This document shows positions 1 through 43,763 of a DNA stretch of 43,763 nucleotides, piece by piece. Both the position numbers and the translations under genes were made by a program. The stretch is taken from NCBI GenBank assembly GCA_019117305.1, contig DWZZ01000189.1, positions 1-43,763 of the forward strand. Reading direction: 5' to 3'. The number at the start of each line of letters is the position of its first letter. Position 1 is the stretch's first letter. The notes under the pieces were generated by a model. That model was not told the DNA's origin. It saw only the letters and a program-made list of their open reading frames with translations, and did not search any database. The stretch is from Candidatus Mediterraneibacter merdigallinarum. GTDB taxonomy: Bacteria > Bacillota > Clostridia > Lachnospirales > Lachnospiraceae.

Positions 1-1
1 C

Positions 2-721
2 CCCAATCTGATTTTGCAGCTGCATCGGGATTTGTATTCTTACTCTCAGAAAGCTGCTGGTGGAAGTTATAAAAACACTGATAATGTCATTGCTGAAACA
101 GATGCAGAAGAAAATCAAAAGGTACGGTTTATTCCGGTTCCGGCATTTCAGACCGCAGAAGCGATGGAGGAACTTTGCAGAGATTTTTGGGAAGCCTGGG
201 AAGCTGATCATATTGATAAACTTCTTCTGATTCCCATGTTTATTTTGGATTTTCTCTGTATCCATCCTTTTAATGACGGGAATGGACGAATGAGCCGCCT
301 GCTGACTCTTCTGCTCTTCTATAAAGCCGGATATATTGTCGGGAAGTACGTCAGTATGGAAATGCTGATTGAAAAAACCAAAGAAACCTATTATGAAGCA
401 TTGCAGGCAAGTTCAACCGGTTGGCATGAAAATGAGAACAGCTACGAACCTTTTGTAAAATATTATCTTGGTATTACGCTGAAAGCATACAATGAATTTG
501 AAAGCCGTGTGGAGCATTTGAAAAACCGCACACTTTCCAAGCCGGAGCGAATCCGATCCATGATTGACCAGAAGGTCGGAAAAATCACGAAAAAGGAAAT
601 CCTGGATGCCTGCCCTGACATCAGTAAAACAACGGTAGAACGTACTTTGACGGAGTTGGTAAAGAGTGGTTACATCGCCAAAGTCGGTTCGGGACCGGCT
701 ACCGGTTATGTCAGAATCTAA
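2..721 (+). CDS. Fic family protein, C-terminal part (5' end outside window)
   Basis: The frame is open from the first bases of the window, so the gene starts upstream; 239 residues are visible. Positions 263-298 encode HPFNDGNGRMSR, the Fic motif HxFx(D/E)GNGRxxR, with the catalytic His and the phosphate-binding loop intact. Fic enzymes transfer AMP (or another nucleotide moiety) from NTP to hydroxyl side chains of target proteins. The last ~60 residues look like a winged-helix segment (KKEILDACPDISKTTVERTLTELVKSGYI), the usual C-terminus of the long, DNA-binding class of Fic proteins. An inhibitory helix, if present, would lie in the missing N-terminus. A strong terminator follows at once, so this is the end of its transcription unit. 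Confidence 0.9.
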   Translation, partial: PNLILQLHRDLYSYSQKAAGGSYKNTDNVIAETDAEENQKVRFIPVPAFQTAEAMEELCRDFWEAWEADHIDKLLLIPMFILDFLCIHPFNDGNGRMSRLLTLLLFYKAGYIVGKYVSMEMLIEKTKETYYEALQASSTGWHENENSYEPFVKYYLGITLKAYNEFESRVEHLKNRTLSKPERIRSMIDQKVGKITKKEILDACPDISKTTVERTLTELVKSGYIAKVGSGPATGYVRI

Positions 722-735
722 GTTATAGAAATATT

Positions 736-774
736 TATCTCCGTCATTGATTGATAAAATGACGGAGATATTTT
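736..774 (+). terminator. Intrinsic terminator of the Fic gene
   Basis: A perfect 12-bp stem (736-747 with 759-770, core ATCTCCGTCAT) has an 11-nt loop and is followed by TTTT. It starts 15 nt after the Fic stop codon. Confidence 0.85.
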
Positions 775-893
775 ATATATGAGGCAGATACCTCTGTTAC
801 ATAGCAGTTGTAGATTTTGGAATATAGATATTTTTACATAGTTTTCAGATTAAATAAGCGTGTAGTAAGATTACAAAATTTAAAAAATGTTGA

Positions 894-907
894 AGCCGAT
901 ATCGGCT
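894..907. promoter_or_regulatory. Perfect 14-bp palindrome, possible operator
   Basis: AGCCGATATCGGCT is a perfect palindrome 34 bp before the start of the small MerR-type gene. Its position in an AT-rich upstream region suits an operator for that protein or another dimeric regulator. No consensus promoter was recognised beside it. Confidence 0.4.
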
Positions 908-941
908 AATAATATTCTGTTAAGTAGAGAAGGTGAATGGA

Positions 942-1124
942 GTGAAGCGTTTATATACAATAGATCAGGTTTCAGAATTAACAGGAATCAACAAGCGAAC
1001 GCTTAAGTATTATATTGAACGGGATATGATCAGTCCTTCTGACAAAAAAGGAGAAGGTGGCAAACTTCAAAAAAGAATAAATGACCGGTATTATGAAGTT
1101 AAGCCGCAGGGCTTGGCTTCATAA
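942..1124 (+). CDS. Truncated MerR-type HTH protein
   Basis: The product is 60 residues. YTIDQVSELTGINKRTLKYYIERDMISPSDKKGEGG is split here as YTIDQVSELTGINKRT plus LKYYIERDMISP, the winged HTH that opens MerR-family regulators. The usual second half (coiled coil and effector domain) is missing: after the glycine-rich wing the frame runs through unrelated basic sequence to a stop. I chose the GTG at 942 because GAAGG at 929-933 is well spaced from it; a GTG at 933 would overlap that ribosome site. It may be a decayed regulator or a DNA-binding-only protein. The adjacent palindrome at 894-907 fits autoregulation. No partner gene was identified. Confidence 0.55.
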   Translation: MKRLYTIDQVSELTGINKRTLKYYIERDMISPSDKKGEGGKLQKRINDRYYEVKPQGLAS

Positions 1125-1237
1125 TTACATAGGAAAAGGAGTGGTTCGATGGAACGAAAAACCGACTGTTCTTTTTCTATGCCCGCAGCCTGAAAGGATC
1201 AGAACGGTACAGAAATTTTCAAAAACTTTTCCTGATT

Positions 1238-1306
1238 TTTACAAATAGAAGTGCATAGTTTTAATATTCTCCATGTATGATGAAGAAAATTCCAGGGGCC
1301 CTGGAA
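1238..1306 (+). promoter_or_regulatory. Possible promoter and downstream palindrome before the secreted protein gene
   Basis: TTTACA (1238-1243) and TAATAT (1262-1267), 18 bp apart, form a weak sigma-A-like promoter. A perfect interrupted palindrome, TTCCAGGG-G-CCCTGGAA (1290-1306), follows where it could act as an operator or RNA hairpin. It ends 44 bp before the ATG at 1351. A run of A follows it, so it is not a forward terminator. The rest of 1125-1350 shows only a doubtful 14-codon ORF (ATG 1149). Confidence 0.35.
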
Positions 1307-1350
1307 AAAAGATAGCAAAACACTAATTCATCAGAAAAGAGGAATATATT

Positions 1351-1878
1351 ATGAAGAAGAAAATTTTAGCTGCATTTCTTGCTGCTGTATCCTGTATGGC
1401 AATGTCTGTTACTGCTATGGCGGCAGAGAGCACTCAGGAAATTTCAGCAGTGCTGACAGCAGATCCGACTTATACTGTGACAATTCCGGCTACTGTTAAC
1501 ATGGGAAATGACGGAACAACAGTAGATGTAACAGCATCTGATGTTGAAAACCTTGCAGACGGACAGAAGATTTCCGTAACGATTGCCGGAACAAATTATT
1601 ACAGAAATCAGCTGGTTCTGGAAGCAGACAGGGACCTTGTTGACGTCAACCATGCCCGTACTCTTCGTTACCAGATCATTTCCGAAGATGGTGAAGTGAT
1701 TGAGACAACAGGCCAGGATACTGCTACCGGAAGTGAAGTTGTTTCTTTTACCGGAAATGAGACGAAACAGTATCAGATCAAACCGGTTATTGTGGATGCA
1801 AATAAGGACAGACTTGTAACCGGTGTTCCTTACACAGGAAGCATTACTTTTGGAATCGAACTCGCAGATGCAGAGTAA
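1351..1878 (+). CDS. Secreted beta-rich surface protein (signal peptide, YTVTIPA motif)
   Basis: The 175-residue product starts with a clear Sec signal peptide (MKKKILAAFLAAVSCMAMSV, cleavage probably after TAMA). The mature part opens with YTVTIPATVNMG, a motif I associate with secreted Ig-like or WxL-like proteins of Lachnospiraceae. The rest is rich in Thr, Val, Asp and Glu with alternating hydrophobics, consistent with one beta-sandwich domain. There is no lipobox, LPXTG or C-terminal membrane segment, so anchoring must be non-covalent or depend on a partner. The next gene, 206 bp on, encodes a membrane-anchored extracellular domain and is a natural candidate. The molecular function is not recognised. 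Confidence 0.75.
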   Translation: MKKKILAAFLAAVSCMAMSVTAMAAESTQEISAVLTADPTYTVTIPATVNMGNDGTTVDVTASDVENLADGQKISVTIAGTNYYRNQLVLEADRDLVDVNHARTLRYQIISEDGEVIETTGQDTATGSEVVSFTGNETKQYQIKPVIVDANKDRLVTGVPYTGSITFGIELADAE

Positions 1879-2084
1879 TTCAGAGTAAGCGGATTACAGT
1901 GATTGGAAAGAATCAGTATATAAGCATTTCAGCATCCAGTCTGTCGCTCCCTGCTGTCGTTTTACGGCCGAAGAGAGCGTCAGGCTGGAACTGTATGTAC
2001 AGGCGGAGAGAGAAAAACATATCCCTGCAGGTGTTGGTATATCAGGAACCAAAGAAAATATTAGGAAAGAAGAGAATGTAATTT

Positions 2085-2585
2085 ATGCAGAAACAGACAG
2101 GAATGAAAAAAATTCTGGTGATCTTAATCATAGCATTGATCCTACTTGCGGCGGCAGTGATCCTGTGGATGGTTTTGAGGGATAAAGACAATGGAAGAAA
2201 CTCTGCGGGAATCGTAGTATCCGATGAAGCCGTGGAATGGAATAAAGACCTTGAAGATACTTCAGGGGGACAGCCGGGAATTAAAATCCCCGGTTATGGG
2301 GACATTACCGTGAACAGCGGTTCTACAACATGGGAGATCACACTTCTGAATCCTGAAGGAAATGACTGCTATTTCCAGTATGCCATTACGATTGATGATT
2401 CGGATACCCCGATTTATGAATCCGATCTGATCGAGCCGGGGAAAGCAATCACTGAATTTGAGGTGTCAGAACCTCTGGAAGCAGGAGATTATGAGATCCA
2501 TCTGAATATTTCCGCATTCACCATGGATGAAAGTCTGACTGCTTTAAACGGAGCGGATGTGAAGGCTGTTCTGCATGTGATCTGA
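2085..2585 (+). CDS. Membrane-anchored extracellular domain protein
   Basis: The 166-residue product has one N-terminal membrane segment (about residues 9-31, ILVILIIALILLAAAVILWM). An outside domain of about 130 residues follows, with GYGDITVNSGSTTWEITLLN and an Ig-like pattern. A GGAAAGAAGAGA stretch supports initiation at 2085; the ATG at 2103 is an alternative. It lies just downstream of the secreted protein at 1351 with no terminator between, and a terminator follows at 2649-2685, so the two probably form one unit. I do not recognise the family; an anchor or chaperone for the upstream secreted protein is inference from context. Confidence 0.7.
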   Translation: MQKQTGMKKILVILIIALILLAAAVILWMVLRDKDNGRNSAGIVVSDEAVEWNKDLEDTSGGQPGIKIPGYGDITVNSGSTTWEITLLNPEGNDCYFQYAITIDDSDTPIYESDLIEPGKAITEFEVSEPLEAGDYEIHLNISAFTMDESLTALNGADVKAVLHVI

Positions 2586-2648
2586 AAAGAGTTCGATGAA
2601 GGATGAACGTTATTGTTCTTAGAAGAAAAATGAATATCAATTATAGTG

Positions 2649-2685
2649 AATTACTCCAACTCGCAAAGGGCTGGAGTAATTTTAA
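2649..2685 (+). terminator. Intrinsic terminator
   Basis: Arms AATTACTCCA (2649-2658) and TGGAGTAATT (2672-2681) form a perfect 10-bp stem with a 13-nt loop and a short T-run. It closes the 1351-2585 unit. Confidence 0.75.
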
Positions 2686-2735
2686 TTATGTGAAATTTAT
2701 GATATTTTTCATTTTTCAATATTTTTTGAAAAAAC

Positions 2736-2764
2736 TTGACATTCAGTTATTATATAAGTACAAT
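2736..2764 (+). promoter_or_regulatory. Strong sigma-A promoter (TTGACA-17-TACAAT)
   Basis: A consensus -35 (2736-2741), a 17-bp spacer and a near-consensus -10 (2759-2764) in a very AT-rich stretch predict a start of transcription near 2771. The gene behind it has a poorly defined 5' end. Confidence 0.8.
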
Positions 2765-2861
2765 AACATGATTTAGTTCTTCTAAATGGGCGGATGGGGA
2801 AAAGAGAAAGAAGATATATATTATTTATTACCTGGATGATGAAGATACAAATGCAGGTTAT

Positions 2862-3155
2862 ATGTACTTAAAAAGGAGAAAAAATAACGGGTATTCATTC
2901 GAAGAAAGAAAACTATCACAGAACGTGGATGATAAACTTGAAGAAATACTTGAATACGAACAAGGATGGAATATGATTAAAGATGAATATCTTAAAATAA
3001 AGAACAGGAATAAAGATCCTCATAAAAAATCATTTATTCTTTATCTGGAAAGCATTCATAATGTGTATAATCATATAAACCAATACAAAGAAAAAGAACG
3101 ACTGAGACGGGCATTTATCCCGTCAAACAGTTGGTATGGATTAATAATAAGATAA
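2862..3155 (+). CDS. Unknown A-rich protein, 5' end possibly frameshifted
   Basis: The 97-residue product is rich in Lys, Glu, Asn and Tyr, with no signal peptide or membrane segment. It may be helical (YEQGWNMIKDEYLKIKNRNK). The frame is open upstream to 2772 and reads protein-like text there (KKIYIIYYLDDEDTNAGY) with no start codon before 2862. An ATG at 2794 beside the run GGGGAAAA is one frame off. A one-base slip there would give a protein of about 120 residues starting MGK. As it stands, the ATG at 2862 has no good ribosome site. Base composition is much more AT-rich than in flanking genes, suggesting acquisition. No family was recognised. Confidence 0.45.
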   Translation: MYLKRRKNNGYSFEERKLSQNVDDKLEEILEYEQGWNMIKDEYLKIKNRNKDPHKKSFILYLESIHNVYNHINQYKEKERLRRAFIPSNSWYGLIIR

Positions 3156-3232
3156 TTATCGTATTAATGATATATTTACTCAGAAGTTCTTTTACACCCG
3201 AAATAGAAAATCAATTGGAGAGGGAAAATCTT

Positions 3233-3655
3233 ATGAAAAAGTCAACAATTCTTTTATTAACAGCCATCCTTATACTGTCTTTCTCAGCCTGCGCCGGACC
3301 GGATTCCCCGGCGGAATCTGCCTCCGGAACAGCCGATACCGTTTCGTCCGATGATCCGGAGGAGGAAACAACAGAGCGTGTAAAGATAACGATGGACTAT
3401 AAGGGCGAGGATCAGTTAGAGGAGCGGGATGTACTGGCGTTTACAGAATTAGATCAGCGGGCGGTTATGGGGATTGCTACGTCCAACAGTGATGTTAGGA
3501 CTCTGAACATTCCGCCGGGAAATTATGTTCTTCTTTCAAGTACTTTAGGTGCGCTGGAATTCAAAATCGAAGAGGATGATCAGCAAATAATCGTACACGC
3601 AGATTATGAATCCGGAAAATTAAGTATAGAAAAGAAAAACGAAGAAAATAACTGA
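3233..3655 (+). CDS. Small lipoprotein
   Basis: I place the start at ATG 3233, behind GGAGAGGG, because it begins a typical lipoprotein signal: MKKSTILLLTAILILSFSAC with the lipid-modified Cys after FSA. The mature part is about 120 residues: a Ser/Ala/Glu-rich tether, then a compact domain containing RVKITMDYKGEDQLEERDV and a hydrophobic beta pattern (LNIPPGNYVLLSSTLGALEF). It is probably anchored outside the membrane. No family or partner was recognised. The gene stands alone between the A-rich gene at 2862 and a new promoter at 3699. Confidence 0.7.
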   Translation: MKKSTILLLTAILILSFSACAGPDSPAESASGTADTVSSDDPEEETTERVKITMDYKGEDQLEERDVLAFTELDQRAVMGIATSNSDVRTLNIPPGNYVLLSSTLGALEFKIEEDDQQIIVHADYESGKLSIEKKNEENN

Positions 3656-3698
3656 TACTTTATCCAGTGTTAAATTTGTGATAATTTTCACAAAAAGA

Positions 3699-3727
3699 TT
3701 GAAACAACTGGAATAATATGGTAGTAT
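3699..3727 (+). promoter_or_regulatory. Promoter TTGAAA-17-TAGTAT
   Basis: TTGAAA (3699-3704) and TAGTAT (3722-3727) are 17 bp apart and point toward the pectinesterase gene at 3905. The predicted start near 3734 lies before the terminator-like hairpin at 3754-3787. Confidence 0.5.
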
Positions 3728-3753
3728 TTCCAATGGACTTATTGAGACATCAA

Positions 3754-3787
3754 AGGGGCTGACTGGTTACCGGTTGGCCCTTTTTCT
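3754..3787 (+). terminator. Intrinsic terminator, possibly an attenuator
   Basis: GGGCTGACTGGT pairs with ACCGGTTGGCCC (9 Watson-Crick and 3 G-U pairs) and is followed by TTTTT. It lies 100 bp after the lipoprotein stop and downstream of the 3699-3727 promoter. It may therefore end the lipoprotein transcript, stop a short leader RNA, or do both. Confidence 0.65.
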
Positions 3788-3904
3788 GTTGTCAGAAGTG
3801 GTTTTTATTCTATCGGCATCAATCAGGGTTTTACTTCATATTTTGAATGAAAAATGCTCCGGCAGCAGAAAGGGAAGCATTTGTAAGTTCAAAGGAGTGA
3901 AAGA

Positions 3905-6900
3905 ATGAAACGATTGAAAAGAAATCAGATGAAAAAACCGTTCCGGTTTCTGGCGGGGCTGCTTTCTCTGATCCTGGTTGTGTCATTATTCCCGCAGGGA
4001 TTAAGGACAGTACAGGCAGCAGGAAATGTTCTGGAAACCGACGGCGGGAAAATCACATGGGATTTTGGGGACGGAAGTTCTCCTATCTACACCGACGGAC
4101 AGGATGGATCCCTGAGTGCAGAAGGAATGCTGGCTCTTAACAGCGGCGGGCACGGAGCGGATATCGGAAATGATACAGTATTTACCCTTACAGTGCCCGC
4201 GGGCCGGACGACAGTATCGTTTGGCATCTGCGCCTACGGGTCTTCTATGGCTGTAGTAAAAGCAAACGGGCAGATTATTGCGGAAGATCTGCCTCTGAAC
4301 GGAGCTCTTGAAGACGGAGCGGAAACTTCTGTCAGTTATACATCTGACGCAGAGGCGGTTATTACTGTTGAGGTAACCGGAAACGGTTATATTCATCATA
4401 TTTCGGCAGAAACAATTACGCCGCCCCGGACAGCGGTGGTCAGTGGAAGTGTTTCCGCGGCTTCAGGATCAGAAGATCCGGCAGACAGGCAGACCCTTCT
4501 GTTTACGGATGAGTCAGGTTCAGAAGTTGAGACGGTGATCAATGAAGGCGCGTACAGCGTATCTCTTCCTGTAGGTCATGCATATACCGTATCATTTGAA
4601 AATTCTGATGTTTATGAGGTGACAGAGGGAAGCACAGTTGATCTGACAGATGCAGAAAACGGAGATGAAGCGGTAAATGATATTACCTACCGTATTATCT
4701 GGGATCTGTCAAAAGATTTTCATTTTACAATCGGCAATACCGTGTTCACCGTATCACCGGGGGAGTCCTCTTCCGCTGATTTTACGGTGACGGCAGAAGG
4801 CGGAGACGGGCGGACAGAACTGGCAACGCCGGAGACAGCCATCATATGGGCGGATCTGGAAGGCGGAGGACTGGGAACGCTTATGCAGGATACCCTGGAA
4901 GATGTAAGTGAAAATGTCTCCTATACCATTGACGGCAACACTGTCACATTTACATATAACGATGCAGATACGTCTCCCCTCTCTTACACCGTACAGGTAA
5001 AAGACAACAGCGCATTGGGAAATCCCCATGCCAACGGCCGGACCATTACCTATGATTTCGGTGACGGCAGCATTGTATCTGAGCTTTATACAGGCAATTA
5101 CTCTATTACAGGAGGAGACTCTGTCAGCTCACCGGACGGCCTGGTTACTCTTACAGGAAATAACCGGATCCGGTACAACGGATCACACGGCATTATGATC
5201 GGAAACGGCGATCAGGTCAGCGTAAAAGTCGCGGGAAATGCAGAAATTGTAATGGAACTCTGCGCATACACGGCTGATGGAAGTATGCTGAATGCTGAGG
5301 TGACAGACGGAAACGGAGCAGTCACTCCGGAATCTGTTTCCGCGAAAGCGGCGGCAGACGGGAATACAGAAGTATTCACCTATACCGGAGAGGCGGCGAC
5401 TCTGACCTTTACCTATGAAGGAAGCGGGTCCGGATATCTTCACACCATGTCAGTAACAAATGAGATGGAAGAGACGGAAGTCAATCCCCAGGATGCAATG
5501 CCGGAGATAAAGGACTTTGGTACGCCGGACAGCATGACAGTTTCAGCTGCAGGGCAGCGTCTTACTCTTACACAGACAGGCGGAAGCCTGCCGACCGGAG
5601 GCGCGCTTTCGGAAAATGTGGGATATTATGGATTTGATCTGACCTCTGACAGAAACCGGCTGGAGGCGGATGTAACAGTAAATTCCTGCGGCTCATCTTC
5701 CTCAAAGGGTGTGTTTTTCGGTGCGTTTGACGGAACCAATATTGAGACGGCGGCAATCCGCAACACCACAAATCTGAGAGGCGTATATTCCGATGAAACC
5801 GGGGAAATCGGCGCAGGGCGGATGAATGATACAATTGCGGCAGGAAGTACGGTTCATTTTACTGCGGAGAGAACGGAGGACGGACTGACCATTACAGCAG
5901 TGCCCGAGACCGGACAGCGTTTTGTTATGCTCAGTTCTGACAGTGACGCGCTCTTTGCCGAAAATGGAGAGGAGACGGAGATTTCCTTCGGATTTATTCT
6001 GGCCGACGCATCGGTTACTGTTACAAATATGAAATATTATGATGCAGACGGCACGCTTTTATACGATCAGAATGACTGCTATGAACCCATCGGAACAGAA
6101 CCGGTTGTTTCATCTGTACAGGCAGTCGTGGCAGATACAAGGGACGCCATCAATGTTACCTGGAACAGCAGAGAACCGGCTGACGGGGACGGAAGGTATG
6201 TGATTCAGGTAAGAAAAGATGGTGGAGAGTGGGAAGATGCTGCGGAAACAACAGCCACATCCTGGCTGTACCGGACAGATGAGGCCGGGCAGTATCAGTT
6301 CCGTGTAGGAGGAAAACTTGGAAATGAAGGAGAAGTCACATACTGTGATGAACTTTCGGAAATTGTAGATTTTCTTCCGGCGCTTCCCACTCCGGTGCTC
6401 AGTTTGACCGCAGGTGAGAATTCCATTGATCTTTCCTGGACAGATTCGGAAGGAGCGACCGCGTATGAAGTGTACAGATATTCTTCTGATGAGGGCGCAG
6501 AGAATTCGAAGCTGATTTACAGTACAGAAGCGGCTACCGGTACAGCTTATACGGATACAGACGTAACACCGGAAGTGCCCTATTACTATTATGTCATTGC
6601 CCGTGCGTATGCAGACGGTCAGGAGGTTAATTCCAGCAATCCGTCCCGGACCGTATGGGCCATGGCGTCTGCAGGCCACACAGGGGATTATGTATATGAG
6701 GATGAGGCAGCAGAGATTACAGTTACCGATTGTCCCCAGGGGACAATATTCCGGGAGACAGCAGTTCTGGCAGGAACAGTTGACCGCGCAGGCGTAATCA
6801 GAGCGTCTGTAAACGGAGGAACGGCTTCGGAGCAGGCAGTAAATGCAGGCGGAAACTTCCGTTTCAGTCTGACAGCGGCGGAAGGCAGAAATAATGCAGA

Positions 6901-8296
6901 GCTGATCTTTACCGATGAAAACGGGAAAGAGACCCGTCTTGTCTATACATTTGTATATCTGACAAATTACGATATGGTTGTAGACGCTTCCTACACCGGG
7001 GAAGACGGAGCGCTGATAAACGGTCTTCCTACCTACAGTACGGTTCAGGCGGCGGTGGATGCCGTTCCGGCAGACAATGCCGAAAGACAGGTTATTTATA
7101 TAAAATCCGGTGATTACAAGGAACGCCTTGTCGTGAATACGCCCTATATTTCACTGATCGGCGAGGACAGCGACAGCGTACGCATCCACTGCTATCCGGC
7201 AGAACTGTATCCGGAAGATGCAGGATACGAGGCTGGAGGAGACATGTCCAAACGGTGCGCAACCTATATTATGAGCGGAGCGACAGGATTTTCGGCGGAG
7301 AATCTTACATTCGCAAATGATTACGATTATTCCACACCGGACGGAAAGAGCAACAAATCCGCGGACGCGCTCCGGTGTGACGCGGACGGCGCATCCTTTG
7401 TAAATGTAACCATTTCAGGCGTGCAGGATACTCTTTACATGCATGCCGGTAACCAGTATTACAGGAATTGCCGGATTGAGGGTCTGATTGACTTTATTTA
7501 TTCCGGTGATGACGCCAGAGCGCTGTTCGAGGACTGCGAACTTGTATTTGTCTATGAAGAGACGCACCCGGAGGGCGGATATGTATGTGCGCCGAGAACA
7601 GCGGCAGACGCTCCTTACGGACTGATTTTTAATGACTGCGTAATCACGTCGGAAGAGGGATGTGTGGACGGCACATACCGTCTGGCAAGGCCGTGGGGAC
7701 CGGACGCATGTATCTACTGGATCGGCTGCTATATGGGCAGCGCCATAGATAAAGATGAGCCATATGCGGATATGAGCGGCAATCTGCATACAGAAGCCAG
7801 ATTCTATGAATGCGGTTCCTATGGTCCGGGATATGCGGTCAATGCTGACAGAAGACAGATATCACCGTCTGCAGCCGAAGCGCTGCTGGCAGATCTGGGA
7901 TGGAATCCCTGTGAGGCATCCCAGGCAATCAGCAAGTCCTATGTTGGCGATATTGTGACAGAAGTGCCGGAAGAACCGGAAGAGCCGCCGACAGAGGAAC
8001 CGGACGAACCGGTTACGCCTCCCGCAGAGGATCCTTCTCAGGAGCCTTCCGATCCGTCAGGAGAAGGCGGCGGAACTGATACGGAAGTCAGGCCGGGAGA
8101 TAACGGCGTGTCCGGGGATAAGGAAACAGAAGGATCTGCCGGCAGCGACGGACAGAAATCAGAGGAACTGACGGCTGATCCTGTAGATACCGGAGACCAT
8201 ACCAATATAGCGCTGTGGAGTACAGTACTGGTTTTTGCAGGCGCTGCCGGAGCGTCGGCCGTTGTTATCAGGAGAAGAGGACGTCAGTCCAGATAA
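3905..8296 (+). CDS. Cell-wall-anchored multidomain pectinesterase
   Basis: This 1463-residue surface enzyme should remove methyl esters from pectin. Order: signal peptide (1-39); beta module A (~41-174); Ig/Cna-like region (~175-375); module B (~378-519), a diverged copy of A (WDFGDGS and YDFGDGS openings, GYIHHIS and GYLHTMS ends); LamG-like region (~530-735); two FN3 domains (~737-923); Ig-like domain (~925-1020); pectinesterase domain (~1023-1345). Catalytic motifs are SGVQDTLY (Q1174, D1175), GLIDFIYS (nucleophile D1196) and LARPWG (R1262). The first oxyanion-hole Gln (QAVAL in plant enzymes) appears to be Ser (SADAL). A Glu/Pro/Gly-rich wall spacer leads to VDTGD (1427-1431), a hydrophobic segment and RRRGRQSR, a sortase-type anchor with a variant LPXTG. 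No other pectin genes are near. Confidence 0.9.
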   Translation: MKRLKRNQMKKPFRFLAGLLSLILVVSLFPQGLRTVQAAGNVLETDGGKITWDFGDGSSPIYTDGQDGSLSAEGMLALNSGGHGADIGNDTVFTLTVPAGRTTVSFGICAYGSSMAVVKANGQIIAEDLPLNGALEDGAETSVSYTSDAEAVITVEVTGNGYIHHISAETITPPRTAVVSGSVSAASGSEDPADRQTLLFTDESGSEVETVINEGAYSVSLPVGHAYTVSFENSDVYEVTEGSTVDLTDAENGDEAVNDITYRIIWDLSKDFHFTIGNTVFTVSPGESSSADFTVTAEGGDGRTELATPETAIIWADLEGGGLGTLMQDTLEDVSENVSYTIDGNTVTFTYNDADTSPLSYTVQVKDNSALGNPHANGRTITYDFGDGSIVSELYTGNYSITGGDSVSSPDGLVTLTGNNRIRYNGSHGIMIGNGDQVSVKVAGNAEIVMELCAYTADGSMLNAEVTDGNGAVTPESVSAKAAADGNTEVFTYTGEAATLTFTYEGSGSGYLHTMSVTNEMEETEVNPQDAMPEIKDFGTPDSMTVSAAGQRLTLTQTGGSLPTGGALSENVGYYGFDLTSDRNRLEADVTVNSCGSSSSKGVFFGAFDGTNIETAAIRNTTNLRGVYSDETGEIGAGRMNDTIAAGSTVHFTAERTEDGLTITAVPETGQRFVMLSSDSDALFAENGEETEISFGFILADASVTVTNMKYYDADGTLLYDQNDCYEPIGTEPVVSSVQAVVADTRDAINVTWNSREPADGDGRYVIQVRKDGGEWEDAAETTATSWLYRTDEAGQYQFRVGGKLGNEGEVTYCDELSEIVDFLPALPTPVLSLTAGENSIDLSWTDSEGATAYEVYRYSSDEGAENSKLIYSTEAATGTAYTDTDVTPEVPYYYYVIARAYADGQEVNSSNPSRTVWAMASAGHTGDYVYEDEAAEITVTDCPQGTIFRETAVLAGTVDRAGVIRASVNGGTASEQAVNAGGNFRFSLTAAEGRNNAELIFTDENGKETRLVYTFVYLTNYDMVVDASYTGEDGALINGLPTYSTVQAAVDAVPADNAERQVIYIKSGDYKERLVVNTPYISLIGEDSDSVRIHCYPAELYPEDAGYEAGGDMSKRCATYIMSGATGFSAENLTFANDYDYSTPDGKSNKSADALRCDADGASFVNVTISGVQDTLYMHAGNQYYRNCRIEGLIDFIYSGDDARALFEDCELVFVYEETHPEGGYVCAPRTAADAPYGLIFNDCVITSEEGCVDGTYRLARPWGPDACIYWIGCYMGSAIDKDEPYADMSGNLHTEARFYECGSYGPGYAVNADRRQISPSAAEALLADLGWNPCEASQAISKSYVGDIVTEVPEEPEEPPTEEPDEPVTPPAEDPSQEPSDPSGEGGGTDTEVRPGDNGVSGDKETEGSAGSDGQKSEELTADPVDTGDHTNIALWSTVLVFAGAAGASAVVIRRRGRQSR

Positions 8297-8343
8297 AAGA
8301 ATAAAACCGATTGAAACAGCTGCGGACTGTGACCGGTTATTTG

Positions 8344-8375
8344 AAAAGGTGTCCTTTTTATGGGACACCTTTTTG
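8344..8375 (+). terminator. Intrinsic terminator of the pectinesterase gene
   Basis: AAAAGGTGTCC (8344-8354) pairs fully with GGACACCTTTT (8363-8373) around an 8-nt loop, and the T-run is part of the descending arm. It separates the pectinesterase from the WYL gene. Confidence 0.85.
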
Positions 8376-8434
8376 TCATAAATGCCGTCATCTGTGTTAT
8401 ACTGACATTATCGTACAGGGAGAGGAAACAGGTT

Positions 8435-9424
8435 ATGGCAAAAGGCGCGAACCAGAAATTCAAATTATACTGTCTGGCGCAGATTATGCTGGAGAATACA
8501 GACGATGAACACTATCTTACCATGCCGGAGATTCTGTCCGCGCTTGAGCGGCAGGGAATCAGCGCTGCCCGCAAAAGTGTTTATGAAGATCTGAGAGATC
8601 TGGAGCATCTTGGAATCGAGGTGGAAGGGGAGACTGTGGGAAAAGGGTATCATTACCATGTTGTAAACCGTCCTTTTGAACTGCCGGAGCTGAAGCTGCT
8701 GGTGGACGCCATCCAGTCTTCCAGATTTATTACAGAGAGAAAGACAAACGCTCTGATCAGAAAGCTGGAAAAGCTGGTCAGCAGATATGAGGCTACAAAA
8801 CTGCAGCGCCAGGTCTATGTGTCCGGAAGAATCAAAACCATGAACGAGAGCATTTATTACACGATTGACGCCATCCACAATGCAATTGCGGAAAACCGGA
8901 AAATAAAATTTCAGTATTTTCAGTGGAATGTGAAAAAGGAGATGGAGCTCCGGCATAACGGCGCGTATTATCATATCAGTCCCTGGGGACTTTCCTGGGA
9001 CAATGAAAATTATTATCTGGTGGGATATGATTCCGATGCGGGAATGATCAAACATTACCGGGTTGACAAGATGCTGCACATCCGCATGTCGGATGAGTCC
9101 AGGGAGGGAAAAGAATATTTTCAAAAGCCGGATATGGCGGATTATACAAAGAAAAGTTTCGGCATGTTCGGAGGCAGAGAGCGGCAGGTGAAACTTTTCG
9201 TGGAAAACCGCCTGGCCGGGGTGATTATCGACCGGTTCGGAAAAGATGTGCTGCTGATTCCCGCGGATGGGGAACATTTTACGGTAAATGTAAATGTCCG
9301 TGTCAGCAGTCAGTTTCTTGGCTGGATCTTTTCTCTTGGCGAAGGCGTAAAGATTACCGGGCCGGAGGATGTTGTGGAGCAGATGCGTGAAGAAACAGAA
9401 CGGCTGATCCGGCAGTATAAGTAA
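8435..9424 (+). CDS. WYL-domain transcriptional regulator
   Basis: The product has 329 residues. An N-terminal winged HTH (~8-75; SVYEDLRDLEHLGIEVEG is the DeoR-like recognition region) precedes a WYL domain (~135-220) with ISPWGLSWDNENYYLVGYD. A C-terminal WCX-type extension ends near EDVVEQMREETERLI. WYL regulators sense small ligands or nucleic acids and often control stress, defence or metabolic genes. I chose ATG 8435 because AGGGAGAGGA lies about 10 nt upstream; the frame extends 5' into the preceding terminator without other support. The next gene, thpR, starts 29 nt after its stop and may be co-transcribed. Confidence 0.88.
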   Translation: MAKGANQKFKLYCLAQIMLENTDDEHYLTMPEILSALERQGISAARKSVYEDLRDLEHLGIEVEGETVGKGYHYHVVNRPFELPELKLLVDAIQSSRFITERKTNALIRKLEKLVSRYEATKLQRQVYVSGRIKTMNESIYYTIDAIHNAIAENRKIKFQYFQWNVKKEMELRHNGAYYHISPWGLSWDNENYYLVGYDSDAGMIKHYRVDKMLHIRMSDESREGKEYFQKPDMADYTKKSFGMFGGRERQVKLFVENRLAGVIIDRFGKDVLLIPADGEHFTVNVNVRVSSQFLGWIFSLGEGVKITGPEDVVEQMREETERLIRQYK

Positions 9425-9453
9425 GAGAATAAACGTGTAAGGAGGAATGCATC

Positions 9454-9939
9454 ATGAGACTTTTCATAGCGATTCAGCTGTCTCCGGAGATGAAAAAGGC
9501 TCTGGTGGGCTGTATGCATGATCTGAAGAAGCAGGGAGTAGAAGGAAATTACGTTCCGGCTCAGAATCTGCATATGACTCTGGCCTTTATCGGAGAGTAT
9601 GACGACCCTGGCAAAGTAAAAGAAGTTATGGGAAAAGTTCCGCTTCCGGAATTCCGTCTGACTCTGGCGGATAAAGGAAATTTCGGCAATATTCTGTGGG
9701 CAGGCGTCAAGGGCAACCAGAAACTGAAAACATATGTCAGAGACCTGAGAGCCGCCCTGGCAGCGGCGGGAATTCCCTGCGAGAAGGATAAATTTGTCCC
9801 CCATATTACGTTGATCCGGAAATTTTCCGCGAAGAAACCGTATCAGTTTCACATGCCAAAGGCAGAGATGACTGTAAAAAAAGCTTCCCTTATGAAGTCA
9901 GAACAGAAGAACGGGAAAGTTATGTACAAAGAACTGTAA
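9454..9939 (+). CDS. thpR: RNA 2',3'-cyclic phosphodiesterase (2H family)
   Basis: The 161-residue protein matches the usual size of ThpR. It has the two HxTx signatures of the 2H phosphoesterase fold: H40-M-T-L and H117-I-T-L. The family opens 2',3'-cyclic phosphates to 2'-phosphates and was first described as a tRNA-half ligase; its role in vivo is uncertain. The start is ATG 9454 behind AAGGAGG. It follows the WYL regulator closely and converges with the K+ channel gene on the other strand. Only 35 bp separate the two stop codons and I see no clear terminator between them. Confidence 0.92.
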   Translation: MRLFIAIQLSPEMKKALVGCMHDLKKQGVEGNYVPAQNLHMTLAFIGEYDDPGKVKEVMGKVPLPEFRLTLADKGNFGNILWAGVKGNQKLKTYVRDLRAALAAAGIPCEKDKFVPHITLIRKFSAKKPYQFHMPKAEMTVKKASLMKSEQKNGKVMYKEL

Positions 9940-9974
9940 GAAAAGAAGTTTTTAAATTAATCCTGTTAGTATCG

Positions 9975-11183
9975 TTATATCTCAATCTCCGTCCCCTCCG
10001 CGATCCGCATCTCTGTATACAGTATTACCATATCCCCTTCTCTGAGAATCAGATTCCCGTTGGGGATCATGATCTTATCCCTTCGTTTTACAAGGACAAT
10101 AACAGAATGCCTGGAAATGTCCAGATCCCGTATGCGGTGCCCGTTCCAGGGATTATTTTTCTGCAGAGTAATCTCTTTTAGCCGGATATGATCTTTATCC
10201 TGGAAGGATTCCGCCGCCAGGACCATTACATCGTCCTCTTGGAGGACAAGATTGCCCCGGGGAACAAGAATCCGCTGGTTCCTCTGCACCACGGCAACAA
10301 TGACTCTTTCAGGCAGGTGAAGCTGGGCGATGCTCTTATTGATCCAGGGATCCCGGGATGTAAGGTGGATTTTGATAAAATGCACGTCTTCTTCCCGCCC
10401 GTATTCGGTCATCCGCTTGATGCGGGAGTACTGATCCACAAATCCCGCGGATATAATACCGGTAGGGATCGCCACCATGCCCACTCCCAGGAATGTGATA
10501 AAAATACCGAACAGTTTTCCAAGAGTGGTTATGGGATAGATATCCCCGTATCCGACGGTAAGCAGAGTGGATGCGGCCCACCAGATGCCGGAAAATGCGT
10601 TGGTAAATACTTCCGGCTGCGCTTCGTGTTCCAGGCTGTACATGCACAGGCTGGACGCAACCATGAGAATCAGTATGGTAAATACAGAGGAGAAGAGCTG
10701 CTGCCGTTTGCTGTTCAGTACTTCTGTAATCAGCCGGAAGGAATCATAGTAGGAATTGATCCGGAACAGCCGGAATACCCGCATGATTCTCAGCATCCGG
10801 AAAGCTACCGCTCCGGACGGGAAGAAGATCGGCAGATAATAGGGGAGAAAGGAAAGCATGTCCACGATTCCGGTAAAGGACAGGATATATTTGCGGACAG
10901 CCTTCAGACTGCCGGATTCCGGATGGGCATATTTTGCCGTCCATATCCGGAGCAGGTAGTCCAGGCAGAACATGACTACGGTAATATTTTCCAGAACAAG
11001 AAACAGACTGCCGTACCGCATCCGGTATTTTTCATATGTATAAAGAACACTGACAGCCAGGTTCAGGATAATCGTAATCAGATATACGAAATCATACACG
11101 CGGGCAGCCGGATCCGGCCTGCTTCTCACTTCAAGTATTTCGTAGACACGATATCTGATCTGTTCTTTTTTCCTGCTGTTCAT
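9975..11183 (-). CDS. Voltage-gated-type potassium channel with two RCK-C domains
   Basis: This 402-residue membrane protein has six helices: S1 (~DFVYLITIILNLAVSVLYTY), S2, S3, an Arg-rich S4 (RMLRIMRVFRLFR), S5, a pore loop with the selectivity filter TVGYGD, and S6. The cytoplasmic C-terminus holds two TrkA-C/RCK-C-like modules in tandem. Each is about 70 residues and ends in a related phrase (VPRGNLVLQEDDVMVLAAE and IPNGNLILREGDMVILYTE). There is no Rossmann RCK-N domain, so NAD binding is not expected; such C-modules bind nucleotide or other ligands in relatives. I chose ATG 11183 because GGGGG lies 9 nt upstream; a TTG at 11192 would overlap it. It is transcribed alone, against both flanks. 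Confidence 0.9.
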   Translation of the reverse strand: MNSRKKEQIRYRVYEILEVRSRPDPAARVYDFVYLITIILNLAVSVLYTYEKYRMRYGSLFLVLENITVVMFCLDYLLRIWTAKYAHPESGSLKAVRKYILSFTGIVDMLSFLPYYLPIFFPSGAVAFRMLRIMRVFRLFRINSYYDSFRLITEVLNSKRQQLFSSVFTILILMVASSLCMYSLEHEAQPEVFTNAFSGIWWAASTLLTVGYGDIYPITTLGKLFGIFITFLGVGMVAIPTGIISAGFVDQYSRIKRMTEYGREEDVHFIKIHLTSRDPWINKSIAQLHLPERVIVAVVQRNQRILVPRGNLVLQEDDVMVLAAESFQDKDHIRLKEITLQKNNPWNGHRIRDLDISRHSVIVLVKRRDKIMIPNGNLILREGDMVILYTEMRIAEGTEIEI

Positions 11184-11392
11184 ATCGATCAATCCCCCAC
11201 AATTAATCCGAAATAAATGATTTCAGGTCTTACTAATAGAGTAGACAAACCCAGGCGAAAAAACAAGTGATAATTGAACCTTTTCAGGCAAAACAGCAGC
11301 GGTTTATTCCGAATGCCAGGCTATGCGGTTCAGTCTCACTGAAGGAAGTCTGCCGCAGAGAAAAAAAGAGAAAAATAGTCGCACAAGAATGA

Positions 11393-11421
11393 TTGCCGTC
11401 TGTCCCTAAACATGGTATAGT
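11393..11421 (+). promoter_or_regulatory. Promoter of the phosphohexomutase gene
   Basis: TTGCCG (11393-11398), a 17-bp spacer and TATAGT (11416-11421) precede the gene by 62 bp. A GTGATTTTTTCAC dyad (11435-11447) lies in the leader. The rest of the 300-bp divergent gap (11184-11483) shows nothing firm; the K+ channel promoter was not pinned down. Confidence 0.65.
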
Positions 11422-11483
11422 GTTAGTAAGTATTGTGATTTTTTCACAAAAAAATTATAAGAAAAGTAATAGGAGTGGTAAAA

Positions 11484-13166
11484 ATGTATCAGGAAGAGTA
11501 TAAGCGCTGGATGGAAGCCGACCTGGAAGACCCGGATCTGAAACCGGAATTATCCAGAATTGAAGGAAATGACGATGAGATCAAAGAACGTTTTGCAGTT
11601 GCACTGAAGTTCGGTACAGCAGGTCTGAGAGGCGTACTCGGCGCAGGAACAAACCGTATGAATATTTACGTAGTCCGTCAGGCTACACAGGGACTTGCCA
11701 ACTGGGTAAAGACACAGGGAGGAACCCAGACGGTGGCGATCAGTTACGACAGCCGTATCAAGAGTGACGTATTCGCAAAGAACGCGGCAGGCGTTCTGGC
11801 GGCAAATGGCATTAAAGTAAGAATCTATGACGCGCTGATGCCCGTGCCGGCCCTTTCATTCGCGACACGCTACTATAACTGCAATGCAGGCATTATGGTG
11901 ACAGCTTCCCACAATCCCGCAAAATACAATGGATACAAGGCTTACGGGCCGGATGGATGCCAGATGACAGATGATGCGGCAGCCATTGTATACGACGAGA
12001 TCCTGAAGACAGATATCCTGACAGGCGCGAAATACATGTCCTTTGCGGAAGGCGTTGAGGAAGGACTGATCCGCTTCGTAGGAGACGACTGCAAGCGGGC
12101 TCTTTATGATGCTATTGAGTCAAGACAGGTTCGTCCGGGCCTTTGTAAAACAGCAGGCCTGAAGCTGGTATACAGCCCGCTGAACGGTTCCGGACTTGTA
12201 CCGGTAACTCAGGTGTTAAAAGATATTGGTGTTACAGATATTACCATCGTACCGGATCAGGAGTATCCGAACGGTTACTTTACCACATGCAGCTATCCGA
12301 ATCCGGAGATCTTTGAGGCTCTGGAGCAGGGACTTAACCTGGCAAAAGAGACAGGCGCGGATCTGATGCTTGCAACTGATCCGGACGCGGACCGTGTAGG
12401 CATTGCCATGAAGTGTCCGGACGGTTCCTATGAACTGGTAAGCGGAAATGAAGTAGGCGTTCTTCTTCTTGATTATATCTGCGCGGGACGTATTGAGAAG
12501 GGCACTATGCCGGAGAAAGCCGTTGCGGTAAAATCCATTGTATCCACACCGCTGGCTGACGCCATTGCGGAGCACTATGGAGTAGAGCTTCGGAGCGTTC
12601 TGACCGGATTCAAGTGGATCGGCGATCAGATCGCGCAGCTGGAAGAGGCAGGAGAAGTGGACCGCTTTATCTTCGGTTTTGAAGAGAGCTACGGATATCT
12701 GGCAGGACCGTATGTACGTGATAAAGATGCGGTTATCGGTTCCATGCTGATCTGCGAGATGGCTGCTTACTATAGAAGCATCGGCAGCTCACTGAAGCAG
12801 AGAATGGAAGAAATCTACGCGCAGTACGGACGTTACCTCAACAAGGTTGACAGCTTCGAATTCCCGGGATTAAGCGGAATGGACAAGATGGCAGGAATCA
12901 TGCAGGGACTTCGTGAGAACCCGCTTACAGAGGTTGCGGGATACAAAGTAGTAAGTGTAACAGATTATACGAAACCGGAGGAGACAGGCCTTCCGTCAGC
13001 AAATGTACTGATCTACAAGTTGGAGAACAACGAGACTGTTATCGTTCGTCCTTCCGGAACAGAGCCGAAGATTAAGATCTATTACACAACACTGGGTAAA
13101 GATCTGGCAGAGGCACAGGCAGAGAAAGACAAGCTTGCGGAAGCACTGAAGCCGGTTATGGCGTAA
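11484..13166 (+). CDS. pgcA: Phosphoglucomutase / phospho-sugar mutase
   Basis: The 560-residue enzyme interconverts hexose 1- and 6-phosphates, probably glucose, joining glycogen and envelope-sugar metabolism to glycolysis. It has all four signatures of the alpha-D-phosphohexomutases. These are the active-site phosphoserine loop TASHNP (S142), the Mg2+ loop DPDADR (D299, D301, D303), the sugar-binding loop FGFEESYG, and the C-terminal phosphate loop RPSGTEPKIKIY. The length fits the Bacillus PgcA type rather than the shorter GlmM/ManB enzymes. ATG 11484 is preceded by AGGAG; a GTG at 11475 is in frame but worse placed. It has its own promoter. Glycogen phosphorylase, which makes its substrate, is at 40473. 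Confidence 0.93.
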   Translation: MYQEEYKRWMEADLEDPDLKPELSRIEGNDDEIKERFAVALKFGTAGLRGVLGAGTNRMNIYVVRQATQGLANWVKTQGGTQTVAISYDSRIKSDVFAKNAAGVLAANGIKVRIYDALMPVPALSFATRYYNCNAGIMVTASHNPAKYNGYKAYGPDGCQMTDDAAAIVYDEILKTDILTGAKYMSFAEGVEEGLIRFVGDDCKRALYDAIESRQVRPGLCKTAGLKLVYSPLNGSGLVPVTQVLKDIGVTDITIVPDQEYPNGYFTTCSYPNPEIFEALEQGLNLAKETGADLMLATDPDADRVGIAMKCPDGSYELVSGNEVGVLLLDYICAGRIEKGTMPEKAVAVKSIVSTPLADAIAEHYGVELRSVLTGFKWIGDQIAQLEEAGEVDRFIFGFEESYGYLAGPYVRDKDAVIGSMLICEMAAYYRSIGSSLKQRMEEIYAQYGRYLNKVDSFEFPGLSGMDKMAGIMQGLRENPLTEVAGYKVVSVTDYTKPEETGLPSANVLIYKLENNETVIVRPSGTEPKIKIYYTTLGKDLAEAQAEKDKLAEALKPVMA

Positions 13167-13194
13167 CAGCGGATCAGCTGTTTATATAGGTGGT

Positions 13195-13410
13195 ATTTTA
13201 ACTTTCCCTGCTGGGACGGACGGTCAGATCGGAGAATTTTTCATTACCGGCCGGTGCCGGGGCTGCGGTACCTGCGTCAGCAGATGTCCGCAGAAATGTA
13301 TTGATATGACAGGAATCCCTTTCACTATCCGGCAGGAGCACTGTCTGCACTGCGGAAACTGTATGGAAGCGTGTCCGTTTGACGCTGTGAAGAAAAGGAA
13401 TTCTATATGA
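13195..13410 (+). pseudogene. Ferredoxin-domain remnant (2x[4Fe-4S]) without a standard start
   Basis: One frame encodes FPAGTDGQIGEFFITGR followed by CRGCGTCVSRCP and CLHCGNCMEACP, two complete CxxCxxCxxxCP motifs, and stops at 13410. Both cluster sites are intact. No ATG, GTG or TTG lies upstream in frame before the end of the mutase gene; an ATT at 13195 sits after AGGTGG. The lead-in resembles the C-terminus of a larger fused protein; pyridoxamine-phosphate-oxidase-like flavoproteins with such a tail are one candidate. It is therefore probably the 3' end of a gene whose 5' part was deleted, or less likely a gene using ATT. Confidence 0.65.
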
Positions 13411-13460
13411 CAGCGAAAGCCATAATGAAAGATGGCCTCCGTTTTTAAACCGATAAAAAG

Positions 13461-13510
13461 AAACGTGTATGTCACACTATATGATCCATAGTGCGGCATA
13501 CACGTTTTTT
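13461..13510. terminator. Long bidirectional-type terminator
   Basis: AAACGTGTATG (13461-13471) pairs perfectly with CATACACGTTT (13497-13507). A 3x3 internal loop leads to a second 6-bp stem (CACTAT/ATAGTG). T-runs on the right and A-runs on the left suit termination on either strand. Confidence 0.8.
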
Positions 13511-13638
13511 AATTTCAAAAGAAAATTTCAATTAATATTTCAGAAACAAAACAGAAATATTTCTTCAACGCTGCGGCGGTATCTTTATATCGTCGAAAGG
13601 AAATACAGGAAAACAAAAAGAGAAAGGAAGCATGAAAA

Positions 13639-13905
13639 ATGGCAAAATCAAAGCTTGTAAAAGCAAACGAAAAGATCGCCGATGCAGTTGTCGGCGGCTA
13701 TAAGAAAATCGAGGAAGGAGTAGTCGGGGGCTACAAAAAGATTGAGAACGGCGCGGTCAGCGGATTTACAAAAATCTCAGATTCTTTTGTAGATCAGTTT
13801 CTGACAAAAGACGGCGAAACGGTAGAAGAAGCAAAGACGAGACTCGCAGCGGAGCAGCAGGAAAGAGAGGCGGAAAGAAAAGCAAAACAGGAGGGAAAAA
13901 GATAA
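13639..13905 (+). CDS. Small helical repeat protein
   Basis: The 88-residue product is soluble and highly charged. Its first half repeats an 11-residue unit: DAVVGGYKKIE, EGVVGGYKKIE, then NGAVSGFTKIS. Repeats of this type can form amphipathic, apolipoprotein-like helices. The second half ends in an Ala/Glu/Lys/Arg-rich helix (EEAKTRLAAEQQEREAERKAKQ). The start is the ATG at 13639 behind AAAGGAAG; an ATG at 13632 is out of frame and closes quickly. Its stop overlaps the start of the next gene (TAATG), so the two are translationally coupled. I have seen similar short proteins in Lachnospiraceae but know of no function. A surface- or membrane-associated role is only a guess. Confidence 0.7.
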   Translation: MAKSKLVKANEKIADAVVGGYKKIEEGVVGGYKKIENGAVSGFTKISDSFVDQFLTKDGETVEEAKTRLAAEQQEREAERKAKQEGKR

Positions 13906-14102
13906 TGAAAAAGAGCAGTTTTGTAGCAATGATTTTAAGCACGATCGGAGGTATTTTATTCGCGCTGGGTATGTGCATGGCACTGATTCCCGAGTGGAAC
14001 GCATTCCGGCCGGGAGTTGTTATGGGAGTGATCGGTGTGGTTGTTCTCCTGATCATGGTGCTTGTGTGGAGAAAGGTTCCGGTTGGAACGGTGCGCCGCT
14101 AA
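13905..14102 (+). CDS. Small two-helix membrane protein
   Basis: The 65-residue protein has two membrane segments (about residues 6-27 and 36-55, VVMGVIGVVVLLIMVLVW) joined by a short loop (IPEWNAFRPG) and a basic tail. The ATG overlaps the stop of the repeat protein upstream, so the pair should be made together. A terminator follows directly. No family is named. Confidence 0.65.
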   Translation: MKKSSFVAMILSTIGGILFALGMCMALIPEWNAFRPGVVMGVIGVVVLLIMVLVWRKVPVGTVRR

Positions 14103-14113
14103 AGATGATATAT

Positions 14114-14150
14114 AAGCGCAAAATGGATTTCCCCAATTTTGCGCTTTTTG
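14114..14150 (+). terminator. Intrinsic terminator
   Basis: AAGCGCAAAAT (14114-14124) pairs perfectly with ATTTTGCGCTT (14136-14146) around an 11-nt loop, followed by a T-run. It marks the last clearly resident feature before the island. Confidence 0.85.
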
Positions 14151-14204
14151 TTTTCCCTTCAAGTGCATTTTCGCCTCGTGTTCCGACCATTTACACAATA
14201 TGAC

Positions 14205-14233
14205 TTGCAATTTGATTTGACTGTTGCTATAGT
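14205..14233 (+). promoter_or_regulatory. Promoter TTGCAA-17-TATAGT
   Basis: TTGCAA (14205-14210) and TATAGT (14228-14233) are 17 bp apart, with a start predicted about 75 bp before the ATPase gene. Confidence 0.65.
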
Positions 14234-14312
14234 ATACTTTGTAAACTCCGATATAGAAGCGATAGTATAATTACAAAACTTCGTTGGAAACATAGTATTA
14301 TGGAGGTGTATT

Positions 14313-15773
14313 ATGGCGATTGTAAATGATGAACAGGTCATGAAAGTATTGCGGCAGTATAACCCTTGGTGGCGCACACCTTCTGCCATCAAGGATGAAA
14401 GCAAGCCGCAAAAGAGACTGGCCTATTACGAGGCTTTGAAAACGCTCACCCACAAGAGCATCCGAAGGTTTGCCGTTTTATCCGGCATGAGGCGCGTGGG
14501 CAAGACGACGATTCTGTATCAGATCATCGACCACCTGATTGACGAAGGCATAAATCCCAGAAACATCCTGTACGCCACCTTTGATAATCCGATTCTGAAA
14601 CTCGTCAATGCGGAAAATGTTCTGTCCATTTATGAGACGATGTACCCCATTGAAGGCACAAGGTATATCCTTTTTGATGAAGTGCAGTACACCGAAAACT
14701 GGGAACTCTGGATGAAGGTGATTTATGACAGCCGGAAGGATATTCGGCTGATTGCCACGGGATCCGCCAGCCCTGTCTTAGAAAAGGGTTCCGCAGACAG
14801 TGGTACGGGGCGGTGGAGCGTTCTCAAAATTCCTACCATGTCTTTTTATGAGTATTGCAGGCTGCTTGATCTGGATTTGCCGCTCCTGCCGGATGATTTA
14901 CGCTTATCCGAGCTTAAAAGTATGAGTCCGGCGCAGCTTGGCGATTTGATGGATCAATTCACTCCGCTGCAAAATCATTTTAACCGTTATCTTATGATCG
15001 GCGGTTTTCCAGAGCTGGTGTTATCGGACGATGACGCCTACGCACAAAGAATGCTGCGGGAAGATGTGGTGGATAAGGTAATCAAGCGGGATGTGCTGTC
15101 CCTCTTTAATATCCGAAGCCCGCTGTTGATGGAAAAACTGTTTCTCTATCTGTGTATGAACTCCACGGAGATTTTTAACGCAACGACGGCGGCAAAAGAA
15201 CTGGAGAATACCTCTATCACAACGATTGACAGCTACATCAAGGCGCTGGAGATGTCCAATCTCATTTATCTGGCAAAGCCGATGGATGTGGGCAGCAAAG
15301 GCGCTCTAAAAGGGAAGCCGAAAATTTTTATTGCAGATGCAGCTATCCGCAATGCAGTGCTGATGATTGACGATGTGCTTTCGGACGAAAAGGAACTGGG
15401 CGCAATGGTGGAAACCACCGTCTACAAGCATATGGTTTCCTTCTATCAGGGCAGCACGGCAAGCCTCGGCTATTTCAGAAAGGCAAAGGACAATCAGAAA
15501 GAGGTCGATGTGGTGGTAGAGCTTCCCCGCCAGAAGATTCTCTGCGAAGTGAAATACCGTAACAATTCTCACATTGCGGCAACGGATGCCATTGTCGAGC
15601 TATGCCAGGACGAAAAATCCAAAGTCACTGACGCTTTTTTAATCACAAAACGGCTTGACGATTTTGGCGTCACCAAACATGAAACAAAAGTACCCATTCT
15701 GCGCGTCCCTGCCACCGCTTTCCTCTATATCTTAGGAAAGACAGAAGCAGAGGGACAAAACGGAAAACTATAA
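14313..15773 (+). CDS. AAA-family ATPase with DUF4143 domain
   Basis: The 486-residue protein belongs to the ATP-binding AAA_14/DUF4143 family common in gut anaerobes. The N-terminal ATPase has a Walker A (GMRRVGKTT, ~residues 58-66) and Walker B (YILFDEVQ). The C-terminal DUF4143 part carries restriction-endonuclease-like residues: the segment FRKAKDNQKEVDVVVELPRQ, then CEVKYRN, matches the D-(x)n-ExK pattern. The family's role is not established; these genes often sit in accessory DNA. TGGAGGTG precedes ATG 14313. It is a single-gene unit with its own promoter and terminator, just before conjugative-element remnants, and codon choice differs from the flanking chromosome by eye. Confidence 0.88.
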   Translation: MAIVNDEQVMKVLRQYNPWWRTPSAIKDESKPQKRLAYYEALKTLTHKSIRRFAVLSGMRRVGKTTILYQIIDHLIDEGINPRNILYATFDNPILKLVNAENVLSIYETMYPIEGTRYILFDEVQYTENWELWMKVIYDSRKDIRLIATGSASPVLEKGSADSGTGRWSVLKIPTMSFYEYCRLLDLDLPLLPDDLRLSELKSMSPAQLGDLMDQFTPLQNHFNRYLMIGGFPELVLSDDDAYAQRMLREDVVDKVIKRDVLSLFNIRSPLLMEKLFLYLCMNSTEIFNATTAAKELENTSITTIDSYIKALEMSNLIYLAKPMDVGSKGALKGKPKIFIADAAIRNAVLMIDDVLSDEKELGAMVETTVYKHMVSFYQGSTASLGYFRKAKDNQKEVDVVVELPRQKILCEVKYRNNSHIAATDAIVELCQDEKSKVTDAFLITKRLDDFGVTKHETKVPILRVPATAFLYILGKTEAEGQNGKL

Positions 15774-15785
15774 GACTCACAGAAA

Positions 15786-15822
15786 AAATAACGCTCACTG
15801 AAATGGTGGGCGTTATTTTTTA
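15786..15822 (+). terminator. Intrinsic terminator of the ATPase gene
   Basis: AAATAACGCTCAC (15786-15798) pairs with GTGGGCGTTATTT (15806-15818), one G-U pair, with T-rich sequence after it. Confidence 0.8.
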
Positions 15823-15852
15823 TCCCAAAATTCAAAGAAAGCGAGGTAAGCA

Positions 15853-16104
15853 ATGGAGCAATACCAACTTGTAATTGCAGAAAAGCCCAGCGTTGCACAG
15901 GCTTTGGCCGCAGTGCTGGGTGCGAAAAAGAAGCAAGATGGCTATCTGGAAGGTAACGGCTGGCTTGTATCGTGGTGCGTCGGCCATTTGGTAGAACTGG
16001 CGCAGCCGGAAGCCTATGATGAAAAATACGCAAAATGGAGATATGACGATCTGCCGATTCTCCCTGCAAGCTGGAAATATCAAGTAAGGCCATCAGCTAT
16101 CTAA
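15853..16104 (+). pseudogene. DNA topoisomerase III N-terminal fragment (conjugative-element type)
   Basis: The 83-residue frame starts with YQLVIAEKPSVAQALAAVLG, the Toprim start of type IA topoisomerase III, and continues GWLVSWCVGHLVELAQPEAYD as in TopB-like proteins of clostridial conjugative elements. A full protein is about 700 residues. Homology ends after SWKYQV near 16085, where the sequence changes frame into a relaxase C-terminus. The catalytic Tyr domain is absent, so no topoisomerase activity is expected. The start is ATG 15853 behind GAGGTAAG. This is debris of an integrative conjugative element. Confidence 0.8.
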
Positions 16105-16562
16105 AAGAACATGACGATATGAGCTATGAGACATTGCAGGCTAAAACCGCCGCGGCTACTTCCAGATTCAACGAATTATCGAAGCAGATCAAAGCAATGG
16201 AAACACGCCTCACGGATAACGGCGAACTGCAAAAACAGATTATCAACTATTCCAAAACACGCGCCGTTTACACTGCATATCGCAAAGCAGGCTACAGCAA
16301 AAAATTTCGCGCCGAACATGAAGCGGACATTCTAATCCATCAGGCAGCGAAAAAATATTTCGACGGGTTGGGCGTACAAAAGCTGCCTACCGTTAAGGCG
16401 CTGCGGGAAGAATATGCCGAAGTGCTGGAGGCAAAAAGAAAAGCCTATGCCGAGTATAAACAGGCACGGGCTGAAATGCGGGAACTGCAAAATGTGCAGG
16501 CCAATATTGACTATCTGCTCGGGCATTCTACCGGCAGAGAAAACGCCAGAGAGCGGCAATAA
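16086..16562 (+). pseudogene. Relaxase/mobilisation protein C-terminal fragment
   Basis: Relaxase-like text begins upstream of the ATG at 16119: KAISYLKEHDDMSYETLQAK is in frame from about 16086. It continues as a Lys/Glu/Gln-rich helical tail (LSKQIKAMETRLTDNGELQKQ, then REEYAEVLEAKRKAYAEYKQARAE) and ends LLGHSTGRENARERQ. That is the usual end of the large Rlx-type relaxases of Tn1549-like elements, which cut oriT to start transfer. The catalytic N-terminus (HUH or Tyr motifs) is gone. The joint with the topoisomerase fragment at about 16080-16090 shows one deletion removed everything between the two genes. The inverted-repeat cluster typical of such regions lies 110 bp downstream. Confidence 0.7.
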
Positions 16563-16673
16563 GATACGAAAAGGAGGCATATCTGTGCTTATGGTTTTTC
16601 AGCGTCCGCAGGACGCGCAGCCGTCACCGAAGGGGACGATCTTGGGGGCTTGGGGGTTATCCCTCAACAAGCG

Positions 16674-16749
16674 TTTTGGCGGGTTTTCTACCCGCCAAAA
16701 TCGCAAACATGTACATGTTTGCATTGCTTGTCGGTATTGTCCCGCGGGA
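16674..16749. repeat. Cluster of perfect inverted repeats, oriT-like or regulatory
   Basis: Three perfect dyads lie within 76 bp. TTTTGGCGGGT/ACCCGCCAAAA (16674-16684 with 16690-16700) is an 11-bp stem with a 5-nt loop. A 20-bp uninterrupted palindrome (16703-16722) is built on GCAAACATGT. TCCCGCGGGA (16740-16749) is a 10-bp palindrome. They lie just after a relaxase remnant in a stretch without genes (16563-17090), where an origin of transfer or its accessory sites would be expected. The nic site is not identified. The rest of that gap holds only the promoter at 17022. Confidence 0.55.
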
Positions 16750-17021
16750 TAAAAGCGGTTATACCAAAAGTCAGATTATCCCGAATTATATGAACTATTG
16801 TAGCCCTTTCCTCGTTCTCCCCTCTAATACTACAATTTTCAAGGAAACAAATGGCTATGGATAAGGAAATGAGATAGGTTTTTCCTTCTAAGTATGCGAA
16901 CAGTTTTTGGATCATACGAAATGACGCAACTCTTTTTTGATTGGCGAATGTGGCAATCACATTTTGCTCTAACAGTGAAAAATTCAAACAAGAAGTTCAA
17001 GAAAAATTACGGTTTATGCAC

Positions 17022-17050
17022 TTGTAAAACTACGGATATTCGCATATAAT
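17022..17050 (+). promoter_or_regulatory. Promoter TTGTAA-17-TATAAT
   Basis: TTGTAA (17022-17027), a 17-bp spacer and a perfect TATAAT (17045-17050) precede the HTH gene and probably drive the kinase-regulator operon. Confidence 0.75.
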
Positions 17051-17090
17051 ATAGCTTGTATTGTTGTATCAACCAAAAGGGAGGCGGCGT

Positions 17091-17282
17091 ATGAAAGGAT
17101 ATCTTTCCATCCGGGAAATTTCCTATAAATGGGGCGTATCGGAGCGCCGTGTTAATCAATATTGCACACAGGGACGCATTCCAGGTGCAGAGCGTTTTGG
17201 ACGCTCTTGGGCAATCCCGGAAAATGCCGTAAAACCGGCGGATCCCCGGAAAGCAAACCGCACAAAAGAGAAAGACGTATGA
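17091..17282 (+). CDS. Small HTH DNA-binding protein
   Basis: The 63-residue protein starts with YLSIREISYKWGVSERRVNQYC, a MerR/excisionase-like helix-turn-helix, followed by a wing (GRIPGAERFGRSWAIP) and a basic tail. ATG 17091 follows GGGAGGCGGCGT closely; the frame extends 30 nt further up without a better start. Such proteins are common in clostridial conjugative elements as small regulators or excisionases. Here it is the first gene of the operon that continues with the histidine kinase 64 nt later. It may control that operon or be left over from the element. Confidence 0.75.
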   Translation: MKGYLSIREISYKWGVSERRVNQYCTQGRIPGAERFGRSWAIPENAVKPADPRKANRTKEKDV

Positions 17283-17346
17283 TGTGCCGTTTGCAGCAGG
17301 AACCGAATACAGGTAAATTCCAACCAAATACAGAGGAGGTTTCGCC

Positions 17347-18633
17347 TTGAAGTCGTTTTTTAAGAAATTACATATCCGGTTTTTCGACTGGCCTCTGGAT
17401 TTTCGTGTTCGACTGTTTCACATACTGGCCTTTGGCGGCATCGCCATCAGTTTTTTTACAGTGATTATCAGTCTAATCATGGGCATGTGGGAAACCGCAG
17501 GACTGGCTGCCGTTCTGATTGCCTTTTCCCTGGGGCTAATCCTGTTCACCCAGAGGACAGGCAAGTACCAGGCAGCTTACTTCCTCACCGTCACGGTCAT
17601 TTTTATGGTGGTTTTGCCAATGATGTTCTTCACTTCGGGCGGTCACCGCAGCGGCATGCCATCGATTTTCCTTCTGGCTGTACTCTTTACAGTGCTGATG
17701 ATAAAGGGAAAGGCGGCGCTCCTGATTTCCCTGCTGGAAATCGCGGAATATTCCGCCGTGTGCGTTTTTGCCTATTATCATCCGGAATTTGTAACCCATT
17801 ATGAAACAGAAGGCCAAATATTGGTAGACATTATTTTTGCTTTCACCTGTGTCAGCCTGATTTGCGGCGTGGTGCTCTTCTTTCATTTAAGGGAGTATGA
17901 CCGCCAGCGTGAGCTGCTGTATGAGCAGAACGAAAAACTGCGGCGTTACGATGCCTCCCGTTCTGTCTTTCTGACTACCGTATCCCACGAGGTGAAAAAT
18001 CCTCTGAATGCCATCAATCTCTACGCCCGCGACACTTTGGAACTGATGGGCGAGGAAGATCCGGACGCTTTGATGATCCAGAGTAACCAGCAGGTCATCG
18101 AAAAAATGGTGGTGCGCATCGACCGCATTCTGACCGACCTAAAAGATACCGTGGCCATAGAGCAGGGGCGTCTGGCGTTGAACCTTGCGCCCATGCGGCT
18201 TAGTAAACTGTTGAAGGAAGTCTCGGGCACCTACTTCGGCAAAGATGCTTCCGGCGGCAACGAGCTTGTATTGGATATAGACGAAAGCCTACTTCCGATC
18301 AGCGCAGATTACGCAAGGATCGTACAAGTGGTTACAAACCTGTTGTCCAATGCCATACAACATACAAAAGCCGGCAGAATCAGGATTTCCCTCTATAAGC
18401 AGGACGGTGAGCAGATCGTCGTTATTGCCGATAATGGCGAAGGAATGAAGGAGGAGCTGCAGGAGCAGGTATTTAAAGGGTACATATCCTCGGACAAAGA
18501 ATACTGGCGCCACGGCATCGGCCTGTATGTATCCCACCAGATTGTAGAAGCCCATGGTGGCAGGATCTGGATTGAAAGTAAACTGGGGGAAGGCACTACG
18601 GTAACCTTTACCCTGCCTGATGAGGAGAAATAA
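17347..18633 (+). CDS. Membrane sensor histidine kinase
   Basis: The 428-residue kinase has about six N-terminal membrane helices (residues ~20-185) with very short outside loops and no extracellular sensor domain. That points to sensing in or at the membrane. A short helix (REYDRQRELLYEQNEKLRRYD) leads to the HisKA box SHEVKNPL (phospho-acceptor H214). The HATPase domain has N335 in NLLSNAIQHT, G1 DNGEG and G2 GIGLYVSHQIVEAHGG. Initiation is at TTG 17347, behind GAGGAGG 8 nt upstream; no nearby ATG fits. The response regulator begins 3 nt after its stop, so the two form a cognate pair. The intramembrane design resembles kinases that respond to cell-envelope attack, but the signal here is unknown. 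Confidence 0.92.
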   Translation: MKSFFKKLHIRFFDWPLDFRVRLFHILAFGGIAISFFTVIISLIMGMWETAGLAAVLIAFSLGLILFTQRTGKYQAAYFLTVTVIFMVVLPMMFFTSGGHRSGMPSIFLLAVLFTVLMIKGKAALLISLLEIAEYSAVCVFAYYHPEFVTHYETEGQILVDIIFAFTCVSLICGVVLFFHLREYDRQRELLYEQNEKLRRYDASRSVFLTTVSHEVKNPLNAINLYARDTLELMGEEDPDALMIQSNQQVIEKMVVRIDRILTDLKDTVAIEQGRLALNLAPMRLSKLLKEVSGTYFGKDASGGNELVLDIDESLLPISADYARIVQVVTNLLSNAIQHTKAGRIRISLYKQDGEQIVVIADNGEGMKEELQEQVFKGYISSDKEYWRHGIGLYVSHQIVEAHGGRIWIESKLGEGTTVTFTLPDEEK

Positions 18634-18636
18634 GCT

Positions 18637-19341
18637 ATGAAAGAGGAAAAACCGATTATTCTTGTGGTGGAGGACGAAACGGATGTGCTGCGAATCAACG
18701 CCAGGATGCTGATACGCCGGGGATATACCGTGTACACAGCGGAAAACTGCCGTCAGGCATACGAGCGGATGGAGGCTCCAACACCCGATCTTCTGATTCT
18801 GGATATCATGCTGCCCGATGGAAGCGGCTATGATATCTGCGAAAGGTTTCGCAGCACGAGCGACCACCCGGTGATCTTCCTAACCGGCAAAGGCGAGACC
18901 TGCGATAAGGTCGAAGGTCTTGGGCACGGAGGCGATTATTATCTAACCAAGCCCTATGATCCGGACGAACTGCTGGCCGTGGCTGATATGCTCATCAAGC
19001 GCCACCTGCAGACAAAGAAAAAGCGCGAACAACTGACGAGAATCGTGAAAGGTTCCCTTGTTCTGGATATCCCAAAATTTAAAGCAACGGTGAACGGTAC
19101 AGATGCTGAACTTACCGCAAAGGAATTTGCGCTGCTTCTGCTTCTGGTGCAAAGCGAGGATAAGGAGGTGCCTCCCCATGAGCTGTATGAAAAAGTATGG
19201 GGTACGCCCTCTGGAGAGGATATCCGCACCATACGGTTTCATATCAAGAATCTACGCAGGAAAATCCACGCGGATGATGCGAATGATTATGATATCGTTT
19301 CCGTATACGGGAAGGGGTATATGTTCACCACGGTGTGCTGA
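18637..19341 (+). CDS. OmpR-family response regulator
   Basis: The 234-residue protein has a receiver domain (~1-120) with the acidic pair in VVEDETD, phospho-acceptor D56 in LILDIML, the switch Thr in FLTGK and the conserved Lys in LTKPYDP. A C-terminal winged HTH (~140-232; LTAKEFALLLLLV, HIKNLRRKI, VYGKGYMF) is of the OmpR/PhoB type. It is coupled to the kinase. An identical 23-bp box starts 19 bp after its stop and again before the receiver-only gene at 20693, each just upstream of a poor -35 region, as expected for targets of an OmpR-type activator. I infer that these boxes are its binding sites. Confidence 0.93.
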   Translation: MKEEKPIILVVEDETDVLRINARMLIRRGYTVYTAENCRQAYERMEAPTPDLLILDIMLPDGSGYDICERFRSTSDHPVIFLTGKGETCDKVEGLGHGGDYYLTKPYDPDELLAVADMLIKRHLQTKKKREQLTRIVKGSLVLDIPKFKATVNGTDAELTAKEFALLLLLVQSEDKEVPPHELYEKVWGTPSGEDIRTIRFHIKNLRRKIHADDANDYDIVSVYGKGYMFTTVC

Positions 19342-19359
19342 AACGAAATCATCCGAAAC

Positions 19360-19382
19360 ATGAGTTTTTCCTAACAATTCAA
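19360..19382 (+). promoter_or_regulatory. Regulator box, copy 1
   Basis: This 23-bp sequence, containing TTTTTCCTAACAATTCAA, is identical to the one at 20564-20586. It lies upstream of CTGCTATGTTTAAT, a possible extended -10 (TGCTATGTT) with no good -35, suiting an activator-dependent promoter. A dyad TTTCTGCTA/TAGCAGAAA (19395-19403, 19416-19424) follows. Confidence 0.6.
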
Positions 19383-19430
19383 AAAAAGGAGCTTTTTCTG
19401 CTATGTTTAATATGGTAGCAGAAAGAATGC

Positions 19431-19470
19431 GCAAAGGCTCAGGGCGGCATCTGCTGCCCTGAGCCTTTGC
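19431..19470 (+). promoter_or_regulatory. Large leader hairpin before the first lipoprotein
   Basis: GCAAAGGCTCAGGGCGGCA (19431-19449) pairs with 19452-19470 over 19 nt, with a single G-U pair. The inner pairs must open to form the loop. It has no T-run and ends 5 nt before AAGGAGG, so it may insulate or regulate translation of the gene at 19487 rather than terminate. Confidence 0.6.
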
Positions 19471-19486
19471 ATATTAAGGAGGAAGC

Positions 19487-20527
19487 ATGAAAATGAAACA
19501 TCTCAGAGTCTTTACAATTTTGCTCTGCCTGCCCCTTTCCATAACAATTCTTAGTGCCTGCGGCGATAAGGAACCGAACGCAAATTCCAATCCATCGTCT
19601 GCTTCTGGCGGCAGTACGCAGTCTGAAAATGCACAGAATAGCGATGCCCCAGAAGAGGACGCTCCCAGCATAGAGTTTGCAGACATGGCCTGGAGCATTG
19701 ACGGCATAACCTATTCCTTTTACACTGACGGAACACTGGAGGTGACAGACGGCACCGACAGCGTATTTGGCGGGTATGAGTGGGACGGACAGGCCGGGCT
19801 GATCACGATGGACGGTTTCGCCGTGGAGCTGCTATTGGATGGAGAAGGCGATTTGTACATGGAGGGTGAGGACGGCGAATATTACCTCATGACCTATGCT
19901 GGATTTGCCGGCGGAGGAGACCACGAGAGCGGTGGAATGCCGAATCCAGACGATACTCCGGACTATGATCTGGACTATAATCTGGACTATGATACAGATG
20001 ATGACGGCAGCATAGGCTATGAAGCCTTAGACAATGGAAAAATCCGCTTCTATGACTACGATAATAATGTATCAATTACTTACCCTGAATGGATGTTGTG
20101 CATGGAGGATGCGAACCCCGGCACCGTGACTATAACCGACGGCAACGGCGGATATGTAGTAGGCGAAAATATTACCGACATGTATTGGAATTACAGCGGA
20201 AGTGACGATGAAATGATCGCCGCTTATATGAACGAACTTGTTACGGTATATTTTGAGGAATTGTATGGCGATGGCTGGGAAGTCTTTTATCTAAATAATA
20301 TGAGTTCCGACGAAAGCAATCGGATCGCCACAGCCGAGATGAATTTGTACAATGACGACTATGATATCTATATCCGGACTTTGATCTATCATACTGTGCA
20401 GAATGGAGAAAATACGGGCACCGTCATGGCAAAGACTTTCTTTGCTTCCTTTGATGACTATAATGACGGCGGCTCTCAATTTCAGACTCTTTACGACGAG
20501 GTCAGAAACCTGGTTCCTGTACAATGA
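19487..20527 (+). CDS. Acidic lipoprotein 1 of the two-component cluster
   Basis: The 346-residue product has a lipoprotein signal peptide ending ILSAC. A Ser/Asn-rich tether follows, then a small beta domain (MAWSIDGITYSFYTDGTLEVT, with WDGQAGLITMDG), and a very acidic linker with Asp/Tyr repeats (YDLDYNLDYDTDDDG). The C-terminal domain of about 150 residues (ISITYPEW-like start, here VSITYPEWMLC) may adopt a PsbP/Mog1-like fold; that is my inference from the pattern. GGAGG supports ATG 19487; ATG 19493 is possible. It should sit on the outer face of the membrane. With a regulator box and a leader hairpin directly upstream, it looks like a first target of the two-component pair. Acidic repeats could bind cations or cationic peptides. 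Confidence 0.8.
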   Translation: MKMKHLRVFTILLCLPLSITILSACGDKEPNANSNPSSASGGSTQSENAQNSDAPEEDAPSIEFADMAWSIDGITYSFYTDGTLEVTDGTDSVFGGYEWDGQAGLITMDGFAVELLLDGEGDLYMEGEDGEYYLMTYAGFAGGGDHESGGMPNPDDTPDYDLDYNLDYDTDDDGSIGYEALDNGKIRFYDYDNNVSITYPEWMLCMEDANPGTVTITDGNGGYVVGENITDMYWNYSGSDDEMIAAYMNELVTVYFEELYGDGWEVFYLNNMSSDESNRIATAEMNLYNDDYDIYIRTLIYHTVQNGENTGTVMAKTFFASFDDYNDGGSQFQTLYDEVRNLVPVQ

Positions 20528-20563
20528 GGATGACAGTCCGAAAGCGGGCGAGGAATTCAAAAT

Positions 20564-20586
20564 ATGAGTTTTTCCTAACAATTCAA
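20564..20586 (+). promoter_or_regulatory. Regulator box, copy 2
   Basis: This is an exact copy of the 23-bp box at 19360. The match continues at lower identity through TTTCTGCTATG, a 12-nt gap and GTAGCA(A/G)AA, so about 80 bp of promoter and leader are duplicated. It controls the receiver-only gene. Confidence 0.6.
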
Positions 20587-20638
20587 GAAACGATGTTTTT
20601 TCTGCTATGCTGATTACAGTAGCAAAAGGAACGCACGA

Positions 20639-20676
20639 GGTCCGGAGCAGCGTTCACTGCGCCGGACCGTTGCTTT
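20639..20676 (+). promoter_or_regulatory. Terminator-like leader hairpin
   Basis: GGTCCGG (20639-20645) pairs with CCGGACC (20662-20668). One A-G mismatch follows, then GCAG/CTGC. CGTTGCTTTTT comes after, only 3 nt before the perfect ribosome site AAGGAGGTGA. It could attenuate the receiver gene. Confidence 0.5.
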
Positions 20677-20692
20677 TTAAGGAGGTGACCTT

Positions 20693-21046
20693 TTGTCCAG
20701 GATATTGTATGTCGGCACAGATCGCACGATGACTGAGATGACCGGCAGGCTGCTGAAAAGAAACGGTTTTGATGTCCAATGTGCGGTTGGTCAAGAGAAA
20801 GCTTTTGCCGCGATTTGTACACAACAGTTCGCCGTGGTAATCGCAGATTTAGAAGAAAGCGTGTATGACGGGATTCGATTTTGCCAGAAAGTAGCACAGT
20901 ATTCAACAGCAACGAAATTTCTGCTTATTTCAGGAAACGAGAAGGACGAAGAGGCTGCCCTGCTCGGTGGTGCGGACGACTGGCTCAAGAAGCCATACAG
21001 TATGAGGATATTGTACGCTAGGATCCGGGCATTGCTGCGGCTGTAA
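20693..21046 (+). CDS. Stand-alone atypical receiver domain protein
   Basis: The 117-residue product is a single CheY-like receiver with no output domain. It starts at TTG 20693 behind AAGGAGGTGA. The phospho-acceptor position is kept (D52 in VVIADLEE) and so is the Lys (LKKPY). The N-terminal acidic pair that binds Mg2+ is degenerate: RILYVGTDRTM has Gly8 and Thr9 where DD is usual, leaving only D10. Phosphorylation may therefore be weak or absent. It carries the same upstream box as the first lipoprotein gene. A plausible role is a brake or phosphate sink for the kinase at 17347, or a protein-protein switch. Both are inference. Confidence 0.85.
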   Translation: MSRILYVGTDRTMTEMTGRLLKRNGFDVQCAVGQEKAFAAICTQQFAVVIADLEESVYDGIRFCQKVAQYSTATKFLLISGNEKDEEAALLGGADDWLKKPYSMRILYARIRALLRL

Positions 21047-21065
21047 CAGAGGAGAGATGGAGTAT

Positions 21066-21510
21066 ATGAAGACGGCAAGGAAGTTTATATGTGTGCTGCT
21101 GGCCGCCCTGCTGTCGGCGCTGCTTTTAAGTAGTTGTGGCGCCAGCGGCTATGTGGGTACCTGGCACTGTGAGGCCGGCGATGCGGATTTCCAGATGGAA
21201 CTGGAAAAGGACGGCCAGGTATTTTTCTATCAAACGCTTAACGACTTTGTCTACACCGGGACTTGGGATGAGACAGAAGGTTACGTTACCGGCGTGACAC
21301 TGGAAGAACGTACCGGGATTGACGAGGACAACGCCCTATTCTGCCGGATTTGGTAGGGTGCCGAACCCGAATAGGCTGCCGTCAACAAAAGTGTACGGAA
21401 AGGAGGTTATATAAACGCAGAAGATTTCTGTATAAAAATCCGTAAGAGAGGAGGACTATACGGTATACATCTCCCATTTGGGGGATATGGGTATCTACTA
21501 CTTTGAGTAA
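21066..21510 (+). pseudogene. Broken lipoprotein gene (lipoprotein 2)
   Basis: From ATG 21066 (behind GGAGAG) the frame encodes a lipoprotein signal ending LLSSC and a domain like the start of lipoprotein 3 (YVGTWHCEAGDADFQMELEK against FLGAWDDDESEQSFIFNEDG). It stops at 21356 after ALFCRIW. Downstream, another frame (21451-21510) reads EDYTVYISHLGDMGIYYFE and stops, which looks like the lost C-terminus. Two ribosome-site-like sequences in between (AAAGGAGG near 21400, GAGGAGG near 21448) have no ORF. I infer a frameshifted or partly deleted paralogue; the 96-residue truncated lipoprotein could still be made. Confidence 0.6.
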
Positions 21511-21543
21511 GCAAGTAAGAAACATGATTTTAAGGAGGTATTT

Positions 21544-22560
21544 ATGAAGGCAAAAGTTCTGAAACTGTGTTCCCTGCTCATGGCTCTGTTGGTCATGACA
21601 TCTCTGCTCGCAGCCTGTGGAGGCGGTGGCGACAATCCGTTTTTGGGCGCTTGGGACGACGATGAAAGCGAACAGAGCTTTATCTTTAACGAGGACGGCA
21701 CCGGCACCCAGGCCAGCTACAGCGGCGCCATTGAATTCACCTATACCTGGGACGGCGATACGGCTACTATTACCAGTGAAGAGTTGGGGATCAGCGCCGA
21801 AGTGACTTTGGAAGACGGGGTACTGTACACAGATTATTCCAGCTTTGTCAAGGTAGATGAGGCGGAATACGTTCCCGAGAACCTGGATGAGGACGACAGC
21901 GAAGAGGGATACGAGGACGGTTCGGAGGATACCGGGGACAGTGATACCGAGCTGGACTTCTGGCTCGGCGAGTATGCAAACGACAATGGCACCCTCACCA
22001 TTGACATTTCCAGCGGTATGCTTTATTACGCAATGGGCGTCAGCACCGAGGATGGTTTCTCGACCGCATCCGGCACGCTCACGGAGGACAGCAGTGACCC
22101 ATATGTGCTGGAGGAGTCGGATTTCATTTTCTCATATGATACATCGGACGACTCCATCGAGGTCTCGCTTCAGGAAGGCGTGACTGATATGGATCATTAT
22201 ACTGGCTGGTATTACTATGTCGGCCCGGTGGGGGGATCTGACTCTTCGGAAGGCGATGCAACGCTTGATGTGGAGGCTCCAGACAGTATCGAAGCATGGT
22301 ACGGCGAATATGCGGGTGACGCAGGCACGCTCACGATTACAGAATCCTTGGAGGACATGGTCGATTTCGAGTTGGTGACGAATGACGGCTGGATGTCCGG
22401 TACCTGGATGGTGAGCGATGCGGGTCTCGGCGTAATTGAGAGCGGCGAGCTGTACATTATCTATAATGTGGAGGACGGATCCATCGAGATTACAGGCAAG
22501 ACGGAGGCTGCCAACGAGAATAATGCTTCCTATATCGGTGTGTATTACCCGGTAGAATAA
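21544..22560 (+). CDS. Acidic lipoprotein 3 with tandem repeats
   Basis: The 338-residue product has the signal MKAKVLKLCSLLMALLVMTS and lipobox LLAAC. A first beta domain (FLGAWDDDES, then TYTWDGDTATIT) is followed by an acidic linker and two related modules of about 100 residues. One starts DFWLGEYANDNGTLTIDISS and the other EAWYGEYAGDAGTLTITESL; their ends match too (HYTGWYYYVGP, SYIGVYYPVE). These lipocalin-like or immunity-type beta modules are common in Clostridia lipoproteins without known function. AAGGAGG precedes the ATG. It lies between the broken paralogue and the DUF4234 gene, all in one direction with short gaps. Confidence 0.82.
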   Translation: MKAKVLKLCSLLMALLVMTSLLAACGGGGDNPFLGAWDDDESEQSFIFNEDGTGTQASYSGAIEFTYTWDGDTATITSEELGISAEVTLEDGVLYTDYSSFVKVDEAEYVPENLDEDDSEEGYEDGSEDTGDSDTELDFWLGEYANDNGTLTIDISSGMLYYAMGVSTEDGFSTASGTLTEDSSDPYVLEESDFIFSYDTSDDSIEVSLQEGVTDMDHYTGWYYYVGPVGGSDSSEGDATLDVEAPDSIEAWYGEYAGDAGTLTITESLEDMVDFELVTNDGWMSGTWMVSDAGLGVIESGELYIIYNVEDGSIEITGKTEAANENNASYIGVYYPVE

Positions 22561-22594
22561 ATCACAAGAGACAAATTGAAGGAGGACAACAGAT

Positions 22595-22939
22595 ATGAAA
22601 GAACGTAATCTTGCATTGTGTGTCATTTTTTCCATCATCACTTTCGGCATTTATGGAATTTACTGGTTTATCAAAATCAACAATGACGCGAACGAGCTGG
22701 CAAATCCGCCGAAAAGGACATCGGGCGGGGTAGCTTTCCTGCTCACGCTCATTACATGCGGCATTTACGGCATCTACTGGGCCTACAAAATGGGCAAACA
22801 GTTGGATTCGGCGCTTGAGCAGCGCGGTATGCCGGCAAAGAACGGCGCGGTACTGTACCTGATCCTCAGCGTGGTAGGACTCGGCTTTATCGGCTGGATC
22901 CTGATGCAGAATACCATCAATTCCATGATCTCTGATTAA
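22595..22939 (+). CDS. DUF4234-type membrane protein
   Basis: The 114-residue protein has three membrane segments and two copies of the phrase FGIYGIYWFIKI / CGIYGIYWAYKM, diagnostic for DUF4234. The first follows a short cytoplasmic start (MKERNLALCVIFSIIT). A third hydrophobic stretch is VLYLILSVVGLGFIGWILMQ. The biochemical role of the family is unknown; members often sit beside zinc-ribbon or lipoprotein genes. GAAGGAGG sits at a good distance from the ATG. It starts 34 nt after lipoprotein 3 and a hairpin follows at 23046. Confidence 0.88.
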   Translation: MKERNLALCVIFSIITFGIYGIYWFIKINNDANELANPPKRTSGGVAFLLTLITCGIYGIYWAYKMGKQLDSALEQRGMPAKNGAVLYLILSVVGLGFIGWILMQNTINSMISD

Positions 22940-23045
22940 AACAATACATAAGCTGCCTGTACTTTGTTTTTCAAACTGCCTGATGTGTGGTCATTTCCAT
23001 CTGGCGGTCTAGGAGAATGAGAAAAAGGGATCGGGGCGGCAAGCT

Positions 23046-23090
23046 CAGCCTCTGCGCAAGGGCATCAGCCGTTACGCAGGGGCTGTCTTT
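23046..23090 (+). terminator. Hairpin, probable weak terminator
   Basis: CAGCCTCTGCG (23046-23056) pairs with CGCAGGGGCTG (23075-23085), one G-U pair, followed by TCTTTTC. It lies in the 216-bp gap between the DUF4234 and DUF3137 genes. Nothing else was seen there. Confidence 0.5.
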
Positions 23091-23155
23091 TCAAGCGGCG
23101 ATTTGAATGCAAACAACAATGCACCATTATATGAAAAACAAGGCGGTGAACAAAT

Positions 23156-24106
23156 ATGGACAATAATCTTCAAAACACACAGCTTGACGATCAGAAGATG
23201 GAAAACCTGCGAAAGCGCATAAAACTATCCAAATACATAATGATCGCCGGCGGCGTATGTTTCGGTATCATGGCGATCATATTCCTTGCCAGTGGGAAGA
23301 CTACACTGGGCACAGATAGTCCGGAGGGACTGGCTGCCATTTTGTTGGCGTTAGCCGGTTTTGTGCTGCTCGTTGCGGGATTGGTGGTTAAGCAAAAGGC
23401 CGGCGCGGCGCAGAAGCATATTGCGAACAACTATGCCCGGATTGTTCTTGATCGGCTGATGGATCGGCTGGATACATTTGACCACGGCAAGCATGTCGAC
23501 AAATATTACCTGAACCAGGATTTCGGCTTTCCGGAATACGACTGCACTGGCTTTTGCGGCGATTATGTCAGGGGCGTGCTTCGGGGAGTGCCTATGGAGT
23601 TTTGCGAGTTTGAGTTGCAGGAGGAGCATGTGACGGAAGACAGTGACGGGGACACGGACGTCTCTTACGAGACCGTATTCTACGGCGTTATCGTTGTCTG
23701 TCGCCACAATCTTGCGCTGAGTGATGCGGTTGTAGCAACACAGTTTAAAACTTACGAGAATGCCTACAATGCCGATTCGGAAAACTTTTACAATGCTTTT
23801 TCCGTCAGATGCACAAGTGAGCAGGATGCGGCGCTGGCGCTTACGCCCGATTACAGGCAAAAGCTGCTGGAATTGTCCGCAGAGAGAGGCAAACGGTTTG
23901 CCATCCGCTTTCTTCAGGACGGTACGCTGCTGCTTGTAATAAAGGATATGAATCTTTTCGAGATGGGCAATTCCGAAAACACGGTGCAGCTTGTAGAAAA
24001 GCTGGAAAAGGAAACGGAAGATTTTATCAACATCCTTGATACGCTCGCACTTCCAGCGCAGAAAGTGACCGATCATCCAAACGCAGAAAGGAGTGAATTA
24101 CGATGA
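23156..24106 (+). CDS. DUF3137-like membrane protein
   Basis: The 316-residue protein has a cytoplasmic N-terminus and two membrane helices (~27-48 and ~58-80). A large soluble domain follows: GVLRGVPMEFCEFELQEEHV, then TVFYGVIVVCRHN, and LQDGTLLLVIKDMNLFEM near the end. This order of GxxxGxxxxxxExxLxxE, a GxxF-like strand and a late YI/NLFE element fits DUF3137, a family often found next to LemA. The function is not known. Its stop overlaps the start of lipoprotein 4 (ATGA), so the two are translationally coupled. Confidence 0.72.
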   Translation: MDNNLQNTQLDDQKMENLRKRIKLSKYIMIAGGVCFGIMAIIFLASGKTTLGTDSPEGLAAILLALAGFVLLVAGLVVKQKAGAAQKHIANNYARIVLDRLMDRLDTFDHGKHVDKYYLNQDFGFPEYDCTGFCGDYVRGVLRGVPMEFCEFELQEEHVTEDSDGDTDVSYETVFYGVIVVCRHNLALSDAVVATQFKTYENAYNADSENFYNAFSVRCTSEQDAALALTPDYRQKLLELSAERGKRFAIRFLQDGTLLLVIKDMNLFEMGNSENTVQLVEKLEKETEDFINILDTLALPAQKVTDHPNAERSELR

Positions 24107-25020
24107 AGAAGCTGATAGCTGTTTTTCTGGCTGCAGTCATTACGCTGACTCTGGCCGCCTGTGCAAACGAACAACAGAATAGTGACGTATCAAACAACAC
24201 ACAAAGCGGGAACCCGGATTCCAGCAGTACGCAAAGCCTGGATCCAGTTCCCAGCGCGGATCCAGGCGAAAATGATACAGCCATATTCGCGGCAACCGAA
24301 GGCACATGGCGTTTAGACGGCGAAGAAGGCACAGCAAGTATTTATATGGATGGCGAAGGCGGATTTATCGCCTATTACGCCAGCGGCTCTGTAGAGGCTT
24401 CAGGGTATCTGGAATATGTGGACGAGTACGGAGACGGCAGTGGCCGATATGATCTGTATGACGGCGAGCTTGGCTTAATAAACAGCTTCTACTTCGATTC
24501 AGACACACAGATCCATATGGGAAATAACAATGGCAATATTTATATCAAGGAAGGCTCTGAAACTGATACTACGCCGGAAATCGGTGTTCTTGTACCCAAA
24601 ACAAGATTTACCGGGCTGGCTCAAATCGAGAACAACAATGATTTCCACGGCGGCTATTATTATGCCGATAGAACTGAGGACGGATTTACCACGATTATAA
24701 ACAGCGGCTTTACTAACGATTTTTCCGCTGCTGACGAGACGATAGAGGAATATATTGGCCGTTGCGTTGACCTGATTGGTGAATTTGAGTATCGGGATCT
24801 CGAAATTGAGGAAGCAACACTGGACTCCTGGCCGGCGTACTATCTCACCTGGCTGGAGGGAGAAAATGAGGATACCCGCCAATGGGATGCTTTACTGGTC
24901 ACGACCGATCTTTATACTTATATTTATGCTTTTGATACGAAGGCAGATTATGCAGAGGAAATGCTCGATACCTGGTATGAGGTCCTTGACGGTCTCACAC
25001 TCGATTTTCCCTCTGAGTGA
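24103..25020 (+). CDS. Lipoprotein 4
   Basis: The 305-residue product has the signal MKKLIAVFLAAVITLTLAAC, with Cys20 as lipid anchor. A Ser/Asn/Gln tether leads to a beta domain (EGTWRLDGEEGTASIYMDGE) and a C-terminal domain of about 140 residues (SWPAYYLTWLEGENEDTRQW, LLVTTDLYTYIYAFDTKADY). The latter is laid out like the C-terminus of lipoprotein 1 and like PsbP/Mog1-fold lipoproteins. It is coupled by ATGA overlap to the DUF3137 gene, so the two may act together at the membrane. Ligand and function are unknown. Confidence 0.8.
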   Translation: MKKLIAVFLAAVITLTLAACANEQQNSDVSNNTQSGNPDSSSTQSLDPVPSADPGENDTAIFAATEGTWRLDGEEGTASIYMDGEGGFIAYYASGSVEASGYLEYVDEYGDGSGRYDLYDGELGLINSFYFDSDTQIHMGNNNGNIYIKEGSETDTTPEIGVLVPKTRFTGLAQIENNNDFHGGYYYADRTEDGFTTIINSGFTNDFSAADETIEEYIGRCVDLIGEFEYRDLEIEEATLDSWPAYYLTWLEGENEDTRQWDALLVTTDLYTYIYAFDTKADYAEEMLDTWYEVLDGLTLDFPSE

Positions 25021-25107
25021 GGCAGCTAAGATCTTTATGTTGTGAATCGCCATTTTAACGCGTTTCCAACGAATGGTAATCAATCAGAAAATACGGGAGG
25101 TGTTTTT

Positions 25108-25671
25108 ATGAACGGAATGATTATTGCAGCGGTCGTTGCCGTCCCTCTGCTGATCATCGGCATCTATATCGGCGCAACCTATAATGCGCTTGTGAAGCTG
25201 AAAAATTCAGTAGAGGAAGCGTTTTCCACGATGGACGTCTATCTGAAAAAGAGATGGGATTTGATCCCAAACATCGTGGAAAGCGTAAAGGGTTATGCAA
25301 AGCACGAGGCGCAGACGCTTCAAAATGTGATTTCTGCCCGCAATGTGCGCTACTCAGATATGACGGAGGAGCAGAAGCTGCAGGCCAATACGGAGCTTGC
25401 CAGAGGCCTTGCCGCCATTCATGTGCTTGCGGAGCAATACCCGGATTTGAAGGCGAACCAAAACTTTCTTGATCTGAACAATCAGCTTCAGAGAACGGAA
25501 GAGGATATTGCCAACGCAAGAAAGTATTATAACGCCGTTGTCCGGAATTACAACAATAAAACAGAGATGTTTCCGTCCTCTATTGTGGCAAACCTGTTCA
25601 AATTCGGTAAGCGCCAGATGTTTGTCATAGAAGATGAGACGGAAAAGGAAGCGGTAAGGGTGCAATTCTGA
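25108..25671 (+). CDS. lemA: LemA family protein
   Basis: The 187-residue protein has an N-terminal membrane segment (MIIAAVVAVPLLIIGIYIGA) and then the LemA helical core: YNALVKLKNSVEEAFSTMDV, LKKRWDLIPNIVESVKGYA, ISARN, YPDLKANQNFLDLNNQLQRTE, and FPSSIVANLF. ATG 25108 is behind GGGAGGTG; the open frame starts earlier without support. LemA proteins are widespread with an outward or inward helical bundle and no settled biochemical role. They are typically paired with DUF2207 or TPM-domain proteins. The DUF2207 gene overlaps its stop (TGATG), matching that pairing. Confidence 0.94.
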   Translation: MNGMIIAAVVAVPLLIIGIYIGATYNALVKLKNSVEEAFSTMDVYLKKRWDLIPNIVESVKGYAKHEAQTLQNVISARNVRYSDMTEEQKLQANTELARGLAAIHVLAEQYPDLKANQNFLDLNNQLQRTEEDIANARKYYNAVVRNYNNKTEMFPSSIVANLFKFGKRQMFVIEDETEKEAVRVQF

Positions 25672-27380
25672 TGAAAAGGTGTAAAGTGATCTTTTCTTTT
25701 ATTATATTGCTTGTGATGATGTCGGTGGCGGTTTTTCCAGCGCAGGCGGCAGACTATTCCGAGGAACCTTATTATATCACCGCTTATTATGTGGATATTG
25801 ATGTATCCGAGGATAATGTGCTCAGCATTACGGAAGAAATAGACGTTTATTTCAATGAGGCGCGGCACGGCATTTACAGAACCATCCCGAAACGAAACGA
25901 GGTCGTGCGGGCCGACGGCTCCACGGCGGTCACGCGGGCGAAGATCCGTGATATATACTGCAGCGAGGACTATGAAAAATCCACGCAAAACAGCGACCTC
26001 ATTTTGCAGATTGGTGATGCTGATACTACCGTTACCGGAGATAAGCATTATACGATCTCCTATGACTATGTGCTTGGACAGGATGTGGCGGACGGCTACG
26101 ATGAGCTGTACTTCAACATCATTGGCACCGGGTGGGATACCTATATCAATAACGTTAGCTTTAGGATCACCATGCCGAAGGAGTTCGACAGCAGCCTGCT
26201 GGGATTTTCCACAGGCGGATATGGGTTTACCGGTTCAGATATCGTAGAGTATTATACCGATGGGATGGAGATTGAAGGATTTCTCTGGCAGGAACTGGAG
26301 CCCTACCAGGCTCTGACCGTAAGGCTTAAGCTTGAGGAGGGTTATTTCTACTTCAACCAGGTTCTGCATGTGATAAAGCTCAGCACTATGGTGATCATCC
26401 CTCTTATATGCTTGGTTTTTGTATTGTTCGTATGGATGAAATACGGCAGGGATAAGAAGGTTATCGAAACCGTTGAATTCTATCCGCCCGAGGGAATGAG
26501 CAGTGCAGACGTAGCGTATTGGTATAAAGGAAAGTTGCCCAAAAAGGATATTGTTGCCCTGCTCATTGAGCTGGCAAATGAGGGCTATATTGCCATCCAT
26601 GACGGCGATGGAACGGGCAAAGGGGCAGAATATACCATAGAGCGTATAAAGCCATATCCTCACGATTTGGACGAGGATAAAAGGCTGTTTTTTGAGGGAC
26701 TTTTTGAAAGCGGCAAGGACATCGTCACAGGGGACGACTTGAAAAACAAATTCTATCGCACCCTGAATCAGATTTCCTCCAATTACGGGCATTCCGGGAA
26801 GAAAGGCCGCATACATTCCCTGACCTCCGCGCGGTGGCAGCTCCTTTGTTGGTTGCTTGTAATTGCCTGCTTTGTTCTTGATGTTGTGATACTTGCCAAT
26901 ATCCTGGGCGGGAACGAGCGGTTTATTCCGTTTGTAATCGGACTGCCGATTCTTGCCGCAGCCTTTTGGCTTGCGCGGTATGTCAGCCAGCGCACAGACG
27001 AGAGCCACAGGAATCTGGAGAAGATAACAGGGTTCAAGAAGTTTTTGGAAACGGCGGAAAAAGATCGGCTGGAAATGCTTGTTCATGAAGATCCGAAATA
27101 TTTTTACAACATCCTGCCCTTTGCCTATGTGCTGGATGTGTCGGACAAATGGGTAAATCAGTTTGAAAACATTGCTATTGAACCACCCGAGTGGTACAGC
27201 GGACATGATGTATTTACGGCTGCTACCATGTGGCACGCCATGGATCGGACACTGAGCAGTGCGGCCAGCGCCATGACCTCTGCACCGCGGCAGAGCTCGT
27301 CTGGCGGCGGGTCCAGCAGCGGTGGCGGTGGCGGCGTTTCCGGCGGCGGATCCGGCGGTGGCGGCGGCGGAAGCTGGTAA
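25671..27380 (+). CDS. DUF2207-domain membrane protein
   Basis: The 569-residue protein has a signal peptide (cleavage near AQAAD). The outside DUF2207 domain (~28-230) includes VDIDVSEDNVLSITEEIDVY and HGIYRTIPKR. A membrane helix follows (~240-262), then a cytoplasmic part with a winged-helix-like segment (DIVALLIELANEGYIAIHDG). A pair of helices (~390-440) and a soluble tail come next. The end is a low-complexity Gly/Ser run finishing GGGGSW, usual in this family, where it is thought to mediate interactions. It overlaps lemA by the TGATG junction. The known co-occurrence with LemA supports one envelope complex; its role is undefined. Confidence 0.9.
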   Translation: MKRCKVIFSFIILLVMMSVAVFPAQAADYSEEPYYITAYYVDIDVSEDNVLSITEEIDVYFNEARHGIYRTIPKRNEVVRADGSTAVTRAKIRDIYCSEDYEKSTQNSDLILQIGDADTTVTGDKHYTISYDYVLGQDVADGYDELYFNIIGTGWDTYINNVSFRITMPKEFDSSLLGFSTGGYGFTGSDIVEYYTDGMEIEGFLWQELEPYQALTVRLKLEEGYFYFNQVLHVIKLSTMVIIPLICLVFVLFVWMKYGRDKKVIETVEFYPPEGMSSADVAYWYKGKLPKKDIVALLIELANEGYIAIHDGDGTGKGAEYTIERIKPYPHDLDEDKRLFFEGLFESGKDIVTGDDLKNKFYRTLNQISSNYGHSGKKGRIHSLTSARWQLLCWLLVIACFVLDVVILANILGGNERFIPFVIGLPILAAAFWLARYVSQRTDESHRNLEKITGFKKFLETAEKDRLEMLVHEDPKYFYNILPFAYVLDVSDKWVNQFENIAIEPPEWYSGHDVFTAATMWHAMDRTLSSAASAMTSAPRQSSSGGGSSSGGGGGVSGGGSGGGGGGSW

Positions 27381-27437
27381 AGCCCATGTTTTTGGCATCC
27401 GAAAATTTGAACTATTAAGAAAAAAGGGGGAACGCAT

Positions 27438-27638
27438 ATGGAGCTGTGGGCAGCAGGGATTGCCCTGCTTATCATAGCGGCGGGTATCCTGGTACTGATT
27501 TTGTGTGGAAAGAAAATCCATAAAGGCTTGCGAATCGCCGGAGTATGTGTACTTGGCGCACTATTTGCGGCGGTGCTGGGATATATTGCCCTTACATTCT
27601 TGTTTCTGGATTCACTGCATTTTTCTCCCCCTGGATGA
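27438..27638 (+). CDS. Small two-helix membrane protein, possibly truncated
   Basis: The 66-residue product has two membrane segments (ELWAAGIALLIIAAGILVLI and a second at ~33-57). A GGGGG stretch precedes ATG 27438. It ends DSLHFSPPG at a TGA, after which the same frame stays open and reads the tail of an unrelated SIR2-like protein. The C-terminus may therefore have been cut by a recombination joint. It is the last gene of the lipoprotein/LemA cluster. Confidence 0.55.
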   Translation: MELWAAGIALLIIAAGILVLILCGKKIHKGLRIAGVCVLGALFAAVLGYIALTFLFLDSLHFSPPG

Positions 27639-27839
27639 GTCTACGGCTTCCGGGAAGGTGTTATCAGAGAAACAGGCCGGTTATCATTAAAATATCCGTT
27701 TTGGCAGATGACAGCGAGAAATCCGAAAGCTGTCTATGCCTGTATCAATAAAGGTGAAGCGGTTTGCCCAAAAGAAATCACAGTGCAGTCTATTTGCATA
27801 AACAGCAATATTAACCGTGTGATCGGAGACTTGGAGTAA
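27639..27839 (+). pseudogene. SIR2-family C-terminal remnant A
   Basis: This frame has no start of its own. It reads YPFWQMTARNPKAVYACINK, then GEAVCPKEITVQSICINSNI, a conserved C-terminal stretch of clostridial SIR2-type NAD-dependent deacylases/ADP-ribosyltransferases, and stops at 27839. The catalytic Rossmann fold (GxxxS, HG motifs) is absent. A second, similar tail lies 160 bp on at 28002. It marks the edge of the island. The assignment is from memory of the family. Confidence 0.55.
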
Positions 27840-27872
27840 TAGTGTGTGTGACATATGCATGGTGAAATCATT

Positions 27873-28001
27873 ATGCGGGTAGATATATATTATCGTTTCA
27901 TCGGCAAGGTTGGCGATGCAGAGGGAGAAGCATTGAAAGCACCAAAGATTCGCCGGAATACCAAACTGCTTATGGAAGCCGGTGTTACTTCGGAGGTCTA
28001 A
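27873..28001 (+). pseudogene. Serine-recombinase-like (DUF4368) C-terminal remnant
   Basis: The 42-residue frame from ATG 27873 reads MRVDIYYRFIGKVGDAEG and then a basic stretch (LKAPKIRRNTKLL). RVDIYYRFIG matches the end of the DUF4368 tail of large serine recombinases in Tn1549/Tn5397-like elements. In those elements the recombinase gene sits at one end, so this remnant may mark an old attachment-site boundary. All catalytic parts are missing. The match is short. Confidence 0.4.
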
Positions 28002-28226
28002 ATGACTTCATTTTGGGTGCGCAATAAACATAACACCCCTACGATTATCCGTTTCCCCTTTGAAAAGATGGTAAAGGAAAACGGCGGCTGGTCGCTGGTC
28101 CGTCTGAATCTCCGGGAGGCCATTGTACCGGAAAGTCTCGGAAAGCGGGCAGTGGGAATCAATGAAGACATTGCCAGAAGTATAGAAGATATCAGAAAAG
28201 AGGCAGAGAATGATGGGAGCAGATAA
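28002..28226 (+). pseudogene. SIR2-family C-terminal remnant B, fused upstream of the macrodomain gene
   Basis: The 74-residue frame has a usable start (ATG 28002 after GGAGG). Its text aligns with remnant A and with sirtuin C-termini: NTPTIIRFPFEKMVKENGGW, LVRLNLREAIVPESL, AVGINEDIARSIEDI. The homologous part begins near 28035; the first ~10 residues look like joint sequence. It overlaps the macrodomain gene by 17 nt, the arrangement expected if a full sirtuin gene once preceded it. Firmicutes and related microbes pair zinc macrodomain hydrolases with SirTM-type sirtuins for protein ADP-ribosylation. The catalytic part is gone, leaving the eraser without this writer. Confidence 0.55.
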
Positions 28227-29052
28227 AAAACAGGAAGAGCGGCTGGATTATCTTCTTCATGAATTCAAGGAAGATTCCGGCAGATACAGAGATCTGGAGA
28301 CAGGAAAGGATTACGGAGAGAAGAGAATGCTTCTGCGCTCTCTTATGAACATCCGGATGCCGGGGAAAATAAATGAAAACGTTGTGAAAGTGCAGGATGA
28401 ATTTCTGACCGAGGAGGCCAGAGAAAAAGGAATTGTTGAGCTTACGGATATTCCGACGGCGGCGGAGCAGTACGGGAGCAGCCATCCGTATGCGGATAAA
28501 ATTTCCGTCTGGCAGGGGGATATTACGAGACTGCGTGCGGGAGCTATTGTCAATGCGGCGAATTCGCAGATGCTGGGGTGTTTTGTGCCCTGCCATAAAT
28601 GTATAGACAATGCTATTCACAGCGCGGCCGGTATTGAGCTCAGGGAAGCATGCAGCCACTATATGAACCGCAGACGGATGCAGTACGGCGCCCGCTATGA
28701 GGAGCCCACGGGCCAGGCGGTTTTGACAAAGGGTTACAATCTGCCCGCGGATTATGTGATTCACACAGTTGGTCCCATTGTGGGAGGCAGCCTGAATCAG
28801 AAGCTGAAGGATGATCTGGAAAGCTGTTACCGGAATGTGCTGGAGTGCTGTGTGGAGCATGGGATCCGTTCCGTGGCGTTCTGCTGTATCAGCACAGGGG
28901 AATTTCATTTTCCGAACGATGAGGCGGCAAAGATCGCGGCTGATACCGTGACCGGCTTCCTTAAAGAGCATGATCCGGACTTTGACCGGATTATTTTCAA
29001 TGTGTTCAAAGATGTGGACCGGGAGTTGTATGAGGCGGAATTGAAGCGGTAA
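28210..29052 (+). CDS. Zinc-type macrodomain protein-ADP-ribose hydrolase
   Basis: The 280-residue protein has a helical N-terminal extension (~1-95) and a macrodomain. The motifs are GDITRLRAGAIVNAANSQML and GCFVPCHKCIDNAIHSAAGI, with the Cys/His set that binds zinc in the SauMacro/SpyMacro class. A late GEFHFPN element follows ISTG (diphosphate loop). These enzymes remove ADP-ribose from modified proteins, often undoing a SirTM sirtuin encoded beside them. The sirtuin-like tail B overlaps its start, so the operon seems to have lost the transferase. ATG 28210 follows GAGGCAGAGA, a weak ribosome site that fits coupling to the upstream frame. Confidence 0.9.
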   Translation: MMGADKKQEERLDYLLHEFKEDSGRYRDLETGKDYGEKRMLLRSLMNIRMPGKINENVVKVQDEFLTEEAREKGIVELTDIPTAAEQYGSSHPYADKISVWQGDITRLRAGAIVNAANSQMLGCFVPCHKCIDNAIHSAAGIELREACSHYMNRRRMQYGARYEEPTGQAVLTKGYNLPADYVIHTVGPIVGGSLNQKLKDDLESCYRNVLECCVEHGIRSVAFCCISTGEFHFPNDEAAKIAADTVTGFLKEHDPDFDRIIFNVFKDVDRELYEAELKR

Positions 29053-29064
29053 AGCCGGGGCGCC

Positions 29065-29103
29065 GGTGTCAGAATTGACACCGCAGGAAACAGCAGGTAA
29101 AAT
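29065..29103 (+). promoter_or_regulatory. Promoter overlapped by an inverted repeat (Rrf2 operator candidate)
   Basis: TTGACA (29075-29080), 17 bp and TAAAAT (29098-29103) form a near-consensus promoter. The dyad GGTGTCA-GAAT-TGACACC (29065-29082) covers the -35 hexamer completely. Binding there would block RNA polymerase, so autoregulation by the Rrf2 protein encoded 78 bp downstream is likely. Confidence 0.75.
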
Positions 29104-29180
29104 GAAGGTTATAAAACCAGAGGTCAATCCTGCGTGCCGCGGCAGACGCGGAAGCTCAGGAGAAAGGAGCAGAGTGTGTT

Positions 29181-29609
29181 ATGCAGATCTCAAGCAGATT
29201 TACGATTGCTGTCCATATGCTGACCTGTATGGAGACATTCAAAGAAGAATATAAGATTACCAGTGATTTTCTTGCTGCCAGTATTAATGTGAATCCGGTT
29301 ATTATCCGCCGGATCCTGTCCCAGTTAAAGGATGCGGGACTGATCGAGGTGAAGCGCGGGACCGGGGGCGCGGCGGTCATAAAGCCGTTGGAAGAGATTA
29401 CATTTCTGGACATATACCGTGCCGTGGAGTGCATAGAGGAGAACACGCTGTTTCATTTTCACGAGAATCCCAATCCGGACTGTCCGGTAGGAAGGAATAT
29501 TCACAATATTCTGGACGATAAGCTGCTCCGGGTGCAGGAAGCGATGGAGCGGGAACTGAAGGCTATCACCATGGCGGATGTAATGGCTGATCTGGGAAAA
29601 TATATCTGA
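29181..29609 (+). CDS. Rrf2-family transcriptional regulator
   Basis: The 142-residue protein has the Rrf2 winged HTH: ISSRFTIAVHMLTCM, then ITSDFLAASINVNPVIIRRI, SQLKDAG and a wing rich in Gly (KRGTGGAAVIKPLEEIT). The three-Cys cluster of IscR/NsrR types is absent; one Cys remains in NPDCPVGRNIHNIL, as in the YwnA-like branch. It therefore probably does not hold an Fe-S cluster and may sense a thiol oxidant or another ligand. AAAGGAG precedes ATG 29181. It is transcribed from 29075-29103 and is followed 26 nt later by the sucrose regulator, with which it may be co-transcribed. Confidence 0.9.
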   Translation: MQISSRFTIAVHMLTCMETFKEEYKITSDFLAASINVNPVIIRRILSQLKDAGLIEVKRGTGGAAVIKPLEEITFLDIYRAVECIEENTLFHFHENPNPDCPVGRNIHNILDDKLLRVQEAMERELKAITMADVMADLGKYI

Positions 29610-29635
29610 ATGGATTCGTGTAAGGAGCAGAAAAG

Positions 29636-30700
29636 ATGACAATCAGAGAAATCGCACAGCTTGCCGGTGTATCAAACGCCGCGGTATCCAGATATCTGAA
29701 CGGAGGATATGTCAGCGGCGAGAAGAAGGAGCGGATTAAAAAAGTTATTCAGGAAACCGGATATCAGCCGTCCATGCAGGCCCGGACGCTCCGGACTAAG
29801 AAGGCCTGTCTCGTGGGCGTGGTGGTTCCGAAGATCAATTCCGAGTCCATCAGCCGGGTTACAGAAGGCGTAGGCCAGGTTCTTTCGGAGCGGGGTTATC
29901 ACATGCTTCTTGCCAGCACGGACAACCAGGCAGACAAAGAAGTGATGTACATGAAGATCTTTGAAAATTATCCGGTTGACGGGATTATTCTCATCGGTAC
30001 CATGATTACCGCTCAGCACAGAAAATTTCTGAAGGAATCCAGGGTTCCTGTAGTTGTAATCGGACAGTACACAAGACTGGCCAACTGCGTCTACCACGAT
30101 GACTACGGCGCGGGAAAGGCTATGGGCAGAGCGGTGGGCCGGGCGCTGGCCCTTTATCCGGAGGGCAGAGCGGCTTATATCGGTGTTACACGGGAAGACA
30201 AGGCGGCAGGCGCCGCAAGAGAGGACGGCTTCTGTGCCGGCCTGAAGGCAGAAGGGCAGGAACTGGAGGAAGAATACCGGCGGGTTTCCCGGTTCCGCAT
30301 GGAGGCCGGGTATGAGGCGGCTATGGATCTGCTGAAGAAAAAAGATGATATCGTTATCATATCCTGCGCCACAGATACCATCGCGGCCGGGGCCATGGAA
30401 GCCATTCTGGACTACAGGAAAGAGAACGGGCCGGAGAAAGAAAGTGATACGGATGGGTCAAAGAGGTATCGTTTCGGCAACTCGCCGGTAAAGGTGACCG
30501 GATTCGGCGACAACCAGTTTTTAAAGGCGGTTACGGGAGGAATCCCAACGGTTCATTTTGCATACAAAACAAGCGGAATCAAAGGGGCGGAGCTGCTTCT
30601 GGATGTAGTGGAGAAGGAAGAACGGATTCCGGTGGAGATGAAACTGGGATTTCAGTTTGTGGAAGCCCCGGGCTGGAGCGGCGGGCAGCAGGCAGAATGA
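29636..30700 (+). CDS. scrR: LacI-family sucrose-operon repressor
   Basis: The 354-residue protein has an N-terminal LacI HTH (TIREIAQLAGVSNAAVSRYL) with hinge, and a periplasmic-binding-like ligand domain (LVGVVVPKINSESISRVTEG, YPVDGIILIGTMIT, CVYHDDYGAGKAMG). It lies directly upstream of the sucrose PTS and hydrolase genes, and its family includes ScrR/SacR. Two copies of TGAAA(A/T)CG(A/T)TTTC(A/G), a typical LacI-family operator, flank the promoter of the next gene. The stop is followed by a terminator at 30806. The inducer is probably sucrose 6-phosphate or fructose, by analogy. AAGGAG precedes ATG 29636. Confidence 0.88.
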   Translation: MTIREIAQLAGVSNAAVSRYLNGGYVSGEKKERIKKVIQETGYQPSMQARTLRTKKACLVGVVVPKINSESISRVTEGVGQVLSERGYHMLLASTDNQADKEVMYMKIFENYPVDGIILIGTMITAQHRKFLKESRVPVVVIGQYTRLANCVYHDDYGAGKAMGRAVGRALALYPEGRAAYIGVTREDKAAGAAREDGFCAGLKAEGQELEEEYRRVSRFRMEAGYEAAMDLLKKKDDIVIISCATDTIAAGAMEAILDYRKENGPEKESDTDGSKRYRFGNSPVKVTGFGDNQFLKAVTGGIPTVHFAYKTSGIKGAELLLDVVEKEERIPVEMKLGFQFVEAPGWSGGQQAE

Positions 30701-30756
30701 AAATTGGCCGGATGATCCGAATGTCTGCAGAGCCTCTGCAAGTGAGAAGGTGTATG

Positions 30757-30770
30757 TGAAATCGTTTTCG
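30757..30770. promoter_or_regulatory. LacI-type operator O1
   Basis: TGAAATCGTTTTCG is the reverse complement of O2 apart from one end base. It lies 57 bp after the scrR stop and about 106 bp (centre to centre) from O2, close to ten helical turns. Confidence 0.75.
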
Positions 30771-30805
30771 TGCACTATTTACAATTATAAACATGAAATA
30801 TCAGT

Positions 30806-30838
30806 AAAAATGCCATCTTTACAAATGGCATTTTTTTT
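30806..30838 (+). terminator. Intrinsic terminator after scrR
   Basis: AAAAATGCCAT (30806-30816) pairs perfectly with ATGGCATTTTT (30825-30835) around an 8-nt loop, with a run of T. Confidence 0.85.
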
Positions 30839-30876
30839 CATATTATTTTTACAGAAATAATATGAAAACGATTTCA
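30818..30876 (+). promoter_or_regulatory. scrA promoter with operator O2
   Basis: TTTACA (30818-30823), 17 bp and TATTAT (30841-30846) form the promoter, whose spacer overlaps the scrR terminator. TGAAAACGATTTCA, a palindrome apart from its central steps, at 30863-30876 lies just after the predicted start of transcription. A bound repressor there would block elongation or initiation. Confidence 0.8.
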
Positions 30877-30899
30877 TATATAAGGGAAGGAGAATGAGG

Positions 30900-32846
30900 A
30901 TGGATTACCAGAAGACAGCCCGGGAGATTCTGAATCTTGTGGGCGGAAGCAAAAACATTGTCTCGGCAGCGCACTGCGCAACCCGGCTTCGTCTTGTTAT
31001 TGCCGACAACAGCAAAGCAGACAAAGAAGCGCTGGAAAATGTGGAAGGGGTAAAAGGTGTGTTCGAGGCCTCAGGCCAGCTCCAGATTATTCTGGGCACC
31101 GGAACCGTAAACAAGGTGTTTGACCAGTTTATAGCCATTGCAGGCATTACAGCCAGCTCCAAGGCAGAGGCCAAGGAGGCGGCGGCTCAGAAGCAGAATA
31201 TATTTATGCGGGCCATCAAACTGCTGGGAGATATTTTCGTGCCCATTATCCCGGCGATCGTTGCCAGCGGTTTCCTGATGGGAATTATGAACTCTCTGGA
31301 TTTCATGATCAATAACGGATTTATTTCCATGGATACCAGCAGTTCGATCTATGTATTCGCCAATCTGTTCAGCAACACGGCATATACATTCCTGCAGATC
31401 CTGATCGCCTTTTCCGCGGCAAAGGCATTCGGGGCAAACCCGTATCTGGGCGCGGTTATCGGTATGATTATGATTAACCCGGCGCTGCAGAACGCTTATA
31501 CAGTCGCAACAGAAGGCGTGCATCTGAAGCAGCCGGTGTTCTTCGGACTTTACGAGATTGATATGGTCGGTTATCAGGGCCATGTTATCCCGGTTGTAAT
31601 TGCTGTGTGGCTGCTGGCGTTTATTGAAAAACGGCTGCACAAAATTGTTCCGGAGGTGCTGGATCTGTTCGTAACTCCTCTGGTCAGCGTATTTGTGACA
31701 GGATACCTTACCCTGGCAGTGATTGGTCCGGTGTTTGTCTGGGCGGAAAATGCTGTTCTGTACGGCATCCAGTGGCTCTTAACGCTGCCTCTCGGACTGG
31801 GAAGTCTTGTCATGGGCGGTCTGTACGCGCCTACGGTTGTTACCGGTATCCACCAGATGTATACGGCCATTGATATCGGACAGCTGGCTGAGTACGGCGT
31901 TACATACTGGCTCCCGCTGGCAAGCGCGGCAAATGTGGCACAGGGAGCGGCCGCTCTTGCGGTAGCAGTGAAATCAAAAGATAAAAAAGTGAAATCCCTT
32001 GCTCTGCCGTCTTCCCTGAGCGCGTTCATGGGAATTACAGAGCCGGCAATCTTCGGTGTGAATCTGAGATTCTTCAAGCCGTTTATCGCGGGATGTATCG
32101 GCGGAGGCTGCGGAGCCCTCTATGCTTCGATTGTGCATCTGGGAGCCAGGGGAACCGGCGTGACCGGTATCTTCGGAATCCTGCTCTGCCTGGATCAGCC
32201 GGTTCAGTACCTGATCGAAATGGTAATTGCCGTGACAGTTGCATTTGCCATATCATTTGTCCTTTATAAAGATCAGAAGAAACCGGAGGCGGCCGCCGGC
32301 GCGGGAACAGAGGCTCCGGCACTGGAAACATCCGGAAATCCGGCAGAAACGCCGGAGACAACGGAAGGAACATCTTCAGCAGAAGAACTTACGGAAGAAA
32401 CCATCACAAGTCCTGTGGCAGGAACCGTAGTTCCGACAGATCAGATAAGTGATGAGACTTTCGCGTCAGAACTTCTGGGAACTACTGTCGCGGTAGAGCC
32501 TTCGGATGGAAAAATCACCGCGCCCTGCAGCGGTGAAGTAATGAATATATTTGACACGGGCCATGCTGTCTGCCTCACGACAGAATCCGGAGCGGAGCTG
32601 CTGATTCATGTGGGAATCGACACAGTGAAGCTGGATGGAAAAGGATTTACAAAGAAAGTATCCGACGGCGATAAAATCCACGCCGGGGACGTGCTTATCG
32701 AAGCGGATCTGGACCAGATCAGAGCAGCGGGATATCCGGCTACGACAATGGTTATCCTGACCAACGCAGATCAGTTCGGCACGGTTGAAAAGGCCGCTCC
32801 CGGAGAGACGGGAAAGGATCAGCCGATTCTGAAGCTGAAGAAATAG
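30900..32846 (+). CDS. scrA: Sucrose-type PTS transporter EIIBCA
   Basis: The 648-residue permease takes up and phosphorylates a sugar, here most likely sucrose giving sucrose 6-phosphate. The EIIB domain (~1-90) has phospho-Cys26 in SAAHCATRLRL. EIIC (~105-460) has about ten membrane helices, with GITEPAIFGVNLRFFKPF as its signature. A Pro/Thr/Glu-rich linker (~465-500) leads to EIIA (~505-640) with phospho-His570 in ELLIHVGIDTVKL. ATG 30900 is chosen over 30894 for better spacing from GGAG. It is controlled by O1/O2 and followed by the hydrolase gene. A fused EIIA means no separate EIIA-Glc is needed. Beta-glucoside or trehalose specificity is possible, but the neighbour favours sucrose. 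Confidence 0.92.
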   Translation: MDYQKTAREILNLVGGSKNIVSAAHCATRLRLVIADNSKADKEALENVEGVKGVFEASGQLQIILGTGTVNKVFDQFIAIAGITASSKAEAKEAAAQKQNIFMRAIKLLGDIFVPIIPAIVASGFLMGIMNSLDFMINNGFISMDTSSSIYVFANLFSNTAYTFLQILIAFSAAKAFGANPYLGAVIGMIMINPALQNAYTVATEGVHLKQPVFFGLYEIDMVGYQGHVIPVVIAVWLLAFIEKRLHKIVPEVLDLFVTPLVSVFVTGYLTLAVIGPVFVWAENAVLYGIQWLLTLPLGLGSLVMGGLYAPTVVTGIHQMYTAIDIGQLAEYGVTYWLPLASAANVAQGAAALAVAVKSKDKKVKSLALPSSLSAFMGITEPAIFGVNLRFFKPFIAGCIGGGCGALYASIVHLGARGTGVTGIFGILLCLDQPVQYLIEMVIAVTVAFAISFVLYKDQKKPEAAAGAGTEAPALETSGNPAETPETTEGTSSAEELTEETITSPVAGTVVPTDQISDETFASELLGTTVAVEPSDGKITAPCSGEVMNIFDTGHAVCLTTESGAELLIHVGIDTVKLDGKGFTKKVSDGDKIHAGDVLIEADLDQIRAAGYPATTMVILTNADQFGTVEKAAPGETGKDQPILKLKK

Positions 32847-32857
32847 AAAAAGTATAA

Positions 32858-32895
32858 CACCCGGCCCGGCGGCGCGGAAGTTCTGCCGGGCGGTG
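32858..32895 (+). promoter_or_regulatory. Intercistronic hairpin between scrA and scrB
   Basis: CACC-(CG)-GCCCGGC (32858-32870) pairs with GCCGGGCGGTG (32885-32895). There is no T-run. It may set relative expression or stabilise the scrA message. Confidence 0.5.
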
Positions 32896-32924
32896 ATTTT
32901 CAGATATACAACAGGAGACAGAGT

Positions 32925-34334
32925 ATGAATGCATTGACAAAAGATCTGATGAATCTGACAGAAGCCGCGGAAAGAAACGCGGTATCGGACGGAAGATTCC
33001 GGCAGAAATTTCACCTTATGCCGCCGGTGGGGTGGCTCAATGACCCCAACGGACTCTGCCGGTACGGCGGAGTTTATCACGCCTTTTTTCAGTATTCTCC
33101 TTTTAATGCGGAAGGCGGCGTGAAAATGTGGGGACACTGTACAAGCGAAGATATGGTTGAATGGAAATATGAAGGAGTCAGCATGTATCCGGATCAGCCC
33201 TTTGACTGTCATGGGGTATATTCCGGGGCCGCCCTGATTGAAGACGGCGTTATGTACCTGTATTATACGGGAAATGTAAAGCTGGACGGAGAAAATTTTG
33301 ACTATATCAATACCGGCCGGGAAGCAAATACCTGCCTTGTAGTCAGCAGAGACGGAAAGCATTTCGGAAGAAAGGAAGAACTGATGCGGAACAGTGATTA
33401 TCCTTCTGATCTGACATGTCATGTCCGGGATCCGAAAGTCTGGAAAGAGAATGGATCCTACTATATGATACAGGGGGCACGCACGAAGAATGATGCGGGA
33501 ACGGCCATACTTTTCCGGTCTGAGGATAAAAGAAACTGGACGTACTGCGGACGGGTTGAGACAGAGGAACCCTTCGGATATATGTGGGAGTGCCCGGATT
33601 ATTTTACAGTGGATGGAGAGAAGATTCTGTCGGCTTCTGTCCAGGGGCTGACAGGTGGCATATGGGACAGCCGGAACGTATACCAGTCAGGCTGGTTTGC
33701 CGTGGAAGGGGACATTCTGGATAAATACAGTCTGTCCGGATACCGGCTTTGGGATTACGGGTTTGACTATTATGCGCCTCAGAGCTTTGAGACAGAGGAC
33801 GGCAGACGGATCCAGATCGGATGGATGGGAATGCCGGACTGTGAGGAATACACGAACCGGACGCTGGACGAGGGATGGCAGCACTGCTTTACTTTTCCAC
33901 GGGAGATCTTCGCCCGGGACGGACAGGTGTGCCAGCGTCCGGCGCGGGAACTGCAGGAACACCTTACGCCGGAAGAAAAGACTGCAAGCCGTTATGAACA
34001 GGATGCATGCCCGGCGTATCAGGCTTATATCAGCGGTATCCGGAAAAATCATTTCCGGGCGGTGCTGGCGGAAGAGCTGATCCTGGAGTGCCGGGAAGGC
34101 CGGTTCGAGATGCGCTTTACAGATCAGAACCGGAATTCGGTCTCTGCCGGGCGGGGACTTCGGTACGCGCAGATCGAATCTGTGGAAAATGTCCGGATTC
34201 TGACCGATGTATCTTCCGTGGAAGTATTCATCAATGACGGACAGTACGTGTTTACTACAAGATATTATCCTGATCGGTTCTGCTTCTCTATAGAAGCAGA
34301 GGGAGCGGAGATAGAGTTCAGCCGGATTGATTAA
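32925..34334 (+). CDS. scrB: Sucrose-6-phosphate hydrolase (GH32)
   Basis: The 469-residue glycoside hydrolase of family 32 splits sucrose 6-phosphate into glucose 6-phosphate and fructose in the cytoplasm. It has the five-bladed propeller motifs: WLNDPNG with nucleophile D40, FQYSP, RDPKVW with transition-state stabiliser D169, and WECPDYF with acid/base E222. The C-terminal beta-sandwich ends SVEVFINDGQYVFTTRYYP. There is no signal peptide, so it acts inside the cell, as expected after a PTS. AGGAGA precedes ATG 32925. It is the last gene of the scr operon. No fructokinase gene follows here. Confidence 0.94.
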   Translation: MNALTKDLMNLTEAAERNAVSDGRFRQKFHLMPPVGWLNDPNGLCRYGGVYHAFFQYSPFNAEGGVKMWGHCTSEDMVEWKYEGVSMYPDQPFDCHGVYSGAALIEDGVMYLYYTGNVKLDGENFDYINTGREANTCLVVSRDGKHFGRKEELMRNSDYPSDLTCHVRDPKVWKENGSYYMIQGARTKNDAGTAILFRSEDKRNWTYCGRVETEEPFGYMWECPDYFTVDGEKILSASVQGLTGGIWDSRNVYQSGWFAVEGDILDKYSLSGYRLWDYGFDYYAPQSFETEDGRRIQIGWMGMPDCEEYTNRTLDEGWQHCFTFPREIFARDGQVCQRPARELQEHLTPEEKTASRYEQDACPAYQAYISGIRKNHFRAVLAEELILECREGRFEMRFTDQNRNSVSAGRGLRYAQIESVENVRILTDVSSVEVFINDGQYVFTTRYYPDRFCFSIEAEGAEIEFSRID

Positions 34335-34343
34335 AATCCGGCT
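34320..34343 (+). terminator. Probable terminator with the scrB stop in its loop
   Basis: AGCCGGATT (34320-34328) pairs perfectly with AATCCGGCT (34335-34343), and the TAA of scrB lies in the 6-nt loop. T content downstream is modest, so termination may be partial. Confidence 0.5.
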
Positions 34344-34393
34344 GAAGTTATTTCCCTCACAAATTCAAATTTTTGCAGAAACCGCTTTGTTTC

Positions 34394-34422
34394 TTGCAAC
34401 TTCTGTGTTGTGAGTCTATAAT
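34394..34422 (+). promoter_or_regulatory. Promoter TTGCAA-17-TATAAT
   Basis: TTGCAA (34394-34399) and a perfect TATAAT (34417-34422), 17 bp apart, precede the carboxypeptidase gene by 50 bp. Confidence 0.75.
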
Positions 34423-34471
34423 AAATAAAGCTCTGAATGGGCATGTTTGATATACGGAGGTTAAAACCGGA

Positions 34472-35896
34472 ATGAGAAAGTTGCAGAAATCTGTTCTGGC
34501 AGTGATACTGATGACAATAATTGTGCTTGGACTCCCCGCAGCGGTATATGCAGATGAGAATGACGCAGAGAAACTTAAGAAACAATCTTACGAGACACCG
34601 GCAGATACGGACAGTCTGACAGGATGGCCGGCGGGTCCGAAGGTTTACGCAAAAGCTGCTGTTATTATGGATATGGACAGCGGAGCCATATTATATGCAA
34701 AGAACGCAGACGAAAAACTTTATCCGGCCAGTATAACTAAACTGCTGACAGCGCTGGTGGCGGTGGAGAATTCCGATTTTACAGATGAAGTCTTATTTAC
34801 AGATGACAGTATTTCTTTTCTCCAGTATGACGATGCCCATATAGGAATGCGGCCGGGAGAGATTATAAATATGAAAGATGCGCTGCATGCGCTGCTGCTT
34901 GCTTCGGCAAATGAGGTGGCTTATGCAATAGCAGAAAATGTAGGCGGCAAACTGGGCGGCGGCTATACCGCATTTATTGATAAAATGAATGAGAGATCCA
35001 CGGAACTCGGGTGCACAGGTTCCCACTGGACAAACGCTAATGGCCTGCACAATGAAAATCACTATACAACGGCCCATGACATGGCGCTGATCGCCTCGGA
35101 AGTATCTAAGCATCAGGAACTTCTGGGCATTATGCAGACCATGAATTATACGATTGGAGCCACCAATCTGGTAGACGAGAACCGGACATTTCAGCAGCAT
35201 CACAAAATGCTCTGGGAGGGAAACAGCAATTATTATGAATATTGTATCGGAGGGAAAACCGGTTATACAGATGATGCGGGGACTACACTTGTTACAATGG
35301 CGGATAACGGACAGATGCGTCTTGCCGCAGTTGTTCTGTATGATTACGGAACTGATGCATATGTAGATACCCGGGCAATGTTTGATTATACCTACGGTAA
35401 TTTTTCGAAGATCAGCCTGATGAAAGAAGAAAAGCCAAAACAGATTGAGGAATTCACGGATCCTGAAGCATATGTGGTACTGCCTCCGGGGGTAGAATAT
35501 AAAGATCTGGAGATGGAGATTACCGTTCAGGATGAAAAAGAAGGAACCGGCAGAGTCACATATTTTTATCAGAATCAGAATGTGGGCAGTACGGATGTTA
35601 CACTCACTCCGGAATATATTGAGTCAGCTACCGGATATACTACCCGGCTTCAGATCAGCGGAGCGTCAGAAGCCGGTGATGATGTTCGGGAAAACGGAGG
35701 AATTCCCATGTGGGGAAAAGTACTTCTTTGCGCAGGGGCGGCATGTGTTATTCTGGCCGTTATCCTGACCCTGATTCTGGTGCGGATTCGGCGCCGCCGA
35801 AAACAGCGCAGGATGCGGAGAAGAAGACAGCAGATAAAAGAAATGCGCGGAAGAGGCGGCAAGCGGAGACGGTATACAGGCAGAAGGAGAGGATAA
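34472..35896 (+). CDS. D-alanyl-D-alanine carboxypeptidase (peptidase S11)
   Basis: The 474-residue penicillin-binding enzyme trims the last D-Ala from peptidoglycan stem peptides outside the membrane. After a signal peptide (cleavage near VYADE) it has the three active-site motifs: SITK (S87, K90), SAN (S145-N147) and KTG (K262-G264). A C-terminal beta domain follows (~315-400). Unlike PBP5-type enzymes with an amphipathic helix, it ends in a true membrane segment (VLLCAGAACVILAVILTLIL) and an extremely basic tail (RRRRKQRRMRRRRQQ and more). The tail should lie inside and could bind nucleic acid or acidic lipids. The binding-protein gene starts 5 nt later. Confidence 0.92.
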   Translation: MRKLQKSVLAVILMTIIVLGLPAAVYADENDAEKLKKQSYETPADTDSLTGWPAGPKVYAKAAVIMDMDSGAILYAKNADEKLYPASITKLLTALVAVENSDFTDEVLFTDDSISFLQYDDAHIGMRPGEIINMKDALHALLLASANEVAYAIAENVGGKLGGGYTAFIDKMNERSTELGCTGSHWTNANGLHNENHYTTAHDMALIASEVSKHQELLGIMQTMNYTIGATNLVDENRTFQQHHKMLWEGNSNYYEYCIGGKTGYTDDAGTTLVTMADNGQMRLAAVVLYDYGTDAYVDTRAMFDYTYGNFSKISLMKEEKPKQIEEFTDPEAYVVLPPGVEYKDLEMEITVQDEKEGTGRVTYFYQNQNVGSTDVTLTPEYIESATGYTTRLQISGASEAGDDVRENGGIPMWGKVLLCAGAACVILAVILTLILVRIRRRRKQRRMRRRRQQIKEMRGRGGKRRRYTGRRRG

Positions 35897-35901
35897 TATT
35901 T

Positions 35902-36693
35902 ATGAAAAGAAAGGTTGCATTGCTGCTGTGCGCCGCAATGACCGTCGTTATAACAGCAGGATGCGAATCATCTGATATCAGCGGCAGCAGCTTTGGCGGA
36001 AACAGTTCGCCTGATGAAAAAATATGGGTAATTGCAACAGACACGGCCTTCAGACCTTTTGAATATACAGATGAAAATGGTGAATTTGTCGGCATAGATG
36101 TAGATATTATTGAGGCTATTGCCGAAGATCAGGGTTTTGAATATGAATTTCAAAGCCTTGGCTGGGATACAGCAGTAACGGCGGTTCAGTCCGGGCAGGC
36201 TGACGCGGTTATGGCAGGCGCCACAATCAGTCAGGAGAGAATCGATAACGGGTGGATCTTTTCAGACGGCTACTATGAGAGCACTCAGACATTTGTTGTG
36301 CCGAAGGACAGTGCGGTTTCTTCTTTTGACGATTTGAACGGCAAAATAGTAGCAGTGAAAAACGGTACGGCAGGGGAGAAATTTGCAGACAGCCTGAAAG
36401 AAAAATATGACTTTACTATAATCGTATACGAAGATTCTCCTACAATGTATCAGGACGTTCTCCTTGGCAACAGCGCGGCGTGCGTGGAAGATAAAGCGGT
36501 TATTCAGGCTTCTGTCAGGGATGAGAACCTGGCGCTTCGGATTCCTGACGGTATGGAGAGTGAGCCGGCTCCTTATGGTATGGGAATAATGGAAGAAAAA
36601 AATCAGGAGCTTCTGGATATGTTTAATAAAGGCCTGGCAAATATAAAGGCGAGCGGTGAATATGATGAGATTTTAGCGAGATATCTGTTATAG
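35902..36693 (+). CDS. Amino-acid-type ABC substrate-binding lipoprotein (orphan)
   Basis: The 263-residue product has a lipoprotein signal (VVITAGC) and a family 3 solute-binding fold: WVIATDTAFRPFEYTDENGE, FVGIDVDIIEAIAE, VQSGQADAVMAGATIS, DLNGKIVAVKNGTAGEKFAD and a late GEYDEILARYL. Such proteins bind polar amino acids for an ABC importer. No permease or ATPase gene is beside it, so it either serves a transporter elsewhere or acts as a sensor. I chose ATG 35902, 5 nt after the carboxypeptidase stop and behind GGAGAGG; the open frame extends far up inside that gene. The pairing with a D,D-carboxypeptidase suggests wall-derived D-Ala or peptides as one ligand to consider. Confidence 0.88.
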   Translation: MKRKVALLLCAAMTVVITAGCESSDISGSSFGGNSSPDEKIWVIATDTAFRPFEYTDENGEFVGIDVDIIEAIAEDQGFEYEFQSLGWDTAVTAVQSGQADAVMAGATISQERIDNGWIFSDGYYESTQTFVVPKDSAVSSFDDLNGKIVAVKNGTAGEKFADSLKEKYDFTIIVYEDSPTMYQDVLLGNSAACVEDKAVIQASVRDENLALRIPDGMESEPAPYGMGIMEEKNQELLDMFNKGLANIKASGEYDEILARYLL

Positions 36694-36798
36694 TAAAGTT
36701 CGTCCGCAGACCGGCACTTTTGGAAAAACATGAGCATGGATTTTTCTTACGAACAGCCCGGCTGATGAAGGGTTATAAATTATAATGGAGAAAAAATC

Positions 36799-36827
36799 TT
36801 GACTAACTGCAGGTTTCTTTTTATAAT
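36799..36827 (+). promoter_or_regulatory. Promoter of the ileS T-box transcript
   Basis: TTGACT (36799-36804), 17 bp and TATAAT (36822-36827) give a predicted start near 36834, just before the T-box leader. Confidence 0.8.
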
Positions 36828-36849
36828 AACTCTGTATTGAATTTCAAAG

Positions 36850-37106
36850 GAAAAAGTGATAACGGAGAGAGTAGAGATCTGATGAACGTCACAGCGAGCC
36901 GGGATTGGTGGAAGCCCGGTATCAGTAGCAGATTATCGAAGATCACTCCCGAGCTGCAGTCCCTGAAATACATACAGAGTAAGGGCTGACGTAAGTCCCC
37001 GCGTTATGGGGACGCATATGAAAGGTGCGTGTGCCTGAGTATGTTGTAACAGGTGGTAAAAACGAGAGACAGCTTTCGTCCTATTACAGGACGGAAGCTT
37101 TTTTTC
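36850..37106 (+). ncRNA. T-box riboswitch (tRNA-Ile) with terminator
   Basis: This leader has the T-box order. GTAGAG near 36871 opens stem I. A distal region follows with AGCGAGCCGGG and GGTGGAAGCCCGG. The specifier segment is GAAGATCACTCCCGAG, with ATC (Ile) at 36942-36944. The T-box bulge lies in AACAGGTGGTAAAAACGAG (37048-37066), whose TGGT (37054-37057) matches the ACCA end of tRNA-Ile. The terminator AGCTTTCGTCCT/AGGACGGAAGCT (37071-37082 with 37088-37099) is followed by T7. Uncharged tRNA-Ile should favour the antiterminator and raise ileS expression. The remaining 37107-37312 holds one long hairpin (37168-37218) of unknown use and no gene. Confidence 0.93.
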
Positions 37107-37312
37107 TTTCAGACAGGAGAAGGACCGTTTGAAAGGCGCCGGGCGGAGCATCTCTGTGCTGAAAGAAAAAGATCTTGCCGGGACAGGACCTGCAGTCGGA
37201 AGGCGGTCCCGGATCTTTCGGGTTTGATGAAAAGCTCTGTTTCATTCCAAAAAAATTGCGCCCGCAATGGACACAGGATACCGGCGGGCCGGCGAAAGAA
37301 AGGAAAATGAAC

Positions 37313-40300
37313 ATGTATAAGAAAGTCCCAACAGATATGAATTTTGTCGGCAGGGAGAAGGAAGTGGAGAAGTTCTGGGAGGAGAACCACATCTTCGAGA
37401 AGAGTATCGAAGAGCGTGAGGGATGTCCGGAATATATTTTCTACGACGGCCCTCCGACTGCAAACGGAAAACCCCACATTGGTCATGTCCTGACCCGTGT
37501 TATCAAGGATATGATCCCCAGATACCGTACAATGAAAGGTTATATGGTTCCCAGAAAAGCGGGCTGGGATACCCACGGCCTGCCGGTAGAGCTGGAAGTT
37601 GAGAAGGCTCTCGGCCTGGACGGAAAGGATCAGATTGAGGAGTACGGTCTGGAGCCGTTTATTGACAAATGTAAGGAGAGCGTATGGAAGTACAAGGGAA
37701 TGTGGGAGGATTTCTCTTCCACTGTCGGCTTCTGGGCTGACATGGAACACCCTTATGTAACTTACCACAATACATTTATTGAGTCTGAGTGGTGGGCTTT
37801 AAAGCAGATCTGGGATAAAGGCCTGCTCTATAAAGGATTTAAGATCGTTCCTTACTGCCCGCGCTGCGGTACGCCGCTGTCCGCCCAGGAAGTAGCTCAG
37901 GGCTACAAAGATGTAAAAGAGCGTTCCGCGGTTGTGAGATTTAAGGTAAAAGACGAAGACGCCTATATCCTGGTATGGACCACCACACCGTGGACGCTGC
38001 CTTCCAACCTGGCTCTCTGTGTAAATCCGAATGAAGATTACGCAAAGGTAAAGGCAGCAGACGGATATATTTACTATATGGCATGCGCGCTTCTTGATAC
38101 CGTGCTTGGAAAGCTGGGTGAAGAAGGAAAGCCTGCATATGAGATCCTTGAGACATACAAGGGAACCGATCTTGAGGGCAAGGAATATGAGCCTCTTTAT
38201 CAGTGCGCGGCAGATGCGGCTGCGAAGCAGAACAAGAAAGCGTTTTATGTGACCTGCGACACATATGTTACACTGACAGACGGTACCGGTGTTGTTCACA
38301 TTGCGCCGGCATTCGGTGAAGATGATGCGAATGTAGGAAGAAAATACGGTCTTCCGTTCGTACAGCTTGTAGATGAAAAAGGAAACATGGCGGAGTCCAC
38401 GCCGTTTGCAGGACTGTTTGTAAAGAAAGCAGATCCGGAAGTGCTGAAGGATCTGGACAGCAGAGGACTGCTTTTCGACGCGCCGAAGTTTGAACACAGC
38501 TATCCGCACTGCTGGAGATGCGACACGCCGCTTATTTACTATGCGCGTGAATCCTGGTTCATCAAGATGACAGCGGTAAGGGACGACCTGATCGCGAACA
38601 ATAACACGATCAACTGGATTCCGGAGAGTATCGGAAAAGGCCGTTTCGGAGACTGGATCGAGAATGTTCAGGACTGGGGCATCAGCCGTAACCGCTACTG
38701 GGGTACACCGCTGAATATCTGGGAGTGCGAGTGCGGACACATGCATTCCATCGGCAGCATCGCAGAACTGAAGGAGATGTCCGATAACTGTCCGGACGAT
38801 ATTGAGCTGCACCGTCCGTATATCGACGCGGTGACCATCAGGTGTCCGAAGTGCGGCAAAGAGATGCATCGTGTGCCGGAAGTAATCGACTGCTGGTTCG
38901 ACAGCGGTTCCATGCCTTTTGCGCAGCATCATTATCCGTTTGAAAATCAGGAATTATTTGAAGAACAGTTCCCGGCGGACTTTATCTCCGAGGCGGTTGA
39001 CCAGACACGAGGATGGTTCTATTCCCTGCTGGCGATCTCTACGCTGATTTTCAACAAGGCGCCTTATAAAAATGTTATTGTTCTGGGCCATGTTCAGGAT
39101 GAAAACGGCCAGAAAATGAGTAAGTCCAAAGGAAATGCAGTGGATCCCTTTGACGCGCTGGAGAAATACGGCGCGGACGCGATCCGCTGGTACTTCTACA
39201 TCAACAGCGCGCCCTGGCTGCCGAACCGTTTCCACGGCAAAGCTGTTACCGAAGGACAGAGAAAGTTCATGGGAACTCTGTGGAACACATATGCATTTTT
39301 CGTTCTGTACGCGAATATTGATAATTTTGACGCTACAAAATATACACTGGAATACGACAAACTTTCAGTTATGGATAAATGGCTGCTGTCCAAAATGAAT
39401 ACTATGGTAAAAGCAGTGGACAATCATCTTGAAAATTACCGGATTCCTGAAGCAGCACGTGCTCTGCAGGAGTTTGTGGATGACATGAGCAACTGGTATG
39501 TAAGACGCAGCCGTGAGCGTTTCTGGGCAAAGGGTATGGAACAGGATAAGATCAATGCGTACATGACACTGTATACTGCTCTGGTTACGGTTTCCAAGGC
39601 CGGGGCGCCGATGATTCCTTTCATGACAGAAGAAATCTATCAGAATCTGGTCCGCAGTATTGATAATGACGCACCGGAAAGTATTCATCTGTGCCGCTTC
39701 CCTGAAGCGAAGGAAGAACAGATCGATTCTGAGCTGGAGAAGAACATGGATTATGTACTCAAGCTGGTTGTTATGGGACGCGCCTGCAGAAACGCGTCCA
39801 ACATAAAGAACCGCCAGCCTATCGGTCAGATGTTTGTAAAAGCCGGATTTGAGCTTCCGGAATTCTATCAGGAAATCGTAGCAGATGAACTGAATGTGAA
39901 GAATGTTAAATTTACGGAAGATGTAAGAGAATTTACTTCATACAGTTTTAAACCCCAGTTAAAGACTGTAGGCCCGAAATATGGTAAACTGTTAGGTGGC
40001 ATAAAAGCTGCTCTTGACAGCGTGGACGGCAACGCCGCGATGGATGAGATCAATGCGTCCGGCGCTTTGAAACTGGACGTAAACGGCCAGGAGGTTACTC
40101 TTTTCAAGGAAGATCTTCTGATTGATACAGCTCAGGTAGAAGGCTATGTGTCTGAGGATGACAATGGAATTACAGTTGTTCTGGACACCAATCTGACACC
40201 GGAACTTCTGGAGGAAGGCTTTGTCCGTGAGATCATCAGCAAGATCCAGACCATGAGAAAAGAAGCAGACTTTGAAGTTATGGACAGAATCCGCGTAACT

Positions 40301-40468
40301 TATGATGGAAGTGAAAAGGCAGAAGCCGTTTTTGAAAAGAACAGCACGGAAATCGCCGGCGAAGTTCTGGCCGACGAGGTTGTAAAAGCGCAGCCTGCAG
40401 GCTATGTGAAGGAGTGGAAGATCAACGGTGAAGCGGTTACAATGGGTGTTGAAAAGGAAGGAAAGTAA
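37313..40468 (+). CDS. ileS: Isoleucyl-tRNA synthetase, long (IleRS2-like) form
   Basis: The 1051-residue class I synthetase charges tRNA-Ile. The HIGH motif is at H55-H58 (KPHIGHV) and KMSKS at 601-605. GWDTHGLPVELEVEK follows HIGH, and CP1 editing elements (TTPWTLPSNLALCVNP, GTGVVHIAPAFGEDD) and FISEAVDQTRGWFYSL are present. The length and a C-terminus without the usual zinc-finger end resemble the eukaryote-like IleRS2 class, which is known for mupirocin tolerance; the class is inferred, not tested. ATG 37313 has AGGA 8 nt upstream; ATG 37307 is too close. The T-box agrees with the function. glgP starts 4 nt after its stop. Confidence 0.96.
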   Translation: MYKKVPTDMNFVGREKEVEKFWEENHIFEKSIEEREGCPEYIFYDGPPTANGKPHIGHVLTRVIKDMIPRYRTMKGYMVPRKAGWDTHGLPVELEVEKALGLDGKDQIEEYGLEPFIDKCKESVWKYKGMWEDFSSTVGFWADMEHPYVTYHNTFIESEWWALKQIWDKGLLYKGFKIVPYCPRCGTPLSAQEVAQGYKDVKERSAVVRFKVKDEDAYILVWTTTPWTLPSNLALCVNPNEDYAKVKAADGYIYYMACALLDTVLGKLGEEGKPAYEILETYKGTDLEGKEYEPLYQCAADAAAKQNKKAFYVTCDTYVTLTDGTGVVHIAPAFGEDDANVGRKYGLPFVQLVDEKGNMAESTPFAGLFVKKADPEVLKDLDSRGLLFDAPKFEHSYPHCWRCDTPLIYYARESWFIKMTAVRDDLIANNNTINWIPESIGKGRFGDWIENVQDWGISRNRYWGTPLNIWECECGHMHSIGSIAELKEMSDNCPDDIELHRPYIDAVTIRCPKCGKEMHRVPEVIDCWFDSGSMPFAQHHYPFENQELFEEQFPADFISEAVDQTRGWFYSLLAISTLIFNKAPYKNVIVLGHVQDENGQKMSKSKGNAVDPFDALEKYGADAIRWYFYINSAPWLPNRFHGKAVTEGQRKFMGTLWNTYAFFVLYANIDNFDATKYTLEYDKLSVMDKWLLSKMNTMVKAVDNHLENYRIPEAARALQEFVDDMSNWYVRRSRERFWAKGMEQDKINAYMTLYTALVTVSKAGAPMIPFMTEEIYQNLVRSIDNDAPESIHLCRFPEAKEEQIDSELEKNMDYVLKLVVMGRACRNASNIKNRQPIGQMFVKAGFELPEFYQEIVADELNVKNVKFTEDVREFTSYSFKPQLKTVGPKYGKLLGGIKAALDSVDGNAAMDEINASGALKLDVNGQEVTLFKEDLLIDTAQVEGYVSEDDNGITVVLDTNLTPELLEEGFVREIISKIQTMRKEADFEVMDRIRVTYDGSEKAEAVFEKNSTEIAGEVLADEVVKAQPAGYVKEWKINGEAVTMGVEKEGK

Positions 40469-40472
40469 TACA

Positions 40473-42947
40473 ATGTTCAGCAAAAGATTTGAAAAAGAAA
40501 CATTTAAGCAGACGGTAAAGGACAATATCAGGACTTTATACAGAAAAACGATTGAGGAAGCAAACCCGCAGCAGGTATTTCAGGCTGTGTCCTACGCAGT
40601 AAAGGATGTCATCTTTGACGACTGGTTTGCTACACAGAAAGCATATGACAAAGCGGACGCGAAGACAGTCTACTATATGTCAATGGAATTCCTTATGGGC
40701 CGCGCTCTGGGAAATAACCTGATCAATATGACAGTGTATAAAGATGTAAAGGAAGCGCTGGATGAGATGGGAATTGACCTGAATGTCGTAGAGGATCAGG
40801 AGCCGGACGCGGCTCTTGGAAACGGAGGTCTGGGAAGACTGGCGGCATGTTTTCTTGATTCCCTTGCTACTCTGAACTATCCGGCGTACGGCTGCGGTAT
40901 CCGCTACCGTTACGGTATGTTCAAACAGGAGATCCGGGACGGCTACCAGGTCGAGGTGCCGGACAACTGGCTCAAAGAGGGCAACCCCTTTGAGCTCCGC
41001 AGAGAAGAGTATGCGAAGGAAGTCCGTTTCGGCGGAAATATCCGTTTTGAAAAAGATCCTGTAACAGGCAAGGATAAATTCATCCAGGAAAACTATGAAT
41101 CTGTTCTGGCTATTCCCTACGATATGCCTATCGTAGGATACGGCAACCATGTGGTAAATACCCTGCGTGTGTGGGACGCGAAGGCCATTACAGACTTCAA
41201 GCTGGATGAGTTTGACAGAGGAAATTATCATAAAGCAGTTGAACAGGAAAATCTGGCAAAACTGATCGTTGATGTTCTCTATCCGAATGACAATCACTAT
41301 TCCGGAAAAGAACTTCGTCTGAAACAGCAGTATTTCTTTATTTCAGCAAGCCTTCAGGCGCTGATTGCAAAGTACAAAAAGAAACACAGCGATGTGCGTA
41401 AGCTCTATGAAAAAGTAGTAATTCAGATGAACGACACGCATCCGACAGTTGCTGTTCCGGAACTGATGAGACTTCTCATCGATGAAGAGGGCTTAAACTG
41501 GGAAGAAGCATGGGATGTTACAACGAAGACATGTGCTTATACAAACCATACAATTATGGCGGAAGCCCTTGAGAAATGGCCTATCGACCTGTTCTCCAGA
41601 CTTCTTCCGCGTATTTATCAGATCGTACAGGAGATCGACCGCCGCTTCCTGATCAGAGTCCGTGAAATGTATCCGGGTAACGAGCAGAAGGTGAAGAAGA
41701 TGGCGATCCTTATGGATGGTCAGGTCCGCATGGCGAATATGGCTATTATCGCGGGATTTTCCGTAAACGGCGTGGCAAAACTCCATACAGAGATTCTGGA
41801 GAACCAGGAGCTGAAAGATTTCTATGAAATGATGCCTGAGAAATTCAACAACAAGACAAACGGCATTACCCAGAGAAGATTTCTGGCTCACGGCAATCCG
41901 CTGCTTGCAGACTGGATTACAGATAAGATCGGCGACAGCTGGATCACAGACCTGTCTCAGATCGCAAAGCTCAGACCATATGTGGAAGATGAGGACGCAA
42001 GACGTGAATTTATGCAGATCAAATACCAGAATAAAGTGCGTCTCGCTAAATACATTAAAGAACACAACGGCATTGACGTGGACCCGCGCTCCATTTTTGA
42101 CGTGCAGGTAAAACGTCTCCACGAATATAAACGCCAGTTCCTGAATATACTGCATATTATGTACCTGTACAATAAGATCAAGGAACATCCGGAAATATCC
42201 TTCTATCCGAGAACATTTATCTTCGGCGCGAAGGCGGCAGCCGGTTATCTCCGCGCGAAAGAGACGATCAAGCTGATCAACTCCGTGGCAGATGTTGTCA
42301 ATAATGACAGAAGTATCAACGGCAAGCTGAAAGTTGTCTTCATTGAGGACTACCGGGTATCCAACGCAGAAATAATTTTTGCCGCGGCGGATGTCAGCGA
42401 GCAGATTTCCACAGCGTCCAAGGAGGCTTCCGGTACAGGAAACATGAAGTTCATGCTCAACGGCGCGCCTACGCTGGGAACAATGGACGGAGCCAACGTG
42501 GAGATCGTTCAGGAAGTCGGAGAAGAGAATGCATTTATCTTCGGACTGAGTTCACAGGAAGTTATCAATTATGAGAATAACGGCGGCTATAATCCGCAGG
42601 AAATCTACTTCAACGACTGGGAACTGAAGCGTGTTGTAGATCAGCTTATGGACGGTACTTATTCTCATGGCGACCACAATATGTATAAGAATCTGTACAA
42701 CTCACTGCTGAATACGCAGAGCACAGATAAGCCGGATATGTACTTCATTCTGAAAGATTTCCGCTCTTACGCAGATGCGCAGAAGAGAGTGGAAGAGGCT
42801 TACAGAGACCAGCAGAGATGGTCCAGAATGGCTATGCTGCAGACTGCGTGCAGCGGAAAATTCTCCTCAGACAGAACCATCGAGGAGTATGTAAGAGATA
42901 TCTGGAAACTGGATAAGATAGAGGTTCCTTCCGGACAGGAAGCGTAA
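40473..42947 (+). CDS. glgP: Glycogen/maltodextrin phosphorylase
   Basis: The 824-residue enzyme cleaves glucose 1-phosphate from alpha-1,4-glucans with phosphate. It is full length for family GT35. The pyridoxal phosphate Lys is K659 in EASGTGNMKFMLNGAPTLGT, and GAKAAAGYLRAKETIKLIN and VKRLHEYKRQ are also diagnostic. The N-terminus lacks the regulatory phosphorylation segment of animal enzymes. ATG 40473 is 4 nt after the ileS stop, with GGAAGGAAAG as ribosome site, so it is probably co-transcribed with ileS and thus lies behind the T-box. Its product feeds the phosphohexomutase encoded at 11484. Confidence 0.95.
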   Translation: MFSKRFEKETFKQTVKDNIRTLYRKTIEEANPQQVFQAVSYAVKDVIFDDWFATQKAYDKADAKTVYYMSMEFLMGRALGNNLINMTVYKDVKEALDEMGIDLNVVEDQEPDAALGNGGLGRLAACFLDSLATLNYPAYGCGIRYRYGMFKQEIRDGYQVEVPDNWLKEGNPFELRREEYAKEVRFGGNIRFEKDPVTGKDKFIQENYESVLAIPYDMPIVGYGNHVVNTLRVWDAKAITDFKLDEFDRGNYHKAVEQENLAKLIVDVLYPNDNHYSGKELRLKQQYFFISASLQALIAKYKKKHSDVRKLYEKVVIQMNDTHPTVAVPELMRLLIDEEGLNWEEAWDVTTKTCAYTNHTIMAEALEKWPIDLFSRLLPRIYQIVQEIDRRFLIRVREMYPGNEQKVKKMAILMDGQVRMANMAIIAGFSVNGVAKLHTEILENQELKDFYEMMPEKFNNKTNGITQRRFLAHGNPLLADWITDKIGDSWITDLSQIAKLRPYVEDEDARREFMQIKYQNKVRLAKYIKEHNGIDVDPRSIFDVQVKRLHEYKRQFLNILHIMYLYNKIKEHPEISFYPRTFIFGAKAAAGYLRAKETIKLINSVADVVNNDRSINGKLKVVFIEDYRVSNAEIIFAAADVSEQISTASKEASGTGNMKFMLNGAPTLGTMDGANVEIVQEVGEENAFIFGLSSQEVINYENNGGYNPQEIYFNDWELKRVVDQLMDGTYSHGDHNMYKNLYNSLLNTQSTDKPDMYFILKDFRSYADAQKRVEEAYRDQQRWSRMAMLQTACSGKFSSDRTIEEYVRDIWKLDKIEVPSGQEA

Positions 42948-42962
42948 AAGGAGGCGTTTGCA

Positions 42963-43763
42963 ATGCACACATCTTATCATTATTCATATAATTCAGCAGA
43001 TAATATGGCGATAGCAGTTTTATCGATCTGTCTGATCGTTCTGGTTCTGATTGGTGTTTTTGCACTGGCCGCTTATATCCTTCACTCAATCGGCCTATAT
43101 ACGATAGGGAAAAGGATCGGGTATTCAATTCCGTGGCTTGCTTTCATTCCGTTCGCCAGAGATTATATGCAGGGCGAGCTGGCGGGAGAGATTTCTCTGA
43201 AAACAAAGAAAATAAAAAATCCCGGGGTATGGAATCTGGTTATGCCGATTATATCCGGTGTAATTTTCTGGATATTTTATATGTTGTTTTTCCTGTTCAG
43301 CGGAGTGGGAATGATGATGGATTACCAGTCATACGGCAGATACAGCGGACTTAGCACAGGCACGATTACAGGGATGCTATTCTTCCTTATTATCTGGATT
43401 GTTGTCGCAGTTTTATACAGCGCTGTCTACCAGGTTCTTCGTATTCTGATCAACAAACAGATTTACGGCAGATTTACTACAGGAAATATGGCGATCACGC
43501 ATGCGGTGCTGTCTTCTCTGGTTCCCCTTTACGAGGCGATTTGTACCTTTGTTCTTCGCAACAAAGATTTTATGCCCGGAATGGAGCCGCCTGTACCGCC
43601 GCAGAGAATGACGCCGCCTGTTTCACCGGTAAATCCTGCAGATAATTTCCAACAGGAAGCAGGAATGAATTCCGCGCAGTATTATGCGCAGCAGGGAAAC
43701 GGAATGCCTCCGCAGCAGCAGTACTATGCGCAGCAGGAAACTGTGACGCCCCCGCAGCAGTAC
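42963..43763 (+). CDS. Multi-pass membrane protein with Gln/Tyr/Pro-rich tail (3' end outside window)
   Basis: The frame is open from ATG 42963, behind AAAGGAGG and 15 nt after the glgP stop, to the last base; 267 residues are visible. There are about four membrane segments (~15-42, ~92-118, ~135-160, ~178-198), with FALAAYILHSIGLYTIGKRI and SIPWLAFIPFARDYMQGELA after the first. This layout is common in small clostridial membrane proteins of unknown function. A low-complexity cytoplasmic tail follows with repeats of QQ(Q)YYAQQ and PPQQQYYAQQ. No enzyme motif was found. Close spacing suggests it belongs to the ileS-glgP transcript. Confidence 0.8.
   Translation, partial: MHTSYHYSYNSADNMAIAVLSICLIVLVLIGVFALAAYILHSIGLYTIGKRIGYSIPWLAFIPFARDYMQGELAGEISLKTKKIKNPGVWNLVMPIISGVIFWIFYMLFFLFSGVGMMMDYQSYGRYSGLSTGTITGMLFFLIIWIVVAVLYSAVYQVLRILINKQIYGRFTTGNMAITHAVLSSLVPLYEAICTFVLRNKDFMPGMEPPVPPQRMTPPVSPVNPADNFQQEAGMNSAQYYAQQGNGMPPQQQYYAQQETVTPPQQY

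Follow-up and report, generated by a model that had tools for sequence, protein, structure and literature searches.

Why is a two-component system followed, on a single strand, by a series of lipoprotein and membrane-protein genes whose families are common in the bacterial envelope and yet have little or no assigned function (LemA, DUF2207, DUF3137, and DUF4234)? The question is raised by a block of genes at positions 17091-27638 of the window, a 43,763-nucleotide stretch from Candidatus Mediterraneibacter merdigallinarum that is the whole of contig C37 in a 2.41-Mb, 218-contig assembly. We favor, with a probability of about 0.58, reading the block as a two-component regulon of the cell envelope that is mobile, self-contained, and equipped with interchangeable exported cargo. 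Its parts are of known kinds, and together they form an envelope module that probably regulates itself. A specific regulator with a defined putative operator would offer a direct handle, via the inducer, on the role of the cargo.

Table 1. Genes and predicted control elements of the block (positions in the window).
Feature	Position	Strand	Basis and remarks
HTH_17 small DNA-binding protein	17091-17282	+	Pfam HTH_17 27.0 bits, at cut-off; directly 5' of kinase
Six-TM sensor histidine kinase (HK)	17347-18633	+	TTG start; HisKA 8.7e-7, HATPase_c 8e-28; hydropathy
OmpR-family response regulator (RR)	18637-19341	+	Response_reg 2e-25, Trans_reg_C 1e-18
Putative operator/promoter, copy 1	19351-19430	+	5' of LP1; core 19362-19380; -10 TATGTT inside palindrome
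Leader hairpin 1	19426-19475	+	Inverted repeat after copy 1; fold z = -8.6
LP1, acidic lipoprotein	19487-20527	+	Lipobox LSAC; pI 4.05
Putative operator/promoter, copy 2	20555-20634	+	5' of receiver gene; core 20566-20584
Leader hairpin 2	20627-20685	+	After copy 2; fold z = -3.0
Stand-alone atypical receiver	20693-21046	+	Response_reg 1.6e-12
LP2, short lipoprotein, 99 aa, probably truncated	21057-21356	+	Lipobox LSSC
LP3, acidic lipoprotein with DUF5640-like stretch	21544-22560	+	Lipobox LAAC; DUF5640 just under cut-off
DUF4234 membrane protein	22595-22939	+	3e-42
DUF3137 protein	23156-24106	+	2e-14; two TMs, long helices, cytosolic domain
LP4, acidic lipoprotein, GENEDT-type C-terminal domain	24103-25020	+	Lipobox LAAC
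LemA	25108-25671	+	2e-52
DUF2207 membrane protein	25671-27380	+	DUF2207 5e-27, DUF2207_C 6e-36; Gly-rich tail ends GSW
Small two-TM protein, 66 aa	27438-27638	+	No family assigned

All genes listed in the original prediction are present and run in the same direction (Table 1). They had been described as many overlapping or closely spaced, which holds for two overlaps (4 nt between the DUF3137 and LP4 genes and 1 nt between the LemA and DUF2207 genes) but not for the other gaps, which reach up to about 220 nt. The one gene reported as broken corresponds to LP2, which the neighboring frames suggest is truncated. Because of their lipoboxes and TM segments, the products are placed in the envelope; LP1, LP3, and LP4 share a pI of 4.05 and carry net charges of -48 to -72. 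As read from the gene calls, the neighbors of the block are housekeeping genes: a phosphoglucomutase-like gene flanks it on the left and LacI-type regulator, PTS, and sucrose-hydrolase-like genes flank it on the right. A sub-threshold Toprim fragment (15853-16104) also lies to the left, where the sequence probably contains the remains of a mobile element.

The signaling genes had been taken for an intramembrane-sensing kinase with an OmpR regulator. The pair is indeed of the OmpR type, with a HisKA and HATPase_c kinase adjoining a regulator that combines a receiver with Trans_reg_C. However, hydropathy indicates about six hydrophobic segments at the N terminus of the kinase and not the two-TM layout to which the term intramembrane sensing normally refers. 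The kinase scores 16.5 bits against MASE7 (cut-off, 26.2), and MASE7 matches at an E-value of <0.01 in 3 of 12 relatives. Relatives with 52 to 96% identity occur in loci L030, L130, L131, and L093. The HTH_17 protein is 98% identical to its copy in Mediterraneibacter catenae, and homologues with 34 to 43% identity are encoded immediately 5' of a six-TM kinase in L094, L098, and L141. The stand-alone receiver was correctly labeled a pseudo-receiver, because it has lost the acidic Mg-binding pair (ED replaced by GT, or by CR in a relative) though it keeps the phospho-Asp and the Lys. The acidic pair is missing in all three receiver orthologues found, and orthologues are present at the equivalent position in L130 (59%) and L131 (39%).

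What argues most for self-regulation is an 80-nt direct repeat that the original prediction overlooked and whose copies are 80% identical. Its 19-nt core, GAGTTTTTCCTAACAATTC, has two sites at ≤2 mismatches in the assembly, both in the block, where about 0.03 would be expected in uniform random sequence; no site at ≤3 mismatches was found in 0.78 Mb of control loci. The putative operator is conserved in L030, L130, and L131. In L130 and L131, whose regulators are 74% and 62% identical to that of the block, the core has two mismatches each and lies between the regulator and receiver genes. The putative operator thus accompanies the regulator in three independent loci and is duplicated in the window, and from this association we infer, in agreement with the original prediction, that the block regulates itself. 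In the most economical history, the regulator-operator-receiver arrangement would be ancestral and LP1 would have been gained together with the second operator copy. An alignment of five such elements retains both a palindrome over the -10 hexamer (TATGTT, TATGCT, or TATACT) and a hairpin just 3' of it. Across the palindrome and leader hairpin, 93% of the cells are paired and 6 pairs are changed on both sides, versus 44 to 66% paired and at most one such pair in controls with slid partners; because a close relative supplies one of only five rows and the window itself supplies two, this covariation is support and not proof.

Because no operator copy was found 3' of position 20634 in the block, control of the region 21057-27638 would depend on transcription continuing through gaps of 187 and 216 nt. 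The same absence speaks for a reading that we regard as rather unlikely, namely, that the block consists of two adjacent units: one, HK-RR-LP1-receiver-LP2/LP3, would extend to about 22560 and be controlled by the operator, and the other, DUF4234-DUF3137-LP4-LemA-DUF2207-small TM, would be a separate membrane operon outside its control. Such an operon would fit with downstream pieces that are found by themselves. In L048, DUF4234-DUF3137-LP4 (DUF4234 92% identical) directly follow a guaA-like gene and have no kinase 5' of them; genome G315 (L029) retains part of LemA, DUF2207, and the small TM gene and nothing else of the block; and kinase-free DUF3137-LemA and LemA-DUF2207 pairs exist. The division into two units is, however, at odds with the occurrence of the LP4 domain, DUF3137, LemA, and the small TM protein, each of them near kinases of the same family in other bacterial families, and with the shared direction of every gene.

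Do these genes recur together? The recurrence that the original prediction had made its check was seen for the combination of kinase, regulator, and envelope cargo but not for the block as a whole: no second complete copy was found in the genomes searched, and L048 and L029 carry downstream pieces without the kinase. When DUF3137 was used as the query, the GTDB collection yielded only M. catenae (85%) and one metagenome-assembled genome (87%), and the kinase sensor as the query yielded more related loci. HK-RR-receiver, partly with LP3, was found again in two other families of Clostridia. The unit in L130, from another family of the class, encodes HK (72%), RR (74%), the receiver, an SLH-domain protein, and a protein that is 79% identical to LP3 over residues 132-338, the last two-thirds, before the contig ends; in L131, HK (58%), RR (62%), and the receiver are followed by predicted exported proteins of 2,520 and 1,443 aa. 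The genes 3' of more distant kinases encode a secreted protein in L093, two lipoproteins in L096, DUF3137 in L102, lipoproteins and a small TM protein with 40% identity to the two-TM protein of the window in L099, and a lipoprotein together with TPM, LemA, and secreted proteins in L095. Giant surface proteins follow the kinase in L094 and L141, which have HTH_17 5' of the kinase and serine recombinases nearby. A relative of the small two-TM protein also lies beside DUF3137 in L043. LP4-domain proteins are encoded 3' of a related kinase in L129 and L133, and an LP4 profile run against 246 genomes of the order matched its own locus, a contig of G114 (the HK-RR-TPM-LemA module of L095), and one protein weakly and within the N terminus only. 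LP4 relatives were found only in loci with the six-TM kinase family or in copies of the block.

Kinase-family pairs without adjacent exported cargo are also found (L097, L098, L101, and L104 to L107). We compared kinase-family pairs, drawn by kinase homology with the window excluded, with other OmpR pairs from related genomes. A lipoprotein was encoded within the next three genes in 4 of 15 kinase-family pairs versus 1 of 52 controls (P = 0.008), and any exported cargo in 7 of 15 versus 9 of 52 (P = 0.026), values that are indicative only because they come from a crude open reading frame caller, simple signal-peptide rules, and related pairs that are not fully independent. DUF3137 and DUF2207 genes sampled for themselves mostly had no six-TM kinase alongside. 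Taken together, the kinase hub appears enriched for exported cargo, and LemA, DUF3137, and DUF2207 appear to be general units that it sometimes carries. Because related blocks carrying different cargo turn up sporadically elsewhere in the Clostridia, we regard the block as one example of a kind of envelope-regulating module that is real and recurs. The pairings of LemA with DUF2207 or DUF3137 cited in the original prediction were seen in other loci too (L033 to L035, L039 to L042, L044, and L095). As in LemA-DUF2207, LemA-DUF3137, and LemA-TPM pairs, LemA in the block adjoins DUF2207 and has DUF3137 two genes upstream; however, the pairs elsewhere are mostly kinase-free, whereas those of the block lie 3' of a two-component hub, together with LP4, DUF4234, and the small TM gene.

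The proposed mobility is borne out by the comparison with M. catenae, which shares 16795-27678 in three stretches of 96, 91, and 86% identity between different flanks, and by the sporadic presence of parts of the block in 3 of 58 species of the genus. The M. catenae copy lacks 19595-23015, and a second deletion connects LemA with DUF2207 (9-nt overlap at the junction). As judged from these sequence comparisons, the block has moved horizontally and is now decaying. The kinases of L130 and L131 were likewise absent from the other genomes examined of their families (those of G718 and G595). Could the block then be the surface program of a conjugative element, serving adhesion, mating, or exclusion and now stranded in the remains of that element? 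The differing mobile flanks, a MobC-like gene 5' of the M. catenae copy (read from the gene calls), and the serine recombinases beside the related units in L094 and L141 would agree with such an origin. We nevertheless consider it very unlikely, as the block itself has no transfer genes and several related loci (L093 and L096) have no obvious element genes nearby. Viral contigs contained no close relatives of DUF3137 or DUF2207, plasmids contained no DUF3137 and only distant DUF2207 plus one partial kinase, and phages contained no kinase and only generic LemA matches.

The original prediction had also suggested defense, perhaps against cationic antimicrobial peptides with the acidic lipoproteins as decoys. 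Three lipoproteins with a pI of 4.05, two-component control, and the mobile context would suit resistance to such peptides or to phages, but we rejected this as the main explanation and consider it the least probable of the readings discussed here. Against known antiphage systems, PADLOC gave only weak partial profile matches, none of them credible. Only the acidity favors peptide defense, and acidity alone is no evidence. Bce- and Lia-type peptide modules have a two-TM intramembrane-sensing kinase and a Bce-type ABC transporter or LiaF; in contrast, the kinase of the block has about six hydrophobic segments, and neither such a transporter nor a LiaF-like gene is among its genes. Moreover, related loci have SLH and giant surface proteins in place of the acidic set.

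One experimental precedent, by analogy, points to a possible stress role for DUF2207. A Streptococcus mutans mutant of SMU.243, a member of the same family, was reported to have reduced acid and oxidative tolerance and reduced biofilm formation, whereas its response to cell-wall antimicrobials was not greatly altered (PMC10457818). SMU.243 is described as adjoining uppP (PMC10457818), whereas DUF2207 of the block sits with a two-component pair and lipoproteins. For DUF3137, an AF2 model (pLDDT 69) had a single solved fold under an E-value of 0.001, the mycobacterial lipid-transport accessory protein TtfA (6t84; E-value 8e-4; TM-score 0.35 of query and 0.56 of target). This weak likeness is a lead only: no relation to TtfA was found by sequence, and the block contains no MmpL transporter. 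Compared with viral proteins, the model gave one uncharacterized match with low TM-scores. A structure prediction for LP4 that used no alignment was too poor to interpret (pLDDT 41.5).

How might the regulon work? We hypothesize that an envelope or membrane cue activates the six-TM kinase and that the regulator, once phosphorylated, binds GAGTTTTTCCTAACAATTCAA and probably also the palindrome over the -10 hexamer. Transcription would then pass the leader hairpin into LP1, the receiver, and the lipoprotein genes, and read-through would reach DUF4234, DUF3137, LP4, LemA, DUF2207, and the small TM protein. The receiver may serve as a tuning or decoy partner and not as a normal phospho-switch. The lipoproteins, together with LemA, DUF2207, and DUF3137, could assemble at the surface and in the membrane and thereby adjust or protect the envelope, and modules may exchange their exported cargo, possibly along with the operator. 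OmpR-family systems with an adjacent envelope operon share the membrane kinase, the winged-helix regulator, and the adjacent target promoter. The block differs from them in its six-TM sensor with weak likeness to MASE7, a degenerate receiver as a putative target gene, a duplicated putative operator with a palindrome over the -10 hexamer and a leader hairpin, and mobile, exchangeable cargo. In the titles and opening lines of abstracts of the open-access literature, we did not find this gene combination or operator logic described, and the literature search returned no mention of MASE7.

Repeated elements of other kinds occur in two related loci. In L099, a different element of 56 nt occurs three times, upstream of the kinase, of a lipoprotein gene, and of the small TM gene. 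In L095, yet another element, of 38 nt, occurs twice, upstream of a lipoprotein gene and of the gene for a 909-aa exported protein. Each subfamily thus seems to own an operator that is reused within its locus. We tentatively propose, as a possibility and not as our expectation, that Clostridia harbor a family of mobile envelope modules built on a hub in which a six-TM kinase is paired with an OmpR regulator, often alongside HTH_17. Cargo would be gained and lost as operator-plus-gene cassettes, with the repeated operators acting as both control sites and recombination points, and would include LP4-type lipoproteins, DUF3137, LemA with TPM or DUF2207, and SLH and giant surface proteins. The block also suggests that gut Clostridia pass whole regulated surface programs horizontally. 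An operator-like stretch 3' of the L093 regulator is not claimed as a further case, its spacing to the -10 hexamer being off by 5 nt. In L102, a hairpin directly follows a promoter-like TATACT 5' of DUF3137.

Large serine recombinase genes, two or three in series, lie near both related units in which HTH_17, kinase, OmpR-family regulator and giant surface protein are combined (L141:2442-9952 and L094:3927-19041), and one of these two units is on an IMG/VR contig. The recombinases are a possible vehicle by which such modules move. In L048, a locus with no kinase upstream, a guaA-like gene stops and DUF4234-DUF3137-LP4 (LP4 being an acidic lipoprotein) starts a few nucleotides later (L048:5383-6712). 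Mobile elements have known integration sites at guaA 3' ends.

The window also has, outside the block, the genes listed below, of which the exported protein, judged by eye from its sequence, reads like a pectinesterase-type surface enzyme.

Genes outside the block in the window
Feature	Window position	Remarks
AAA_14 + DUF4143 ATPase	14313-15773	Immediately left of mobile remains
Macro-domain protein	28210-29052	Right of block; Pfam Macro, 1e-37
Exported protein, 1463 aa	3905-8296	Anchor-like C-terminal end

Within the block, DUF4234 is separated from DUF3137 by a GC-rich, stem-forming sequence (window 23030-23105), most of which is retained in M. catenae. This sequence may terminate or attenuate transcription, or it may serve as a processing site. 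The small two-TM protein may be a regular partner of DUF3137. At another locus (L043:15187-17139), DUF3137, a relative of this small protein and a lipoprotein are encoded by consecutive genes.
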